A DNA stretch of 64,000 nucleotides from Neomelitea salexigens DSM 19753 (GTDB lineage: Bacteria; Pseudomonadota; Gammaproteobacteria; Pseudomonadales; Spongiibacteraceae): contig NZ_AULP01000002.1 of assembly GCF_000422345.1 (NCBI RefSeq), positions 124,001 to 188,000 on the forward strand, read 5' to 3'. How positions within the stretch are numbered: position 1 is the stretch's first letter; each line of letters starts with the position of its first letter. A program made the translations under genes and the position numbers. The notes under the pieces were generated by a model. The model was not told the origin of the DNA and searched no databases. It saw only the letters and a program-made list of their open reading frames with translations. Below are positions 1-64,000 of the stretch, piece by piece.

Positions 1-3000
1 AATCACCTGAGGCAAAGCCTTCGGCACCGGGAATATAGTCACCAGCAACAGGTGGCCTTAGGTAGCCACCTAGCGGAGTACCAACTGGAATATCAATCGG
101 CGCCTTGGCGATACCTGCACGCAGCGGCATAACCGAGTGAGCCTGCGGTTGCTCTTTGGTCTGTGGCTGAGGCTGCTCAAGCCCCGACTCAGCCCCCACA
201 GCCATCATCACTTGGCGCAGCGCATTGGCTGAATTTTCTTGCAGGCCAGCTAATACCGCATCTCCCGCCTTTTGGAACTCGCCATCGCGCATTTGCTCAA
301 CGGCCGCGCTGAAAGCACGGGTATCGATAGGCAGAGTCTCACCATCGACCACTACTGGTTCGCCGACAATAGTCACGGGGGCAGGTAACGGCGGGCAGTC
401 CAATGGTCCCCGTACTTCTCGCGCTATCCATGTATCGAGTAGCTGTCCCTGGCTATGTAGAAAGTGCGATTTTTGACATTTTGCGTGCGGCGCCGCTCGA
501 GGGTAGCCATGGGGGTCGAAATCATCTCCCCTGGGCGCGACATTACCGATAGGTGGGCTTTGTGTTTTTCCTTCATCTAGCTCTATAAAGCCAGACTTGC
601 TGCTGCGGCAAGGGCCCTGGCAACTGCCGCTGTCATAACCCTCGCCGTCTCGCCCAGCGAGCGCCAAGCCCCAAAATGCGTCGACGTCTGGGTCGCGCTC
701 GGCAAAGAACGCCTCTCGAGATGCGAAGGTATAGGTTGCGCTGTCGCCTGGGCGACGCGGGTAAATATCAGCGACCTCAACGCCAATGGTTCGCGCCATC
801 ACCTGGGCGCTCCAGTGTGTCACTTGGTGGTCCGCAAAAGCCGGCTGCAGCAGGACTTGATTGTCGGGCCCATTTAAGGCGCTATTGTCGGCGATATGGT
901 GGGCATAACCATTATTCTCGGACCGATCCCACAGCATCTGGATGAGTGCAAACCCCAAGTCGCGATCCAGGTCATCCTGGTAGGAAAGATAGAGAGGTGT
1001 AGCGTAGGACGGCAAGCCTCCCGGCTCGTATTCCGCGTCAAAATCAACACTGCGCCTCAGCAGGGTTGAGTAGTTCATACCAACGACACCAAATACTCCG
1101 CGCTTCACATCCTTGGACATAGCGACGATCGGTCCTCCGGTAATGCCCCCCTGGGAGTTGCCGTCGTAAAAGATCTCTCTATGGTCGAAAACAGGCAGGC
1201 CCTTGGCATCCTGAAAGACGGCCTCTGCCGCAAAACCAGCCGGGTGGCGCATAGCCCTGGCAAGGAATAGAAAATTCAACAGCCCCTGCTGGGAAGCATC
1301 TGGGATCACCGCGAAATTGGATAAATCGACCAGCGCTGCCAAGACATTGGGAACATCCCCTGTCGAGAAACCGAACAGGTCGACACCACAAAACAGGAAA
1401 TTGTATTCACGGCTGAAATTCGGCACGTGGTCGTATGTCACCGCCTGGTGACCATCCAATAAGCCATGCCCATATATCCCTCCCCTTGCCGGGTTTTCCG
1501 AGCTGGCTTGCTCGGGGATTTGGCAGGTAAATCGCGTTGTCATTTCACCCAGGCTGTCGGGCAAGCCATCCCCGTAGCTCGCCCCGGCGGTATCGAAGGC
1601 GGGTGCATCGAGGGGGTCAAAGTACAGCCGGTTGGGCTGCACTGAGCCGCCATCTGCAATACCCACCCCTTCAAACAAGGTATCGCAAGCTTCGCGCATT
1701 TCCTCCGGAAGCTGTACACACAATTGCTCGGCATAGATGCTGAGCTGGTCCAGTGGCGCTGGGTCGGCGGGGATGACAAAGCTCGGCACGGTGATCGTGC
1801 CCTCGATACGCCTAGCAATCCCTTCCCTGGGATTCTCCGTCACTTTGTCGATCGTATAATCTGGCGCTCGACCTAAATCGGTGATGTTCCCCTGGGCGTC
1901 TTCGAGCTGACCGAGCTGTTTAAAGGCTTCATCACGCATATGGCGTAATCTACCCACATTGTTTTCCGCACTGGCAACGGTAAAGTCCCACGCCAGATAC
2001 AGCTCATCATCGATACCTACCCCCGCTTGCAGCAAAACGGGACGAACGTTTTCATCCCATTGCTGACACCGCGCTGACAGCACTGGAACGCCATCGGCGT
2101 TACTATCACGACAGGCCCGGAAAGCGGCTTGTGCCCGGAGATAGGGATCGCCATCTCGCTGGCTTGGCAAGCGCTTCAAAACAACGACATATCTCTGCCC
2201 TTCATCAAAATTCCGTGCGGGCCGGATGAGCAGCGCCGCCCGTTTTTCTGCCAAGGGGCTGCTATTTTCCACACCCTCGCTGGGTAGCAGCAAGCCGGCG
2301 TTCAAATCCACCTCTGCCCACACAGGGTGCAGTTCGCCACTATCAGCATTGATGACTAATACTGAAGACTGATCGACCTCCAGTGACTCAGACAAATGCG
2401 TTAGTCGAGGCACACCGGGTACCGTGCCATCGTCATTGCTTTGCAGGTTCGGCACGTATGTCATGATCATTTGCCCTGGAGAGAAACCGTCGTTTCGGTT
2501 CCATTCCCTCGGGTCAATCGGCTTTCCAGCGATATTCCTCGGCATCGCCAGAGGATTGAAGTCCACTCGGCGCCCACTACCGCCACGGGAAACGGATTGC
2601 GGGCTGCCATTGCTGGCGGGGACTGTGAAATGGTCGCTTGGAAAAGGAAACAGACAGTGGGCGGGGTCGAGCAGATCACAGCCGCGCGCGGTGGCCTCAA
2701 TCAGTTCGCCAATAGCAGGCAGGCCATCATTAGCAGGCAGGCCATCATTATTACTGCCTCCACTGCCTAGAGCCGCGCATACACCGGGCGCTAATCCGCT
2801 ATCGATACAACTGTCATAAATAGGTATCTCCGGATCTATCTGGCTGCAAAGCGGTTCGGCATCAGCACCGCCTTGCTCGCGACAACGCGCGGCGTATTCG
2901 CGCTGAATATAGTCGACTCTAAACCCGGCCATACTCAACAAACAACGCTCGGAGTCGGCCCCTTCAGTTGAACACGCCGCTAAATATGGCGGTAAATATG

Positions 3001-6000
3001 CATCGGCTTGATCCGCCTTATCAAACAGCGGTAAGTAGCCCTGCATTCTCAACAACGGAGCGGTAAGTGGCCCCAAGGACACGAATTCCTCATAGCCCGT
3101 GAATGGCACCAACATACCGGCGTCACCCGAGACATCCACATAGCTGAACTCTTCTTCGGGGATGATATAGCCAAAGCTATTTTGCGTGAGCCCGAGCAGC
3201 ATCGTGTGCGCATTTGGCGACGCCAAAGAACGAATAAATTCGCCAAATGTTCCGGTTGTTTCACCTGGAATCGTGACGATCTCCAGACCACTCTCTTCAT
3301 CACCCAAGGTAATTCGAGTGACATCGGTAGTGGCGTAGGGTGTTGCCTGTGGCAGGTATTGAGCCTGCGCCCCCAGCTCTGGCGGCAGCTGCTCATTTAC
3401 ACCCGTAAAATCATAATACTGGTTAAATGCGCCCAGCCCCCCTGCGGCGACAAAAACCGGATTAGTAACTGGCAGCACGACTTGCTGACTTTGCACGCGC
3501 AATCCACTGCGAATTTCTCGAATAGCGTCGTCGCCCTGCACCGCAGCGGCCATGCCTTCTCCTCGACAGTGAACGCGACCATAGTCTGGCGATGCATCGC
3601 CATAGCCCTGTGGCTCACAACCGGGACGACTGCCCGACGCCGAAGCATCGGCAATCGGGCCATTGAAATACAGTGCGGTGCCTCCCTCTTTCTCCAGCCA
3701 ATCCGTCACGCCAAGGGGGTAGTCCGGGTGGGGAATACGCGGGTCTTCATTGATAGCAGTCGGATGGGCATTGAACTGCATAAGATAGCCAACATTTTCA
3801 CCGCTACGCGCATCGATCGCCGTCAGCAGGGTGGCAAGGGTGTCGCTATCAATGTCTGGATCCGTCTGTTTGGGACGGCGGTAATTATTAAATTCTGCAA
3901 GCTCTGCCGTCTTCACTGTTACAGCAACTTCTGTCGCGGCCTGCATGGCTTGCTGTGCCGCCAGCGACGCCTGTCGGTACAAGGTATTGTGAATCCAGTC
4001 CTTGGGCACACCGCCCCACAGGCCTTGAAGATCTGCACCCGCATGGCTATGCGTCTGGCCGAATACAACATTGTCCGGAGATATACCAGACGCTTGTGCG
4101 ACTGCCTCGCGCATTTCCTGCTGAATGATATTCCCAGCGCCGACTGCATCAACAACGATAAACATCACTTGCTCGGCAGCATTTTCACCCTCTGCAGGCT
4201 GCTCGATATACATGGCGCGCACCCAACTGCGCTCAACACATTGCGAGGTGTCAAAGGTCTCGGGATCGTAGTTACTCTGTTCAGACAGCAAGCATGGCTG
4301 CTCTGCTGGCGCTGTTAGGCTTTCCCCAAACCCACCAAAGGGGTCAGGTTGATTCTGCAGTGGGTTAATACCAAAGCCGCCGAGATTAAACTTCTGCAGA
4401 TGCCGAGTTTCGCCCAACCTGGGTTCGTCAATACCCGCAATGTGTTCAACACCTGGATCGATAGCTTGCTTCGCGGCGCCAATGCGCAACCGCCCGCGGA
4501 GGAATTCATCGTCATAGATGGTTGCTATCGCCTCAGCGACATCGACCTTTGCAAATTCTGCGCGACTAACCGTTACCCTAAAGCGCTCATGCTCTTCCAA
4601 TACCTCATCATTAACGACCGGCACCGCAGCGACGTAGTCGGTCACTCCCATCGGGATCTCAACATACTGTGGGGCATGCGCAAAATCACGGTCCGAGGTT
4701 GTGATATCAGTGAAAATCAGCTCGACAACCACTGGAACGGGGCTTGCCTGGCTCAAGTGCAATGGCAGCAATAGCTCACCACTGTTTTCATCAGCCGCAG
4801 CATCATCAAGGCTCAGCCCAGGCCTTTGGCTTTCGGAACATCCCTGCTGGAGTTCGCCGTCATCTTCTGGTGTTGCAGGGCATGCATCTAGCTCATCGGC
4901 GATGCCGTCATTGTCGTCATCGGGGTCAGTGTTGTCACCGAGGCCGTCGCCATCGGCATCACTTGTCTCTTGCGGATTACTGGGAAATGCATCATCGGCA
5001 TTGTGAACACCGTCGCCGTCACGGTCGTCATCGCTATTGTCGCCGACCCCGTCACCATCCAGGTCGGCAGACTCAGTGCCATCCAAGGGAAACGGGTCAC
5101 TGCCGTCAGCAACCCCGTCGCCATCAGTATCAGCATCATTCGGGCGGGTTCCAATAGCGGCTTCTTCTTCATCACTTAGGCCATCATTATCGTCATCGCT
5201 GTCACACACATCGCCATGACCATCATCGTCATTGTCTTGCTGCGAACCATTCGATAAAGACGGGCAATTATCCCGTGCATCCGGGACACCATCCCCGTCG
5301 CGATCCACTCTTGCCGCTTCATTGCTACAACCAAATTCATCAACAGAAATACCGGAGCCAGTGCGGGGGCAGCGGTCACGATAGTCACTAATGCCATCGG
5401 CATCACTGTCAGCACCGGCATCGCCATTGTATTGGCCATCGGCTATATCCCGTTCGGTGAGCGCTAAATGTCGCCGGGCGAACTCTTCAGAAACCAACTC
5501 TCGCACTTCGTTGCCATTGGCAGTCCGCGCCCAGCTAGCAACCGGCGTCGAGTGGAAATCGCTGTGTTTGAACGCTGCAAAGTCTGCGCTAAAACTGCTC
5601 GCCGCATCGCGCACTTGCTGTGTGATGTGAATACCATTCTCGGGAATACCATCGGCGTCCAAAGTGAGGAAAAACCGCGCCAAATTCACCGCGGAAATAT
5701 CATCTCCAGCGCTCAACGCTAGCATGCTAATTATCGGCGCCCCGCGGACACTGCCCAAAGAAATTCCGCCGATGCGAAAGTGGATCACCTCTTGCTTGAA
5801 ATACAAAAACCCGCCGCTGCTGTCAGTCAAGGATTCCTGATCATCAGAGGATCGCCGATACATTACTCCGCCTACCGGCGAGTCAACCAACTGGCCATAG
5901 AGTTCACTTTCGGGCGCCGAAGAGCGACCACCCGCTCCACCACCACAAGCAAACAAAATCAAAGAAACGACGGCCAGTAGACCAACCCGATAAGCAGCAC

Positions 6001-6004
6001 GCAT
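1..6004 (-). CDS. giant modular lipoprotein with ceramidase-like and alpha/beta-hydrolase-like domains (partial)
   Basis: The minus-strand frame is open from ATG at 6004 to the left edge, so at least 2,001 residues are present and no stop is seen. A strong Shine-Dalgarno (AAGGAGGT) sits just upstream. Residues 1-20 are a lipoprotein signal with Cys20 in LFAC. Residues about 193-382 hold thrombospondin-type-3 repeats (DxDxDGxxD, about eight copies). Residues about 394-500 look like a Calx-beta module. From about 505 the start (RIGAAKQAIDP), THSHAG (H652, H654) and FNAHPTA (H747) match the neutral/alkaline ceramidase family, including likely zinc ligands. A Cys-rich linker follows, then LFPFPSDHFT near 1110 and GNSQGG with Ser1617, an alpha/beta-hydrolase nucleophile elbow. 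Near 1958 a second ceramidase-type start appears (RAGIAKAPIDIPVGTPLGGY). Outer-membrane or surface lipid/amide hydrolysis is inferred. An in-frame GTG at 6214 is an alternative start. Confidence 0.85.
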   Translation of the reverse strand, partial: MRAAYRVGLLAVVSLILFACGGGAGGRSSAPESELYGQLVDSPVGGVMYRRSSDDQESLTDSSGGFLYFKQEVIHFRIGGISLGSVRGAPIISMLALSAGDDISAVNLARFFLTLDADGIPENGIHITQQVRDAASSFSADFAAFKHSDFHSTPVASWARTANGNEVRELVSEEFARRHLALTERDIADGQYNGDAGADSDADGISDYRDRCPRTGSGISVDEFGCSNEAARVDRDGDGVPDARDNCPSLSNGSQQDNDDDGHGDVCDSDDDNDGLSDEEEAAIGTRPNDADTDGDGVADGSDPFPLDGTESADLDGDGVGDNSDDDRDGDGVHNADDAFPSNPQETSDADGDGLGDNTDPDDDNDGIADELDACPATPEDDGELQQGCSESQRPGLSLDDAAADENSGELLLPLHLSQASPVPVVVELIFTDITTSDRDFAHAPQYVEIPMGVTDYVAAVPVVNDEVLEEHERFRVTVSRAEFAKVDVAEAIATIYDDEFLRGRLRIGAAKQAIDPGVEHIAGIDEPRLGETRHLQKFNLGGFGINPLQNQPDPFGGFGESLTAPAEQPCLLSEQSNYDPETFDTSQCVERSWVRAMYIEQPAEGENAAEQVMFIVVDAVGAGNIIQQEMREAVAQASGISPDNVVFGQTHSHAGADLQGLWGGVPKDWIHNTLYRQASLAAQQAMQAATEVAVTVKTAELAEFNNYRRPKQTDPDIDSDTLATLLTAIDARSGENVGYLMQFNAHPTAINEDPRIPHPDYPLGVTDWLEKEGGTALYFNGPIADASASGSRPGCEPQGYGDASPDYGRVHCRGEGMAAAVQGDDAIREIRSGLRVQSQQVVLPVTNPVFVAAGGLGAFNQYYDFTGVNEQLPPELGAQAQYLPQATPYATTDVTRITLGDEESGLEIVTIPGETTGTFGEFIRSLASPNAHTMLLGLTQNSFGYIIPEEEFSYVDVSGDAGMLVPFTGYEEFVSLGPLTAPLLRMQGYLPLFDKADQADAYLPPYLAACSTEGADSERCLLSMAGFRVDYIQREYAARCREQGGADAEPLCSQIDPEIPIYDSCIDSGLAPGVCAALGSGGSNNDGLPANDGLPAIGELIEATARGCDLLDPAHCLFPFPSDHFTVPASNGSPQSVSRGGSGRRVDFNPLAMPRNIAGKPIDPREWNRNDGFSPGQMIMTYVPNLQSNDDGTVPGVPRLTHLSESLEVDQSSVLVINADSGELHPVWAEVDLNAGLLLPSEGVENSSPLAEKRAALLIRPARNFDEGQRYVVVLKRLPSQRDGDPYLRAQAAFRACRDSNADGVPVLSARCQQWDENVRPVLLQAGVGIDDELYLAWDFTVASAENNVGRLRHMRDEAFKQLGQLEDAQGNITDLGRAPDYTIDKVTENPREGIARRIEGTITVPSFVIPADPAPLDQLSIYAEQLCVQLPEEMREACDTLFEGVGIADGGSVQPNRLYFDPLDAPAFDTAGASYGDGLPDSLGEMTTRFTCQIPEQASSENPARGGIYGHGLLDGHQAVTYDHVPNFSREYNFLFCGVDLFGFSTGDVPNVLAALVDLSNFAVIPDASQQGLLNFLFLARAMRHPAGFAAEAVFQDAKGLPVFDHREIFYDGNSQGGITGGPIVAMSKDVKRGVFGVVGMNYSTLLRRSVDFDAEYEPGGLPSYATPLYLSYQDDLDRDLGFALIQMLWDRSENNGYAHHIADNSALNGPDNQVLLQPAFADHQVTHWSAQVMARTIGVEVADIYPRRPGDSATYTFASREAFFAERDPDVDAFWGLALAGRDGEGYDSGSCQGPCRSSKSGFIELDEGKTQSPPIGNVAPRGDDFDPHGYPRAAPHAKCQKSHFLHSQGQLLDTWIAREVRGPLDCPPLPAPVTIVGEPVVVDGETLPIDTRAFSAAVEQMRDGEFQKAGDAVLAGLQENSANALRQVMMAVGAESGLEQPQPQTKEQPQAHSVMPLRAGIAKAPIDIPVGTPLGGYLRPPVAGDYIPGAEGFASGD
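2713..2748. repeat. 18-bp perfect tandem duplication inside the giant lipoprotein gene
   Basis: The 18-bp unit TAGCAGGCAGGCCATCAT occurs twice in direct succession. It preserves the reading frame and encodes NDGLPA twice in the linker just ahead of the alpha/beta-hydrolase-like region (about residues 1086-1097). Perfect identity suggests a recent slippage event. Confidence 0.9.
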
Positions 6005-6594
6005 TACAGCACCTCCTTGGCAATGCAACACGGGCTCTTCTGCCTGGGTATTTGAGACTGGACCACGATGAGGGCGTAGTGACGGTCGTTCCACGTGTTG
6101 CGATATAGCTCTCTCAGACGCGGGCGCGGGAGAGCACTTTTTATTCTCAACAGTGACGTTACTGGCTAGAGCTGGAGTCGTACAAGCTAACGTCGCAGCC
6201 AACAAACCCAGCACACGGCACCTCTGTACAAACTATCTTTAGTAATTCAATGAGTTAGCAACTAAGGCGCAAAAACACAAAATACTAATAAAGAGAAACA
6301 ACGAGCCCCCGGCTTAAATAATTAAACCACCTCAGCGAGCGCAGCGCGGTCAGTAGCCCCTTCCTATCAGCACCTGCTCTCCCAGGACATTGAGCGCGGT
6401 TAATCTCGGCGATGATCGCCCCAAGCAATACGCAACGCAAAATAGTTTTCTTTATGCAAGGCAAATTGCTAAAAATCAGCAAAAAAGAATGGAATGCCGG
6501 TTAAAACAATGACTTATCGTCAGAAAATCCCTGGCATGTCCTTTGCTCGTCATATTGCGAAACAAGTTGAGACACTTTATAGGAGCGCAATCCG
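6005..6594. other. 590-bp AT-rich intergenic region
   Basis: This gap separates the divergent lipoprotein and cysteine hydrolase genes. It holds a sigma-54-type promoter at 6532-6547. On the minus strand there is an in-frame 70-codon extension of the lipoprotein frame from GTG 6214, with a signal-peptide-like beginning. Base composition is visibly richer in A and T than the flanking genes. No convincing independent gene is seen. Confidence 0.7.
6532..6547 (+). promoter_or_regulatory. sigma-54 (RpoN) type promoter
   Basis: TGGCATGTCCTTTGCT matches the sigma-54 consensus TGGCACG-N4-TTGCW at every fixed position but one. GG (6533-6534) and GC (6545-6546) are separated by exactly 10 nt. The predicted start of transcription is near 6558, about 37 nt before the GTG start at 6595 and ahead of the ribosome binding site AGGAG at 6581. 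It would drive the cysteine hydrolase-hybrid kinase pair. Confidence 0.65.
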
Positions 6595-7188
6595 GTGGAC
6601 CTTTCTTCGACTGCATTAATACTTATCGGCTTTCAAAACGACTACTTTTCTAAAACGGGCATTCTGCATAGCGTGATAGAGGAATCATCGCGGGTAAGCG
6701 GAGTGTTAGAGAATACTCTAGAATTGTTAGAGAACGTGGGTGATCGCTTCGGATGCGTCATATCTACCCCCATTCATTTTACCGAGAGCTATGAAGAGCT
6801 TGAAAACCCCGTCGGCATCCTGCAAACCATTAAAGAGGTTCAAGCCTTTAAAGCCGGGACTCATGGCTCGGAAACGATTGAAGAGCTGGCGCCGTATACA
6901 GATTTAATAACAGAGGTAGCGGGTAAACGCGGGCTCGATGCGTTTTCAAACACGGCACTAGAAAAGCTACTCCGACAAAAGAATATTACCCAAGTGTTGC
7001 TCGCGGGAACCGTGACCTCGATCTGCATAGACTCTACGGGACGGCACGCAGCTGAGCTTGGTTTTGGTGTCGGCGTATTGGAGAACTGCACATCGAGCCG
7101 AACCGTATTTGAACAAGAGTTTTATTGCGAGCATGTATTCCCACTTTACGGTCGAGTAATTAATTCTCAACAACTATTAGCAGCTTAA
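6595..7188 (+). CDS. isochorismatase-family cysteine hydrolase
   Basis: The 197-residue protein has the isochorismatase-like cysteine hydrolase layout: FQND with Asp16, AGKRG with Lys111 and TSICID with Cys144, the family's Asp-Lys-Cys triad. Family members cleave isochorismate, nicotinamide or other small amides; the substrate here cannot be told. It is probably soluble, since no signal peptide is seen. The GTG start is chosen because AGGAG lies 9-10 nt upstream. The stop codon overlaps the next start (TAATG), so it should be translationally coupled to the hybrid kinase. Base composition is more AT-rich than most of the window. Confidence 0.85.
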   Translation: MDLSSTALILIGFQNDYFSKTGILHSVIEESSRVSGVLENTLELLENVGDRFGCVISTPIHFTESYEELENPVGILQTIKEVQAFKAGTHGSETIEELAPYTDLITEVAGKRGLDAFSNTALEKLLRQKNITQVLLAGTVTSICIDSTGRHAAELGFGVGVLENCTSSRTVFEQEFYCEHVFPLYGRVINSQQLLAA

Positions 7189-9752
7189 TGAGAACTAGAG
7201 AACACGCCATGGGCCCGTCAAACAATGAGCTCCAACTGCTATTGCAAAACAAGATGGTGGAAGAGCTTGCCGCCAAGCAGCGAGATTTTGAACTCCTTAC
7301 CAATCTATTGGAAGAGATTGTTTTTCGCTGTGACGAAAATGGCGTATTCAAGTTACTCAATGATGCCTGGGAGAGAAAAATCGGGTGGCCAGTCAACGTC
7401 AGCGTAGGCAATAGGTTCGCGGCGTATCTCGACGATCACGATTCAATACTTCGCGTTAGCGAAGGCCTTCACAAAAAGGAAGACCTCGACTGCGAGATTG
7501 TCATGACGAGCCGCTTCGGCGATATCAGGTACTTTCACCTGCGAGCCAAGAAAAAAGAATCCGATTGGTACGGCTCTTTATACGATGTGACTGAACAACG
7601 TCATACGATGGAGGCGCTCGAGCAAAGCCGAGAGCAAGCCCGAAAACTGTCTCTCGTTGCAAGCCGCACTGACAACCTCGTTGTGATTACCGATGCGCAG
7701 GGGCATGTGGAATGGGTAAATGAAAGCTTTGAAAAAATTACCGGCTTCTACCTTCATGAAGTAAGAGGCAAATCACCGGGAAAATTCCTTCAGGGTCCAG
7801 AAACGAAGGAAGAAACCATCCGTGAGATGCGCAAGGGACTTGCCAACGGCGAGGGGTTCAATGTCGAAGTCGTCAACTATAACCGCCAGGGCGTGCCCTA
7901 TTGGCTTGCTATCGACTGTACGCCTATTAAGGATGATGCGGGCAACCTTATTAACTTTATTGCCATAGAGCGTGAGGTAAGCGAACGCAAAGCCAATGAA
8001 AAGCGCCTCAAAGATAGTGAGCGGCACCACAGAACCATACTCAACTCAGTAAGCGAAGCAATCTTTCATGCCGATGAGAATCTAGACCTCTACTACGCCA
8101 ACCCCGCTTGGAGCGGCATGACCGGGCACTACTTTGGGGAAGGCGAGCACAAAAATCTAAAGGAATTCATCCATACCGACGATATTCCCCTATTACTCAG
8201 TGCGCGAGATGAAGCGCGACGGGGCAGCAGTACAACCCGACAAGAGCTACGTCTAAAGGATTACAACGGCGAATGGCGAAAAGTAGAACTGCTGCTATCG
8301 CGGATTGATCAAGAGCACGACTTCACTGGTGCACTTATTGATATAGACGAACGCTGGCAGGCAACACAGGCCATCCTTCGCGCCAAGCAGGAGGCAGAGG
8401 ACCTGTCGGAAGCCCGCACGCGCTTCGTGGCTAACATGTCACACGAAATCCGCACGCCCTTGAACGCGATTATCGGCATGAGCTCTGTACTGGAGACCAC
8501 AGCTCTCGATGAAGAACAGCGACTTTGCCTAGACACCATTTGCAACGGTGGCAACGCGCTATTGTCCGTTATTAACGACGTTCTTGACCTAGCGCGGCTA
8601 GAAAGCCAAGCCATTGAATTAGAGCGCCATGAATTTCAGCTTGCCCAACTCTGCGAGGAGGCTTTAGACCTAGTGGCGCTGAAATCAGCAGAGAAAGATA
8701 TTCATTTGGTCGCCAGCTGCGACAGCTACATTCCTCACACACTAATAGGTGATAGCCACAAAATTCGGCAGTTGCTTCTCAACTTATTGAGCAACGCCGT
8801 TAAGTTCACTGCTTCTGGAAAGGTCGTATTGTCATTTCGATGGGATCAAAGCCAATCGCCGCTGGGCACCCTTCACTTTAACGTGAGCGACTCCGGCATC
8901 GGTATTCCACCAGAGAGACTGCCGACATTATTCAACGCGTTCACCCAAGCCGACCCCTCCACCACCCGCCGTTTTGGCGGATCAGGGCTCGGGTTGGCTA
9001 TTTGCCAGCAAATCTGCTCAGCAATGGGCGGCGACATTTCCGCGACCAGCACGGTCGGCGAGGGCTCTTGCTTCACATGCAGCCTGCAGTTAGAGGCCGC
9101 AGACCTAACTCCTCCCAAGTCCGGAGGAACACTCACGCTGTTTAGTAACGACGCACATTTGCAATGCACCGCCTCATGGCTGGCGTATCAGCAGGGACTG
9201 CAAATGCAAACGCTACCACCCGACGATAGCGGCATTGCAATCTTCTACGATAACGGCGAGGGACATATAAAGACACTTTTGAACAAGCACCTACCGGATA
9301 TCACTAGCCCTTTACGACTGTGGAAGAAATTAGCCCCTTATCAAGCGCCGCAACTCAGCGGCTCCAATGCTCAGGGGAGTCGACGACTAAGCATCCTCAT
9401 CGCCGAGGACACCGTGCCCAATCAAATTGTGGTTGATGCAATGCTAAAAAAATTGGGGTACGCCGATTACACCATCGTCAACAATGGTCAGGAGGCACTG
9501 GACGCGATGGCCACTCGTCACTATGACTTGGTGTTATTGGATATTCACATGCCCATCATGGATGGTTTTACAGCAGCCAGGGAAATTCGTGCAAACGCGA
9601 ACTACAACAATACTCGTATCATAGCCGCCTCTGCAGACGTCACCACTGATGCCCAGGAGTCAGCGTCCGCAATCGGCTTTGATGATTGGCTAGCGAAGCC
9701 ATTTACACGCAAATCTCTTGAAGAGCTTCTCGAGAGCCAGCAAACAACCTAG
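7188..9752 (+). CDS. soluble PAS-PAS-PAS hybrid sensor histidine kinase/response regulator
   Basis: An 854-residue cytoplasmic hybrid kinase without membrane segments. Three PAS regions lie at about 28-142, 156-275 and 281-395. The second carries GKFLQGPE, resembling LOV-type PAS domains, but the reactive Cys is absent, so photochemistry is unlikely. HisKA has His419 in MSHEIRTPLN. The ATPase domain shows NLLSNAVKFT, DSGIGIP and GGSGLGLAIC. The C-terminal receiver (about 735-852) has Asp785 in LLDIHMP and a KPF lysine. The start overlaps the upstream cysteine hydrolase stop; ATG 7209 is an alternative. No output domain is fused, so a separate partner such as an Hpt protein is expected elsewhere. 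Confidence 0.93.
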   Translation: MRTREHAMGPSNNELQLLLQNKMVEELAAKQRDFELLTNLLEEIVFRCDENGVFKLLNDAWERKIGWPVNVSVGNRFAAYLDDHDSILRVSEGLHKKEDLDCEIVMTSRFGDIRYFHLRAKKKESDWYGSLYDVTEQRHTMEALEQSREQARKLSLVASRTDNLVVITDAQGHVEWVNESFEKITGFYLHEVRGKSPGKFLQGPETKEETIREMRKGLANGEGFNVEVVNYNRQGVPYWLAIDCTPIKDDAGNLINFIAIEREVSERKANEKRLKDSERHHRTILNSVSEAIFHADENLDLYYANPAWSGMTGHYFGEGEHKNLKEFIHTDDIPLLLSARDEARRGSSTTRQELRLKDYNGEWRKVELLLSRIDQEHDFTGALIDIDERWQATQAILRAKQEAEDLSEARTRFVANMSHEIRTPLNAIIGMSSVLETTALDEEQRLCLDTICNGGNALLSVINDVLDLARLESQAIELERHEFQLAQLCEEALDLVALKSAEKDIHLVASCDSYIPHTLIGDSHKIRQLLLNLLSNAVKFTASGKVVLSFRWDQSQSPLGTLHFNVSDSGIGIPPERLPTLFNAFTQADPSTTRRFGGSGLGLAICQQICSAMGGDISATSTVGEGSCFTCSLQLEAADLTPPKSGGTLTLFSNDAHLQCTASWLAYQQGLQMQTLPPDDSGIAIFYDNGEGHIKTLLNKHLPDITSPLRLWKKLAPYQAPQLSGSNAQGSRRLSILIAEDTVPNQIVVDAMLKKLGYADYTIVNNGQEALDAMATRHYDLVLLDIHMPIMDGFTAAREIRANANYNNTRIIAASADVTTDAQESASAIGFDDWLAKPFTRKSLEELLESQQTT

Positions 9753-9754
9753 GC

Positions 9755-10222
9755 TCAATGGCTTTCGGCACCGCGATTGACGTTTCGCCCGTTCCCATCA
9801 GCCTGGAGGTAACGGCGGCTGTCAACCCAACCTTTCTCTGTGTAGAAGCCCCAGCGGCGAACTTTCGGCCCGGTGATAAATAAGGTGAGACTATCATCGG
9901 AGAGCAAGGCCAAACGGTGTGGCGCTCTGGACATCCGTGCCGTCACAGAGCCCTGCTCAAGTACGCGCTCTGCATTGGGCTGGGTCTCTGAAATACGCCC
10001 TCGTAATACGATAGAAATATTGAACAGCCAAGGGTGATCGTGAAGGCGGCTGTCCGGGTCATCTTCTTGGACGTGGTGAAGGTATACATTGAACACGCGG
10101 TTTTTAGGCAGCAGATGCCAGCGCGTCAGGTAGCGCTCACCAATGCACTTTGAGGGAGGCGTGTCCATATGACGCTCAGCTCGCCGTTGCATGGCGAAGA
10201 GTAATGCTTGAGGTAACTTCAT
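9755..10222 (-). CDS. small cupin-like protein
   Basis: A 155-residue protein with RLHDHPW (His61, His63), a central beta-rich segment and a later His102, in the pattern of a small metal-binding cupin. No signal peptide is seen. It converges with the hybrid kinase (stops 2 nt apart). I do not recognise a named family, and the substrate is unknown. Confidence 0.65.
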   Translation of the reverse strand: MKLPQALLFAMQRRAERHMDTPPSKCIGERYLTRWHLLPKNRVFNVYLHHVQEDDPDSRLHDHPWLFNISIVLRGRISETQPNAERVLEQGSVTARMSRAPHRLALLSDDSLTLFITGPKVRRWGFYTEKGWVDSRRYLQADGNGRNVNRGAESH

Positions 10223-10280
10223 TAACTGCAGGCCAGTATACGGTCAATCAGGGGAACAAATTATAACAGCCACCGGGGCA

Positions 10281-10853
10281 TCAGACATTGTCTAACGCTT
10301 GCAGCAGGGGTTGAAGCGCCGCACTGCTATCGTAGTCACTGCGCTCCCCGCGCATTAGCGCTGCTTCGGTCAACGCTGCCAGAAGCATTCTGGCGTAGAG
10401 CTCTCTATCGCTGTCGGAAAGCTCGCGCTCCGGCCACATCTCGTCGAGACGCCGCTGTGCTTCCAGCACCACAGCACTGCGGCGCAGTCGTTCGCGACCC
10501 AGAATGTGGGGCGCATCCAGCAGCACGACCTGAACAAAGCCCGGCTGATCGCAGAGCGCCATAAATCGCTGCCACGATTCTGCCAGTCCAGCGTCACCGC
10601 CATTTTCCGACGGTGCCTGAAGGGTGGCGAGTAGTTCTGCCTCGTAAGACTCGGCGACCGCCTCGAAGAGGGCTTCCTTGTTGCCAAAGTAGTGATAGAT
10701 GGGGCGGATGGTTGTTCCGGCCTCCCGGGCAATATCCTCCAACGCCGTGGTGGAATAGCCTTTTTCACCGAATTGTTGACGAGCACAGGCCAGGACTTTT
10801 GACTGGGTCTCTTCCCGTCGCTGGGCCTGCGTGCGGCGCTGTTTTTGAACCAA
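10281..10853 (-). CDS. TetR/AcrR-family transcriptional regulator
   Basis: A 190-residue TetR-type repressor. The N-terminal helix-turn-helix is plain (TALEDIAREAGTTIRPIYHY followed by FGNKEALFEAV); the ligand-binding C-terminus is variable as usual. It is divergent from the old-yellow-enzyme gene with 95 bp between starts. A perfect inverted repeat at 10907-10927 in that gap is the likely operator, so it probably represses both itself and the reductase. The ligand is unknown. Confidence 0.92.
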   Translation of the reverse strand: MVQKQRRTQAQRREETQSKVLACARQQFGEKGYSTTALEDIAREAGTTIRPIYHYFGNKEALFEAVAESYEAELLATLQAPSENGGDAGLAESWQRFMALCDQPGFVQVVLLDAPHILGRERLRRSAVVLEAQRRLDEMWPERELSDSDRELYARMLLAALTEAALMRGERSDYDSSAALQPLLQALDNV

Positions 10854-10906
10854 TACTCTACCCTCTTAATAGCGGTGCACAGTGTAGCTTGCTTTTTGCA
10901 AAGATG

Positions 10907-10927
10907 ATATGTAGCGTTATTACATAT
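10907..10927. promoter_or_regulatory. candidate TetR operator (7-7-7 inverted repeat)
   Basis: ATATGTA, a 7-nt spacer and TACATAT form a perfect inverted repeat 22 nt before the old-yellow-enzyme ATG and 54 nt before the TetR start. Position and symmetry fit a TetR operator that blocks both divergent promoters. Confidence 0.6.
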
Positions 10928-10948
10928 AATTATTTGACCGAGTCCGCC

Positions 10949-12166
10949 ATGAATCCGACCCACCCCCCCCTCGACAGCCTCACTTCGCTGGAAAAGTGTT
11001 TCTCGCCCGCCAAGATCAATGGCCTCGAGTTAAAAAACCGACTTATCAAAGCAGGCACCTTCGAAAATATGACCCCCTTGGGGATGCCGGGCTCGGCGTT
11101 AAGTGGGTTTCACCAGCGCCTGGCGGATGGCGGCATTGCCATGACAACACTCGGCTATTGCGCGGTGACTGCCGACGGCCGACTCAATGAAAATATGATG
11201 TACATGCACGAAGGTATCCGCGAGCCCCTCACGTCGCTGATCCAGTCATTGCATGAACGCGGTACAAAAGTCTCAGGGCAAATGGGGCATTGCGGCGGGT
11301 TTTCCAAGAATCGCGAGCTACAACGCCGCCGGCCGCTGGGCCCAAGCTTCGCAATTAATGGCTTAGGCCTAAGTCACGGCATGTTCTTCGCCGATGCGAT
11401 GTCCACCCAAGATATCGATGACATGGTGGATCAGTACCGCGATGCTGCGCAATTTATGAAGTCTGTGGGTTTCGACGCGCTGGAGATCCACTTTGGCCAC
11501 GGCTATGGCCTTTGCCAATTTATCAGTCCAAAAACCAATAAGCGCCAAGATGAATATGGCGGCAGTTTGGAAAATCGCATGCGACTGCCATTGCGGGTAC
11601 TTGCTGCGGTTCGCGAAGCGGTTGGCGACACCTTTCCTATACTCGGCAAGATCAGTATGTCAGAGGGCGTACGCGGCGGGATCCATTACGACGACTCGGT
11701 TGTAATTAGTCAAATGCTCGACAGGGCCGGTATTGATGCCATCGTCTGCAGTGGCGGCACCAGCACGATGAACCCAATGCTAATGTTCCGTGGCGATAAT
11801 ATGCTGCCTACGATGCTCGCGACAGAGAAAAGCCTGCTGATGCGGCTTATTCTGCGGCTGGCAGGAAAGTCGATGTTTCGCGATTATCCCTACACGGATC
11901 TCTATTTTCTCGAGCAAGCAAAACGCATTCGCGAGGCTGTTAACTGCCAGCTAGTGTACATTGGCGGCGCAACCGGGAATGATAATTTCGCCGACCTGAT
12001 GAACGCGGGCTTTGACTTTATTCAGCTTGGGCGCAGCCTATTGAGCGACCCCGAATTACCAAATCGCAGCGCGCGCGATGCCGGTTTTAAGAGTCGCTGC
12101 GTTCACTGCAACGAATGTGTGGGAACCATCGAGAGCCCCCAGGGGATTCACTGCACCCGTTACTGA
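10949..12166 (+). CDS. NADH:flavin oxidoreductase, old yellow enzyme family
   Basis: A 405-residue TIM-barrel flavin oxidoreductase. It begins LEKCFSPAKINGLELKNRLI, the usual opening of the FMN domain. EIHFGHGYGLCQFISP corresponds to the conserved active-site strand that has EIHGAHGYL in relatives, and IQLGRSLLSDPEL is the phosphate-binding strand. The tail keeps a Cys cluster (RCVHCNECVGTI, then HC) like the iron-sulfur ligands of 2,4-dienoyl-CoA-reductase-type members, but the protein stops there, without the FAD/NAD domains. The true start is ATG 10949, not the longer open frame upstream. Reduction of an activated alkene is likely; the substrate is unknown. Probably controlled by the divergent TetR. 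Confidence 0.88.
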   Translation: MNPTHPPLDSLTSLEKCFSPAKINGLELKNRLIKAGTFENMTPLGMPGSALSGFHQRLADGGIAMTTLGYCAVTADGRLNENMMYMHEGIREPLTSLIQSLHERGTKVSGQMGHCGGFSKNRELQRRRPLGPSFAINGLGLSHGMFFADAMSTQDIDDMVDQYRDAAQFMKSVGFDALEIHFGHGYGLCQFISPKTNKRQDEYGGSLENRMRLPLRVLAAVREAVGDTFPILGKISMSEGVRGGIHYDDSVVISQMLDRAGIDAIVCSGGTSTMNPMLMFRGDNMLPTMLATEKSLLMRLILRLAGKSMFRDYPYTDLYFLEQAKRIREAVNCQLVYIGGATGNDNFADLMNAGFDFIQLGRSLLSDPELPNRSARDAGFKSRCVHCNECVGTIESPQGIHCTRY

Positions 12167-12171
12167 AAATG

Positions 12172-12600
12172 TCAGCTCCGCTTGTTTGCCGCGACGGCAT
12201 AGATAAATACGGGTAGCGCGAGGAGCGGAATCGTCCCCGGAATATAGAAACCGTAGACAATGAACGCCTCCAAGGCGGTTTCGGGGACGATTAAGCGCTT
12301 GGTAACAAACAAGGCGTTGATCAGCGGCCCGATGATATTTGCGTAGCAGCCGACAATTAGCCCCCAACGCGCCACGCTAAGCACACTGCCCTCGCGGTAT
12401 ATTGCCGGCCAAGCCGCAGCAATGGCGATGACCAGCAAGCCATTCATCAAGCCTTCCATATGCGCAAAGCGCCACACGCCGTAGGCAGGCGCGTCCTGAG
12501 GCCCCGTCGCGGCAACTGAAAATCCAATTCCGGCCAAAAGCCCTAAAAGAAGAATAATCAGGCCGTGAAATAAAACTTGCCGCTGTTGCTGAGCACCCAT
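12172..12600 (-). CDS. styrene-oxide isomerase / hydroxylaminobenzene-mutase-like membrane protein
   Basis: A 142-residue protein with four predicted membrane helices. The motif RFAHMEGLMNG and the following helix resemble the HLEGVMNG region of the hydroxylaminobenzene mutase/styrene oxide isomerase family, whose members do redox-neutral rearrangements. A later GxxANIIGPLINALF helix is also in keeping. ATG 12600 is chosen over the longer frame because AAGGAT lies upstream and the extra N-terminus is not family-like. It converges with the old-yellow-enzyme gene (5 nt apart). The family call rests on motif recognition, and a different small membrane protein remains possible. Confidence 0.6.
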   Translation of the reverse strand: MGAQQQRQVLFHGLIILLLGLLAGIGFSVAATGPQDAPAYGVWRFAHMEGLMNGLLVIAIAAAWPAIYREGSVLSVARWGLIVGCYANIIGPLINALFVTKRLIVPETALEAFIVYGFYIPGTIPLLALPVFIYAVAANKRS

Positions 12601-12693
12601 GTTATCAATCCTTATTTTTGTTATCTCAGATGTAAACTGTGTAGTGACGAGGAATGGTAGCGATAAACACATCAGGGGGAATCGTCCATTCCT

Positions 12694-12873
12694 ATGACTC
12701 ACCGCAAGGAGCAGCTTCCAGAAAAGATATGCGTCGTTTGCAATCGTCCCTTCTCATGGAGGAAGAAATGGCAGCGCGACTGGCCGTCGGTTAGGTATTG
12801 TTCAGAGAAGTGTCGGCGGTCGAAGACACGCGCTACTCAGAGAAAAACACATCCAGACGAAATGTTAAGCTAG
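12694..12873 (+). CDS. DUF2256 small zinc-ribbon-like protein
   Basis: A 59-residue protein with [14 protein letters not shown] and [10 protein letters not shown]: two Cys pairs and a Trp/Lys/Arg-rich core, the hallmark of DUF2256. The Cys pairs probably bind zinc; the function is unknown. It is divergent from the membrane protein (93 bp between starts). Its last 41 nt overlap the 3' end of the minus-strand envelope protein gene in antisense. Confidence 0.85.
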
Positions 12874-13825
12874 CTTCGGCATCCCAGCCCTCATCTCGTG
12901 CAAAATACAACTCGGGACTGACCGTGAAATACACCCAGTCCTCATGTATTTGGTTACGGTAGTTAGCGCCAACAAAGTACGCCGTCAGGCGACTGCGGTG
13001 CTCATTGTTCGCAAAGCCACCGAGGCGGTATTCCATCGACTCGCGCTCATTGATGCGGTACGACAGTGACAACAACTGGACGTTTTCAAAAAAATCGTTT
13101 CGGTCTTCAAACTCCAGTCCCGTGAAGTAGCGTAGGCGGTAACGCTCCCCCAGCGGCCGACTCATCGTATATTCCGTCGACTCCCCCCACCCCTTATCAC
13201 GAAACCACCAAAACTCCTGCTGGAACTCACGCTGCCACTCACCCCAATCGGAGAACGGCCGTCTAAGGCGAAGACGAGCGAAGGGCACCAGTGGGGTTCG
13301 CACACGAATACCAATACGCGCACTCCGCTTCCAATGATGCCACTCTGACAGAGGAGATATTTCAAGGCCGGTCACCGATTCCTCGCGACTCGGACGCTCG
13401 CCGCTTGAGCCGCCACGCACCCGCTCTTCCAGCGGGTTGTTTGCATCGGCATCACTGTTAAAAAACAGCTTCGTCTTTCGCTTTGTATTGGGCAGGTCCA
13501 CCTTCGCACGAAGGCGTACATCGCTTTCTAGCTCGCCGCGCTCGCCGATAGTTTGCCGCAATTGCAGCTTTAAATAGCTTTCGTTGTTGTAATCTTCCGC
13601 GGTATCTTCGTTGCTTAGATAGCGATCGACATTTTCAGCGAAAACCACCCAATTTTCGGACCATTGGTCCCTGGTCGCTTCCGCACTTTCCATTGTCCGC
13701 TCGATAAAGCTCGGGGGCGAGGAGGCTGGCAACGTCTCTCCCGCCACCACCGCTGCAGCACTGCAGAACAGAAAGGTAAGCAGAATATACAACGCTGTTT
13801 TCAAAAAGGAATTCCTCGCGGCCAT
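12833..13825 (-). CDS. probable outer-membrane protein of unknown function
   Basis: A 330-residue protein with a signal peptide ([20 protein letters not shown] to about residue 29). The body is rich in alternating aromatic and charged residues and ends in a short phenylalanine-rich strand (FRLDVFFSE), in keeping with a beta-barrel or other outer-membrane protein. ATG 13825 is chosen over the frame's upstream ATG because the signal peptide begins there. It lies downstream of the TonB-operon terminator on the same strand and so probably has its own promoter. I do not recognise a family. Confidence 0.65.
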
Positions 13826-13873
13826 ACCCTGACTATAGCGGCCGCTTCGGCTGTTGGCATCGTCCAGGCAAAA

Positions 13874-13897
13874 AAAAGGCACCTTACGGTGCCTTTT
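13874..13897 (-). terminator. intrinsic terminator of the TtpC/TonB operon
   Basis: AAAAGGCACC, loop TTAC, GGTGCCTTTT form a 10-bp stem. On the minus strand it is followed by a run of U from the A tract at 13871-13877. It lies just past the TPR gene stop (13918). The symmetrical A/T flanks could also work in the other direction. Confidence 0.85.
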
Positions 13898-13917
13898 AAC
13901 GAATCATGCCAGATATA

Positions 13918-15306
13918 TCAGATGTCGTCTTTCAACGCCGCCTGACGAGCCAGCTCGCGATCCATAAACTTAATCCACTGCGACGCATAGCCTTTTGACC
14001 GCTCGTCTTTCAACGCTTGTTTGAAAGCTTTACGCGCACCTTCATAGTTCTGCAAGTTAAAGCGGGCCATACCAAGCACAAGGTTCGCAGTATCTGGACG
14101 CTTTAGATTACCTTTCTTGAAGGCATTTTCTATCGCTTTCGCAGCCTTTTCGAACTCGTCGTTGTCCAGGTAGATGCTACCTAAGCGTGACCACAGCTCG
14201 CCCTTGTCGGACTTGGCCGCCGCTTTTTCCATTACCGGAATCGCACGCTTAACTTCTTGCGACTGGCGCCATGAGTTACCGAGCAGCTCAAGGTTTTTGG
14301 AGGTAGCAGGAATCGCACCTGACTTAATACCTTTATCTAACACCTTCGCTGCTTTGTAAGGCACTTCCTGAGAAAGGAACAAGTAAGCCATATTGATCAG
14401 CTCTTTATCCTTCTCCAGCAAGCCTTGCTCATAGGCCGCTTCCATGGTGGCCGTTGCCGCCATTTCACGCTTCTGCTCGTTATACATGGCAGAAAGTTGC
14501 AGCCAGTAGGCCTTCTTCTGGTAGTGCTTCAGCGTCTCTTCGAGAATATCGACAACCTTGTTGATGTTGTTCTTCTCGTAGTAAAGGTAGCGTTGCAGTC
14601 CCCACCACTGCTCCTTGGGCACCTTGCCTCGGGATTTGTAGTCGTTGATCGCTACCTCAATATACTTGAGGGCACGAGTCAAATCCTTAAGCTGGTAATA
14701 GCCCTGGGCCAGCAGTGCATAAGCACCCGCACCCGGCTCTTCCTGCAGCTCCTTCTTCGCTTTGAACCACTCCAGCAGCACTTTCACGCCGTTTTTGTAG
14801 TCTTCTTTAACGAAATACAGCTGGGCAATGGTGTACTTGGTATTCAGCTCCATCGCTTCCGGGATATCCGGCTGCTTCACCACATTACGGTAGGCATTCA
14901 ATGCCTGCTCGTATTTCTCTTGGGTGAAATAGATGAAGGCGTACATGTTGTACAGGTTTGCCAGCTCGTAGCTGTTCAAAGAACCCCGACCCTCTTTGTC
15001 GCGCAAGGCATTGAGCATCTGGATTGCCTCAGAATACCGCTTTTCATCAGCAGCCATCTGAGCTTCGTTCAGCTTCTCAAATATCTTGGCGCGAATGGCC
15101 GGCGTACGACGCGTGCTGCGCCGCGGCTTTTCCTTTTTCTCCGCGGCGTGGACGATATTTACGCCGTCCATTTGCAGAGCGGGGGCCACCAAATTGCTAG
15201 CAACCGGGGTAGCCAGTACCGCTGCTACACCCAAGCTGAGGGAACATGCCAGCTTGACCAGCACCGGGCGCACGACTTTTGTGCTCACGTGATAATCAGA
15301 CATCAT
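13918..15306 (-). CDS. TPR protein of the TonB/TtpC system
   Basis: A 462-residue protein with an N-terminal hydrophobic/signal segment (about 14-54) followed by many tetratricopeptide-type helical pairs over about 75-450. It is the last gene of the DUF3450-TtpC-ExbB-ExbD-TonB cluster and overlaps the tonB stop by 4 nt (start ATG 15306, or the adjacent ATG 15303). TPR proteins commonly end TonB2-type clusters in marine gammaproteobacteria and are thought to act in the periplasm on the energy-transducing complex. That role here is inferred from context. Confidence 0.88.
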   Translation of the reverse strand: MMSDYHVSTKVVRPVLVKLACSLSLGVAAVLATPVASNLVAPALQMDGVNIVHAAEKKEKPRRSTRRTPAIRAKIFEKLNEAQMAADEKRYSEAIQMLNALRDKEGRGSLNSYELANLYNMYAFIYFTQEKYEQALNAYRNVVKQPDIPEAMELNTKYTIAQLYFVKEDYKNGVKVLLEWFKAKKELQEEPGAGAYALLAQGYYQLKDLTRALKYIEVAINDYKSRGKVPKEQWWGLQRYLYYEKNNINKVVDILEETLKHYQKKAYWLQLSAMYNEQKREMAATATMEAAYEQGLLEKDKELINMAYLFLSQEVPYKAAKVLDKGIKSGAIPATSKNLELLGNSWRQSQEVKRAIPVMEKAAAKSDKGELWSRLGSIYLDNDEFEKAAKAIENAFKKGNLKRPDTANLVLGMARFNLQNYEGARKAFKQALKDERSKGYASQWIKFMDRELARQAALKDDI

Positions 15307-15902
15307 TTCTCCAACTCAAAGGTGAAGCGGTTCTGGATCCCCGGTACTTCGATCGGCTCGCCATCTACCACCCGAGGCTTATATTTAAACTTCTGGGCAG
15401 CTTTGATTGATGAGCGCTCGAAGTAACCCGGAGGGCTACAATCCACGGGGGCGATATCGCGCGTGGTACCGGCTTTCGTTACGGTGTACTCAACCGTACA
15501 GTAGCCTTCAACACCTCGGCTTTGCGCGCGGCGCGGATAGATTGGCGCAACTTTAACGATAGGCAGATATTCACCATCGGACGCCGACAAACCACCAGCA
15601 GTGTTGGTCATTTGCAGGCTCTGTTGAGGCGCCATATTAACGACCTCAATGTCCGGGTTCACATCTTCCATCTCCGGCTGTTCCATATCCGGCGGTGGCT
15701 CTTCCGGTTGTTTGGGCTTATCCGGCTTTGCGTCTTTCATTGTTTCGATTTCGGTGTCCGGCATCTGAATGTCGGCCAACTTAGTACGCGGCTTCTCGTC
15801 CAACGTCTTGTCAGCTGACTCGATCAGATATGGCATTATGATGAACAGCGCTGCTGTCACCACAAATGCCAATGCGGCACCGATCAGGAGTCGAATATTC
15901 AT
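15303..15902 (-). CDS. tonB2: TonB energy transducer (TonB2 type)
   Basis: A 199-residue TonB of the short TonB2 class. It has one N-terminal membrane helix (about 4-26), a short Pro/Glu/Lys-rich spacer (KPKQPEEPPPDMEQPE) and a C-terminal TonB domain containing PIYPRRAQSRGVEGYCTVEY and FKYKPRVVDG. It carries proton-motive-force energy to outer-membrane receptors. It sits directly after exbD (6 nt gap) and overlaps the TPR gene. Confidence 0.93.
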   Translation of the reverse strand: MNIRLLIGAALAFVVTAALFIIMPYLIESADKTLDEKPRTKLADIQMPDTEIETMKDAKPDKPKQPEEPPPDMEQPEMEDVNPDIEVVNMAPQQSLQMTNTAGGLSASDGEYLPIVKVAPIYPRRAQSRGVEGYCTVEYTVTKAGTTRDIAPVDCSPPGYFERSSIKAAQKFKYKPRVVDGEPIEVPGIQNRFTFELEK

Positions 15903-15908
15903 AATTGA

Positions 15909-16316
15909 TCAGCTGTCTTCAGTGGCCAATGAAACATCGTATACGCCGGCCGCTCGGCTGGCGTCGATAACCGCAGTAACCGTTTCGGTATTCGAGGCTT
16001 TATCAGCCTGAATAACAACAGCACCTTTTGGGTTTTCGGCATGCATACGCTCAACAACCGAGCGCACTGCTCGCTTGTCGACACGACGCTTGTCGATCCA
16101 GATTTCATTAGTACCAGTAACAGCAATCAGAATATTCACATTTTCTTTCTTGCTGGCCGTTGAGGCCTCGGGGCGATTCACCTCGACACCGGCTTCTTTG
16201 ATGAACGACGCTGTGACGATAAAGAAGATCAACATGATGAAGACCACGTCGAGCATCGGCGTCAGGTCGATCTCGGAGGAGTTTTCCTCAGCACCTGCTT
16301 TGCTATGCTTTCTCAT
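15909..16316 (-). CDS. exbD2: ExbD proton-channel subunit
   Basis: A 135-residue ExbD/TolR-family protein: charged N-terminus, one membrane helix with the essential Asp (IDLTPMLDVVFIMLIFF) and a periplasmic domain. It forms the proton channel with ExbB and TtpC to energise TonB. It lies 10 nt after exbB. Confidence 0.95.
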   Translation of the reverse strand: MRKHSKAGAEENSSEIDLTPMLDVVFIMLIFFIVTASFIKEAGVEVNRPEASTASKKENVNILIAVTGTNEIWIDKRRVDKRAVRSVVERMHAENPKGAVVIQADKASNTETVTAVIDASRAAGVYDVSLATEDS

Positions 16317-16326
16317 AACTGTTCTC

Positions 16327-16854
16327 TTAATGATCGGTTGTCAGATGGTCTTCCAAAAGCTCGCTTTCGCGCTCCGCAATACCTTTTATATAAGTATTGA
16401 TGAATACGCCTGAAAGAGCGGCAACCATTCCAGCCATTGTCGGAATTGTTGCTTTTGAAACACCGCCGGCCATCGATTTAGCATCGCCACCACCGGTCAC
16501 TGCCATGATATTAAAGACTTCGATCATGCCTGTGACCGTGCCCAACAGACCCAGCAGCGGACAAAGCGCCACCATGGTCTGAATCATTGGCAGACTCGCA
16601 TTGATCTGCAGAGAAACCTCTGAGATCAATTTTTCGCGAATCTGCTTGGCATTCCAGGATTTGCGCTCACTGCGCGCTTCCCAGGTGTTGATAGCGTTAT
16701 TCACGTCTTTCGACAGCCCGAACTTGTAATACCAAACCCGTTCAATAGCGAGAGTCCACATGACGAAGGTCAGGAGGGCAATGTAGTTCAGTACAGGCCC
16801 ACCGGCTTCCATAAATCGCCGTATGATCTCGATCCATTCATTCAGTTGGTACAT
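16327..16854 (-). CDS. exbB2: ExbB / MotA-TolQ-ExbB proton channel protein
   Basis: A 175-residue MotA/TolQ/ExbB-family protein with three membrane helices. CPLLGLLGTVTGMIEVFN and GGVSKATIPTMAGMVAALSG are the family's conserved pore helices. It follows ttpC by 7 nt. The shorter length compared with classical ExbB matches ExbB2 of TonB2 systems. Confidence 0.93.
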   Translation of the reverse strand: MYQLNEWIEIIRRFMEAGGPVLNYIALLTFVMWTLAIERVWYYKFGLSKDVNNAINTWEARSERKSWNAKQIREKLISEVSLQINASLPMIQTMVALCPLLGLLGTVTGMIEVFNIMAVTGGGDAKSMAGGVSKATIPTMAGMVAALSGVFINTYIKGIAERESELLEDHLTTDH

Positions 16855-16861
16855 CGCTTAG

Positions 16862-18247
16862 TTACCCCGCGCGCCCTTCTGTGTGTTCGGCGATAATGCC
16901 AGTCGATTGCTCATCAAGCACATGCAGGATTTTCTTAGCGCGACCGCTAACAAACGTGTGCAGCAGTACAGTCGGGATGGCGACAACCAGACCCAGTACG
17001 GTCGTTACCAGAGCACCAGAGATACCACCGGCCATTGCCTTCGGATCGCCCGCACCAAAGATGGTGATAGCTTGGAAGGTGATGATCATACCGGTTACGG
17101 TACCCAGAAGACCCAGCAGCGGCGCTACCGCAGCGATGATCTTCAGCAAGTTCAGAGAGCGCTCCAAACGTGGTGTTTCTTTCAGAATAGCTTCTGACAG
17201 TTTCAGCTCGAGTGTTTCCGCATCCATACTTGGATTGTCTTCGTGTACTTTCAGAACACGGCCCAGGCTGTTGTTGTCATTAGCAGTTTTGCTCTTGAGC
17301 TGGCTGTTGACCTTCATATCTTCGATGGTCAGAACAATCAGGCGCCAGATAGCGATCAGCATAGCCAATACACCCACTGCAGTGATTACGTAACCAACCA
17401 CGCCACCTTGGTGCCAGCGCTCAGTCAGCGTTGGGCTATCGATCAGTGCAGCCAGGTATGAACCGCCCGAAGGACCAGTGGGGTCAACACCGAAAGGCGT
17501 TACGCCTGAAGTTGTTGATGCCAACTCGTTAGCCCAACCCATGTAGGGGCCTTTAGGCTGACGTGCCAACACTGCAACAGTGCCATTTTCTGAAATGTAC
17601 TGCAGGTATTCGCCGTCGCTGTTTACGAGGTTGAAGGTACCAACACGTACCACCTCTTGCTGAGTTTTCTCACCAGCAGCAGTAGTCACTTCAGTTTGGA
17701 ATTTCACCACTCGGCCTGATTCAGTCATTTCGCGCTGAAGCTCAAACCAAATACGCTCAATTTCCTCGATGCTTGGCAGCTCTTCAGCGCCGGACATCTT
17801 CGAGATCAGGTCATCAACGAACTGCTCACGATTGGGGAATTGAACGCTGATGATCGACGTCTGGAAGTTAGAACGCAGGTCGCCGGCAGTAGAGGTCAGG
17901 TGACCAAACAGCTCGGTCAACGTACCCAAACGCTCTTTCAACTGACGCTGCTTCTCGGTCAGGACGGTTTCGTTTTCTTCGAAGGTGTTTTCCAGCTCAG
18001 AAGAGCGCTTCTCTTCATCAGCCAGGGTTTTTTCAGCTTCTTTCAGCATTTTCTGCTGGTCGTAGCGAGCGTTTTTGAAACGCTGCTCGCGAGCTTTTTG
18101 CTCACGCGCGTCGCTTGCGCGACCTTGCTTAACCATTTGCAGCAGTTCATCCAGTGACTTGGCTTCTTGAGCCATCACGGGGCTTGATGCCAGAGCGATA
18201 GTGCCACCGATAGCCAGTACGGCAGCTTTCAACAGATTACGTTTCAT
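16862..18247 (-). CDS. ttpC: TtpC-type MotA/TolQ/ExbB proton channel protein
   Basis: A 461-residue protein. It has a signal peptide (cleavage near VMAQEA), a long periplasmic coiled coil (about 40-130), a loop domain and then three membrane helices with AAVAPLLGLLGTVTGMIITF and GGISGALVTTVLGLVVAIPT. This layout is TtpC, the extra ExbB-like subunit required for TonB2 function in Vibrio. Its start overlaps the DUF3450 stop by 1 nt. Confidence 0.9.
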   Translation of the reverse strand: MKRNLLKAAVLAIGGTIALASSPVMAQEAKSLDELLQMVKQGRASDAREQKAREQRFKNARYDQQKMLKEAEKTLADEEKRSSELENTFEENETVLTEKQRQLKERLGTLTELFGHLTSTAGDLRSNFQTSIISVQFPNREQFVDDLISKMSGAEELPSIEEIERIWFELQREMTESGRVVKFQTEVTTAAGEKTQQEVVRVGTFNLVNSDGEYLQYISENGTVAVLARQPKGPYMGWANELASTTSGVTPFGVDPTGPSGGSYLAALIDSPTLTERWHQGGVVGYVITAVGVLAMLIAIWRLIVLTIEDMKVNSQLKSKTANDNNSLGRVLKVHEDNPSMDAETLELKLSEAILKETPRLERSLNLLKIIAAVAPLLGLLGTVTGMIITFQAITIFGAGDPKAMAGGISGALVTTVLGLVVAIPTVLLHTFVSGRAKKILHVLDEQSTGIIAEHTEGRAG

Positions 18248-19077
18248 TATTTAGCAGCCTCCGGAGCCGGAATCGGGAGTTTCATGATATCGATGGACGC
18301 CTGCTTACGAGCGATACGCAAGCCTTTCTGGATAGCGCCACGGTAGTCGCCAGCATCCAGTTCAGTCCATGTGCCTTGGGTCTTGTCCCAAGCGCCCGAC
18401 ACTTTGCCATCGGTAGTTTGGTAAAGCAGACCGATGCGGCCGATACGGAGGAAGTTAACATCGCGCTCAGCACCGTTGACGGTCGCTACGCCTTTGTAGC
18501 TGTCAATTTTGCGGCCGTACTCGTTCTCGATTTTGTAGGCTTCAAGAACCTGACGGAATTTTTCAGCGATGGTGATATCAGAGCGATCCAGGTTGTTGCG
18601 CAGGAATTCGATACGCTCTTTGCGCTCCTCGAGGTGGAAAGGAACATCCAACTCAACGAATTGCTCCAGGCCGTCGATCATACGCTGAATCAGTGGATCG
18701 ATTTGGCGCTGAATGATCGTTGCTTCGTCAACCGCTTTTTCCAGGCTTGCGATACGACGCAATTGACCAGCGATCTGTTTTTCCAAACGCGCGTTGTAGA
18801 CGCGAAGGCCGTCGACCTGCTTCATCACTGTTTTGTAGTCTTGAAGCAAATCGCCAGTTTCTGCAGCCAGGCGGTCAATACGAACCTGAGAAGCCTTGGC
18901 AGACTTGGTGCGCTGTTCGCCAACTTTGACGATAGCACTCACAGGAATAAGGGGTTTAGCGGGCTTAGCGGGCGCAGCAGCGGCATCTTGCTCAGCTGAA
19001 TAAGCAGACGATGCAGCCAGCACACCTGCAGTCGCGGCGACCGCCAGCGCGATTGATTTCAATCGATGCATTTTCAT
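18247..19077 (-). CDS. DUF3450 periplasmic coiled-coil protein
   Basis: A 276-residue protein with a signal peptide (cleavage near SSAYSA), a coiled coil over about 60-160 and a globular C-terminus with GRIGLLYQTTDG and WTELDAGDYR, typical of DUF3450. It is the first gene of the TonB2-type operon and is likely periplasmic. DUF3450 proteins accompany TtpC clusters widely, but their mechanism is not known. Confidence 0.88.
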   Translation of the reverse strand: MKMHRLKSIALAVAATAGVLAASSAYSAEQDAAAAPAKPAKPLIPVSAIVKVGEQRTKSAKASQVRIDRLAAETGDLLQDYKTVMKQVDGLRVYNARLEKQIAGQLRRIASLEKAVDEATIIQRQIDPLIQRMIDGLEQFVELDVPFHLEERKERIEFLRNNLDRSDITIAEKFRQVLEAYKIENEYGRKIDSYKGVATVNGAERDVNFLRIGRIGLLYQTTDGKVSGAWDKTQGTWTELDAGDYRGAIQKGLRIARKQASIDIMKLPIPAPEAAK

Positions 19078-19267
19078 GGGAATTGCTTTTCCTATTTGGG
19101 ACGTTTAGTGAAAGCAGAGCTTATTATCTTCTGTCAGCCGTACGGCCAGTCGCAAGACCGTGCTTTCATACAGCGGGACTTATTTTAATCACGGGCTTTC
19201 GCAAGAATCAACGAGAAAGCTAAATGTTTCGTAATATAAAAGTTAGGGAAAATGCGTAAGGAATAAT

Positions 19268-19315
19268 TGTTACCGATACGTAGTTTATGGTAACAGATTA
19301 GAGCCGCCAGGTAAC
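19268..19315. promoter_or_regulatory. GGTAACA repeats in the gap upstream of the TonB2 operon
   Basis: TGTTACC (19268-19274) and GGTAACA (19289-19295) form a 7-bp inverted repeat with a 14-nt spacer. A further GGTAACA follows near 19309. They lie about 190 nt ahead of the DUF3450 start, in a 292-bp gap with no gene. They may bind a regulator; none is identified. Confidence 0.35.
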
Positions 19316-19369
19316 ACTCTCGCAATGAAAGTGATTAGCACATCCCTTTTAAAAACACCAACAAAACCC

Positions 19370-19882
19370 TTACAGCGCGCGACGCTGATAATTGACGAAG
19401 GCGTAGGCTGGGGCGCCCTCTTCCGCAGCGAAGTTTTGCCGAGACACCTCACCCCAGTCCCGCTCATCGAGTTCAGGGTAGAAAGCATCGCCATCAACCT
19501 CTGCGGCCACTTCCGTGACGTAAACGCGGTCAACGCTAGTTAAGCTCTGGCGGTAGAGCGTCTCGCCGCCGATAACGAAAATCTCATCAAGGCCGTCGCG
19601 CTCAGCGCTTTCACGGGCAGCATGCAGCGCGTCTTCAAGTGATGCGCAAACCTTGGCTCCCGTCGCACCGTAGCCTTGCTGGCGAGTCACAACAATATTT
19701 TCACGCCCAGGCAAAGGGCGGCCGATAGACTCCCAGGTTTTGCGCCCCATGATAATGGGCTTGCCCATAGTTAGCGCTTTAAAGTGCTTCAAATCGGCAG
19801 GCAGATGCCACGGCAGGCGGTTTTCCACCCCAATGACTCGCTGGCGATTCAAGGCGACAATGTGTGCAACAGCTATCGGCAT
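19370..19882 (-). CDS. folA: dihydrofolate reductase
   Basis: A 170-residue DHFR. IVALNRQRVIGVENRLPWHL, FKALTMGKPIIMGRKTWESI and GRPLPGRENIVVTR are the conserved substrate and NADPH regions; FVIGGETLYRQ is the C-terminal cofactor loop. It regenerates tetrahydrofolate oxidised by ThyA, its upstream neighbour. ATG 19882 is preferred over GTG 19888 because AAAGGA lies 7 nt upstream. Confidence 0.96.
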   Translation of the reverse strand: MPIAVAHIVALNRQRVIGVENRLPWHLPADLKHFKALTMGKPIIMGRKTWESIGRPLPGRENIVVTRQQGYGATGAKVCASLEDALHAARESAERDGLDEIFVIGGETLYRQSLTSVDRVYVTEVAAEVDGDAFYPELDERDWGEVSRQNFAAEEGAPAYAFVNYQRRAL

Positions 19883-19894
19883 TAACACGTCCTT

Positions 19895-20734
19895 TTATAT
19901 GGCAATGGGAGCCTTAATGGCTGGGTAGGGGTCATAGCCCTCGAACTCGAAGTCGGCAAAGTCATAATCGAAGATCGACGCCGGACGACGATTGATGCGC
20001 AGCGTTGGCTGCGCGCGAGGCTGGCGACGCAATTGCTCTTCGACAATCTCATCGGTGAGATGGTTTTGATAGAGGTGGCAGTCGCCAAAGGTGTGCACAA
20101 ACTCGCCAACATCCAGATCACACTGCTGGGCAATCATGTGTGTCAGCAGGGCATAGCTGGCGATATTAAAGGGCACCCCGAGGAATAAATCGGCGCTGCG
20201 CTGGTAGAGCTGACAAGACAAACGGCCATTGGCGACATAAAACTGGAACAAGGTGTGACACGGCGGCAGCGCGGCACGCCCAGCACGCACATTGTCCTGA
20301 GGGCTCACTGACTCATCGGGGAGGTCAGCCGGGTTCCAGGCATTCACCAGCAAACGCCGTGAGTCCGGTTTGCGACGGATCATATCCACCACTTCACTAA
20401 TCTGGTCAATGGTCGACCCATCTGGGCAGGCCCAGCTTCGCCACTGTTTGCCATAGATCGGCCCCAGGTCGCCATCCTCCAGCGCCCACTCGTCCCAGAT
20501 CGTCACCCCGCGCTCGCGTAGCCAGTTGTTGTCACAACTGCCATTTAAGAACCAAATCAACTCGTAAATAATACTGCGAAGGTGCACCTTCTTGGTGGTT
20601 AACAACGGAAAGCCCGCCTGCAGATCAAAGCGCAGCTGGCGACCAAATACCGAGCGCGTTCCCACTCCGGTGCGGTCACCTTTATCCACGCCGTTGTCAC
20701 GCACATCGCGCAATAAGTCTAAATACTGTTGCAT
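19895..20734 (-). CDS. thyA: thymidylate synthase
   Basis: A 279-residue ThyA with catalytic Cys159 in [11 protein letters not shown], folate-binding [12 protein letters not shown], and [19 protein letters not shown]. It makes dTMP from dUMP using methylene-THF. Compared with the 264-residue E. coli enzyme there is an insertion of about 15 residues ([15 protein letters not shown]) just before the active-site Cys. It lies 4 nt after lgt, as in many gammaproteobacteria. Confidence 0.97.
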
Positions 20735-20738
20735 AACC

Positions 20739-21533
20739 CTATCCTTGCACTCTGTCTCGACGGTAGGCGTAGATCAACACACCCAAACCCACCGCAATCA
20801 TCGGCAGCGACAATAACTGCCCGCGCGTCACCCAGCCCAGCGCATCGAAGCCGATATGGCCATCGGGCTCGCGGAAAAACTCCACTATAAATCTGAAAAT
20901 GCCGTAGCACAGCACAAAGAGTGCGCCGGGCGCCAACCGGGGACGCTGCTTGCGGGTATAAAGGAACACGATCAAAAACAGCAACACGCCCTCTAACGCA
21001 AACTGGTAAAGCTGCGACGGATGGCGCGGCAACTGACTGGGGTCGCGCGGAAAGAGCATCCCGATCGCGCTGTCGGTTGGCCGCCCCCAAAGCTCCTGAC
21101 CGATGAAGTTGCCAATGCGCCCAAGGCCCAAGCCAATGGGAACCAAGGGAGCAATAAAGTCCCACAGCGCATAGATCGACACATCAATACGCTTGGCATA
21201 GATCGCAATGGCAAGCACGACACCCAAGAACCCGCCGTGAAATGCCATTCCCCCTTCCCAAATACGGAAAAGCCAAAGCGGGTCGGCGAGAAATTGTTCG
21301 AAATTGTAAAACACCACATAGCCAAACCGACCACCGAGAATGACCCCCAGCGCCCCATAGAAAATCAGATCTTCCAACTGATCCTCCTTCAGCGGACTCC
21401 AGGGCTGTCTGCAGCGCATTTTGCCGATGTACCAAGCCGCGGCAAAACCCGCCAGGTACATCAGGCCGTACCAATGTATCGCCAGTGGCCCCAGCTGAAC
21501 GGCAACGGGGTCGATATCTGGATGCCTGAGCAT
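20739..21533 (-). CDS. lgt: prolipoprotein diacylglyceryl transferase
   Basis: A 264-residue inner-membrane enzyme with about seven helices. [22 protein letters not shown] and [17 protein letters not shown] are the Lgt signature regions. It transfers diacylglycerol to the lipobox Cys of prolipoproteins such as the giant lipoprotein and the iron-binding protein in this window. ATG 21533 is chosen (family-like start, GGAG upstream) over the longer frame that would run into the preceding gene. Confidence 0.96.
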
Positions 21534-21534
21534 A

Positions 21535-22347
21535 TTAAAGAGCTCCGTATATAAAGTGACTGCCAACGGCGAGCAGAAATAATGCAAAAGCTTGCTTTAG
21601 CCGACGAGCAGGTAGTTTCTGAGCCAGATTAGCGCCCAATTTAGCGCAGGGAGTACTGCACAGGATGATCGCCAGCAACGCCGGCCAATACACAAAACCA
21701 CTAGACCACGCAGGCAGCTCTGGGTGCCCATAACCGGCAACAATATTTGTCAGCGCACCGACAATGGCAATGGGTAAGCCGCAGGCAGCAGATGTCGCCA
21801 CCGCGCGCTGCATCTTCACGTTGCACCAAGTGAGAAAAGGCACGGTTAGTGAACCACCACCAATGCCAAACAGCGCCGACAAGAAGCCGATAAAGCCGCC
21901 GGCCAGCGCCGTTTGTGGGCGAGCCGGCAACTGCCGGTCGGCTGGTGGCGATAACCCAAATGCCATTTGCGCAGCGATCAACAGAGCAAAAATACCAAAC
22001 ACCAATTTGAGGCGTTCACCGGGCAGAGAGGCCGCGAGGGCAACGCCGCCCACCACACCAATCGCAATACCGGGTGCCAGCAGTCGCCAGGTTGGCCAAT
22101 CAACGTTGCCGTGACGCTGATGCGCCCTTACAGAGCTGACAGAAGTGAACACAATACTGGCCAGCGATGTGCCCACCGCCAGCTGAACCGCAACCAGCGA
22201 TGACACCCCCTGCAGTGCGAAGCAGTAGATCAGCGCCGGCACAATCACCAGACCGCCGCCCACCCCAAACAACCCCGCAGACAGGCCTGCCAGCGCACCA
22301 ACAGCGAGATAGATAAGAACAACTGTCACGCCAGCTCTCCGCCACAA
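21535..22347 (-). CDS. TauE/SafE-family membrane permease
   Basis: A 270-residue polytopic protein with two half repeats: AGLSAGLFGVGGGLVIVPAL and IGFLSALFGIGGGSLTVPFL. These glycine-rich motifs define the sulfite exporter TauE/SafE family. The substrate (sulfur oxyanion or organic anion) is not predictable. It stops 1 nt before the lgt start, so the four genes to folA probably form one operon. Confidence 0.92.
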   Translation of the reverse strand: MWRRAGVTVVLIYLAVGALAGLSAGLFGVGGGLVIVPALIYCFALQGVSSLVAVQLAVGTSLASIVFTSVSSVRAHQRHGNVDWPTWRLLAPGIAIGVVGGVALAASLPGERLKLVFGIFALLIAAQMAFGLSPPADRQLPARPQTALAGGFIGFLSALFGIGGGSLTVPFLTWCNVKMQRAVATSAACGLPIAIVGALTNIVAGYGHPELPAWSSGFVYWPALLAIILCSTPCAKLGANLAQKLPARRLKQAFALFLLAVGSHFIYGAL

Positions 22348-22390
22348 AGCCTGCTATTATGGACAGCCCTGATTTCAAGTGCCACCCGCC

Positions 22391-23110
22391 ATGTGTTTAA
22401 TTTTACTGTCTTGGCAGCCACAGTCAGCGCGCCCCCTGACCATCGCCGCAAACCGGGACGAATTTTTTGAACGCCCCACCCTCCCAGTGCACTTTTGGCC
22501 AGAGGCACCCCACATTCTGGCTGGCCGGGATCAGCAATTCGGCGGCAGCTGGCTGGGTTTAAGCACCAACGGGCGCTTCGCCGCCATTACCAACTTACGC
22601 AATCGGGAAGTCGGCGATCAAAGTCGCGGCGAACTGGTTCGCCGCTTCCTCGATAGCGGCGAGAGCTGCTCAATGTTTTTCGATGAATTAGAGACAGAGA
22701 AATACCAGTACCGCCCTTTCAACTTTATCGCTTTTGACGGCAGCACCCTGGCGCACAGCGACAATATCTCTTCGGGCTGGAACAACTTGGAAGCAGGGAT
22801 ACACTGCATTGGCAACATCCCACACACGGCGCGCAGCGCAAAAACGGATCTGGCGCTCGCCGACTTCAAGCCGTTAGCAGCTGGCCACGACGACCCGAAA
22901 CCCTTGCTGACGCTTATGCAAGACGACCGCCCCACTGTCGACAGTGACGACGAGCTACAACAGATGTTGTCCTGCCGCTTTGTGCGAAGTTCAGTCTACG
23001 GCACCCGTTCCACTAGCGTCGTTTTTGTTCGCAAAGACGGAGCAGAGCTGTGGGAACAAGGTTACGACAGCAAACAGCGTCCGGCCGAACTTCGCCACTT
23101 TCAGGTGTAA
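22391..23110 (+). CDS. NRDE/TANGO2-family protein
   Basis: A 239-residue protein beginning MCLILLSW, with TIAANRDEFFERPT (the NRDE motif) and GGSWLGLSTNGRFAAITNLR. The Cys after Met is conserved in this Ntn-hydrolase-like family, which supports ATG 22391 as the start rather than the GTG 12 nt upstream. The family is related to eukaryotic TANGO2; its biochemical role is not settled. It converges with ptsP. Confidence 0.92.
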   Translation: MCLILLSWQPQSARPLTIAANRDEFFERPTLPVHFWPEAPHILAGRDQQFGGSWLGLSTNGRFAAITNLRNREVGDQSRGELVRRFLDSGESCSMFFDELETEKYQYRPFNFIAFDGSTLAHSDNISSGWNNLEAGIHCIGNIPHTARSAKTDLALADFKPLAAGHDDPKPLLTLMQDDRPTVDSDDELQQMLSCRFVRSSVYGTRSTSVVFVRKDGAELWEQGYDSKQRPAELRHFQV

Positions 23111-23133
23111 TGCTCAGGCTCGCGGGCAAGCAC

Positions 23134-25395
23134 TCAGGGCCCGGGGGGCAATAACTTTTCCATCCCAGACTCGGCCAGCGCACTGCGCAGCAAGGCACGA
23201 ACTTCATCAGCCGTATCGGCAGTCATCGCGGTTGTTAGCAAGTTTTTCAAGTCACTCATCGTCGACGCTCGAACCACCGCTTTTACACGCAGCAAGCTGT
23301 TGTCGTTCATCGAGAGCATATCGTAGCCCATCGCGGTCAATAGCAGCACCGCGCCGGGGTCGCCTGCCAGCTCACCACAAATACCCACCGGCTTACCTTC
23401 GGCATGCGCCGCATCCACTACATTGAGCAGGCTACCCAGCACTGCCGGGTGGTAGGCATGATAGAGGTCAGCCACGCGGGTATTATTGCGGTCCACCGCC
23501 AGCAAGTACTGCGTCAGGTCATTCGATCCGACCGACAGAAAATCGACACGACGGGCAAGCTGACGGGCTTGATACACCGCCGCGGGCACCTCCACCATCA
23601 CGCCAATAGGGGGCAGGCTGATATCCCAGCCATCCTCGACCAGCTCATCATAAGCGCGACGCACCAGCACCAGGGCCTCATCCACCTCTTGAACGTTGCT
23701 GATCATCGGCAACATGATGCGAAGGTTATCCAGCCCCGAGCTCGCCTTGAGCATTGCTCTGACCTGCACCAGAAATATTTCAGGGTGGTCCAACGTAACG
23801 CGAATGCCGCGCCATCCTAGAAAAGGATTTTCCTCGTCAATTGGGAAGTAAGGCAGCGCCTTGTCGCCACCAATATCCAGGGTGCGCATGGTGACCGGTA
23901 GCGGTGCAAACGCTAGTAATTGCTCGCGATAAATAATCCGCTGCTCTTCTTCACTGGGGAAGCGTTCTCGCAATAGGAAAGGAATTTCTGTTCGATACAG
24001 GCCAACGCCCTCTGCCCCGCGATCGAGCGAGCGCGCGACATCCGCCATCAAACCGGTGTTCACCCACAGCGGCATGCGATGGCCATCACGCGTTTCGCTC
24101 GGCAAGTCACGGAGCGCCTCCAGCCCCTGGCTCAGGGCCTGATCTTCCTCAAGCAAGGCCCGAAAATGCTCAGAGACTTCCGGCGTTGGATTGTAGTGCA
24201 CATAGCCGCTGTAACCATCAACGACCAGGCTGGCATGCTCTATCTGGGTATAGGGCAAATCGCTTGCCCCCATCACCGTGGGGATGCCCATCGCTCGCGC
24301 CAGAATCGCAACATGGGAGTTGCTGGAGCCTCTCACCGACACCATGCCCACCAGCTTTTCTCTGGGCACTTCCCCAAGCATCGACGCCGTCAGTTCTTCG
24401 CCGACCAAGATCGTGTCAGCGGGATAATCGGTATCGCGCTCGTTACTCGCCTGCAAGTAGCTCAACACTCGCCGCCCAAGGTCTTTAATGTCGGTTGCGC
24501 GATCTTTGAAATACGGGTCGTCCATCATTTCAAAAGTGTTGATGTGACCACTGACAACCTGAGCCAACGCTCCCTGCGCCCACTCGCCCTCGCGAATCTT
24601 TGCCTCCACCTCAGACAGCCACACGCCGTCATCGAGAATTCGCAGATAGACATCGAACAATGCCAATTCTTCCGGAGACAATTGCCCGACAAGCTTGCCA
24701 CTGAGTTCGCGAATATCGACGCGCACCGCATCGAGCGCCGCCTCAAAGGCCCGCAGCTCTGCGTCGGCGTCCTCGCTGCGGCGCTGTGGCACCGAGTGCA
24801 ACTCAGCACTGGGAACAATCACTACCGCGCGACCAATGGCCACGCCCGGCGCGCCCGCTATCCCTTTGAATAAGGCAGAAGCGGTCACAGAGTCCTGCGT
24901 CTTTGAAATTGAGCCGGTTGCTCGCGCGTGGGCCAACACACCTGCCAACTGCGCGGACATGGTGACCAAAAACGCCTCTTCTTCTTCGTCGAAGCGGCGA
25001 CTATCCTTCTGCTGCACTACCAACACCCCCAACACTTCGCGCTGGTGGATAATGGGCGCCCCCAGGAAAGAGTGGTATTGCTCTTCACCAATACCCGGTA
25101 GCAATAAAAAGTTGGGATGTTTCTCGGCGTGATCGAGGTTCAGGGGCTCCTCGCGGCGCGCCACCTGGCCAACCAGCCCTTCGTCGGCCGCCAAGCTCGC
25201 TTTCCCGATTAAATCTGGATTGAGGCCTTGGTTCGCCATAAAGATGAGGCGACCACTCTCGGGGTTGCGAAGGTAGACCGTGCACACGTCTGTGCCCATC
25301 ACCTCGGCAATGCGCTCGACAATAATATCCAGCGCTGCCTGCAGATTACCCGCCGCATTAACCGCCTGAACTATTCCTCGCAGCGCCGCCAGCAT
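23134..25395 (-). CDS. ptsP: PtsP, GAF-domain enzyme I of the nitrogen phosphotransferase system
   Basis: A 753-residue protein with an N-terminal GAF domain (about 15-165), then the PEP-utilising enzyme I parts. The phosphohistidine loop is GSSNSHVAILARAMGIPTV; GAEGVGLYRTEIPFL, GWRGIRVTLDHPEIF and FLSVGSNDLTQYLLAVDRNN are the PEP-binding regions. It phosphorylates NPr and so feeds a regulatory chain linked to nitrogen status. It directly follows rppH with a 1-nt overlap, the arrangement of Pseudomonas. Confidence 0.96.
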   Translation of the reverse strand: MLAALRGIVQAVNAAGNLQAALDIIVERIAEVMGTDVCTVYLRNPESGRLIFMANQGLNPDLIGKASLAADEGLVGQVARREEPLNLDHAEKHPNFLLLPGIGEEQYHSFLGAPIIHQREVLGVLVVQQKDSRRFDEEEEAFLVTMSAQLAGVLAHARATGSISKTQDSVTASALFKGIAGAPGVAIGRAVVIVPSAELHSVPQRRSEDADAELRAFEAALDAVRVDIRELSGKLVGQLSPEELALFDVYLRILDDGVWLSEVEAKIREGEWAQGALAQVVSGHINTFEMMDDPYFKDRATDIKDLGRRVLSYLQASNERDTDYPADTILVGEELTASMLGEVPREKLVGMVSVRGSSNSHVAILARAMGIPTVMGASDLPYTQIEHASLVVDGYSGYVHYNPTPEVSEHFRALLEEDQALSQGLEALRDLPSETRDGHRMPLWVNTGLMADVARSLDRGAEGVGLYRTEIPFLLRERFPSEEEQRIIYREQLLAFAPLPVTMRTLDIGGDKALPYFPIDEENPFLGWRGIRVTLDHPEIFLVQVRAMLKASSGLDNLRIMLPMISNVQEVDEALVLVRRAYDELVEDGWDISLPPIGVMVEVPAAVYQARQLARRVDFLSVGSNDLTQYLLAVDRNNTRVADLYHAYHPAVLGSLLNVVDAAHAEGKPVGICGELAGDPGAVLLLTAMGYDMLSMNDNSLLRVKAVVRASTMSDLKNLLTTAMTADTADEVRALLRSALAESGMEKLLPPGP

Positions 25396-25901
25396 CAGCT
25401 TGAATGACTCCCCAGGGTATCTCGCAGTAGACGAACATGCCTGCCCGCCAGCTCTTTCATCGCGCGGCGGTATACTTCACGCTTAAAGGCCACCACTTGA
25501 CCGAGTGGATACCAGTAACTCACCCACTGCCAATAATCAAACTCCGGCTTGCGGCCACAATTAAAGCGGATATCGGACTCGTTACCGACCATTCTCAACA
25601 AAAACCACTTCTGCTTCTGACCGATACACAACGGCTTATTGTCTTTACGAATCAGCCGCTTGGGCAATCGATAGCGCAACCAACCGCGCGTGCAGGCGAG
25701 AATTTCAACATCGCTTTCCCTCAGGCCAACCTCTTCATACAGCTCGCGGTACAGGGCCTGCTCTGGGGTTTCACCGTCGTTAATCCCACCTTGGGGGAAT
25801 TGCCAGGCGCTCTGACCAACACGGCGCGCCCACAACACCTGACCGCAGTCATTGGCGATAACAATGCCAACGTTGGGACGAAATCCATCCGAATCAATCA
25901 C
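25395..25901 (-). CDS. rppH: RNA pyrophosphohydrolase
   Basis: A 168-residue Nudix hydrolase. [20 protein letters not shown] followed by VGL is the complete Nudix box, and WQFPQGG and YRLPKRL are typical of RppH. It removes pyrophosphate from mRNA 5' ends and so triggers decay. The start [15 protein letters not shown] is the family start. Confidence 0.96.
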
Positions 25902-26115
25902 ATGCTCACCTGTGTTAACGTTTTTTTCTAATTTGATCTATTGTTCCACAAATTCGTGGAGCTGGGAATTCGCCCCAGCGGCTGCAAATTCACGCAGCGC
26001 TGCCAATGCCAGAGTAGACAGCACAAAAGCCAATGCAAAAGCCACGCCGAGAAGCTATGCTTGCCGTTTTTGAAGCAGCGCCCAGCCAATGGGCCTAGTT
26101 AAGTAAGGGTTTACG

Positions 26116-26769
26116 ATGACCTTGGCGATATTCGACCTCGACAATACCCTGATTGCCGGTGACAGTGATCACGCCTGGGGGGAGTTCCTCGTCGAGCGGG
26201 GCCTTGTGGACGGTGACGAGCACCGTCGGCGCAATGATGAGTTCTATCAACAATACCAACAGGGTGGCCTCGACATCGAAGCCTACCTGCGCTTCGCCCT
26301 TGCCCCCATCGCCGGGAAGTCACCGGCAGAGCTATCCGCCCTGCATCAAGACTTTATGGCCAGTTACATTGCCCCCATGCGCCTGCCGCAAGCACAGGCT
26401 CTGATCGACAAGCATCGTCAGCAGGGGCATCGCCTGATGATTATTACCGCCACTAACCGCTTTGTCACCGAGCCCATTGCACGCGCCATGGGCATTAAGG
26501 TGATGCTAGCCAGCGAGCCTGAGCTCCGCGATGGACGCTACACCGGAGACAGCACCGATATACCGTGCTTCCAAGCAGGCAAGGTTGTGCGCCTGCAGCG
26601 CTGGCTCCGCGAAAATGGCGAGACGCTCACAGGCAGTTATTTTTACAGTGACTCCCACAACGACCTACCCTTGCTGAAGCACGTCGACAACCCCGTGGCT
26701 GTCGACCCCGACGATACCTTGCGCGCCGCCGCCGAAGAAGCCGGCTGGCCAATTGTGAGTTTACGCTGA
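26116..26769 (+). CDS. HAD-IB family phosphatase
   Basis: A 217-residue HAD hydrolase. FDLDNTL (Asp7, Asp9) is motif I, IITATN motif II, and YSDSHNDLPLL motif III/IV. Class IB members include phosphoserine and histidinol-phosphate phosphatases; the substrate is not clear. It is divergent from rppH with 214 bp between, the same neighbour as in Pseudomonas. Confidence 0.9.
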   Translation: MTLAIFDLDNTLIAGDSDHAWGEFLVERGLVDGDEHRRRNDEFYQQYQQGGLDIEAYLRFALAPIAGKSPAELSALHQDFMASYIAPMRLPQAQALIDKHRQQGHRLMIITATNRFVTEPIARAMGIKVMLASEPELRDGRYTGDSTDIPCFQAGKVVRLQRWLRENGETLTGSYFYSDSHNDLPLLKHVDNPVAVDPDDTLRAAAEEAGWPIVSLR

Positions 26770-26779
26770 GCAAATAAAA

Positions 26780-26810
26780 ACGGCGGCACACGCTATCGCG
26801 AGGCCGCCGT
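26780..26810 (-). terminator. intrinsic terminator after gcvH
   Basis: ACGGCGGC and GCCGCCGT form an 8-bp GC-rich stem with a 15-nt loop. On the minus strand the stem is followed by a U-rich stretch (complement of AATAAAAA). It lies between the convergent HAD and gcvH stops and may serve both. Confidence 0.75.
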
Positions 26811-26829
26811 CATCGCTTAGAAGGCGAAA

Positions 26830-27216
26830 TTAGCCTTCACATTGTGCGTCGTAATCTTCGTTGTTAAGCAGGTTATCCAGCTCGCTAACGTCGCTGGGCT
26901 TCAAACGGAAGAACCAACCGTCGCTGTAGGGGTATTCATTTACCGTTTCGGGGCTTTCTTCAAGCGCGTCGTTCACGGCAACGACTTCGCCCGACACCGG
27001 TGCGTAAATGTCAGAAGCCGCTTTCACTGACTCGACCACCGCCGCCTCTTCACCGGCACCATATTCCGCGCCCACTTCTGGCAGCTCTACGAAGACTACG
27101 TCGCCGAGCGAGTCCTGCGCGTGATGGGTGATGCCCACAGTAACAGTGCCGTCTTCTTCCAAGCGAGCCCACTCATGGCTGCTGGCATACTTCAGTTCGC
27201 TGGGGGTGTTGCTCAT
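26830..27216 (-). CDS. gcvH: glycine cleavage system H protein
   Basis: A 128-residue H protein with the lipoylation site Lys65 in VESVKAASD, and SSHEW and [10 protein letters not shown], all family-conserved. It shuttles the aminomethyl group between GcvP, GcvT and the L protein. Neither gcvT nor gcvP is next to it, so the other subunits must be encoded elsewhere. Confidence 0.96.
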
Positions 27217-27285
27217 GGAGCGCTCCTGGCTGACAAGGGATATTTGCAGCGCATTTTACCGCCGCTGTCGGCAAATACAAAGGCC

Positions 27286-28935
27286 TCAGCGCCCGCGACT
27301 GGCACGAATGCTTAACATCACCGGTATTAAACCCGCCAATACCAGCGTCAGGGCAGGCAATGCCGCCAACTGCCACTGCCCCTCAGCCGTCATTTCGAAT
27401 ATCCGCACCGCCAAGGTGTCCCAGCCAAACGGCCGCAACAACAGCGTGGCGGGCATTTCTTTCATCACGTCGACAAAAACCAGCACCAGAGCCGTCAACA
27501 CACCCGGGCGCAGCATCGGCAGATAAACCTCCCACAGCAGGCGCCAGTTCCCGGCACCCAGGGTTCTGGCCACCTCGGGCAAACTCGGTTTCACTCGTTC
27601 TAAGGCCGAGTCCAGCGGGCCACTGGCAACCGCTAAAAAACGAATCCAGTAAGCGGCAAGCAGGGTCAGCACGGTTCCCATCAACAAGGGCTTGGGGTCG
27701 AGCCCCAGCCACGCTTGAAGCGGCAGCAGCCACTGTCGATCAAGCCAACTGAATGACAGCATAATTCCCACTGCCAACACGGACCCGGGCAGCGCGTAGC
27801 CCAGCTGCGCCGCGGCAAAAATGCTACCCCAGCGGCCGCGACTGAAACGGCGACAAAAGGCGAGCAGTAGCGCCAGTGTAACGGTCAGCGCAGCAGCCAT
27901 GGCGGCCAACCAAAGGGAGTGACCAAGCAGGGCAAAGAAGCGCGATGTCAGCTGGCTGACCCCTTCGCCCACGGCCCAGTCCAGCAATTGCAGCATGGGC
28001 AAGACAAAGGCAAAGGCCAAAATCAACGCGCAATAAGCGCTCACCAGGCCAGCCAACACCGGCGGCAGCGGGAAGCGCCTTAGGTGCTGGAGCTTCGCCC
28101 CCTGAACAAACAGCCCGTGTCCACGCGAGCGCCGCTCAGCGAACAGCGTCACGCCAACAAAAAGTAGTAGTAACGATGCCAACTGCGCAGCAGCTTGCAG
28201 ACTGAAGAAGCCAAACCAAGATTTGTAAATGGCGGTGGTAAAAGTGTCGTAATTAAACACCGCAACCGTGCCAAAGTCTGCGAGGGTTTCCATTAATGCC
28301 AAACCCACACCGGCTGCAATGGCCGGTCGCGCCATCGGCAATGCCACACGAAAAAAGGCTTGGCGACTGGTGCAACCCAACACCCTTGCCACTTCCAACG
28401 TCTCGCTACTTTGAGACAGAAAGGCACTGCGCGCCAGCATGTAAACGTAGGGGTACAAAACCAGGGAAAATACGACAATTACACTGGCCCGATTGCGCAC
28501 ATCGATGCCCCAACCGGCGCCTAACAGCTCCCGCAGTTGCGTCTGCAATGGGCCGCCAAAGTCGAACACTCCCAGTACAACGAAGGCCATAACATAGGCG
28601 GGCACTGCCAGCGGCAACATCAACAACCATTCAAATGCCGCGCGCCCAGGGAACTGGCACATGACGGTGAACCACGCCAGACTGACGCCGATCACTGAGA
28701 CTAAAACACCGACACCAAGCATCAGGAACAGGGTATTTGCCACCAGGCGGGGCAATTGCGTTTCAACCAGATGCTGCCATATCTCGACTTCCGGGCTTAA
28801 CCAGCTGCTCGCCAATACCACAACGGGCACCAGCACCGCGCAGACCAGCGCCACCCCCGCCGCCCTGAGTAGCCACAGTGGCGTCGGCCGCAAGCGCCGC
28901 TGATTCGCCACGCGGGCACGCTGGGCAAGTTGCAT
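27286..28935 (-). CDS. ferric iron ABC transporter permease (FbpB/HitB type)
   Basis: A 549-residue inner-membrane permease with two fused transport domains and about 12 helices. Each half has the ATPase-contact loop: LEVARVLGCTSRQAFFRVAL and PEVARTLGAGNWRLLWEVYL. It follows the iron-binding lipoprotein gene with no gap. No ATP-binding subunit gene is seen nearby. Confidence 0.92.
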   Translation of the reverse strand: MQLAQRARVANQRRLRPTPLWLLRAAGVALVCAVLVPVVVLASSWLSPEVEIWQHLVETQLPRLVANTLFLMLGVGVLVSVIGVSLAWFTVMCQFPGRAAFEWLLMLPLAVPAYVMAFVVLGVFDFGGPLQTQLRELLGAGWGIDVRNRASVIVVFSLVLYPYVYMLARSAFLSQSSETLEVARVLGCTSRQAFFRVALPMARPAIAAGVGLALMETLADFGTVAVFNYDTFTTAIYKSWFGFFSLQAAAQLASLLLLFVGVTLFAERRSRGHGLFVQGAKLQHLRRFPLPPVLAGLVSAYCALILAFAFVLPMLQLLDWAVGEGVSQLTSRFFALLGHSLWLAAMAAALTVTLALLLAFCRRFSRGRWGSIFAAAQLGYALPGSVLAVGIMLSFSWLDRQWLLPLQAWLGLDPKPLLMGTVLTLLAAYWIRFLAVASGPLDSALERVKPSLPEVARTLGAGNWRLLWEVYLPMLRPGVLTALVLVFVDVMKEMPATLLLRPFGWDTLAVRIFEMTAEGQWQLAALPALTLVLAGLIPVMLSIRASRGR

Positions 28936-29961
28936 CTAGCGGTAACCCACGCGGTCCATCATTCGGATAGCTTCCGCCTGCAAGCGACCCGCTTCTACAA
29001 CGGGGACCTGGTCAGCCTTAAAATCGCCCCAGTGCTGAAGCAGCGATGAAGGAGGCGTGTTGCGATTCACCGGAAATTCCTGATTCAACTCTGCAAACGC
29101 ATGCTGAGCTTCCGCCTCGGACAACCATTCCAGCAATGACATCGCCAATGCTTTTTGCTTACTGGCGGCGGTCACGCCAGCGCCGGAGATATTAACGTGC
29201 ACACCGCGATTAAACGGCGCTTCGCCGGTTTGGTTCGCCCAAAACAGGTCAACCGGCAAGGAGGGATCATCTGCCTTCATGCGCGCCAGGTAGTAGGTAT
29301 TCACAATACCCACATCGCACTGACCAGCGGCAATGGCCTCAATAACTTTGTTATCACTGGAGAAGGGCGGCACCGCCAAATTATCAACCCAACCCGCCAA
29401 TACCCGCTCGGTGTTCTCAGCGCCATCGGCACTAATCATCGTGGCAACCAGCGACTGGTTGTACACTTTCTTTGCCGTGCGCAAGCACAGACGCCCCGCC
29501 CACTGCGGCTCTGCAAGCGCCTCATAACTACTCAAGGTCTCGGGCTGTACACGCTCACTCGAGTACACAATGGTGCGGGCGCGAATGGAAAGCCCTGTCC
29601 AACGGCCCTCTGGGTCACGCAGAGATTCAGGCACATTATTTTTTAGCACCGACGACGTCTGAGGGGCCAATAAACCCTGCTGCGCCGCTTGCCAGAGATT
29701 GCCAACATCAACCGTCACCAAAATATCAGCCGGCGTATTCTCTCCCTCGGCACGCAAGCGCGCCAGCAGTGGCCCGGCAGAGTCGGTCACGTAGCGAATA
29801 TTCACGCCGGTCTCAGCGGTATATTGGTCGAAAATCGGTTTAATCAGCTGCTCTATGCGCGAGCTGTATACAACCAATTCAGGCCCAGAGGGCTCTTCGC
29901 TTCGGCCACAGGCCACCAAAGAAAGTAACAAGCTAAACACTAGCGCCGAGCGAAATATCAT
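28936..29961 (-). CDS. ferric iron ABC transporter substrate-binding lipoprotein
   Basis: A 341-residue protein with a lipoprotein signal (SLLLSLVAC) and a ferric-binding-protein fold: VVYSSRIEQLIKPIFDQYTA, LLARLRAEG, PADILVTVDVGNL and GIVNTYYLARM (Tyr-Tyr iron ligands). ATG 29961 is preferred to the frame's upstream start because the signal begins there, AAGGAC precedes it, and the longer start would sit inside a Fur box. It is probably iron-repressed and co-transcribed with the permease. Confidence 0.93.
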   Translation of the reverse strand: MIFRSALVFSLLLSLVACGRSEEPSGPELVVYSSRIEQLIKPIFDQYTAETGVNIRYVTDSAGPLLARLRAEGENTPADILVTVDVGNLWQAAQQGLLAPQTSSVLKNNVPESLRDPEGRWTGLSIRARTIVYSSERVQPETLSSYEALAEPQWAGRLCLRTAKKVYNQSLVATMISADGAENTERVLAGWVDNLAVPPFSSDNKVIEAIAAGQCDVGIVNTYYLARMKADDPSLPVDLFWANQTGEAPFNRGVHVNISGAGVTAASKQKALAMSLLEWLSEAEAQHAFAELNQEFPVNRNTPPSSLLQHWGDFKADQVPVVEAGRLQAEAIRMMDRVGYR

Positions 29962-30007
29962 AATGGGCAGGTCCTTAACGGTAAGAAGGCAAGAAATCTT
30001 CAGCATC

Positions 30008-30026
30008 AATGATAATAATTATCATT
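30008..30026. promoter_or_regulatory. Fur box
   Basis: AATGATAATAATTATCATT is a perfect 9-1-9 palindrome and contains the 7-1-7 Fur core TGATAAT-A-ATTATCA. It lies 47 nt upstream of the iron-binding protein start, the expected place for iron repression through Fur. Confidence 0.88.
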
Positions 30027-30060
30027 TAATGACTCAAGTTTTACTTCTCGGGGAAATGGG

Positions 30061-31284
30061 TCAGCGACGCGCCAGCCCCATCGCGCGAGCAACAATCTGG
30101 CGCTTGATAGGCACCGCTCGATCTAACCAGCTCATGCCCGCATTTCTCAGCAGGCGCAATGGTAGGGCTTGGCTGGCAAACAGATTTTGAAAGCCTTCCA
30201 TCGCCGCCATCATCGCCAGGTTTTCGCCCTTGCGTCGCCGTTGATAACGCGACAGCAGCAACTCATCAGAGAGTGGCAGGCCGCGCGCCAAGGCACGCTG
30301 ACATTCCTCGGCGAGAACCTCGGCATCGGCGAAGCCCAAATTAATTCCCTGCCCAGCCAGCGGGTGGATGGTGTGCGCGGCATCGCCAATAAGGGCGATA
30401 CCCTGCTGAAAATAGCGCTGAGCGTGGCGCTGGCGCAGCGGGAAACGGACGCGCCGGCTGGCCGCATTGATACGCCCGAGCCGCCCTTCAAAATGCTGGG
30501 CCAGCGCCAGGCAAAAGGCGTCGTCATCCATCGCCATTAGCGTATCGGCCAGCTCAGGTTTTGCCGACCAGACGATTGAGCTGAAGTTTTGCGCGCCATC
30601 GCGGTCGGGCAGAGGTAAAAACGCCAGCGGCCCCTCGGGCAGAAAACGCTGCCACGCCGTAGCGCGATGGGGCTTTTCAGTCTCCACGGTACACACAATC
30701 GCGTGGTGCTGATAATCCCACTCGCGAGTTTGAAAACCACCCCAGTCACGCAAACGAGAATTGGCGCCGTCTGCGGCAACGATCAACGGCGCCTGCAAGA
30801 GCCGCCCGTCATTTAACTGCAACTGTCCTTGATCACCACTTCGTATCCAGGCGGCAACAGGACTGTTAAACAGCATGCGCACGCGACTGTCTCGCAAGCG
30901 ATTGTGCAGCGCGGCGGTTACCAAGCGATTCTCGGCAATATGCCCCAGGGCCAACTCGCCGACCTCATCGGCCGAAAAATGAATTTCACCGGTGCCCTCA
31001 GCATCCCAAACAACCATCTCCTGATAGGGGCACACCCGCCTTTCTGCCACAGCAGACCACGCTCCCAGCCGCTGCAGGAAACGCCGCGACGCGTCAGTAA
31101 GCGCACTGACTCTGGCGTCATAGTCCATTACGGTTTCATCAAGCGGCGGCCAGCCCTCTCGCTCTGGCTGGGCATCGATCACCACAATATCCAGCGGCTG
31201 GTCCGCCATCGCCAATGCGAAGGCCGCACCCGCCAGCCCGGCACCGACCACAATAATGTCAAACTTTTCAAGTCGGTCTGTCAC
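30061..31284 (-). CDS. UbiH/UbiF/VisC-family FAD monooxygenase
   Basis: A 407-residue flavoprotein hydroxylase: N-terminal dinucleotide fold (IIVVGAGLAGAAFALA), VAADGANSRLRDW and the C-terminal FAD motif GDAAHTIHPLAGQGINLGFA. Members hydroxylate the ubiquinone ring; this copy corresponds in position to visC/ubiI beside ubiH. It overlaps the ubiH stop by 4 nt, giving an operon pepP-ubiH-visC. Confidence 0.92.
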   Translation of the reverse strand: MTDRLEKFDIIVVGAGLAGAAFALAMADQPLDIVVIDAQPEREGWPPLDETVMDYDARVSALTDASRRFLQRLGAWSAVAERRVCPYQEMVVWDAEGTGEIHFSADEVGELALGHIAENRLVTAALHNRLRDSRVRMLFNSPVAAWIRSGDQGQLQLNDGRLLQAPLIVAADGANSRLRDWGGFQTREWDYQHHAIVCTVETEKPHRATAWQRFLPEGPLAFLPLPDRDGAQNFSSIVWSAKPELADTLMAMDDDAFCLALAQHFEGRLGRINAASRRVRFPLRQRHAQRYFQQGIALIGDAAHTIHPLAGQGINLGFADAEVLAEECQRALARGLPLSDELLLSRYQRRRKGENLAMMAAMEGFQNLFASQALPLRLLRNAGMSWLDRAVPIKRQIVARAMGLARR

Positions 31285-32534
31285 AGCGGCAGCTCCATGT
31301 CTCGGCCTTTTATCACACCCGCAGCGCGCGCGGTAAAGCGGGACTTTATCGGCTTGCTGGCATCGAGCATGACCAGCCCCATATTCCTCGCCAAGCTCAG
31401 CACAGGCTGACGATTACTAAATAGTTTGGTTAAGCGGTCCGAGAACAAGGTCGTTACCTGCTGGTCGGTATGCTGACTGCGCAAATAGCCCTGCAAGACG
31501 GACAGCTCACCCGCACTGAGCCCCTGTGCAACCGCCGCGGCCACACGCTGGGCCAGCGCATCGGCGTCGCGCAGGGCGAGGTTAAAGCCCTGCCCTGCCA
31601 CGGGGTGAAGTGAATGCGCAGCGTTGCCCATCACCACAATATTTCGCCGTACTTGTTCCTCAGCAAAACTGAGGCGAAGCGGGAAGGCCACGCGCTGCCC
31701 CACTTTTAGTAAGCGACCCAAACGGTGGCCAAACTGCTGCTGCAAGCACGCCAGAAAGTCCTCATCAGTCCAATTCATCGCCGCGTCGGCGTCATCCTCG
31801 GGAAAGGTCCATACCAGGGCGGAGCGCGACTGACCCTGCTCGTCTGGCAGTAGCGGCAACATCGCGATAGGCCCTTCGGCCGTGAAGCGCTCGTAGGCGG
31901 TTCCGCCATGTGGCAGCTCGGTGGCGATATTGGCGATCACGGCCGTTTGCGCATATTCATCCACCCGGCGATGAATCCCTAAGCGCTGGCACAGTCCCGA
32001 ATCAGCCCCATCGGCGATAACCAGCAAAGACGCGCTGCAGGATGTTTCCCCGCCCTCGGCTTGCAAGTCCAGCTGCACCTTGGCGGCCATTGGCGTTACC
32101 GCCTCGACACTGGCCGGGGAGATAAACTGCACATTGGTATGACGCCGCAGATGGTTAAGCAGGACATTGCCCAGCCACGCGTTCTCAATAACATAACCCA
32201 GCGCGGGCCATTCCAGCTCGCCACAATGCATCAGCGCGCTGCCAAAATGGCCGCGATCAGACACCTGGATATTCAGAATATCGGCAACATGGCTCTCCAG
32301 CGTCGACCAAAGCTCCAGGTTTTCAAAAATTTGTCGGCTGCCGTATGACAGCGCGGTGGACCTGGCATCAAAACTGGGGCGATAACTCGGCCCAGCGTCG
32401 CTGAGCGGAGGGAGGGGAAAACTCTCAACCACAGCAATTTTTAACTGGCCCTGGCTGTGTTTGTGCAAACCTAGGGCAAGGCTGGCGCCGACCATGCCGC
32501 CACCGGCAATCAGCACATCGTAGTCAACGTCCAT
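31281..32534 (-). CDS. ubiH: 2-octaprenyl-6-methoxyphenol hydroxylase
   Basis: A 417-residue FAD monooxygenase with VLIAGGGMVGASLALGL, VIADGADSGLCQRLGI and GNAAHSLHPVAGQGFNLALR. Placement directly after pepP and motif details favour UbiH of ubiquinone synthesis. It overlaps the pepP stop by 11 nt. Confidence 0.92.
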   Translation of the reverse strand: MDVDYDVLIAGGGMVGASLALGLHKHSQGQLKIAVVESFPLPPLSDAGPSYRPSFDARSTALSYGSRQIFENLELWSTLESHVADILNIQVSDRGHFGSALMHCGELEWPALGYVIENAWLGNVLLNHLRRHTNVQFISPASVEAVTPMAAKVQLDLQAEGGETSCSASLLVIADGADSGLCQRLGIHRRVDEYAQTAVIANIATELPHGGTAYERFTAEGPIAMLPLLPDEQGQSRSALVWTFPEDDADAAMNWTDEDFLACLQQQFGHRLGRLLKVGQRVAFPLRLSFAEEQVRRNIVVMGNAAHSLHPVAGQGFNLALRDADALAQRVAAAVAQGLSAGELSVLQGYLRSQHTDQQVTTLFSDRLTKLFSNRQPVLSLARNMGLVMLDASKPIKSRFTARAAGVIKGRDMELPL

Positions 32535-33852
32535 CGCCCGCCTCCGCCATCAGGGCTTCGATGTCGTCAACCGACTTAGGTACTGACGCCGTCAGCACCT
32601 CACAGCCGGACTTACTCACCACCACATCGTCTTCAATGCGAATGCCAATCCCGCGCCAACGCGGCTCAACAGCATCGTTGTCGGGCGCAACATAAATACC
32701 CGGCTCGATGGTTAACACCATACCTTCTTCGAGCACCCGCCACTCGCCGCCGACCTTGTAATCACCAACATCGTGCACATCCATACCGAGCCAATGCCCA
32801 GCCCGGTGCATATAAAGCGGCTTATAGGCCTCGGTTTCTATCAGCTCAGATAAATCGCCCTTTAGCAGCCCGAGCCTTAGCAGGCCTTCTGTAATCACCT
32901 TCACTGTCGCTTCATGCGGCTGATTCCAGTGATTGCCCGGCTGCGTGGCTTCTATTGCTGCCAATTGCGCTTCCAATACCACCTCGTAGAGGGCCCGCTG
33001 TTCATCATTGAAGCGGCCATTGGCCGGAAAAGTACGCGTGACATCCGCGGCGTAACCCTCAAGCTCACAGCCGGCATCAATCAGCACCAACTCGCCATCG
33101 CGGATCACGCTGTTGTTTTCCACGTAATGCAAGATGCAGCCATTTTTCCCCGAACCGACAATACTGCTGTAGGCCGGGAAGCGTGCGCCGGCCATTGCAA
33201 ATTCATGCTGAATTTCCGCCTCAAGCTGGTATTCATATACACCGGGACGGCAGTAACGCATCGCTCGGCAGTGAGCCTTTGCAGAAATCTCGCCAGCGCG
33301 ACGCATAATCCGCAATTCCGCCGCGCTCTTATACAGGCGCATATCGTGGAGTAGATGATCGAGGTCGAGAAACTCGCCCGGAGGCTGGGCGCCGCTGCGC
33401 ACTTTGGAGCGAATAACATTCACCCAGTTCATCACCTGCTGATCAAACTCTGCGTGCCGCCCCATGGCATAGTAAACGCGCTGCCGACCTTCGATTAGCC
33501 CGGGCAAAATATCGTCGATATCCGCAATGGGGAACGCATCATCGGCGCCATATTCCGCGCAGGCGCCCTCTGGGCCAGCGCGATAGCCGTCCCACAATTC
33601 CATGGCGGGGTCACGCTCGCGGCAAAACAGAATGTATTCACCCTGCGGCCGCCCCGGCAACAACACCAACACCGCCTCAGGCTCGTCGAAACCGCTCAGA
33701 TAAAAGAAGTCACTGTCCTGCCGAAAGGGGTAGTCGGAGTCTCGACTTCGCGTGCGCAACGATGCCGACGGCACAATGGCAATGCTACCCGGCTCGAGCA
33801 GGGCCATTAAATTCTTACGGCGCCGCGCAAATTCCTGCTTACTGATGCTCAT
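32524..33852 (-). CDS. pepP: Xaa-Pro aminopeptidase P
   Basis: A 442-residue M24B metallopeptidase: N-terminal aminopeptidase-P domain (1-140, with DSDFFYLSGFDEPEA) and a pita-bread catalytic domain with VLIDAGCELEGYAADVTRTF, HRAGHWLGMDVHDVG and VLTIEPGIY supplying the two-manganese ligands. It removes N-terminal residues preceding proline. First gene of the pepP-ubiH-visC operon. Confidence 0.96.
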   Translation of the reverse strand: MSISKQEFARRRKNLMALLEPGSIAIVPSASLRTRSRDSDYPFRQDSDFFYLSGFDEPEAVLVLLPGRPQGEYILFCRERDPAMELWDGYRAGPEGACAEYGADDAFPIADIDDILPGLIEGRQRVYYAMGRHAEFDQQVMNWVNVIRSKVRSGAQPPGEFLDLDHLLHDMRLYKSAAELRIMRRAGEISAKAHCRAMRYCRPGVYEYQLEAEIQHEFAMAGARFPAYSSIVGSGKNGCILHYVENNSVIRDGELVLIDAGCELEGYAADVTRTFPANGRFNDEQRALYEVVLEAQLAAIEATQPGNHWNQPHEATVKVITEGLLRLGLLKGDLSELIETEAYKPLYMHRAGHWLGMDVHDVGDYKVGGEWRVLEEGMVLTIEPGIYVAPDNDAVEPRWRGIGIRIEDDVVVSKSGCEVLTASVPKSVDDIEALMAEAGDGR

Positions 33853-33924
33853 AGTGTCCCTGATATGTATGATCTTGAGGAGCTTATCACAGCTATTTTT
33901 ACGGGAAATTGATCTGCTCGGTTG

Positions 33925-34512
33925 TCAGTGCAATCGCTCGCCCTTGGGCTTCTTCGTCGCCGGGGTGGCGGCGTTACACTCAAGAAAGATGGTCATCGCC
34001 ACGACGCGCACATACTCGCAGATTTCCACGTAATCCTGCTCGCCATCTTCATCGTCAGCCTGATCAGCAGAAATTTGCGCAATGGCCGCCAAGTCGCTCA
34101 ACGCCTCACGGCTCTCTTTAGACAGCGCATCCAAGACATCACCCTCGCTCTGCCGCTGCTTGCCTGCCATCGCAAAACCAGTGAGAAAGCCCTGCACCCA
34201 CTGACCGAGGCTGACAATGCGCTGCCCCAAATCAAGTTCGTCTCCCGGCAGCATTAACTGCAGAGCCAAGTCCTCACTACCCAGCGCTTCCAGCGCGCCT
34301 TTATAAACGCCGAATAAGGCATCGGCATCGTCAGGGTTGGGCATATCGATATCCAGCAGCTCCGTGCAATGCTTTAACCACGCCTGGCGCTCGACTCGCC
34401 CGCCGACAGACAAAAAGCCAACGGCATAACCGTGGAGCTCCGCCGGGGGCTGCAAAGCACCTAAATTAAGGAATAAATTAGCGAGATCATCGTGGTCAAA
34501 CTCGTTAGACAT
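33925..34512 (-). CDS. UPF0149 (YgfB/YecA) family protein
   Basis: A 195-residue acidic helical protein with LHGYAVGFLSVGG, WVQGFLTGFAMAGKQ and ADDEDGEQDYVEICEYVRV, the UPF0149 pattern (YgfB). YgfB-type proteins lie upstream of pepP in many gammaproteobacteria; a regulatory role has been reported in Pseudomonas. ATG 34512 (MSNEFDHDDLAN) is the family-like start. Confidence 0.9.
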   Translation of the reverse strand: MSNEFDHDDLANLFLNLGALQPPAELHGYAVGFLSVGGRVERQAWLKHCTELLDIDMPNPDDADALFGVYKGALEALGSEDLALQLMLPGDELDLGQRIVSLGQWVQGFLTGFAMAGKQRQSEGDVLDALSKESREALSDLAAIAQISADQADDEDGEQDYVEICEYVRVVAMTIFLECNAATPATKKPKGERLH

Positions 34513-34675
34513 TGCACATCCCAAGGGCATCAAAGACTGGAGGCGCATGGTAGCGCTGATCCGCCGCAAAATCGAATACCCGCCGCTGTTCATACCGCCG
34601 CGCATAACCGTTGACCGAGCGCTGGCACCCACTCTACTATGGCGACATCATTCCCGGCCGTGGAGCTACGCAATA

Positions 34676-34885
34676 ATGGACGACCGACAGCTGCAGGTTT
34701 TGGAACGAAAAGTCGATGAGCTCATCCAACTGTGCGAACAATTGGATGCAGAGAACCGTACTCTCAAATCCGAAACGCAAAACTGGAAGATTGAGCGCGA
34801 AGCGCTGATCGAAAAAACCGACACGGCCCGGGCAAAAGTCGACGCGATGATCCAACGCCTGCGCGCATTGGAAAAAGAGTGCTGA
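34676..34885 (+). CDS. ZapB-like coiled-coil protein (TIGR02449 type)
   Basis: A 69-residue protein that is nearly all coiled coil: heptads run through VLERKVDELIQLCEQLDAEN and KVDAMIQRLRALEKE. It precedes zapA by 31 nt, as in Pseudomonas, which suggests a division-related role like ZapB. Start ATG 34676 with GGAG upstream; the longer frame is not conserved-looking. Confidence 0.82.
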   Translation: MDDRQLQVLERKVDELIQLCEQLDAENRTLKSETQNWKIEREALIEKTDTARAKVDAMIQRLRALEKEC

Positions 34886-34916
34886 TGACCCGCCCCAGCC
34901 ACATGGAGACGACAAG

Positions 34917-35225
34917 GTGAGTAAAGAAACGGTCATCGTTAAAATTCTCGACAAGGAATATCAGGTTGCCTGCCCGAGTGACGAGCAAACAGGCTTGCTG
35001 GAAGCGGCCCGCTACCTCGACCAACAGATGCGCCAAATACGCAACTCCGGAAAAATTATTGGCCTGGAACGCATCGCCGTGATGGCCGCGCTAAACATTG
35101 CCTACGAGCTGCGTGAGGCCAGTAAAAGCGGCGTTAGCACAGAGCAAGAAGCCACGGTAAGCAAGCGCATTACCGATAAAATTGACGACACCCTCAACTG
35201 CTGCCGCCAACTCGATATCGGCTAA
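34917..35225 (+). CDS. zapA: cell division protein ZapA
   Basis: A 102-residue ZapA: an N-terminal VIVKILDKEYQVACPSDEQT domain, then a C-terminal coiled coil (ERIAVMAALNIAYELRE). It binds and bundles FtsZ filaments. It starts at GTG 34917 behind a short AAGG and lies just upstream of 6S RNA, the conserved order. Confidence 0.92.
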   Translation: MSKETVIVKILDKEYQVACPSDEQTGLLEAARYLDQQMRQIRNSGKIIGLERIAVMAALNIAYELREASKSGVSTEQEATVSKRITDKIDDTLNCCRQLDIG

Positions 35226-35254
35226 CCACCCTGTTAAGCGCGCGGGCCTATCGG

Positions 35255-35260
35255 TATACT
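35255..35260 (+). promoter_or_regulatory. promoter -10 of 6S RNA
   Basis: TATACT lies about 6 nt before the expected 6S RNA 5' end, with TGTTAA at 35232-35237 as a plausible -35 at 17-nt spacing. Confidence 0.5.
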
Positions 35261-35265
35261 GTGAA

Positions 35266-35442
35266 TTCCTGGGATATGCGCTAGGCCGTCAGACCCCTGA
35301 GCCGATGCTTTAAAACCCGGAGCGAACCAGCCAGTATTTGTGTGCATGTCCGCGTGACGGAAAGCCTAAAAATGCTGCGGTAAGCTCCACCTTGAACCGC
35401 TGGGTTCAAGGGCCACGCGGCCGGCGGTATCCTGGGTCCTAC
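35266..35442 (+). ncRNA. ssrS: 6S RNA
   Basis: The stretch between zapA and the 5-formyl-THF cyclo-ligase gene has the 6S RNA pattern. It starts with a TTCCTGGGATATGC end, has CCCCTGAGCCGATGCTT near the left arm, GGGTTCAAGGGCCACGCGG on the right, and closes with GGCGGTATCCTGGGTCC, which pairs with the start. 6S RNA mimics an open promoter and sequesters sigma-70 RNA polymerase in stationary phase. Ends are approximate. Confidence 0.93.
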
Positions 35443-35481
35443 CTTTTCAGGCAGCGCCGTCAACCACTACCCACCTTCACT

Positions 35482-36093
35482 ATGGATGCATCGAGCAAAA
35501 ACCAGCTCCGCCAACGCCTCCGCCAACGCCTTCGGCAACAACGGCGCGCCCTGCCGGCCGCCATTCAACGGCGCGCCGCCAAGCGCCTGCTACAACAGCT
35601 GAGGAAACTACCCGAATTCCGGCGCGCTCGACATATTGCTCTATACAGTGCCAGTGACGGTGAAATCTCCACCACCGACGTGCTTCGCTACTGCCAGCGA
35701 CGCGGCAAGGTGTGCTACTTACCAGTGATCCACCGAGATACCAAACACGCGCAAATGCGTTTTCATCGCCACGCCCCAGGGCAAACCCTGCACAACAACG
35801 CCTTTAACATCCCGGAACCCAATGCCCTGCGCCGCCGACAGATAGACCCTATCCGCCTCGACATGATGCTTCTGCCACTGGTTGGCTTTGATCGCCGGGG
35901 CAATCGCCTGGGTATGGGAGGCGGCTACTACGACCGAGCGCTGGCCTTTAAGCAGCGCCGCAATGCGGCGAGTAAGCCCCTGCTGATCGGCCTGGCCCAC
36001 CACCTGCAAGAAGTGGAGCGCCTGCCAACACAGCACTGGGATATCCCCCTCGACTGGGTCGCCACCGACCGCGAAATTTTTGCCGCGGGTTAA
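35482..36093 (+). CDS. 5-formyltetrahydrofolate cyclo-ligase
   Basis: A 203-residue enzyme: basic N-terminus (RQRLRQQRRAL), IALYSASDGEISTTDVLR, and the ATP/folate loop GNRLGMGGGYYDRAL. It salvages 5-formyl-THF to methenyl-THF. The gene sits directly after 6S RNA as in E. coli (ygfA), and the two are probably co-transcribed. Its end overlaps the convergent ilvA by 4 nt. Confidence 0.95.
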   Translation: MDASSKNQLRQRLRQRLRQQRRALPAAIQRRAAKRLLQQLRKLPEFRRARHIALYSASDGEISTTDVLRYCQRRGKVCYLPVIHRDTKHAQMRFHRHAPGQTLHNNAFNIPEPNALRRRQIDPIRLDMMLLPLVGFDRRGNRLGMGGGYYDRALAFKQRRNAASKPLLIGLAHHLQEVERLPTQHWDIPLDWVATDREIFAAG

Positions 36094-37607
36094 CTGAGAA
36101 ACTGCTGGTACGCGAGGTTGTCGGTCTCTTCATGGAAGGGGTAAGCCAGCTTACCGAGAAAAGCCTCTACTGCTTTGCGCTCAGACTTATCCGCTTGCAA
36201 GCCCACCAACACCCGGCCGTAGGCCGCACCGTGATTACGGTAGTGGAAGAGCGAAATATTCCAGCGATTACCCAAACGCGTCAGAAAATTCATCAAGGCG
36301 CCGGGGCGCTCCGGGAATTCAAAACGATACAGTAATTCATTGGCGACCGCGTTGGGGCGATGACCACCCACCATATGGCGGATATGCAGCTTGGCCATCT
36401 CGTTGTCGGTCATGTCCTCGACTCGGTAGTCCAACTTGCGCAAGGATTCAACGACCTCCGTCCGCCCTTGGCCACCAGCCGCAACAGCCACACCGACAAA
36501 AATTTGTGCGTCGCGATCGTCGCCATAGCGGTAGTTGAACTCAGTGATATTGCGCTTACCCAGGGCGGCACAGAATTTTTTGAAGCTTCCGGGCTGCTCG
36601 GGAATGGTGACACTCAAGATCGCCTCGCGCTGTTCACCAATCTCTGTGCGCTCCGAGATATAGCGCAGGCGATCAAAGTTGGTGTTCGCGCCACTGTCGA
36701 TCGCCAACAGTGTTTTGCCTTCACAGCCGTGCTGTTCAACATATTTCTTGAGACCAGCGAGCGCCAGCGCCCCTGCGGGCTCGGCAATCGAGCGAGTATC
36801 GTCAAAGATATCCTTGATTGCTGCGCAAATTTCATCGGTATTTGCCGTGACGACCTCATCGACGGTTTTGCGCAACACCCGGAAGGTTTCCTTGCCAATT
36901 TGTGCCACGGCAACGCCGTCGGCGAAAATCCCAACCTCTTTCAAGCGCACTCGACGCTGCTTTTCCAAAGCGACTTTCAAGCAGGCGGCATCTTCAGGCT
37001 CCACCGCAATAACGCGGACATCGGGGCGTACATATTTAATGTAGGCCGCCACACCAGCAGCGAGACCGCCGCCACCTACCGGCACAAATACCGCGTCGAG
37101 TGGCCCAGTAACTTGCCGCAAGATTTCCATGCCGACGGTGCCCTGCCCGGCAATAACATCGGGGTCGTCATAGGGGTGGACATAAACCATGCCTTTTTCT
37201 TGCACGAGCTTTTGGGCATAGGCCGAAGCCTCATCGTATGTGTCACCGTGCAACACCACCTTGCCACCGCGCGAACGCACCGCATCCACTTTGATCTGCG
37301 GCGTGGTTTTAGGCATCACAATTGTCGCCTTCACCCCCAGTTTTAGCGCTGACAGGGCCAAGCCCTGAGCGTGGTTTCCCGCCGACGCGGCCACCACGCC
37401 CTGGCGACGCTCGGCCTCACTGAGGTGGATCATTTTGTTGTAGGCACCGCGCAACTTGAACGAGAATACCGGCTGCAAATCCTCGCGCTTGAGCAGCACC
37501 GTGTTATTCAGCCGTTTCGACAGCAGACGCGCCTCGTCCACAGGTGATTCGATAGCAACATCGTAGACCCGGGCATCGAGAATTTTCTTGATGTAACTCT
37601 GTGGCAT
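36090..37607 (-). CDS. ilvA: threonine ammonia-lyase, biosynthetic
   Basis: A 505-residue PLP enzyme: FSFKLRGAYNKM carries the PLP lysine, SAGNHAQGLALSA the phosphate-handling motif and VPVGGGGLAAGVAAY the glycine loop. Two C-terminal ACT-like domains (from about 325 and 420) give isoleucine feedback control. It makes 2-oxobutanoate, the first step to isoleucine. ATG 37607 (MPQSYIKKILDARVYDVA) is the family-like start. Confidence 0.96.
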   Translation of the reverse strand: MPQSYIKKILDARVYDVAIESPVDEARLLSKRLNNTVLLKREDLQPVFSFKLRGAYNKMIHLSEAERRQGVVAASAGNHAQGLALSALKLGVKATIVMPKTTPQIKVDAVRSRGGKVVLHGDTYDEASAYAQKLVQEKGMVYVHPYDDPDVIAGQGTVGMEILRQVTGPLDAVFVPVGGGGLAAGVAAYIKYVRPDVRVIAVEPEDAACLKVALEKQRRVRLKEVGIFADGVAVAQIGKETFRVLRKTVDEVVTANTDEICAAIKDIFDDTRSIAEPAGALALAGLKKYVEQHGCEGKTLLAIDSGANTNFDRLRYISERTEIGEQREAILSVTIPEQPGSFKKFCAALGKRNITEFNYRYGDDRDAQIFVGVAVAAGGQGRTEVVESLRKLDYRVEDMTDNEMAKLHIRHMVGGHRPNAVANELLYRFEFPERPGALMNFLTRLGNRWNISLFHYRNHGAAYGRVLVGLQADKSERKAVEAFLGKLAYPFHEETDNLAYQQFLS

Positions 37608-37718
37608 GTTGTCGGAGACTCCAATTACGGCCTGCTGGCGGGATGATCGTATACCAAACGGCAAGTCTAACGCGTCGCCGCGTACTCCACCATGCTGCGA
37701 GTAATTCAGAGGCACAAA

Positions 37719-37740
37719 AAAGCCCGCCGTAGCGGGCTTT
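37719..37740 (-). terminator. intrinsic terminator after the TonB-like gene
   Basis: AAAGCCCGC, loop CGTA, GCGGGCTTT, with a run of six A at 37716-37721 that gives a U tract on the minus strand. It lies 18 nt past the TonB-like stop and ends the kinase-receiver-TonB operon ahead of ilvA. Confidence 0.85.
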
Positions 37741-37757
37741 AATTCACTCGGTTTCTG

Positions 37758-38549
37758 TTAGCCGCCCAAGCGCCAACCAAACCGCACCAGCGCCGAAGAC
37801 GCCTGCGGCTCGCCGCCGAGAGTCTCCGGAGTAAAGCTACACTTCATAATGGCCTCTAGCGCGGCATTATCCAGTCGCTCTACGCCACTGCTCTGCTGCA
37901 CCTCTCCACTGACAACTTGCCCCTGCGCATCGATGGCAAACGCCATCGTCACCGTGCCTTCCTGCTTCAAGCGGATCGACGCACGGGGATAACGCGGCTT
38001 GCGGCAACTACTCCAATCCACGCTCGCGGGGATGCGCTCGGCATTTGCCTTGGGCTTGGGTTTCGCAGCCACTTTCGGAGCGGCGGGTGCCGCGGGCTTA
38101 ACCTGAGCCGCCAAGGCTTTTTTACGAGCCAATTCAGCTTGCCGGGCGCGCTGCTCAGCCGCCTCTGCCGCTTCCTTGGCTGCCTCTGCTGCCGCTTGCG
38201 CCTGAGCGAGCGCCGTCGCTTGCTCCTCCAGTACCGCACTCTGCTCCTGCTGTCGCAAAGCCTGTTCGCGCTGGTTGAAGGTTTGCTCTAAGCGCTGCTC
38301 CCATGCAAGCAGCACATCCTGCTCATCATCCGCCAGCTCAGCATCTGCCAGCGAGGCAAATACCTGCACCGTTTCAACGGTTGCCGACTCATCGGCAGCG
38401 CCATCCCCTAAGCTCATTAACCACGCTGCCAGACCCGCCGCTGCGCACACGGCAAACAGCACCACAGCAATAAACATTTCCGCCGACTGCACCAAACTTT
38501 TCTTTGGAGCACTACTGGCCGATACGTCACTATTCATCATTGTATTCAT
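37758..38549 (-). CDS. TonB-like energy-transducer-family protein
   Basis: A 263-residue protein: one N-terminal membrane helix (about 25-47), a long Gln/Glu/Ala coiled coil (about 80-150), a Lys/Pro/Ala spacer and a C-terminal TonB-type domain (RKPRYPRASIRLKQEGTVTM and MKCSFTPE). Two Cys flank the domain and could form a disulfide. It is the last gene behind a histidine kinase and a double-receiver protein, with no ExbB/ExbD beside it, so it may serve signalling or envelope structure rather than transport. Confidence 0.82.
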   Translation of the reverse strand: MNTMMNSDVSASSAPKKSLVQSAEMFIAVVLFAVCAAAGLAAWLMSLGDGAADESATVETVQVFASLADAELADDEQDVLLAWEQRLEQTFNQREQALRQQEQSAVLEEQATALAQAQAAAEAAKEAAEAAEQRARQAELARKKALAAQVKPAAPAAPKVAAKPKPKANAERIPASVDWSSCRKPRYPRASIRLKQEGTVTMAFAIDAQGQVVSGEVQQSSGVERLDNAALEAIMKCSFTPETLGGEPQASSALVRFGWRLGG

Positions 38550-38571
38550 TATTGTCGTTATCTCTGCAGCA

Positions 38572-39624
38572 TCAGGCGGTCAAACCAAACAAGCGACCAA
38601 TACGCTTGAATACCCCACGGCGGTCACTGGATGGCTCTGGCGCCTTTTCAGCTGCCAGACGCAGTGTCTGCTCCGGATTCTTTTGCAAAATATCAAAGCG
38701 CCGTACCGCCAAATTAACACTGCCGCGCAGCATCCCCTCGCTAATAGGCTTGCTAAGAAAGCGGTAGATTTGCCCGCGATTGATCAATTCAATGCCCAAG
38801 CCAGCATCAGCTCGCGAGGTTAGTACTATCGCCACCAGCGAAGGGTGATGCTGGCGCAGAGCGGTCAGCAGGTGCGTCACACTCTCGCCACCAATAGACA
38901 GCTCGGTGATGATCACGCCGATATTTTCTGACTCCAGCGCTTCAAGTGCGCCGTCCAGGTCAACCGCGGTAAATACCGGTCGGTCTTTGTGCAACACACG
39001 CTGTAAAACGTCGCGGGTGGTGCTGTCTTCGTCCAACACCAAGATGCCCGTTTCATTGCGAAGTGCCTCCGGCCCAGCGGCGATATCAACCACCGTTTTC
39101 GCCGTCGGAGCGGACGGCTCAGGCGCCTCGGCAGCTTCGCGCGGCGCAGCGGCCGCAGCACTTGTCTGGACCTCATCGGAGGCTTCTTCAGCCTCACTGC
39201 GATTAAGCTCAGCGCTGACATCCTCAGCCACATCCACCTCAGAGGCTTTTACCGCCGCAGCGATGGTGTCGCGCAATTCGTTATTCGACCAAGGTTTGTT
39301 GATGAAACGAAAAATTTCGCCGTCATTTATCGCGCCCAATATGGCGCTTAAATCCGAGTAGCCGGTCAGCAACACGCGGATCGCTCTCGGCCGGAGCTCG
39401 CGCGCTGTGCGCAGAACCTCAACACCCGTCATTTCCGGCATACGCTGATCAGAGACGATAACATCGACATCTTCTTGCTCTAACAGTGCTACCGCGTCCG
39501 CGCCACAATTGGCGGTAAACACTTGATAGCGGCTGCGAAACAAAGCCTTTAGGGCAACGAGAATTCTCGGCTCGTCATCCACGAATAAAATCTTTGCCTT
39601 ACTTTCAATGCCTTCAGTCATCAC
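38572..39624 (-). CDS. double-receiver response regulator with a degenerate second receiver
   Basis: A 350-residue protein with two receiver domains and no DNA-binding output. Receiver 1 (about 10-125) is complete: Asp16/Asp17, phospho-acceptor Asp59 in VIVSDQRMP, Thr87 and Lys110. An Ala/Glu/Pro linker follows (130-190). Receiver 2 (about 192-310) has Glu241 where the acceptor Asp should be (VIITELSIGG), but keeps Thr269 and Lys292. Glu can mimic phosphorylation, so the second domain may be locked or serve as a docking module. It follows the kinase gene by 7 nt. Confidence 0.9.
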   Translation of the reverse strand: MMTEGIESKAKILFVDDEPRILVALKALFRSRYQVFTANCGADAVALLEQEDVDVIVSDQRMPEMTGVEVLRTARELRPRAIRVLLTGYSDLSAILGAINDGEIFRFINKPWSNNELRDTIAAAVKASEVDVAEDVSAELNRSEAEEASDEVQTSAAAAAPREAAEAPEPSAPTAKTVVDIAAGPEALRNETGILVLDEDSTTRDVLQRVLHKDRPVFTAVDLDGALEALESENIGVIITELSIGGESVTHLLTALRQHHPSLVAIVLTSRADAGLGIELINRGQIYRFLSKPISEGMLRGSVNLAVRRFDILQKNPEQTLRLAAEKAPEPSSDRRGVFKRIGRLFGLTA

Positions 39625-39631
39625 CTACCCC

Positions 39632-41425
39632 TCAAACCGCGCTGTCACTGAGAATTATGCTGTCTTCGGTCACAACGACTTGTTCTGGAACGGCCTTGCC
39701 CGCTATCGGCAGGCTGACTACAAACTCGGTCCCGACACCCGGCTCCGATTCCACAGAGATGCGGCCACCGTGATCTTCGATAATGCGAAACACAATGGAC
39801 AAGCCAAGGCCCGTGCCTTCACCAACAGGCTTGGTAGTAAAGAAGGGCTCAAAGATATGCGCGGCGGTTTCAGCATCCATACCGCAGCCACTATCGCGCA
39901 CACGCACCACGGCATTGTCGCCGTCAACAGCGGTGCTAAGTGTCAGGGTTCCCTTTCCATCCATAGCCTGAGCGGCATTGTTAATTAAGTTCAGAAATAC
40001 TTGGTTCAACTGAGACGGAGCGCAACTGATATTGGGTAGCTCACCAAAGTCGCGCTGAATGTCCAGGTCTTTGATTTGGTTTTGGCAAATCTTCAAGGAG
40101 GTTTCGATACCCTCGTTCAGGTCGAAAAGCTCGGTTTGCGAGCGATCTACCCGACTGAAGTTTTTCAGGCTCATAACCAATTCGGCAATTTGCTCTAAGC
40201 CGTATTGGGCATCACCCAATAGCATGTCGAACTCGCCGCGGCTTTCCTCATCGATAACATCCTCCATGGAGGACACCAGCTCCCGCACAATTGATACGTT
40301 GCTGTTGGCGTAACCGAGAGGCGTATTAATTTCGTGGGCGACACCCGCCACCATTTGCCCCAAGGAGGCCATTTTTTCAGACTGGATAAGTTGCGCCTGC
40401 TGCAGGCGTAAGTCTTCCAAGGCGGAGCTTAAATCGCGGGTGCGCTCGGCGACGATGCCTTCAAGATTGATATTGGCATCCTGCAGCTCCATGTTCACTT
40501 GGTCCAGCTCTTGGAATGAGCCCCGCAAACGCCAGGCGATCAAACCAAAGGCCAGCAGCAGCGCTGCCGCGTAGACAGCCAGGGTTTGGCGGTTGCGATC
40601 TGCCGCCGCCTGCAACTGAGAAAAGTGGTTCTCATAGCGCGTCTTGAGCGTCGCCAGTGCACCGGCAGCGCCGGCTTCTGCGATCTCGTCCAGTTGCTGA
40701 TTCAATTCATCTCGAGTGAAGCGCAGACCGTCCACCGTATCGAGCAATTGCGATAGCGCAGCCAATGCCTCGGTATCCTCCAGAGCACTGGCCTGAATCG
40801 CAATACTTGCGCTCAACTGGTCTAGCAGCTCGGCGTTTTCTGCGGTTGAAATAATACTGTACTGCGTCGCCTCGCGAATCAGCCGCTTGATGTCGCGTCC
40901 GAGAGCGGCCTCCGACTCTATCGCCGGTGCGCTGAGCACCGAAACACCCCCGCTGCGCATTGCCGCGAATAGTAGGCGCAAGCGACGCAGCGTTTCCTGG
41001 TAGGGTTCCAATGCATCCAACTTGGCTTTCGTGCTACGCAGGAAGTCGTTTAACGCGCGGTCCACAAGTGGCGCTTGCCCCTTGAGGCCCGCCTGGCCAA
41101 AACCAATCTGGCGCGACTGCTCATCGAAGCGCTCCGCGGCGGCCAGCATGGCCAGCGGCTCACTTTCTAACTGCAACGGTGCACGCACGATGGCCCGGTT
41201 GAGCTGTCGATCTGCGGTGTTTACGGCTTCTAACTGCTCCATGCGTACCACATGCAGCCCGGTTTCCAGCGGTGTTCTCAAGGTAACCCACAACAAATAG
41301 CCCAGCACGGTAAATGCCAGCAAAATAGCCAGCGGCGCAAAGACGCGCTGGATACCCAGTTGGCTCACTGCTGATGTTGTCGACCCTTGAACCGCTCCTT
41401 CTTTTATTTTTCTTATTCGGCTCAT
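39632..41425 (-). CDS. membrane sensor histidine kinase
   Basis: A 597-residue kinase: N-terminal membrane helix (about 28-50), a large helical periplasmic domain (50-275), a second helix (about 283-298), a coiled coil, then HisKA with His364 in [11 protein letters not shown] and an ATPase domain with [22 protein letters not shown] and [15 protein letters not shown]. The periplasmic domain is of the helical sensor type; the ligand is unknown. First gene of an operon with the double receiver and TonB-like protein. Confidence 0.93.
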
Positions 41426-41686
41426 GCCGTCTCCTAAAGCAACCCTTCTCCCGGGAATCCCGGAAGTACCGGCTTAGCCAGCCAGTACTACTCTAACGAC
41501 CGATTTTGTTGTTTCTATAGCCTTGCTAGAGTCGCCGTTTTTATGATGTGTAATAGGTTGGCGAGCGTCGAGGATAAAAGCTCATCACCAAAATGTCTAG
41601 GCACGCGGAAACCGCCTTGCGGCTCGCATTCGCCACAGCGCAGTTTTATACTTGCCGCTCTCAGTTCTCAGCGCAGCGAATCCACC

Positions 41687-42364
41687 ATGAATCAGCAGCA
41701 ATTGAAAGAAGCCGTGGCCGCAGCGGCCATTGAGCGCGTTAAACCCGCCATCCTCGACGGCGAAATCATCGGTATTGGTACCGGCTCAACCGCCAACTGC
41801 TTCATCGACCAGCTCGCCGCCTTAAAAGATGACATAAAAGCGACCGTCGCCAGCTCTGAAGCGTCCGCACAGCGGCTGCGCAGCCACGGCATTGAAGTGG
41901 TTGAGTTAAATAGCTGCGGCCAAATAGCGGTTTACGTAGACGGCGCGGATGAGAGCAACCAGCGCCTTGAATTGATCAAAGGCGGCGGCGCCGCACTCAC
42001 CCGAGAGAAAATCGTCGCAGCAGCGAGCAAGCAATTCATCTGCATCGCTGACGAAAGTAAATTAGTCGACCAACTGGGCGCCTTCCCGCTGCCGATCGAA
42101 GTCATTCCGATGGCGCGCAGCTATGTGGCTCGCGAGCTGCTCAAGATGGGTGGCAACCCGGTGTATCGCGAGGGCGTTGTCACCGACAACGGCAATGTGA
42201 TCATCGACCTCTACGACTTTATGATCGCCACCCCACAAAAAACGGAAGAAACCATCAACGGCATCACTGGCGTTGTCACCAATGGCCTGTTTGCCCTGCG
42301 GCCCGCCGACGTACTGCTACTTGGCACCGCCGGCGGCGTTAAAACGCTACAGCGCGAGGGCTAG
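41687..42364 (+). CDS. rpiA: ribose-5-phosphate isomerase A
   Basis: A 225-residue RpiA with [27 protein letters not shown] (catalytic Asp/Glu), [15 protein letters not shown] and [17 protein letters not shown]. It interconverts ribose 5-phosphate and ribulose 5-phosphate. ATG 41687 is the family start. It is divergent from the histidine kinase across 261 bp in which I see only a small CCGGG-AAT-CCCGG hairpin near 41450. Confidence 0.96.
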
Positions 42365-42372
42365 GGGCAACG

Positions 42373-42813
42373 ATGTTTAACAATATTCTGGTTATCTGTA
42401 TCGGTAATATTTGCCGCAGCCCAAGCGCGGAATACATGCTGCGTCAGAAGTTGGCCGAGGTGAAACCCAATATCACTATTCACTCGGCTGGCCTTGGCGC
42501 GCTGGTGGACAAAGGCATCGACGACACCGCGGCGGCACTACTCAGCGAACACGGCATCGACCCTAGCGGCCACTGCGCTCGCCAAGTCGACCGCGACATG
42601 CTGACTCAGGCCGACCTGATCCTCACCATGGAATCGCGCCATATTCGCGGCATCAACAAAATTGCCCCACAAGTTGGCGGCAAGACGTTTTTATTGGGCA
42701 AGTGGTCGGAAAACCAAGAAGTGCCCGACCCTTATCGCAAGAGCCGGGAAGCCTTTGAGCACGTCTATAAACTGCTAGACCAATTCACAGACGACTGGCT
42801 GAAGTATTTGTAG
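42373..42813 (+). CDS. low-molecular-weight protein-tyrosine phosphatase
   Basis: A 146-residue phosphatase with the CX5R loop VCIGNICRSPSAE and the general-acid motif VPDPYRKS. Some members act with tyrosine kinases in exopolysaccharide export, but no capsule gene is nearby. It starts 8 nt after rpiA and is probably co-transcribed with it. Confidence 0.92.
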   Translation: MFNNILVICIGNICRSPSAEYMLRQKLAEVKPNITIHSAGLGALVDKGIDDTAAALLSEHGIDPSGHCARQVDRDMLTQADLILTMESRHIRGINKIAPQVGGKTFLLGKWSENQEVPDPYRKSREAFEHVYKLLDQFTDDWLKYL

Positions 42814-42822
42814 CGTATCGCG

Positions 42823-43662
42823 CTAGGGGTGTGAGGCCTTAACGCTTTCCAACATGCGCTTAACGGGCTGCACTTGGTTCATTGTATAAAAATGGATACC
42901 CGGTGCGCCCCCCTCCATCAGAATTTGACACATTTCCGTCACATACTCTTCACCGAAGGCAGCAATGCTCTCTAAGTCTTGACCATAGCCATCGAGCTTG
43001 CGCGCCAGCCAACGGGGAATTTCAGCGCCGCAATTGCGTGAGAAGCGCGCCAAATTCGCATAGTTGGTGATCGGCATGATGCCCGGGTAGATCGGCTTAT
43101 CGATACCGGCCTTTTCGCAGGCATCCAAAAAGTAGAAATACGCATCGGCATTAAAGAAGTACTGGGTAATGGCACTGTTTGCGCCGGCATCCAGCTTTTC
43201 TTTTAAGTACACCACATCCTGCTCGTAACTCGGCGCGTCGGGGTGAACCTCCGGGTAGGCAGCAACTTCTAACTCGAAGTGGTCGCCGGTGTGCTTGCGG
43301 ATAAACTCGACGAGTTCTCGGGCATACACTAAGCGCGTCGCCCCCATTCCAGAGGGAATATCACCGCGCAACGCGACGATGCGACGCACACCCGCCTGGC
43401 GATACTGCTCAACCAGCGCCAGAACCTCCTCTTCCTCGTCACCACCAAAGGACAAGTGAGGGGCAACATCAATACCCGCTGCCTTGGCATCGAGAACGAT
43501 GCCCCGGGTGTTGTCTCGGGTAGACCCGCCCGCACCATAGGTGACGGAAAAGAAGTCTGGTGCCAGACTATTCAACTCATTGCGGGTGGCAACGAGCTTT
43601 TCACGACCGGCTTCGGTCTTGGGTGGGAAAAATTCAAAACTGTAGCGATTGGCCATGCACAC
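42823..43662 (-). CDS. metF: methylenetetrahydrofolate reductase
   Basis: A 279-residue flavoprotein TIM barrel: YSFEFFPPKTEAG start, FSVTYGAGGSTRDNT, ALRGD, VAAYPEVHPDAP and ITQYFFNADAYF. It makes methyl-THF for homocysteine remethylation. Last gene of the regulator-metK-ahcY-metF series, all on this strand. Confidence 0.96.
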   Translation of the reverse strand: MCMANRYSFEFFPPKTEAGREKLVATRNELNSLAPDFFSVTYGAGGSTRDNTRGIVLDAKAAGIDVAPHLSFGGDEEEEVLALVEQYRQAGVRRIVALRGDIPSGMGATRLVYARELVEFIRKHTGDHFELEVAAYPEVHPDAPSYEQDVVYLKEKLDAGANSAITQYFFNADAYFYFLDACEKAGIDKPIYPGIMPITNYANLARFSRNCGAEIPRWLARKLDGYGQDLESIAAFGEEYVTEMCQILMEGGAPGIHFYTMNQVQPVKRMLESVKASHP

Positions 43663-43693
43663 ATCCGCTTATTATCTGTCACGCGTATTAACG

Positions 43694-43719
43694 CCCCGCG
43701 CCCAATAGACGGCGCGGGG
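43694..43719 (-). other. strong hairpin between ahcY and metF
   Basis: CCCCGCGCC and GGCGCGGGG form a perfect 9-bp stem with an 8-nt loop. No U tract follows on either strand, so it is more likely an mRNA stability or processing element that lowers metF relative to ahcY than a full terminator. Confidence 0.5.
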
Positions 43720-43751
43720 TGAACGGCAGCGGCGAAACCGCTACCTCGGGC

Positions 43752-45146
43752 TTAGTACTTGTAGCTATCTGGCTTGAAGGGGCCATCAACGCTCACGCCG
43801 ATGTAGTCGGCCTGATCCGCTTTGAGCTTGGTGATCACGCCACCAAAGCCCGCCACCATGTGCGCAGCAACTTCTTCGTCCAGCTTCTTGGGCAGCACTT
43901 CAACGGTGATAGCACCTTCGCGCAGCTCTTTTTCCAGGTCGGCAAAGCGGCGCTCGTACAGGTAAATTTGCGCCAGTACTTGGTTGGCAAACGAACCGTC
44001 CATAATGCGACTGGGGTGACCGGTGGCGTTACCCAAGTTAACCAGGCGACCCTCTGAAAGCAGGATCAAGTGATCGTTGCTAGCGCGGTCGCGATACACA
44101 ACGTGCACCTGTGGTTTGATCTCGTCCCACTGCCAATTTTCACGCATGTAGGCCGTGTCGATTTCATTGTCGAAGTGACCAATGTTGCACACTACGCAGC
44201 CATTCTTCAGCGCCGCCAGCATATTCGCATCACAAACGTTGACGTTACCAGTTGTCGTTACCAGCAGATCGGTAGTGCCCAGCAGTGCGCTATTGATGCT
44301 GCTTGCCTCACCCGTGTTCACACCATTGACGTAAGGCGACACCACTTCAAAACCGTCCATACAGGCCTGCATGGCGCAGATGGGGTCGATTTCTGTCACC
44401 TTTACGATCATGCCTTCCTGACGCAGTGACTGAGCAGAGCCCTTACCAACATCACCATAGCCAATAACCAGTGCTTTTTTGCCCGACAACAGATGGTCGG
44501 TAGCGCGCTTAATCGCATCATTTAAGCTGTGACGACAACCGTATTTGTTGTCGTTTTTCGACTTGGTCACCGAGTCATTGACGTTGATCGCGGGTACTTT
44601 CAGCTCGCCCTTCTTCAACATATCTTGCAGGCGGTGAACCCCTGTGGTGGTTTCTTCAGTGATACCGTGGATCTTGTCGAGCATCTCGGGGTACTTCTCG
44701 TGGAGAATGCCGGTCAGGTCCCCACCATCGTCGAGTACCATGTTGGCATCCCAGGGCTCGCCGTCTTTCAAAATTGTCTGCTCAATGCACCACTCGTACT
44801 CTTCCTCGGTTTCACCCTTCCATGCGAAAACAGGAATGCCGGCCGCGGCGATCGCCGCTGCAGCGTGATCCTGGGTAGAGAAAATATTGCACGACGACCA
44901 ACGCACTTCAGCGCCGAGAGCGGTCAGCGTTTCGATCAACACCCCGGTTTGAATGGTCATATGAATACAACCGAGAATTTTGGCACCCGCCAAGGGCTTG
45001 CTATCGCCATATTTTTCGCGCAGAGACATCAGCGCAGGCATTTCGCCCTCTGCGATGCTCAGTTCTTTGCGACCCCATTCGGCCAGACTAATATCGGCAA
45101 CTTTATAGTCGCTGAAATTTTCTACTGCAGTTACTGTGGCAGTCAT
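43752..45146 (-). CDS. ahcY: adenosylhomocysteinase
   Basis: A 464-residue SAH hydrolase with [45 protein letters not shown], the NAD loop [11 protein letters not shown] and C-terminal [11 protein letters not shown]. It splits S-adenosylhomocysteine to adenosine and homocysteine. It lies 40 nt after metK. Confidence 0.98.
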
Positions 45147-45186
45147 ATTGCTATCCTCAAATTAATTTCGCGAGTGGCTTTGCTTC

Positions 45187-46395
45187 TTACACCGCCGCTT
45201 TCAGCGCCTCGGCGCGATCGGTTTTTTCCCAGCTGAAGGCCGTGCTGGTTTCGCTGCGGGCTTCACCGTTTTCTGTCCATTGATACGTGTGCTCGTATGG
45301 CTCCCGACCAAAATGGCCGTAGGCCGCGGTGGGCTGATACATCGGGTGAGCCAAGTCCAGCATATTGGTAATGCCGTAGGGGCGCAGATCGAATACCTGA
45401 CGCACTGCGGCCACCAATTTTTCATCACTGACTTTGCCAGTGCCGAAGGTATTCACCGAAATCGAAGTTGGCTCCGCGACACCAATCGCATAGCTCACCT
45501 GAATCTCGCAGCGGTCAGCCAGACCAGCGGCGACGATATTCTTCGCCACGTAACGACCAGCATAGGCCGCACTGCGGTCAACTTTGGATGGATCCTTACC
45601 CGAGAAGGCGCCGCCGCCGTGACGCGCCATACCGCCGTAGGTATCAACAATGATTTTACGCCCCGTCAGCCCGCAGTCACCCACTGGGCCACCGATCACA
45701 AAATTGCCGGTGGGGTTGATGTGGAATTGCGTACCCGCGTGCAACAAATTGGCGGGCAGCACATGCTTGATAACCTCTTCACGCACGGCTTCCTGAAGAT
45801 CAGCTTGGCTGATATCAGGATTGTGCTGAGTCGATAACACAACCGCATCAACGGCTACCGGCACGCCGTTCTCGTAACGCAAGGTCACCTGGCTCTTTGC
45901 ATCGGGGCGCAACCACGGCAGCACACCGTTTTTGCGTAGGTAAGCCTGGCGCTCAACCAAACGGTGGGAATAAAACAGCGGGGCGGGCATCAGGTGCTCG
46001 GTTTCGTTAGTGGCGTAGCCGAACATCAACCCTTGGTCGCCCGCACCCTGATCTTCTGGCTTGGCGCGATCCACCCCCTGATTAATGTCCACCGACTGCT
46101 TGCCAATGGCATTTAGTACGGCACAACTGGCACCATCAAAACCCACATCGGAACTGTTGTAGCCAATGCCGGTAATCACGTCGCGAATAATATCTTCCAG
46201 ATCCACGTAGCACGAGGTGGTGACTTCTCCTGCAACGACTGCCATACCCGTTTTAACCAGGGTCTCCACGGCAACCCGGGCATGCTTGTCACGCGCGATA
46301 ATCGCGTCGAGCACCGCATCGGAGATTTGATCGGCGAGTTTGTCTGGGTGTCCTTCCGATACCGATTCGGAGGTGAACAGGCTGTATTCAGACAT
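45187..46395 (-). CDS. metK: S-adenosylmethionine synthetase
   Basis: A 402-residue Met[21 protein letters not shown] start, [12 protein letters not shown] and [19 protein letters not shown], the two catalytic signatures. It makes SAM from methionine and ATP. It follows the ArsR-methyltransferase regulator by 40 nt. Confidence 0.98.
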
Positions 46396-46435
46396 TGATA
46401 GTCTTCCTCATTGTAATGGCCCTGTGGCCAGCTCG

Positions 46436-47467
46436 TTATTTCTTGCCCGGCTTTATAAACTGCCGAACTTGCACGCGAAAACCGTTTAACTGGGCCAGGT
46501 AAACTGACGGCCCCTCTTCCAAGCCGCAGGCCAACGCCCACTCGCTTAATTCTTCCTGCGCGATACCCAGCCACAAATCACCGCAGGCCTCTCTGGCCCA
46601 GTTTTGATCGTGAGGGCAGAGCTCAGCCAGGCAAAACACCCCGCCCGGACTCAACATGCGCTGTACGTCGTTAAAAATATCTGACGGTGACGGCACGTGG
46701 TGCAGCACCATATTGGCCACCACACAATCGGCTTCACCCTCCGGCAAATGCCGGCTGCGGCTGTCGCCCAGTACAAACTCTATGCCGTCGAGCCCTTTGT
46801 CAGCAGCGGCGGTGCGCGCTTTGTCCAGCATTGGCTCACTGTTATCAAGCGCGATCACTCTCGTGTAACGGCCGGCCAGCTCAGCCAGAAAATCGCCCTC
46901 TCCTGGCCCGATCTCGACCGCCAGGCGCCCTCCCTCGGGCTGACTGGCCCGCAACAGCTCGGCGCAACTTGGGCCGTATACGCTGTAGGCCACCATTTGC
47001 TCTTGCTGCTCGCCAAACTCACCGGCGTGTTCAGCAAAAAACGCTCGCGAGCGTTCCGCCCGTTCGGCGACCACTTTTTCTAGCTGCCGCTGCTGCCCCG
47101 CATCCAATACCAACTGCTCGGCAGCATTGAGCACCGCGGTGTGCAGCTCGGCCACACTGGCATGTTCGGCTTGCCAATTGCGGCGGTAAAACAGGCTATT
47201 GCCCTCGCGGCGACGAACAACCAAACCCGCAGCAGCGAGTATTTTTAAATGGTGACTCATGCCTGACTGGCGAACATCTAAAATCTGGCACAGCTCCTGA
47301 ACGCTGTAGGCATCGCAACTTAACACGCGCAGCACTTGCAGACGCAAGTTATCGGCTCCCGCCTTACAGAGCTGGAGGACCATTGCGCCGATAGCCGGCT
47401 CGTCCGGTGTTGCGGGGGGAGACTCAGGGGAATCTGCCGCCGCCACATTGCAAGAGTGTGCTTCCAT
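46436..47467 (-). CDS. ArsR-type regulator fused to a SAM methyltransferase domain (SahR-like)
   Basis: A 343-residue fusion: N-terminal ArsR winged helix (LRLQVLRVLSCDAYSVQELC, VRQSGMSHHLKILAAAGLVV) and a C-terminal class I methyltransferase domain (AVEIGPGEGDFLAEL, DCVVANMVLHHVPSP). Regulators of this kind beside metK/ahcY are described as SahR, sensing S-adenosylhomocysteine. The symbol is withheld because ligand and targets are inferred. A perfect palindrome lies 29 nt before its start, suggesting autoregulation of the whole cluster. Confidence 0.88.
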   Translation of the reverse strand: MEAHSCNVAAADSPESPPATPDEPAIGAMVLQLCKAGADNLRLQVLRVLSCDAYSVQELCQILDVRQSGMSHHLKILAAAGLVVRRREGNSLFYRRNWQAEHASVAELHTAVLNAAEQLVLDAGQQRQLEKVVAERAERSRAFFAEHAGEFGEQQEQMVAYSVYGPSCAELLRASQPEGGRLAVEIGPGEGDFLAELAGRYTRVIALDNSEPMLDKARTAAADKGLDGIEFVLGDSRSRHLPEGEADCVVANMVLHHVPSPSDIFNDVQRMLSPGGVFCLAELCPHDQNWAREACGDLWLGIAQEELSEWALACGLEEGPSVYLAQLNGFRVQVRQFIKPGKK

Positions 47468-47495
47468 GGCGACGCAGTGTAGCAGCCTTAAGGCC

Positions 47496-47517
47496 TATAT
47501 CAAAATATTTTGATATA
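47496..47517. promoter_or_regulatory. 22-bp palindromic operator of the SAM-cycle cluster
   Basis: TATATCAAAAT is followed directly by its reverse complement ATTTTGATATA, a perfect 22-bp palindrome between the desaturase stop and the regulator start. Its symmetry and place suit a dimeric ArsR-type regulator. Confidence 0.72.
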
Positions 47518-47533
47518 GATTTCCATTTGGTAA

Positions 47534-48634
47534 TTATTGCACCAGCGGCCGCGGCATTGGCGCCGCAGAGGGGAAGGAATGCCGCAGGATTCGCCACACT
47601 ACTTGACCAAACTGTCGCGGCAGCGAGCCGGTGTTGTAGTGCTGATCATATTTCTGACAAATCGCCCGCAGCTCTACCGACATCTCTGCGTAACGGTGGG
47701 CCGGAACCGTAGGGAACATGTGGTGCTCAATTTGATGACTCAAATTGCCCGACAGAATATGAAACAGCTTACCACCGCCGAGATTTGACGAGCCGCGCAA
47801 TTGTCGCAAGTACCACTGTCCGCGAGTTTCATTATCCAACACCGAACGCTCGAAAACCTCAGCATCGGCGGTAAAGTGGCCGCAAAAAATGATCATAAAT
47901 GTCCAGAGGTTACGGATCAGGTTGGCAACCAAGTTGCCGCTGAATACCGTTAGGAAAAACGGCCCGGCGAGCAGCGGAAAAAACACATAGTCTTTAAGTA
48001 GTTGGCGCCGGGTCTTCTTCCACAGCGGTCGCAGCTCATCCTTTAATTGCGGCCAGGACTTTCGCCCCTTGGCGACCTTACCCAGCTGCAGCTCCTGAAT
48101 TGCCACGCCCCACTGAAACAACAGCGCCAGCAATACCGCGAATACCGACTGAAACAGGTAGGAAAAATGCCAACGCTGCTCAGGGAAGAGCCGCAACAGC
48201 CCGTAGCCCACGTCATCATCAAGCCCCTTGATGTTGGTGTAACTGTGATGCTTGTAATTGTGGCTCTCGCGCCAGTTGTCTGACGTACCGACGATATCCC
48301 ATTCATACGTCGCGCCGCGCAGTGCAGGATCGTTCATGAAGTCGTATTGGCCGTGCATTACATTGTGGCCAATTTCCATGTTCTCCAGAATTTTTGCCAC
48401 ACCTAGCAATACCGTGCCCAGTACCCATGCAGGAGGGAAAACACCAATAAACAGCAGCCCTCGCCCCACGACCTCCATGTATTGCTGCACGCGAATCAAA
48501 CGGCGAATGTAGCGGGCATCGCGCGCCCCCACATCGGCGATCGCTCGCTTTTGCAATGCGTCGACGTCCTCGCCAAACGCGGTTAATTCCTCTGGGCCCA
48601 GCGCCCTACTTTTACCCTGACTCACAACGCTCAC
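47534..48634 (-). CDS. desB: acyl-CoA/acyl desaturase (DesB type)
   Basis: A 366-residue membrane fatty-acid desaturase with the three His boxes GHNVMHGQ, ESHNYKHHSYTN and HQIEHHMFP, and hydrophobic helices between them. It introduces a double bond into saturated acyl chains using O2 and electrons from the adjacent reductase, whose stop it abuts. Order and divergence from a TetR match Pseudomonas desCB-desT. Confidence 0.9.
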   Translation of the reverse strand: MSVVSQGKSRALGPEELTAFGEDVDALQKRAIADVGARDARYIRRLIRVQQYMEVVGRGLLFIGVFPPAWVLGTVLLGVAKILENMEIGHNVMHGQYDFMNDPALRGATYEWDIVGTSDNWRESHNYKHHSYTNIKGLDDDVGYGLLRLFPEQRWHFSYLFQSVFAVLLALLFQWGVAIQELQLGKVAKGRKSWPQLKDELRPLWKKTRRQLLKDYVFFPLLAGPFFLTVFSGNLVANLIRNLWTFMIIFCGHFTADAEVFERSVLDNETRGQWYLRQLRGSSNLGGGKLFHILSGNLSHQIEHHMFPTVPAHRYAEMSVELRAICQKYDQHYNTGSLPRQFGQVVWRILRHSFPSAAPMPRPLVQ

Positions 48635-49747
48635 CTATATGTCCAATTCGATATTGCTGTTTGCGCGGCTTACGCACAGGCGCACAGAACCGGCCCCGCG
48701 AAGCTGCTCACCGTTTAACTGATTTTGACTTTCCCCACTGCGCTGGCCGCAGCTGCAACTGTTGCAAATACCCATGCGGCAACCATGGGGAGGTCGGTGC
48801 CCCGCGTCTTCTAGCGCGTCAAGCAGCGACTGCTGAGAAGAAACCGTGATCGTTTGTCCGCTGCGAGTTAACGAGACCTCAAAGAAACGCTCCTCTGCCA
48901 CATCCCCGCCAAGCCGCTGCGGCGGACTAAATGCCTCGGCATAGAAACCACCCACCACGCCAGAAAACAGCTCGCGAGCAGCTCCCACAAACGCGCTGCC
49001 GCCGCAGGCAAATACACTGCCATTTGGATACCGCTCACATAGCTGCGCCGCCAGCTCCGTGCTCAAGCGCCCAGTCGAATACAGCGATGAGGAGGCGTCG
49101 GCGTTGCAGAACCGCTTCACGGAAAACTGAGGGTGCGCCTGACAGAGCGCATCCAGCTCCTCGGTAAAGCAGAAACGATCGACCTGCTTCTCCCAGTACA
49201 ACAGCTCACCCCGAAGTGCCTCTCCTCGCCTTGCCTGCTCGGCAATCAGGTTATAGATCGCCGTAATACCGCTACCCGCCGCGAGAAATACCTGCGCGCG
49301 CGCCTCTGCCAAGCCTTCCGAGAGCCCACCATAGGGCTGGCTTAGCTCAAGCACATCGCCCACCTGCAAGTGATCGTGTATGTGGTTGCTGACAAGCCCC
49401 CCCGGCTCACGACGCACCGAGATGCTGACACAACCACCCTCGGCGGGGCGCGACAGACTGTAACTACGGGTACAGAGGCGACCGCCAATCTCTACAGACA
49501 CATTTACATGCTGGCCCGCCACTGCTGATTGAAAATTCCGGTTAGGGCGCAGCCCTATACTCAACGTCTCTGCCCCCTCCATATGCAGGCTCTGTACGCG
49601 GGCAAATACCCGCCGCCACGCCGTAATGCTGCCGAACTCGCGAGCCCAAAAATCAAATTGCGACTCGCTTATCAGCGCTCCCAGCATTCCCGCCACACGC
49701 GGCATGCGCTCAGGAAAACCATTCGAAGAAGAAAACACACTCGCCAT
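48635..49747 (-). CDS. desC: ferredoxin-NAD(P)H reductase partner of the desaturase (DesC type)
   Basis: A 370-residue reductase: FAD domain with RSYSLSRPAEGGC, NAD domain with AAGSGITAIYNLI and a C-terminal [2Fe-2S] domain with HGCRMGICNSCSCGQ and a distal Cys. It passes electrons from NAD(P)H to the desaturase di-iron site. First gene of the operon; its promoter carries the 24-bp repeat array. Confidence 0.9.
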   Translation of the reverse strand: MASVFSSSNGFPERMPRVAGMLGALISESQFDFWAREFGSITAWRRVFARVQSLHMEGAETLSIGLRPNRNFQSAVAGQHVNVSVEIGGRLCTRSYSLSRPAEGGCVSISVRREPGGLVSNHIHDHLQVGDVLELSQPYGGLSEGLAEARAQVFLAAGSGITAIYNLIAEQARRGEALRGELLYWEKQVDRFCFTEELDALCQAHPQFSVKRFCNADASSSLYSTGRLSTELAAQLCERYPNGSVFACGGSAFVGAARELFSGVVGGFYAEAFSPPQRLGGDVAEERFFEVSLTRSGQTITVSSQQSLLDALEDAGHRPPHGCRMGICNSCSCGQRSGESQNQLNGEQLRGAGSVRLCVSRANSNIELDI

Positions 49748-49779
49748 TGTTTACATCCAGTGGTGAATTTTCGACCAAT

Positions 49780-49851
49780 ATACACGTGTATTTATATGTG
49801 TCAATACACTTGTATATTCATGTGTATATTTACTTGTATATACGAACGTCA
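49780..49851. repeat. three 24-bp-phased operator-like direct repeats
   Basis: ATACACGTGTAT (49780), ATACACTTGTAT (49804) and ATTTACTTGTAT (49828) start exactly 24 bp apart. The first is a perfect 12-bp palindrome and the others are near copies. Related GTGT/ACAC half-sites (TATGTGT, CATGTGT) lie between them. The array fills the region between the divergent desC and desT genes and is a good candidate for DesT binding sites. Confidence 0.7.
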
Positions 49852-49911
49852 AACAACGCACTAGAATGAGCGCTTCAGGCCAGCAGGGCCAAACGCGAAC
49901 ACGGCAGAGAC

Positions 49912-50562
49912 ATGGGAATCAGAACACGACGCAAGAACAAGCAGGAAGCCGAGACCAGCAGTCGCCGGACTCAGGTTACCGCGCAAGATTTAATGGACGC
50001 CGCCGTGCGGCTGCTGGGCACTCACCGCAGTGTTTCCACGCTGAGTCTTCGGGAAATTGCTCGAGAGGCCGGGATCGCCCCCAATAGTTTTTACCGCCAC
50101 TTTCGCGATGTTGATGAGCTGACTGTTGCGCTTATCGATCAGGCGGGGCGCGCCCTGCGCGGCATTATCCGCGAAGCGCGACAGCGGCTTTCCATGGAGC
50201 GCAGTGCAATTCGCACGTCGGTCGAGGCGTTTATGGACCAGCTCGACGCCGATGAAAAATACTTGCAGGTGCTGCTGCGCGAGATGTCCACGGGCTCGGA
50301 CGCCTTCCGCAAAGCCGTCGAACGGGAACTCACCTATTTTGAGGACGAGTTGCGCGACGAGCTGGAGCGTATGGAGAAACTCACTGGCCACGCTACCTTT
50401 GAACCTGCGCTCACCGCGAAGGCCATCACCCGCCTGGTTGTCGCCATGGGCGCCAGCGCCGCCAGTCAGTCAGTTGACCAGCGCGCCGAACTCATCGACC
50501 AAACGGTGGTTATGATTCGCATGATTATGGTCGGTTCACAAGCGATGGCAAAGAAAGCCTAG
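49912..50562 (+). CDS. desT: TetR-family repressor DesT/FabR type
   Basis: A 216-residue TetR regulator with HTH LSLREIAREAGIAPNSFYRH followed by FRDVDEL, and helical C-terminus LLREMSTGSDAFR. The sequence pattern and divergence from desC-desB match DesT, which senses the balance of saturated and unsaturated acyl-CoA. It should control desCB and perhaps itself through the repeat array in between. Confidence 0.85.
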   Translation: MGIRTRRKNKQEAETSSRRTQVTAQDLMDAAVRLLGTHRSVSTLSLREIAREAGIAPNSFYRHFRDVDELTVALIDQAGRALRGIIREARQRLSMERSAIRTSVEAFMDQLDADEKYLQVLLREMSTGSDAFRKAVERELTYFEDELRDELERMEKLTGHATFEPALTAKAITRLVVAMGASAASQSVDQRAELIDQTVVMIRMIMVGSQAMAKKA

Positions 50563-50591
50563 GACGCCCCGACAGCCCCCAAGCCAATACA

Positions 50592-50617
50592 AAAAAGGAG
50601 CCTTTCGGCTCCTTTTT
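50592..50617. terminator. bidirectional terminator between desT and the P450 gene
   Basis: GGAGCC, loop TTTC, GGCTCC, flanked by five A before and five T after, so it can end transcription from both convergent genes. It lies 8 nt before the P450 stop. Confidence 0.88.
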
Positions 50618-50625
50618 CATTCTTG

Positions 50626-51990
50626 CTACTTGCCAATTGGCGTCAGCACAATCGGCAGATCATCAACCGGCTTCGGCAGAGGCACGGTTTGCATCTTGTC
50701 GCTGAAATTATCTGCCAGACGGAACTCATACCGGCGCAGGAACTGGTGCAGGAAGTTCTTCACCTGCATCAGCGCAAAATGCATGCCGATGCACTTGTGG
50801 CCACCACCGCCAAAGCCCACAAAGCTGAAGCTGTGACGCTTGTGCTCATTGCGCGGCTCCAGCCAACGGTCAATATCAAACTTCAACGGCGCATCCCAGT
50901 ATTCACTCATGCGGTGGGTGTGCTGCGGTGCGATGAACAAAATCGTATTGGCAGGAATTTTGAAACCGCCCAGCTCACAGTCATTAATAGTACGACGCTG
51001 CATCATCATCACCGAGGGGTGTAAGCGCAATGCCTCTTTAGTCGCCGCTTCCGCCAGAGGCATTTTCTCTAAGTCTTCGTATTCCAAGAAGTCCTTATCT
51101 ATAGACTGCGCCTCTTCGCGCAAGCGTTGCTGCAGTTCTGGCATTTGACCCAAGTGGAACAACAGGTGACTGAGTGCACTGGTAGTCGTGTCGTGGGCGG
51201 CAAAGAGCAAGAAGCTCATATGCGCGATGATATCCTCGTCAGAGAAATACTCGCCCTCTTCGGTTTTTTCCTTGGTGAAGAAGGTGAAGGTATCAATACC
51301 ATTGCCCGCGCGACGCTCTGCAATCAACTTACCAAAGAATTCTTTAATGAAACGCTCAGACTTCTTACCTTTAGCGTATTTAGTGCCAGGAATTTCTTTG
51401 GTGACAATTCCCATCAACCCTTCGGCAATGTTCAAGAAGGCGGTATTCAGCTCATCCGCGCGCGAGTCGTTTTTATCCAAACCGACAAAAATTTCTGCAG
51501 CAACATCCAGCAAGGTTTGCTTAATGGCCGGGAAGAACAACATTTCCTTGTTCTTACCCCAGGACTCCACCGCCTCGCCAATCATCGGCCCCATTGTGCC
51601 GATATAGCCTTTCATCGCGTCGTTTTTGAAGGCTGTTTGCATCATACGACGCTGAAAACGGTGCTCTTCGTGGTCGCGCAGCAACAGCGCACCCTTATAG
51701 AAGCGCCCGAGTGAGCCCATGTAACCCATCTCGGCAGAGAAATTTTTATCGCGATCCAGGTAAACCTCTTTATAGAGGTCGGGGCCAACCAGCAGCACGC
51801 CTTTAAAGCCCGCCAGTCCGAAGCGAGAAACTGGCCCGAACTCCTTGTATTGTTTATCGATCGTGCCGTAGAGGTCTTTCACCAGTGGAAAGGTGTGACC
51901 AATAACCGGCCACCCAAACGAGCCGGGAATGTGATCCAACTTGTCGTTATTGGGAGCGAGTTTGTAATCCGTATTGACTGCTGTGGCCAT
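50626..51990 (-). CDS. cytochrome P450
   Basis: A 454-residue P450: I-helix FLLFAAHDTTTSAL (oxygen activation), KEALRLHP (ExxR), and the heme loop FVGFGGGGHKCIGMHFALMQ with the Cys ligand. The heme loop and I helix place it nearer the CYP51/CYP120/CYP26 side than the usual bacterial camphor type, so a sterol, terpenoid or retinoid-like substrate is possible but unproven. ATG 51990 follows GGAGGGC; the longer frame upstream is not P450-like. Confidence 0.92.
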   Translation of the reverse strand: MATAVNTDYKLAPNNDKLDHIPGSFGWPVIGHTFPLVKDLYGTIDKQYKEFGPVSRFGLAGFKGVLLVGPDLYKEVYLDRDKNFSAEMGYMGSLGRFYKGALLLRDHEEHRFQRRMMQTAFKNDAMKGYIGTMGPMIGEAVESWGKNKEMLFFPAIKQTLLDVAAEIFVGLDKNDSRADELNTAFLNIAEGLMGIVTKEIPGTKYAKGKKSERFIKEFFGKLIAERRAGNGIDTFTFFTKEKTEEGEYFSDEDIIAHMSFLLFAAHDTTTSALSHLLFHLGQMPELQQRLREEAQSIDKDFLEYEDLEKMPLAEAATKEALRLHPSVMMMQRRTINDCELGGFKIPANTILFIAPQHTHRMSEYWDAPLKFDIDRWLEPRNEHKRHSFSFVGFGGGGHKCIGMHFALMQVKNFLHQFLRRYEFRLADNFSDKMQTVPLPKPVDDLPIVLTPIGK

Positions 51991-52059
51991 GCTTCTGCCC
52001 TCCGAAGGGGGTCCGTGTAGTGAATTATTTTGGAAGTCATCATAGAAGCCAGCTCGATA

Positions 52060-52079
52060 CATATCAAGCGTTCGATATG
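52060..52079. promoter_or_regulatory. candidate operator between the P450 and TetR genes
   Basis: CATATC and GATATG, an inverted repeat with an 8-nt spacer having partial central symmetry, 69 nt before both starts. It suits a TetR dimer controlling the divergent pair. Confidence 0.5.
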
Positions 52080-52148
52080 AAATATTCGTCATCTTCAGGT
52101 ATAGTTCCGCCCAGAAACAATTGAGCACACTCAGAGGTACGCCCCACA

Positions 52149-52769
52149 GTGAGGAAAGTAGACCACGACAGCCGCCGCGAGGAAGTCGCCGAAGCGGCCG
52201 CGAGACTCATTGCCAGCAAGGGGCTCGAGGCGCTCACTACCCGCGCGCTAGCAAAATCACTGGGGTGCTCCATCGGCGTGCTTTCACACTACTTCAGCAG
52301 CAAAGAAGAAATTGTGATTGCGGCGTTTCGCTGGGCAGACCAGCGCATTGACCTGCGTATGCAAGAGGCCAGTACCCAGCAGGACAACCTGAGCCTGGAT
52401 CAGTTTTTCCCCATCATCAAAGCGGGCCTCCCCCTCGACGAGGAGTCCGACCTCGAGTGGCGAGTGCGCTTAAATTTGCACACCTTCGCCCTGACCCACA
52501 AAGATAGCCTGCAGGCCGAGTTGGAAAAGAACACACAGAACCGCGAATTAATGCGCGGCATGATTACCTCGCTGCAAGCGCAGGGTGAATTGCGTGACGA
52601 TGTCAGCGCAGAAGACATCACCAATATCGCCTTTGACCTGGTGATCGGCATGGCCAAGAACCTAGTGATGAGGCCCTTCAACGAACGGGAAGAGCGATCG
52701 GCCTATCTGTTTAGAATGATTGAACAGCTGCGCCCGGAGAAACGCCGCCCGGACGCAGCCAGCGCTTAA
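52149..52769 (+). CDS. TetR-family transcriptional regulator (BetI-like)
   Basis: A 206-residue TetR regulator: LTTRALAKSLGCSIGVLSHY followed by FSSKEEI is the HTH, and the C-terminal half resembles the BetI-like ligand domain. The GTG start 52149 has AGAGG 10 nt upstream. Divergent from the P450 with a candidate operator in between. Its stop overlaps the convergent luciferase-like gene by 4 nt. Confidence 0.88.
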   Translation: MRKVDHDSRREEVAEAAARLIASKGLEALTTRALAKSLGCSIGVLSHYFSSKEEIVIAAFRWADQRIDLRMQEASTQQDNLSLDQFFPIIKAGLPLDEESDLEWRVRLNLHTFALTHKDSLQAELEKNTQNRELMRGMITSLQAQGELRDDVSAEDITNIAFDLVIGMAKNLVMRPFNEREERSAYLFRMIEQLRPEKRRPDAASA

Positions 52770-53644
52770 GCGCGGCTTTTCTCGATAACCTCGGCCGCGT
52801 ACCACTGCAGCATTGCCACTTTCTCTTCGACCGTTTTGTCGTCAGGCTCAGAGGCATAGACATCGCGGAAGGCAACCAACACCTCGTCAACGCCAATATC
52901 TTCCAAGCGTTTAATGCCATCCGCGCTGTAGGCCTCAGCGGTCATGGCTTGAAATTCGAAGGGCAAGTGATCGCGCCCATACTCAACGCGGAATTCATTG
53001 ATTTGATCGATCATCGCCTTGATCGAGTCTAAATCACCCCCGGCCGCAATCCAGCCATCACCCAGGCGAGCCGCGCGGCGCAGTGCAGGCTTAGAGTGAC
53101 CACCGACAAGAATCGGGGGGCGCTCGCTCGGCACGGGGCACAGCTTAATTTCCGGCAGATCGAAGATTTCCCCCTGATAACCGAAGTACTCGCCGCTCAT
53201 CAGGCCATTGATGATCTCAATCATCTCGTCCATGCGCTTACCGCGACGCTCCCAGGGGACATTGGTGACTTCGAAGTCTTCGGCCCATGGACTAATACCC
53301 ACACCGTAACCAAAGCGGTTACCGCTAAGAATAGCCAAGGTCGACAACGACTTGGCGATCAGCGCTGGCTCGTGAACAGCCAATTTGTGCACTGAGGTTG
53401 TGAAGCGAATATTTTCGGTTTTCGCCGCCAGGTGAGCCGCTAGTAGAAAGGGTTCCATAAAGGGAACACCATCGAGGAACTCTCGGCTACCGTCGTTGTT
53501 ATAGGGGTACTTAGAGCTCGCTTCTTTGGGGTAGCAAATACTGTCAGGCATGGTGATGGTGTCGAAACCCAGCTTCTCCGCTTCAATACTCAGCGGCACA
53601 TACTGTTCAACCGGACACATACTGTGGTGGTAGGCAAACTTCAT
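52766..53644 (-). CDS. LLM-class flavin-dependent oxidoreductase
   Basis: A 292-residue luciferase-like TIM-barrel protein: LSIEAEKLGFDTITMPDS, FGYGVGISPWAEDFEV, RPPILVGGHSKPALRRAARL and GDGWIAAG. Members are F420- or FMN-dependent oxidoreductases; which one is not decided by motif. It lies among a P450 and TetR regulators, suggesting oxidative catabolism of a hydrophobic substrate. Confidence 0.9.
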   Translation of the reverse strand: MKFAYHHSMCPVEQYVPLSIEAEKLGFDTITMPDSICYPKEASSKYPYNNDGSREFLDGVPFMEPFLLAAHLAAKTENIRFTTSVHKLAVHEPALIAKSLSTLAILSGNRFGYGVGISPWAEDFEVTNVPWERRGKRMDEMIEIINGLMSGEYFGYQGEIFDLPEIKLCPVPSERPPILVGGHSKPALRRAARLGDGWIAAGGDLDSIKAMIDQINEFRVEYGRDHLPFEFQAMTAEAYSADGIKRLEDIGVDEVLVAFRDVYASEPDDKTVEEKVAMLQWYAAEVIEKSRA

Positions 53645-53894
53645 GGTGGCATCCTTCTTTGCTTATTGTTCCCCGCCGATGCGGTATCGATCTTCACTAT
53701 AGTGTGGCGAGTTCGCCGCCTATAACCTCCGAACGGACGAGTTTACGTATCGGTATGGCGACTGGAGGCAGACAAGCTGAGGATAGTTGCTGGCGGTATA
53801 AGCTCGCAAACCGCTGCCGCCAGGCCATCGCCCACGAAACAAACGCGGTTTTTTGCTAAGCTAAGGCGCTATACCACCGCCGCATGCAAGGAAT

Positions 53895-54614
53895 ATGACA
53901 CTGACCGCCGTTAAAGACACCCGAAGCCACCGCACACGTGACAGCCTTATTCGCGCGGCCGAAAGGCTCTTTGCCGAACAGGGTGTCGATGGCGTCTCTA
54001 TCAATACCATTACCCGCGCTGCAGGCCAAGCCAACCGCAATGCGGTGCAATACCATTTTGGCAATAAAAATGGCCTGCTACAGGCGATTTTCGACAAGCA
54101 CGGCCCCGCACTTGCCGAGCGCCGCGCCGAATTAGCAGACCAAATGCTGGCTGACGGTGTTGCCACACCTCAACTGGTCGCCACCGCCATTGTTCAACCG
54201 CTGATCGAGAAGCTGGACGACAGCGACGGCGGCGAAGCCTATATCCACATCAGCGCCGAACTGATTGCCACCAATACCCTGGGCTACGACCTGGCAGATA
54301 AGCATTCCCTGCAGCTGGCGCGGGAAACCAAAATCGCAAAGCTGGCAGCACAGGAACTAACCGAGCTTCCCCCTGAAATTGCCCAGCAGCGCATTTTATT
54401 GATGAACGTACTCGGCTTTCACGGCGTTTCCGACCATGCGCGGGTGCGTAAAAACACGGGCTTTAACCCATTGATCCGCGACACTGACTTCATGGCCAGC
54501 AACCTTATTGACAGTATGGCGGCGATCTTGGAAGCGCCACCGTCGCAGCACAGCCTGGACATTTTGGCCAAGCGGCGACAAACCATTCAGCACGGCGACC
54601 CGTCATGCGCCTAA
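53895..54614 (+). CDS. TetR-family transcriptional regulator
   Basis: A 239-residue TetR regulator with HTH VSINTITRAAGQANRNAVQY followed by HFGNKNGLL. It is divergent from the LLM gene across 250 bp, in which I see only weak inverted repeats (for example CTGGCGG/CCGCCAG at 53790-53823). Its end overlaps the RNase Z gene by 10 nt, so the two are probably co-translated. Confidence 0.9.
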   Translation: MTLTAVKDTRSHRTRDSLIRAAERLFAEQGVDGVSINTITRAAGQANRNAVQYHFGNKNGLLQAIFDKHGPALAERRAELADQMLADGVATPQLVATAIVQPLIEKLDDSDGGEAYIHISAELIATNTLGYDLADKHSLQLARETKIAKLAAQELTELPPEIAQQRILLMNVLGFHGVSDHARVRKNTGFNPLIRDTDFMASNLIDSMAAILEAPPSQHSLDILAKRRQTIQHGDPSCA

Positions 54615-55594
54615 CCTTTCTCGGCACCAGTGCCGGCACCCCCACACGGCACCGCAATGTCACCGGCCTGGCGCTGGCCATCGACGACGCCCGCGATTGG
54701 TACTTGTTCGACTGCGGCGAGGGCACTCAGCACCAAATACAGCACACGCGATACAGCAGCGCCAAATTGCGTGCCATTTTCATCACCCACGTGCACGGCG
54801 ACCACTGTTACGGACTCCCCGGCCTGATCGCCAGTGCCAACATGAGTGGCCGCAAAGCACCCTTAACGATTTGTGCGCCCGACGGTATCGAACAGTTTAT
54901 TCGCGCCACCTTCCTGCACACCGACATACGGGAGCTGCGCTTCCCCCTGGAGTTTGTGCGTAGCGATGCGCCGGACTTCCATTTTGACGATGGCCATCTG
55001 CGGGTCAGCGCTCACGCGCTGTCTCACCGCGTACCCTGCTTTGCCTACCGCGCCGAGGAAGTCCCACCCCGCCACCTGATTGAAGAAACGTTAGACGCCA
55101 AGGGAATTCCCAGAGGCCCGCTGTGGAACCGACTGCAAAAAGGGGAAAACATCGTCTTGGATGACGGCCGAGCCGTCCTCGCCGACGACGTTAGCCAAGC
55201 GGCTTGGTCACCACGCAGCGTTATTGTCGGCGGTGACAACGACCAACCCGCCCTGCTACACGACGCCATGTGCAACAGCGATGCCATGATCCACGAGGCA
55301 ACGTTTACCGAGGACGTTCTGGCCCGAGTAGGACCGCAATACATGCACAGCACGGCAGCCATGGTCGCCAAAGCCGCCGAGCGCAGCGAACTGCCGCACC
55401 TGCTGCTAACGCATTTCAGTCAGCGCTATCGCCTCAAGGGCGGGGAAAGCGTTGAACACAGCATCGACGACCTGCGCAAAGAAGCGCGCCAGCACTACAG
55501 CGGCACATTGATCATGGCCGAAGACCTGGAGTGCTATCAGTTAGAAAAAAACCGCGAGATAACGCCGCTTTCAACCGACCTAAAAAGGCCCTAG
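54605..55594 (+). CDS. rnz: ribonuclease Z (metallo-beta-lactamase family)
   Basis: A 329-residue metallo-beta-lactamase-fold protein with FLGTSAGTPTRHRNVTGLAL, the zinc motif ITHVHGDHCYGLPGL and LLLTHFSQRY, all RNase Z-like. It trims tRNA 3' ends. The start MRLTFLGTSAG is the family start and lies inside the 3' end of the TetR gene. Confidence 0.93.
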   Translation: MRLTFLGTSAGTPTRHRNVTGLALAIDDARDWYLFDCGEGTQHQIQHTRYSSAKLRAIFITHVHGDHCYGLPGLIASANMSGRKAPLTICAPDGIEQFIRATFLHTDIRELRFPLEFVRSDAPDFHFDDGHLRVSAHALSHRVPCFAYRAEEVPPRHLIEETLDAKGIPRGPLWNRLQKGENIVLDDGRAVLADDVSQAAWSPRSVIVGGDNDQPALLHDAMCNSDAMIHEATFTEDVLARVGPQYMHSTAAMVAKAAERSELPHLLLTHFSQRYRLKGGESVEHSIDDLRKEARQHYSGTLIMAEDLECYQLEKNREITPLSTDLKRP

Positions 55595-56370
55595 GGCATC
55601 GCCTCTAGTGCAGCGCGCTGGCGCTCCTGCTCTTCACGAACCCACTGCTTGTTGTGCTCACCGGGCACAAGCAAGGTCGGTGGCGGCGTTAGCGAGAAGG
55701 CAGCCAAACTTGCCGCGACGACATCTTCCGCGCTCGACCAATATTCCTCGGGAATCGAACGCTTATCAAAGCCCGCCAGCGCCTCACGCCCGTGAAAGTC
55801 GCTGTGAGTGTAGCCGGGGCACAGGCATTGCACGGCGATACCGTGGCGGTGATTTTCCTTGGCAAGAGACTGACTAAACGCCACCAAAAACGCTTTTGAA
55901 GCGCCGTATACCGCAGCGCCTTTCATCGGAATTAAGCCCGCCATGGAAGCGACATTAATCACCCGCCCGCGGCCCAGTTCCTGCATATAGGGCAGCGCGC
56001 CACGGCACAGCGACACACTCGCCTGACAATGCAGGGACAGCATCTCCAGCTCGGCATCGAGATCACTGTCCACCAGCGCATTGTCGGTGGTGAAACCGGC
56101 ATTATTAATCAGAATGCTCACCGGGCCTTTTTGTCGGATGGCTTCCATTACTTCGGCCACGCCCAGAGGCTTGCATAGATCGACGGCAATACAGTGAATC
56201 TCGCAGTCCACACCCGCCAGGCTCTCGGCAACACGCGACAGTTTTTCTGCGTCGCGCGCCACAAGAATCATCGACGAGCACTGCGGAGCGAGCGCCTGCG
56301 CGAAGGCTCGGCCAATACCAGCAGAGGCGCCGGTAATTAATGCAATATCGGAATTATTCGCGCTGGCCAT
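55591..56370 (-). CDS. short-chain dehydrogenase/reductase
   Basis: A 259-residue classical SDR: cofactor loop ITGASAGIGRAFAQAL, LINNAGFTTD, catalytic Ser in VINVASMAG and YGASKAFLVAFS (Tyr-x3-Lys). Substrate unknown; relatives reduce ketones or acyl compounds. Its stop overlaps the RNase Z stop region by 4 nt. Confidence 0.93.
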   Translation of the reverse strand: MASANNSDIALITGASAGIGRAFAQALAPQCSSMILVARDAEKLSRVAESLAGVDCEIHCIAVDLCKPLGVAEVMEAIRQKGPVSILINNAGFTTDNALVDSDLDAELEMLSLHCQASVSLCRGALPYMQELGRGRVINVASMAGLIPMKGAAVYGASKAFLVAFSQSLAKENHRHGIAVQCLCPGYTHSDFHGREALAGFDKRSIPEEYWSSAEDVVAASLAAFSLTPPPTLLVPGEHNKQWVREEQERQRAALEAMP

Positions 56371-56503
56371 AGTCCATCTCTTAACATTGTTCAGGGCGTG
56401 AATTCTGCACTGAAGGCGCGCCGAGGGGAAGTCGAATCCCGAGAACGCGAGTTACCAAGTGTTCATGTCAGCGCGACGGCAACACACCCCAACAGGAGGC
56501 AAT

Positions 56504-56896
56504 ATGCGCAACTATCTCACCTGCTACGCCGCCGGTAGCCTGGGCGGCTTGGCCAACAGCCTGGCGCTTTGGCTTTGCGGGCTTTACGGACTAACCGCCG
56601 CCGCGGGGGTCAATATTTCGCCACCGCTAACGCCGGAATGGCTCTACCCCCGCCTGGTGTGGGGAGGCCTGTGGGGCCTGCTATTTGCCTTGCCTCTGTT
56701 CAGCGGGCCATGGCTGCGACGCGCCCTGCTGATCAGCCTCGCCCCCAGCGCCGTCCAGCTGTTCATTATTTTCCCGTATCACTCCCCTTACGGCCAGGCG
56801 GGACTCGCCCTCGGCACGCTGACGCCCGCCTTCGTGCTGGCGTTCAACGCCGTATGGGCAATTACCTGTGCGCTTAGCTTGCGCCTGACTCGTTAA
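56504..56896 (+). CDS. small four-helix membrane protein of unknown function
   Basis: A 130-residue protein with about four predicted membrane helices (about 5-30, 49-70, 72-95 and 100-126) and little else. ATG 56504 sits 4 nt after a strong AGGAGG ribosome binding site, which decides the start. No family recognised. It converges with the DUF924 gene with a 4-nt overlap. Confidence 0.7.
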   Translation: MRNYLTCYAAGSLGGLANSLALWLCGLYGLTAAAGVNISPPLTPEWLYPRLVWGGLWGLLFALPLFSGPWLRRALLISLAPSAVQLFIIFPYHSPYGQAGLALGTLTPAFVLAFNAVWAITCALSLRLTR

Positions 56897-57459
56897 AATG
56901 AAGAGCCGGGCTGCTGCAAAAATTCCAGCTCTTCGTCGCTGGACTCTCGTCCAAGTACGGCATTGCGGTGAGGGTAGCGGCCGAAGCGCTCGATAATATC
57001 AGCGTGCTGGCGAGCAAAACGAAGATTATTCTCCACTCCCAGCGCCTGGTAGAGGGCAAGAGACTGCCGCTGAATCAGTTTCGATTCACTGTGCATATAC
57101 GGCATGTATAAGAACGCCCGCTGTTGCTCATCGAGATCGCGATCTGCACCGCCGGCTATGGCCTCTTGCGCCAATACCAACGCTAGCGGGTCACATTGAA
57201 ACGACTGCGGGCGGTCGCGATAAATATTGCGGGAAAACTGGTCCAATACAATGACCTCGGCCAAACGACCCAGCGACTGTTCACGCCACTCATATAACTC
57301 GGCGGCCGCCGCCGCACGGTGACACTCACCAAATCGCCTATTGATCAGCGAATCCAATTCTGCCGACTTGGCGAACCACTGATCGGGCGTCAATTCATCA
57401 AACCAAAATTCAATTACCGCTTGCCACGTTGTCACCGAACGCCCTCCGTCAAATAACAT
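56893..57459 (-). CDS. DUF924 family protein
   Basis: An acidic helical protein of 188 residues from ATG 57459. VIEFWFDELTPDQWFAKS, VIVLDQFSRNIYRDRP, FLYMPYMHSES and ADIIERFGRYPHRNAVLGRE are the DUF924 signatures. Function unknown. GGAGAGG precedes 57459; ATG 57507 or 57537 are possible but not supported by family length. Confidence 0.85.
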   Translation of the reverse strand: MLFDGGRSVTTWQAVIEFWFDELTPDQWFAKSAELDSLINRRFGECHRAAAAAELYEWREQSLGRLAEVIVLDQFSRNIYRDRPQSFQCDPLALVLAQEAIAGGADRDLDEQQRAFLYMPYMHSESKLIQRQSLALYQALGVENNLRFARQHADIIERFGRYPHRNAVLGRESSDEELEFLQQPGSSF

Positions 57460-57649
57460 GACGCCATCCTCTCCTGCCAGCCTGCCGATAGCCACTATAA
57501 AGTGCATAGGCACAGCGTTGCGCCTGTTGCGACCCATTTACTTACAGCGGGAGCAATTCAATTGGTGTTAACGAACCGCCAACAGCGGACAGTTAGCCAT
57601 AAGGGCTGCTAAAATGCCGTCGAAAATTCCCTCAGTTGGAGAGTACCCG

Positions 57650-57865
57650 ATGGCCAAGGCAAAGGCGGTTAATTTTGAATCTGCCCTCAAAGAACTCGAA
57701 ACACTCGTGCAAACGATGGAATCTGGCGAGTTGAGCCTGGAAGAGTCACTAAAAGCCTTCGAGCTGGGAATGAGCCTGAGCAAAGACTGCCAGCAGGCAC
57801 TCGCCGATGCCGAGCTAAAGGTCCAACAACTCACCGCCGACCTCGACGCTACGGACCCCGCCTAA
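57650..57865 (+). CDS. xseB: exodeoxyribonuclease VII small subunit
   Basis: A 71-residue acidic helical protein: FESALKELETLVQTMESGEL and LEESLKAFELGMSLSKDCQQ are XseB-typical. It works with XseA in single-strand DNA degradation. ATG 57650 follows GGAGAG; 57614 is an alternative. Overlaps ispA by 1 nt. Confidence 0.93.
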   Translation: MAKAKAVNFESALKELETLVQTMESGELSLEESLKAFELGMSLSKDCQQALADAELKVQQLTADLDATDPA

Positions 57866-58776
57866 TGCCCTTCGACACCTACCTTCAGCAATGTCAGTTG
57901 CGGCTACAGCGCGCGCTGCCGGAGCACCTGGCTCAGGCATTTAGTGAGTTCAGCGATCACGATGCCAGCGAACAGCTAACTCGCCTGACCGAAGCCAGCC
58001 AATACAGCATCATGAATGGTGGCAAACGCGTGCGCGCCACACTGGTCTATGCCACCGCGCAAACCTTACAGACCGACATCGACGACGCCACATTGGACAG
58101 CATTGCCTGCGCCATTGAGATGATCCATGCCTACTCCTTGGTTCACGACGACTTGCCCGCCATGGACGACGACGACCTGCGCCGCGGCAAGCCCACTTGC
58201 CATATCGCCTACGACGAGGCCACGGCCATTCTTGTTGGCGACGGCTTGCAAAGTCGCGCCTTTGAACTGATCGCCGAGCTACCCCTCCCCGCCACACACT
58301 GCGTGGCGATGGTCAAGCTTCTGGCGGCCGCCAGTGGCCCGCGCGGCATGGTCGGCGGACAAGCTATCGACCTCGCGAACGTTAATCGCCGCCTCGATTT
58401 GCACACTTTGCAAACCATGCACCAGCTCAAGACCGGCGCACTCATCCGTGCGGCTATCGGCCTGGCCGCCCTGGCCTGCGGAGCCAGCGCGTCACAGCAA
58501 CAACAACTGGACGATTACGGCAAAGCCGTCGGCCTGGCCTTCCAGGTGCAAGACGACATCCTCGATATAGAGAGCGACACGGCGACATTGGGCAAAACCC
58601 AGGGCGCCGATATCTCGCTAAACAAGCCGACCTTCCCCAGTCTGCTCGGCCTCGATGGCGCCAAGGACCTCGCTCGGCAACTCCACCGGCAAGCCGTGGC
58701 GGCACTGAGCGGCTTTGGCGATCACAGCGACGCACTGCACCAACTTTCCAACTATATTATTGAACGGCAACACTAA
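57865..58776 (+). CDS. ispA: farnesyl diphosphate synthase
   Basis: A 303-residue polyprenyl synthase with both Asp-rich motifs (DDLPAMDDDDLRRGKPT and QVQDDILDIESD) and GGKRVRATLVY. It condenses IPP to farnesyl-PP for ubiquinone and undecaprenyl lipids. Sits between xseB and dxs as usual. Confidence 0.95.
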   Translation: MPFDTYLQQCQLRLQRALPEHLAQAFSEFSDHDASEQLTRLTEASQYSIMNGGKRVRATLVYATAQTLQTDIDDATLDSIACAIEMIHAYSLVHDDLPAMDDDDLRRGKPTCHIAYDEATAILVGDGLQSRAFELIAELPLPATHCVAMVKLLAAASGPRGMVGGQAIDLANVNRRLDLHTLQTMHQLKTGALIRAAIGLAALACGASASQQQQLDDYGKAVGLAFQVQDDILDIESDTATLGKTQGADISLNKPTFPSLLGLDGAKDLARQLHRQAVAALSGFGDHSDALHQLSNYIIERQH

Positions 58777-58889
58777 GCGGGCCATCAACATTGGCCGCTA
58801 ACAACGTATAGTACCGCGCGAACACCGTGTCGCAGGCCGACAATTGGTTTACAATTGCCCCCTTTTTCGCCGCTTTGGGTCAGAAATTG

Positions 58890-60779
58890 ATGTTCCAGAA
58901 AATTCCCTCGCAGCCACCGTCAACGCCCTTACTCGATGGCATCGCCGACCCGGACGACCTGCGCGGCTTGGAAGAACAGCAACTCCGTCAACTCGCCTAC
59001 GAACTCCGCGAGTACCTGTTGTATTCCGTTGGTCAAACCGGCGGGCATTTTGGCGCTGGCCTGGGCGTTGTCGAGCTCACTATCGCCCTGCACTATATTT
59101 ACAACACCCCCGAAGACCGCCTGGTCTGGGATGTCGGTCACCAGTGCTATCCGCATAAAATATTAACTGGCCGGCGCGAGCGCATGAATACCATGCGCAA
59201 AGCGGGTGGTTTAGCGGGCTTCCCCAAACGCGAGGAAAGCCCCTTTGACACCTTCGGCGTCGGGCATTCCAGCACCAGTATTAGCGCCGCCTTAGGCATG
59301 GCCATCGCTGCCCGACAACAGGGCATCGACCGGCGCACCGTTGCAGTCATTGGCGACGGCGCCATGACCGCAGGCATGGCCTTTGAGGCCATCACCCACG
59401 CCAGCCACACCGGCGCCAATATGCTGGTCGTATTGAACGACAACCAGATGTCGATTTCGAAAAATACAGGCGGCCTGAACACATATTTTTCTAAGATCTG
59501 GGCATCGAAAACCTATAACCAAATCCGCAGTGGCGGCAAATCCGTGTTGGAGAAATTTCCCGGCCCAGCAAAAGACATTGCTGCGCGCCTGGAAGAGTAT
59601 ATGAAGGGAATGGTCTCCCCTGCCACGCTATTTGAAGAGCTGGGTTTTAACTACATTGGCCCCATCGACGGTCACGACCTGGATGTACTCGTTCCCACTT
59701 TGCGCAACCTTCGCGAGCTCGACGGCCCGCAAATGCTGCATATCATGACTAAAAAGGGCAAGGGCTTTGCCCCGGCCGAGAAAGACCCGGTAGGCTTTCA
59801 CGCTATTTCAAAAATTGAGGCTGACACCCCCGCCACAAGCAAGAAACCGGCGGCCCCGGTTAGCAAACCCAAATACCAGGATATTTTTGGTCAATGGCTG
59901 TGCGACCAAGCCGAGATTTGCGACAAATTAGTGGGCATCACGCCAGCAATGTGCGAAGGCTCAGGAATGGTTGCCTTCTCCGAACACTATGCAGAGCGCT
60001 TTTACGATGTTGCGATTGCCGAGCAACACGCCGTTACCCTCGCTGCTGGCATGGCCTGTGACGGTTTGAAACCGGTTGTCGCAATTTATTCGACGTTTCT
60101 CCAACGCGCCTACGACCAACTGATCCACGATGTTGCCCTGCAAAACCTCGACGTGACCTTCGGCATCGACCGAGCGGGTCTGGTCGGAGAGGATGGCCCC
60201 ACCCACGCAGGTGCCTTTGACCTCAGTTTCTTGCGCTGCATTCCCAACCTGGTCGTGATGGCGCCCGCCGACGAAAACGAAACCCGGCAAATGCTTCATA
60301 CCGCCTATCACTACCCAGGGCCAGCGGCTGTGCGCTACCCCCGCGGCACCGGCCCAGGAGTTATACCGGCCACAGAAATGGCGGCCTTGGAGATCGGTAA
60401 AGGTCGAAAAATACGCGAAGGTGGCGAGGTCGCGATTCTGAGTTTTGGCACACTTTTAACAGCTGCCCAGGAAGCGGGAGAAAAGCTCAACGCTAGCGTT
60501 GCAGATATGCGCTTCGTTAAACCACTGGATACCGAGTTAATTGACCAGCTCGCTGCGACGCACTCGCTGATCGTCACCGTTGAAGAGAATGTGATCGCTG
60601 GTGGCGCAGGCAGTGCGGTAACGGAATACCTGCATCAGCGCGGCGTGAACGTCACGGTATTGCAGCTCGGCCTGCCCGACACCTTCGTCGATCACGGCAA
60701 CCACAAGACCCTGCTCAGCCAGCTCGGCCTGGACGCCGAGGGCATCGTCCAGAGCATTCAACAGCAACTGCAAGACTGA
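58890..60779 (+). CDS. dxs: 1-deoxy-D-xylulose-5-phosphate synthase
   Basis: A 629-residue thiamine-diphosphate enzyme with [51 protein letters not shown] and [19 protein letters not shown]. First step of the MEP isoprenoid pathway. ATG 58890 ([15 protein letters not shown]) fits the family better than the upstream start at 58827. Confidence 0.96.
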
Positions 60780-60780
60780 A

Positions 60781-61872
60781 CTAACGCGCGGCGACTTTCG
60801 GCATAGCGGCCGCCGCCGGCAAGGGCTCGCTCTCAACTGGCTCGGCAATAGCCAGGCGCGCCTGCAAGCGCTGGTAAAGGCTGTCGAGGTGCTGCTCATA
60901 GGAGCGCAACGGCTTAAATGCGCTTGGCAGGTACGACTCAAGATCAGCAATCGCCCAGCGCTCAACCAAACCCTGGCTCTGCAAATACAACAATGATCGC
61001 AAGTGGCTTCCGCGAATCACCGAATTCGCTGGGCGCAAGCCGATTACCGGTTTTTGCATTGCCACCGACTCGCTCACCATGCTCAAACTATCTTCCGTGC
61101 AAAAAATACGCTCTGCAGCCCCTAAATAGGCATCGGCATTCGGGCTACTTGCGCCTTGATAAACAATGGATGACAAGCAGTTCTGCTCGTTCAGATAGCT
61201 GCCAAGGATCTCTCCCGCTTGCTGGCCGCTGCGGCGCGACGTGGTAAGCAGCCACTGAATGCCGTGACGCGTGGCGACTGCCGCCATCGCCTGACCCAGC
61301 TGATGCCAGTCACTCTCCTGGTAGCGCAAACCACTGCCATCGCCCCCCGCCAGCATCGCCCACAGCGGACGCTCCGCTTGCTCTGACAACAGGCTACCTG
61401 AACGGGTATTTTGCTCGGCATCAGTTTTGCAGAGTGCTACCCGGCTGGAAACATTGCACTGCTGCCAGGCGCTGCTAGCTGAAGCGGTGGGAAACGCGGT
61501 GACATTTGCCGAAACGGCATTGGCAGGCAGGCTATAGCAATTTCCGATCACGACATTGCGACAGCGCCAATGCTGGCTCAGCGCAACATTCAGCGCCAGC
61601 ACATTGCCGCCGAAGGACACAACAATATCCGGTGCGATGTCCGGCAATTCATCACAGCGGTATGCGATAGACACCAGCCGCTGCGCCCAGGGTTGATTCA
61701 TCGCGGCCAGTAGTCGCAATAGTCGGTTTAGCAACTTTAGCTTGGGTCGCGCCCGTATGGCGTAAATCTGGGGGGCACCTCGGTGGCCCCGAGCAAGCAG
61801 CCGCGCTACGCCCTGGGCCTGCGAAAAATGTCCGGGCTTACCATCGTGAAGGACTAAAATGTGTTGCGACAT
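60781..61872 (-). CDS. ELM1/mitochondrial-fission-like GT-B family protein
   Basis: A 363-residue protein: LVLHDGKPGHFSQAQGVARL, a central LAGGDGSGLRYQ and FCTEDSLSMVSESVAMQKPV. These match the ELM1 family, named from plant mitochondrial division and shared with many proteobacteria; the fold looks glycosyltransferase-like. Role unknown here, perhaps envelope glycan. It converges with dxs (stops adjacent). Confidence 0.85.
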   Translation of the reverse strand: MSQHILVLHDGKPGHFSQAQGVARLLARGHRGAPQIYAIRARPKLKLLNRLLRLLAAMNQPWAQRLVSIAYRCDELPDIAPDIVVSFGGNVLALNVALSQHWRCRNVVIGNCYSLPANAVSANVTAFPTASASSAWQQCNVSSRVALCKTDAEQNTRSGSLLSEQAERPLWAMLAGGDGSGLRYQESDWHQLGQAMAAVATRHGIQWLLTTSRRSGQQAGEILGSYLNEQNCLSSIVYQGASSPNADAYLGAAERIFCTEDSLSMVSESVAMQKPVIGLRPANSVIRGSHLRSLLYLQSQGLVERWAIADLESYLPSAFKPLRSYEQHLDSLYQRLQARLAIAEPVESEPLPAAAAMPKVAAR

Positions 61873-61962
61873 CCGCGCTGACTCTCTCTGTTGACGATGA
61901 GAGAGAGGCTATCGGCCGTCAATGACTGGGCGGCGACAATACACTTACGGTTTAGTGACAGC

Positions 61963-62001
61963 GCCGCAACAGGCGTAACCCAACGAGTGTGAACAGGCCC
62001 T
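61963..62001 (-). mobile_element. partial MITE end abutting the ribA stop
   Basis: These 39 bp match the reverse complement of the left end of the full element (62668-62706) at 35 positions. Only this end is present; where the far end would lie is the ELM1 gene. It touches CTAG (62000-62003), whose CTA is the ribA stop codon on the minus strand. Confidence 0.7.
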
Positions 62002-62590
62002 AGAACAAGTGTCCCAGTTTGCCGGACTTTGTTGCCAGATACTTGGCATTATGGGGGTTTTGCCCAGTTTGCAAGGGCAGGCGTTCAACCACGTCGACGC
62101 CCTGATCCGTCAGCGCATTGACCTTGCGAGGGTTGTTGGTCATCAAACGCACTTTGTTGATACCGAGCTCTTCGCACATGACTTTTAACAAGCTGTAGTC
62201 ACGCATGTCTGCACCAAAGCCCAGGCGTTCGTTTGCCTCGACCGTATCGGCGCCTTCATCCTGAAGTTTGTAGGCGCGGATCTTATTCATCAGGCCAATG
62301 CCGCGACCTTCTTGACGCAGATAGAAAATGGCGCCGCGACCTTCCTCGGCAATTTTCTCCATCGCCGCCTGAAGCTGGGAGCCACAGTCACAACGCATGC
62401 TGAACAGGGCGTCACCCGTCAGACACTCTGAATGGATTCGGGCGAGCACAGGCGCACCGTCGCCGATATCACCAAGGCTTAATACAACGTGTTCTTTGCC
62501 GAGTTCGGCGTCCTCGAAACCATGAATATCAAACACTCCCCAAGGGGTGGGAAGCTTGGAGGACTCAATAAAGCGGACCGCCACAGGCAT
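62000..62590 (-). CDS. ribA: GTP cyclohydrolase II
   Basis: A 196-residue GTP cyclohydrolase [22 protein letters not shown] (zinc Cys), [20 protein letters not shown] and [14 protein letters not shown]. First committed step of riboflavin synthesis. ATG 62590 gives the family start [18 protein letters not shown]; a TTG six nt upstream is possible. Its stop codon coincides with the edge of a MITE end. Confidence 0.95.
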
Positions 62591-62667
62591 CTCCAAGAAA
62601 AAATCCGGTCGCGCATTTTAGCAGCGACGCGCGCAGCAGGCGAGCCAGAATACGTAATTGGGCAGCC

Positions 62668-62935
62668 AGGGCCTGTTAACACTAATTGAGTTACGCCTGT
62701 TGCGGCTAAAAATTCGCCAATCCAGGAATGAGAAGAGAGGTTTGCTTATTCCAAATGAGCGACGAATGACGACGAGTGGTGGATTTTTAGCAACAACCCA
62801 GAGGGCTGGCGCCATTTTTGCCCCCAGCGTTGTTGTCGGTCGCTTGTTTGGGCCCACCAGACTTCGCTTCCTCCGCCTAGCTGGAGGCAAAAATGACCTC
62901 CAGCAGGTGCATCTCAATTAGTGTTAACAGGCCCT
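62668..62935. mobile_element. MITE-like element with 23-bp terminal inverted repeats
   Basis: The left end (62668-62690, starting AGGGCCTGTTAACACTAATT) and the right end (62913-62935) are perfect 23-bp inverted repeats. Inside are further hairpins: CTGGAGG/CCTCCAG at 62881-62903, an imperfect 15-bp pair GTTGCGGCTAAAAAT/ATTTTTAGCAACAAC, and GGAATGAG/CTTATTCC. The right edge is CTAG and the left edge CCAG, consistent with a 4-bp duplication of an IS5-type CTAG target (inference). No transposase is encoded. Confidence 0.75.
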
Positions 62936-63566
62936 AGGGAGCACTTAAGGTCATAATACTGCCGCGTTCTTGAAGATCGACATGCTCTAGAAAGCTCATT
63001 CCCAGCAGTATTACATGGGGGTAGTCACCATCCACCACCACAGCGGGAATATGGTGGCGCTCAATGCCGCCTACCGCCAGTTTGTCCAGTTTCACCGCAA
63101 AGCCGCGGCTGACACCAGACGCGGTGGCAATGCTAACCACTGGCGCGTCGTCGTAGCGAATACCTAATTGGCGGGCATGGCGAGCGCTCATTGCTACCTT
63201 GGTGGCGCCGGTATCCACCACCGCCTCGGCGCTGCGACCATTGATCTGCAGACGAGTGCGATATTCACGATTGCTGTTGCGCTGCAACACCACTTCCTGG
63301 CGTTCGCTCTCGGCATACAGCGTGCCAATACGTTTATTGAGAGTGAGGCGGTGGGTTTTGCCTTGATAACGCACCTGAGCAAATCGTGAATTCGCCAACA
63401 GCACTTTGGCCCCACCCGGGTGGCTACTGCCGGTGCGCACCAACTGCTGCTGGCCATTAACCTCCAGCAGCACCGCGTTTTTAAATAGTCCGCGCACAAT
63501 CAATTCGCTGGCGCTGGCTGTCGTAGCCGCCACCATCAATACTGCAACTATCGCCAGCTGTTTCAT
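62934..63566 (-). CDS. periplasmic retropepsin-like aspartic protease (clan AA)
   Basis: A 210-residue protein with a signal peptide (cleavage near ASASEL) and one aspartic-protease lobe: VVDTGATKVAMSARHARQLG (catalytic Asp in DTGA) and VILLGMSFLEHV. This is the TIGR02281-type clan AA family, which acts as a dimer. The substrate is unknown. Its stop TAG lies exactly at the CTAG edge of the MITE-like element. Confidence 0.88.
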   Translation of the reverse strand: MKQLAIVAVLMVAATTASASELIVRGLFKNAVLLEVNGQQQLVRTGSSHPGGAKVLLANSRFAQVRYQGKTHRLTLNKRIGTLYAESERQEVVLQRNSNREYRTRLQINGRSAEAVVDTGATKVAMSARHARQLGIRYDDAPVVSIATASGVSRGFAVKLDKLAVGGIERHHIPAVVVDGDYPHVILLGMSFLEHVDLQERGSIMTLSAP

Positions 63567-63662
63567 ACGCGCGATCTCAAAAATGGCTCTGTCTGATTAC
63601 TGTGTTTGGCTACGCGCATAGTAGCACCCACACAGCGCAGGTCGATACGATATCTCCACAGC

Positions 63663-64000
63663 TTAGCCAGCACCCGGCAATCGCTGACGCCTGAGTAACT
63701 CAATAAACCAACGGTGCCCTGCATCGCCGTTCAGGCTTAGCGGCCACATCAGCCAGACGGGTATCGGCGGCACCGGCAATGGAAAAGGCAGAACCTGAAT
63801 ATCGTAGGCCTCTGCGTATCGTCTGGCGAGCTCGCGGGGCATAGACGCCAGGGCATCGGTTTGCTCGACCACCGACGGCATCGCCGCGAAGTGCTGAACA
63901 TGAAGGTCGACCCGACGCTCAAGCTTCTGCCCACCCAACGCCAGTTCCAGCTGGCTGCGGTAACGACTGCGCTGGCGCAGCAAAATGTGGCCCTCTGCAA
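63663..64000 (-). CDS. LysR-family regulator, C-terminal part (partial)
   Basis: The frame stays open to the right edge and supplies the last 110 or so residues of a LysR substrate-binding domain: VQHFAAMPSVVEQTDALASM, PRELARRYAEAYDIQVLPFP and a final RWFIELLRRQ helix. The DNA-binding part lies outside the window. Confidence 0.85.
   Translation of the reverse strand, partial: AEGHILLRQRSRYRSQLELALGGQKLERRVDLHVQHFAAMPSVVEQTDALASMPRELARRYAEAYDIQVLPFPLPVPPIPVWLMWPLSLNGDAGHRWFIELLRRQRLPGAG

Follow-up and report, generated by a model that had tools for sequence, protein, structure and literature searches.

In the window analysed here, a 64,000-nt stretch of DNA at G000:C2:124001-188000, the minus strand of positions 1..6004 encodes residues 1-2001 of a 2,743-residue lipoprotein. 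A lipobox cysteine (Cys20) and an N-terminal domain are followed by nine DxDxDGxx[DN] motifs, a Calx-beta-like segment, a neutral-ceramidase-like domain (CN), an alpha/beta hydrolase (M) and a second neutral-ceramidase-like domain (CC). We consider it probable, at roughly two chances in three, that this protein is anchored in the outer membrane and unites several hydrolases in one chain, breaking down complex lipids at the cell surface so that the products can be taken up. A sequence-only reading of the window had proposed two ceramidase-like domains around an alpha/beta hydrolase, forming a multi-enzyme tethered to the cell surface and acting on amide or ester lipids, with a module order matching no described protein. 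The three domains were recovered (CC by Pfam, CN by profile and Foldseek, M by structural modelling), the proposed function, with its predicted activity, substrate and exposure, fits our findings, and no prior description of such a protein was found in open-access papers.

The C-terminus, which the same reading had sought to the left of the window, lies there: the frame runs, with no earlier stop or frameshift, to a stop codon at G000:C2:121773, 2,228 bases beyond the window's left edge. At the other end of the gene, a Shine-Dalgarno-like AAGGAGG (6012..6018, minus strand, as are all features below) precedes the ATG at 6004. The homologue in Spongiibacter marinus DSM 17750 has 2,738 residues and is 96% identical over its full length, and the dN/dS between the two copies is 0.068 for the whole protein; because of these two observations the frame is not an artefact, and a chimeric assembly or a frameshift is ruled out. 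CN, M and CC are all under purifying selection, with dN/dS values of 0.047, 0.036 and 0.059, respectively, as compared with 0.094-0.18 in the remaining parts of the protein; the linker between M and CC (residues 1876-1960; 125..379) has a dN/dS of 0.18 over residues 1880-1960, a value based on few changes. Recent acquisition, as judged by composition, was dropped as an explanation, with a GC content of 55.7% in the part of the gene inside the window versus 55.6% in the rest of the window.

The protein begins with a lipoprotein signal peptide (5945..6004) whose lipobox, LILFAC-GGG, carries the Cys20 named in the sequence-only reading, followed by Gly21; by the +2 rule, this glycine would be expected to direct sorting to the outer membrane. 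The genome contains a match to the type II secretion gspL family (T2SSL). The protein is predicted to be an outer-membrane lipoprotein exposed at the cell surface. The N-terminal domain (module A, residues 31-202; 5399..5914), identified with our own HMM, also occurs in other thrombospondin type-3 (TSP3) lipoproteins within the genus and the order. It is followed by the TSP3 repeats (residues 199-380; 4865..5410), matched by Pfam TSP_3 in five stretches as well as by TSP3_bac, in which the nine DxDxDGxx[DN] motifs, earlier counted as eight or so, occupy residues 199-362. The Calx-beta-like segment, also anticipated, spans residues 403-499 (4508..4798) and scores 23.1 bits in Pfam, under the curated cut-off of 27. 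The same stalk carries an amidase in the same genome and in genome G008, and a RoxA-like cytochrome c (G010, S. thalassae); because it displays these proteins too, the stalk looks like a general carrier of exoenzymes.

CN (residues 506-1084; 2753..4489) was identified by profile, HMM-HMM comparison, predicted structure and residues, and CC (residues 1961-2737), whose first 41 residues lie at 1..124 and the remainder left of the window, by Pfam, HMM-HMM comparison and residues; a second ceramidase-type start had been placed near residue 1958. On the whole protein, Pfam Ceramidase_alk (PF04734) matched three stretches with 59.3 bits against a cut-off of 32.1, the best of them at residues 2045-2270, where the alignment covers no more of the 509-position profile than positions 22-257. 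Taken alone, CC clears this gathering score narrowly (32.3 vs 32.1 bits, at the DNA level) and CN falls below it (23.3 vs 32.1 bits), and the protein scores 37.3 bits against the cut-off of 1200 for the NCBIfam ceramidase equivalog NF041649. Since CN misses the Pfam threshold, CC exceeds it by 0.2 bits and the equivalog is far off, the substrates of both domains may differ from ceramide.

The relationship to neutral ceramidases is supported by profile and structural comparisons. The CN profile matched human neutral ceramidase 4wgk with an E-value of 4e-7 (whole chain). In a Foldseek search with an AF2 model of CN (pLDDT 72.7, pTM 0.79), ranks 1-4 were neutral ceramidases (2zws, 2zxc and two chains of 4wgk; E 1.1e-21 to 5.0e-20, TM 0.50-0.54), and the first match after these had an E-value of 4.4e-4 and a probability of 0.30. 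The predicted fold of CN is thus that of neutral ceramidase, a structural match of the kind the sequence-only reading had looked for in an end domain. HMM-HMM comparison aligned CC with the genome's own canonical neutral ceramidase over 548 columns (probability 97.2) and CN with CC (97.9); CN and the canonical enzyme aligned over 176 columns with a probability of 84.1. CN and CC are therefore supported as neutral-ceramidase homologues. The canonical enzyme (G000:C12, L050:4832-7318; 411 bits) shares its superfamily and motifs with CN and CC, but stands alone and has the Pfam C-terminal domain. Because the genome has this enzyme, ceramide cleavage by the megaprotein would be partly redundant.

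The residues expected in an active enzyme are retained in both domains, as counted in alignments whose rows include close relatives. In CN, H652 is conserved in 17/17 covering rows, H747, E915 and Y946 in 18/18, and S788 in 17/18; we take the first four to be the zinc ligands and S788 to be the nucleophile. H652 lies with H654 in the THSHAG motif and H747 in FNAHPTA, both where they had first been read. The corresponding residues of CC, presumably the zinc ligands H2113, H2225, E2414 and Y2453 and the GDxS nucleophile S2268, are each present in 6/6 rows.

Module M (residues 1100-1875; 380..2707) was identified by its structural model, HMM-HMM comparison and residue conservation. The model (pLDDT 84.4, pTM 0.89) gave alpha/beta-hydrolase matches in Foldseek, the 50 listed spanning the core only (TM by query length 0.15-0.25). 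The window copy of M had no Pfam match at E-values up to 1, and Lipase_bact_N (PF12262) matched two of 36 M rows at this threshold (best E 0.0061); M does not reach the gathering score of this family, which had no match in G000 at E-values up to 0.001. When M was aligned by hhalign with eight Lipase_bact_N proteins, relatives from the order rather than VolA itself, the probability was 98.5 over 397 columns that included the nucleophile elbow. Control modules E and CN gave 0.2 and 0.3, and the S15 module, another alpha/beta hydrolase, reached 84.5 over 70 columns only. By these comparisons, M is an alpha/beta hydrolase distantly related to the Lipase_bact_N/VolA-type surface lipases. Its candidate triad consists of the nucleophile S1617, found in the GNSQGG motif as first read and conserved in 36/36 rows, the probable acid D1725 (35/36), and either H1832 (34/36) or H1726 (30/36) as the histidine, the rows again including close relatives. 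Membership of M in the S15, S9 or acetyl-xylan-esterase families was rejected: the Foldseek matches cover only the core, Pfam gave a single S9 and a single AXE1 match in 36 rows, and the HMM-HMM probability of M against the S15 module was only 0.9.

These patterns bear on whether the protein could be an adhesin or scaffold with inactive, relic hydrolase folds. The long TSP3 and Calx-beta stalk, and the PKD, cadherin-like and Ig-like repeats carried by relatives, are reminiscent of adhesins. However, the expected zinc ligands and nucleophiles are retained in nearly every copy, and the lowest dN/dS values in the protein are those of the three enzyme modules, so that we regard this explanation as highly improbable.

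The CN-M-CC architecture is not confined to this genome and is one of a wider modular family. A survey of relatives for their domain order, suggested by the sequence-only reading, yielded at least 14 architectures, CN-M-CC being one of them. Among the 80 M loci with the highest scores (from 327 confirmed among 344 pattern matches), 22 had M fused to CN, CC, S15-like or unnamed modules. This count is not a frequency, since the loci are the top scorers and the query favoured fused relatives; L070 is also an M fusion, by Pfam. The fusions occur in Spongiibacteraceae, Nevskiales, Salinisphaerales, Ectothiorhodospiraceae, Moraxellaceae and Alcanivorax, and one frame without Ns spans 6,307 codons, whilst another, broken by Ns, has an apparent length of about 10,000. 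Modules also occur as separate neighbouring genes (L065, L089, L098 and L121), or as separate genes beside fused ones (L059, L067, L068 and L107). Contigs appearing under two handles were counted once (L051/G013, L052/G019, L053/G001, L063/G002, L107/L133 (G358), L076/G503 and L124/G050). Other modules of the family are S15-like, S9-like, weakly DUF3604-like (F), or unnamed (H and E), and in Alcanivorax a weak PI-PLC-X-like domain, below cut-off, is fused to CN. For module E, Pfam gave four families, each in one of 11 rows (best E 0.052); its profile matches to peptide deformylase (E 0.02 and worse) were taken as chance. The S15-like, S9-like and amidase partners belong to enzyme types that are not specific for lipids.

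Eleven of 14 architectures were consistent with one common module order, a result that is descriptive because the architectures share ancestry. The 14 were listed by hand, excluding A, Calx, L057 (weak CC) and L070; L055 was scored as CN-M-CC despite a CC under cut-off, the architecture 'S M' is uninformative, and contig ends cut G020, L058, L065 and L066, and L054 on both sides. More speculatively, the family may be the analogue, for lipids, of multimodular cellulases: a lineage of megaenzymes (~1,900 to ~10,000 residues) that are tethered to the surface, carry their lipid hydrolases on a single chain and keep the modules in largely common linear order. A complex lipid or lipid-rich polymer would then be processed stepwise at the cell surface by one chain, which species would shorten or lengthen through in-frame module loss and gain; this picture is a conjecture that we would sooner doubt than assert.

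Homology gives chemistry rather than substrate, and the modules could instead hydrolyse amides and esters that are not lipids, for example polyesters, polyamides, N-acyl amino acids, acyl-homoserine lactones or steroid conjugates. The distance of CN and CC from the ceramidase equivalog, the S15-like, S9-like and amidase domains on the same chain or stalk, and the RoxA-like cytochrome c, by name a rubber-oxygenase-type domain, all agree with this alternative, as does the description of Spongiibacteraceae as a family with sterol-degrading isolates whose growth is supported by cholesterol (PMC5790920). Against it, the recurrent linked types include families that act on lipids, namely neutral ceramidase, Lipase_bact_N-like and, in Alcanivorax, weak PI-PLC-X-like domains, and we judge it unlikely. 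Fused loci derived from groundwater and diesel-enrichment MAGs and from environmental isolates argue against a further alternative, that of a weapon or host-interaction factor that mainly damages the membranes of competing bacteria or of eukaryotes such as sponges and algae, and serves nutrition in second place; no immunity or toxin-delivery gene was noticed in passing. Pfam labels Lipase_bact_N a virulence factor lipase, and in Pseudomonas aeruginosa haemolysis by phospholipase C is described as boosted by a secreted ceramidase (PMC5150637); even so, we consider such a role very unlikely.

Under the lipid-dismantling reading that we favour, acylated Cys20 would anchor the protein in the outer membrane, and a calcium-binding TSP3/Calx-beta stalk would set the enzymes apart from it. 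One chain would then present three hydrolases, with M, a VolA-like serine lipase or esterase, between two neutral-ceramidase-type zinc amidases, CN and CC, modules that across the family are fused in largely common order or held as neighbouring genes. Side by side, they would most likely cut the amide and ester bonds of ceramides, other N-acyl lipids, acylglycerols or phospholipids, so that fatty acids and head groups would be freed close to the uptake systems of the same cell. This last step is modelled on VolA and FadL in Vibrio, VolA being described as an extracellular membrane-associated lipase that supplies fatty-acid uptake (PMC9496633, PMC12208996). M shares with VolA-type lipases (PF12262) its alpha/beta-hydrolase nature and its place on a lipoprotein, and aligns over the 397 columns; it differs in that the window copy has no Pfam-level match and in being one module among several. 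The ceramidase-like domains resemble neutral ceramidases (PF04734; P. aeruginosa CerN, 2zws/2zxc; human, 4wgk) in the fold of CN, the profiles of CN and CC, and the expected zinc ligands and nucleophile. Whereas CerN is described as a stand-alone secreted enzyme (PMC5150637), two divergent copies here flank a lipase-like domain within a single lipoprotein.

An anchored chain that combines ceramidase-like, lipase-like and further hydrolases would represent a new design against water-insoluble substrates, in lineages that include Alcanivorax and Spongiibacteraceae. Extracellular breakdown of complex lipids by bacteria is usually attributed to enzymes that are secreted individually. In multimodular surface glycoside hydrolases and cellulosomes, several shuffled catalytic modules share an anchored chain or scaffold, but these act on polysaccharides, and no lipid counterpart was found in open-access papers. 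The proposed design predicts that closely spaced modules act in synergy, that the stalk depends on calcium and that the set of modules varies with diet; it also offers new ceramidase-like and VolA-like enzymes along with module E, of about 740 residues.

When the frames flanking the family's loci were clustered and inspected by eye, no shared lipid-uptake gene was recognised; the clusters consisted of the modules themselves and of genes of closely related Spongiibacteraceae and Alcanivorax. Upstream genes were common to L059, L064 and L066, one of which reads like TrkA.

The window spans G000:C2:124001-188000 (G000 being the window's genome). The gene starts on the minus strand at an ATG at window position 6004, preceded by AAGGAGG, and its frame crosses the left window edge and stays open to a stop at G000:C2:121773, which supplies the C-terminus of a multi-domain lipoprotein of 2,743 residues. 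All landmarks named in the sequence-only reading were found in place: the lipobox Cys20, H652/H654 and H747 of the first ceramidase-like domain, and Ser1617. Its "eight or so" DxDxDGxxD repeats come to nine DxDxDGxx[DN] motifs (residues 199-362), its second ceramidase-type start, expected near 1958, lies at 1961, and its Calx-beta-like segment matches Pfam Calx-beta, though below the cut-off; the protein's other Pfam families are TSP_3, TSP3_bac and Ceramidase_alk (three stretches). Spongiibacter marinus DSM 17750 encodes the same protein at 96% identity, with a dN/dS between the two copies of 0.068 overall, 0.047, 0.036 and 0.059 in the enzyme modules CN (506-1084), M (1100-1875) and CC (1961-2737), and, outside them, 0.094 in the TSP3 part, 0.148 in Calx and 0.181 in the N-terminal A; the linker before CC has 0.182, resting on few changes. 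Large frames resembling, by eye, hybrid sensor histidine kinases flank the neighbourhood of this gene, one per side (window 7188-9752 (+) and L004:4839-8537 (+)).

The reading of both CN and CC as ceramidase-like held up, on different evidence. CC alone passes the Pfam ceramidase cut-off narrowly (32.3 versus 32.1 bits), the NCBIfam ceramidase model aligns to residues 2401-2644 within it at a score far below cut-off, and it matches the canonical ceramidase of its own genome with an HMM-HMM probability of 97.2 over 548 columns. This separate protein (G000:C12, L050:4832-7318 (-)) has both Pfam domains, an 828-codon frame and a lipobox-like start. CN alone falls under the Pfam cut-off (23.3 bits) and matches the canonical ceramidase at 84.1 over 176 columns and CC at 97.9; an 18-row CN profile reaches human neutral ceramidase (E 4e-7 for the whole chain, 6e-5 for the best stretch) and Pseudomonas ceramidase (E 0.019). 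The four best structural matches to the predicted CN model (pLDDT 72.7, pTM 0.79) are all neutral ceramidases (E 1.1e-21 to 5.0e-20, TM 0.50-0.54), the next match having E 4.4e-4 and probability 0.30.

The middle region, M, had been called alpha/beta-hydrolase-like, and the structural matches to its predicted model (pLDDT 84.4, pTM 0.89) bear this out: they are alpha/beta hydrolases, the best being acetyl xylan esterases (E 1.4e-6, core only). The window's M has no Pfam match at E up to 1, and weak Lipase_bact_N matches occur in 2 of 36 relatives; compared with eight Lipase_bact_N frames from the order, M scores an HMM-HMM probability of 98.5 over 397 columns, the S15 module, likewise an alpha/beta hydrolase, 84.5 over 70 columns, and the controls, modules E and CN, 0.2 and 0.3. 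M also occurs with no other module of the set on its chain, at L044-L049 and 53 of the 54 loci L077-L130, mostly as 670-1,000-codon frames, in Halieaceae, Solimonas, Variovorax, Actinomycetota, Myxococcota and Binatota; these proteins are a wide lipase-like family that lacks a Pfam name.

H652, H747, E915 and Y946 of CN pair with neutral-ceramidase positions in the alignment to 4wgk, as do H2113, H2225, S2268, E2414 and Y2453 of CC with the window genome's own canonical ceramidase; we take these positions to bind zinc and supply the nucleophile, as in neutral ceramidases. S788 of CN, in ADAS, was placed by its resemblance to GDxS, not from an alignment of its own. Among rows that include close relatives, the CN site is kept in 17/17 or 18/18 covering rows (S788 in 17/18), that of CC in 6/6, S1617 and D1725 of M in 36/36 and 35/36, and the candidate triad histidines H1832 and H1726 in 34/36 and 30/36.

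Relatives with two or more enzyme modules are encoded by at least 8 of the 21 Spongiibacteraceae genomes searched (G000-G020). Their modules are written A (N-terminal domain plus stalk), S (S15-like), F (a weak DUF3604 match, 18.4 versus 20.4 bits), H (a weak Hydrolase_4 match) and E (no Pfam family). The order A-CN-M-CC, which the earlier reading matched to no described protein, recurs in S. marinus; other relatives carry different orders: A-CN-S-M in G011, A-S-H-CN-M in Zhongshania antarctica, A-S-M-CC-E in S. thalassae, A-S-E in G018 and A-S-F-S-M, cut by a contig end, in G020. By eye, a run of PilY1-like and minor type IV pilin-like frames adjoins the multi-module gene on its left in Zhongshania and G011 (L039, L040). 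The order in MAG UBA5047 (L036+L037, G019:C41) reads A-S-H, an N run, then H-CN-M-S-M-S-F-CC-E-F, followed by an S9-like and another ceramidase-like stretch. Its 8,600-codon open frame (109 read as X) and the 1,544-codon frame upstream are probably parts of a single gene of about 10,000 codons, the join being hidden by the gap, because the N run falls inside H, with positions 1-252 in the upstream frame and 243-586 in the downstream one.

When the M alignment was run against one genome for each species, it yielded 344 pattern matches, of which 327 were confirmed. Among the best 80 of these 327 loci, M shares a chain with CN, CC, S, H, E or F in 22; L070, in which Pfam recognises a ceramidase domain, is one more fusion. 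CN-M-E is the commonest order (8/22; Algiphilus, Nevskiales, Fontimonas, Ectothiorhodospiraceae, Salinisphaerales, Perlucidibaca and two Moraxellaceae), with A in four of the eight and two others cut at the 5' end. Stagnimonas L062 has CN-M-S-M-CC-E, and a gammaproteobacterial MAG (G503:C8, L134+L135 = L076) has A-CN-S-S-F-S-M with an S9-like end in a 6,307-codon frame that is free of Ns and begins and ends within the contig. Two ceramidase-like domains per chain also occur in L052, L054, L062 and L065, and in L055 and L057 with the second below the Pfam cut-off. Module E spans about 740-770 aa at 59% mean column identity (alignment A4: L053:14969-17248, L056:9034-11265 and nine further rows) and was seen only alongside other modules of the multi-hydrolase set.

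The modules can also lie in neighbouring genes on one strand. M is followed by CC in Stagnimonas aquatica L089 and Nevskiaceae L098, and by CN in Limnobacter humi L121; a CN-CC-E-F gene precedes M in Ectothiorhodospiraceae L065, and CN-M-E precedes a CC-like gene in L059 (where it exceeds the Pfam cut-off) and in L067 (a weaker match). L102 has an F-like gene ahead of M. In Alcanivorax L068 and L107, CN comes before S-M, and an additional M gene lies 3-4 kb off on the opposite strand. The Alcanivorax CN gene ends in a weak PI-PLC-X-like domain (E 0.008, under cut-off); at L133:6789-10790 (+) this lipoprotein-like protein lies immediately upstream of the S-M gene. M stands alone in most remaining loci of the neighbour survey. 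Chance adjacency is unlikely because CN is rare: at E up to 1e-10, 12 of 390 genomes from the order have it and 6 of 369 from the class, and it exceeds 200 bits in only 5 and 4, the window's genome included in each. The adjacency is read as evidence that the modules serve one process.

A quick tree of the 80 M modules (midpoint root, SH-aLRT support only) has a 29-row clade (support 94) in which fused proteins supply 25 rows and the remaining four are L061, L065 (beside the CN-CC-E-F gene), L070 (a fusion according to Pfam) and L071 (truncated by a contig end). Spongiibacteraceae hold two M types on separate branches. Since the M of L076 falls outside the clade, fusion probably arose at least twice. 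The UBA5047 order contains 11 of the 14 distinct architectures as subsequences, against 3.7 expected from shuffling each one's modules (exceptions: G020, L054, L076); because architectures share ancestry, this describes a common order and does not test function.

Among the stalk loci of 9 of the 13 remaining family genomes (G003-G006, G008, G010, G012, G014 and G016), none showed two enzyme modules. Single enzymes are A-S in G012 and G014 and S in G003; no enzyme family was seen at the stalk loci of G004, G006 and G016 or the G005 locus. A-TSP3 carries an Amidase in the window's own genome (L043:3873-7415 (+), G000:C5, E 1.8e-63) and in G008 (L147:2073-5885 (+), E 7.8e-64), and a RoxA-like cytochrome c end, a family named for the rubber-oxygenase type, in lipoproteins of G010 (L145:1893-7355 (+), E 2.3e-18) and S. 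thalassae, where it is a second protein beside the multi-module one (L152:2567-7495 (+), E 6e-22). With amidase, RoxA-like cytochrome c and S on the same stalk, A-TSP3 seems to be a carrier for exoenzymes in general.

The sequence itself shows a signal typical of lipoproteins, a stalk of calcium repeats and three hydrolase sites that are conserved and kept by selection. The Gly after the Cys would sort the lipoprotein to the outer membrane, from which it may cross to the cell surface, perhaps via a type II system (the gspL family is matched in the genome), and the modules would there hydrolyse amide and ester lipids. VolA is the nearest working model: it cuts phosphatidylcholine extracellularly and the freed fatty acids are imported by FadL transporters (PMC9496633, PMC12208996). 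The ceramidase secreted by P. aeruginosa yields sphingosine and fatty acids (PMC5150637). Sponge-derived Spongiibacteraceae isolates use cholesterol for growth (PMC5790920), which makes lipid-rich animal matter plausible as a substrate. Several results count against this reading. The genome has a separate canonical ceramidase (411 bits), CN is under and CC barely over the Pfam cut-off, the protein is far under the equivalog cut-off, and the S15-like, S9-like, amidase and RoxA-like partners lack lipid specificity. Among neighbouring frames, compared by clustering rather than against families, none was recognisable as serving lipid uptake, and most family genomes, as far as examined, lack a multi-module copy. 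A megaenzyme degrading lipids step by step is a tentative reading, with roughly one chance in three. By type the protein would be a multimodular surface hydrolase, and its domains are members of known superfamilies; for their combination on a single chain, their shuffling across orders and the giant forms, we found no description in open-access papers.
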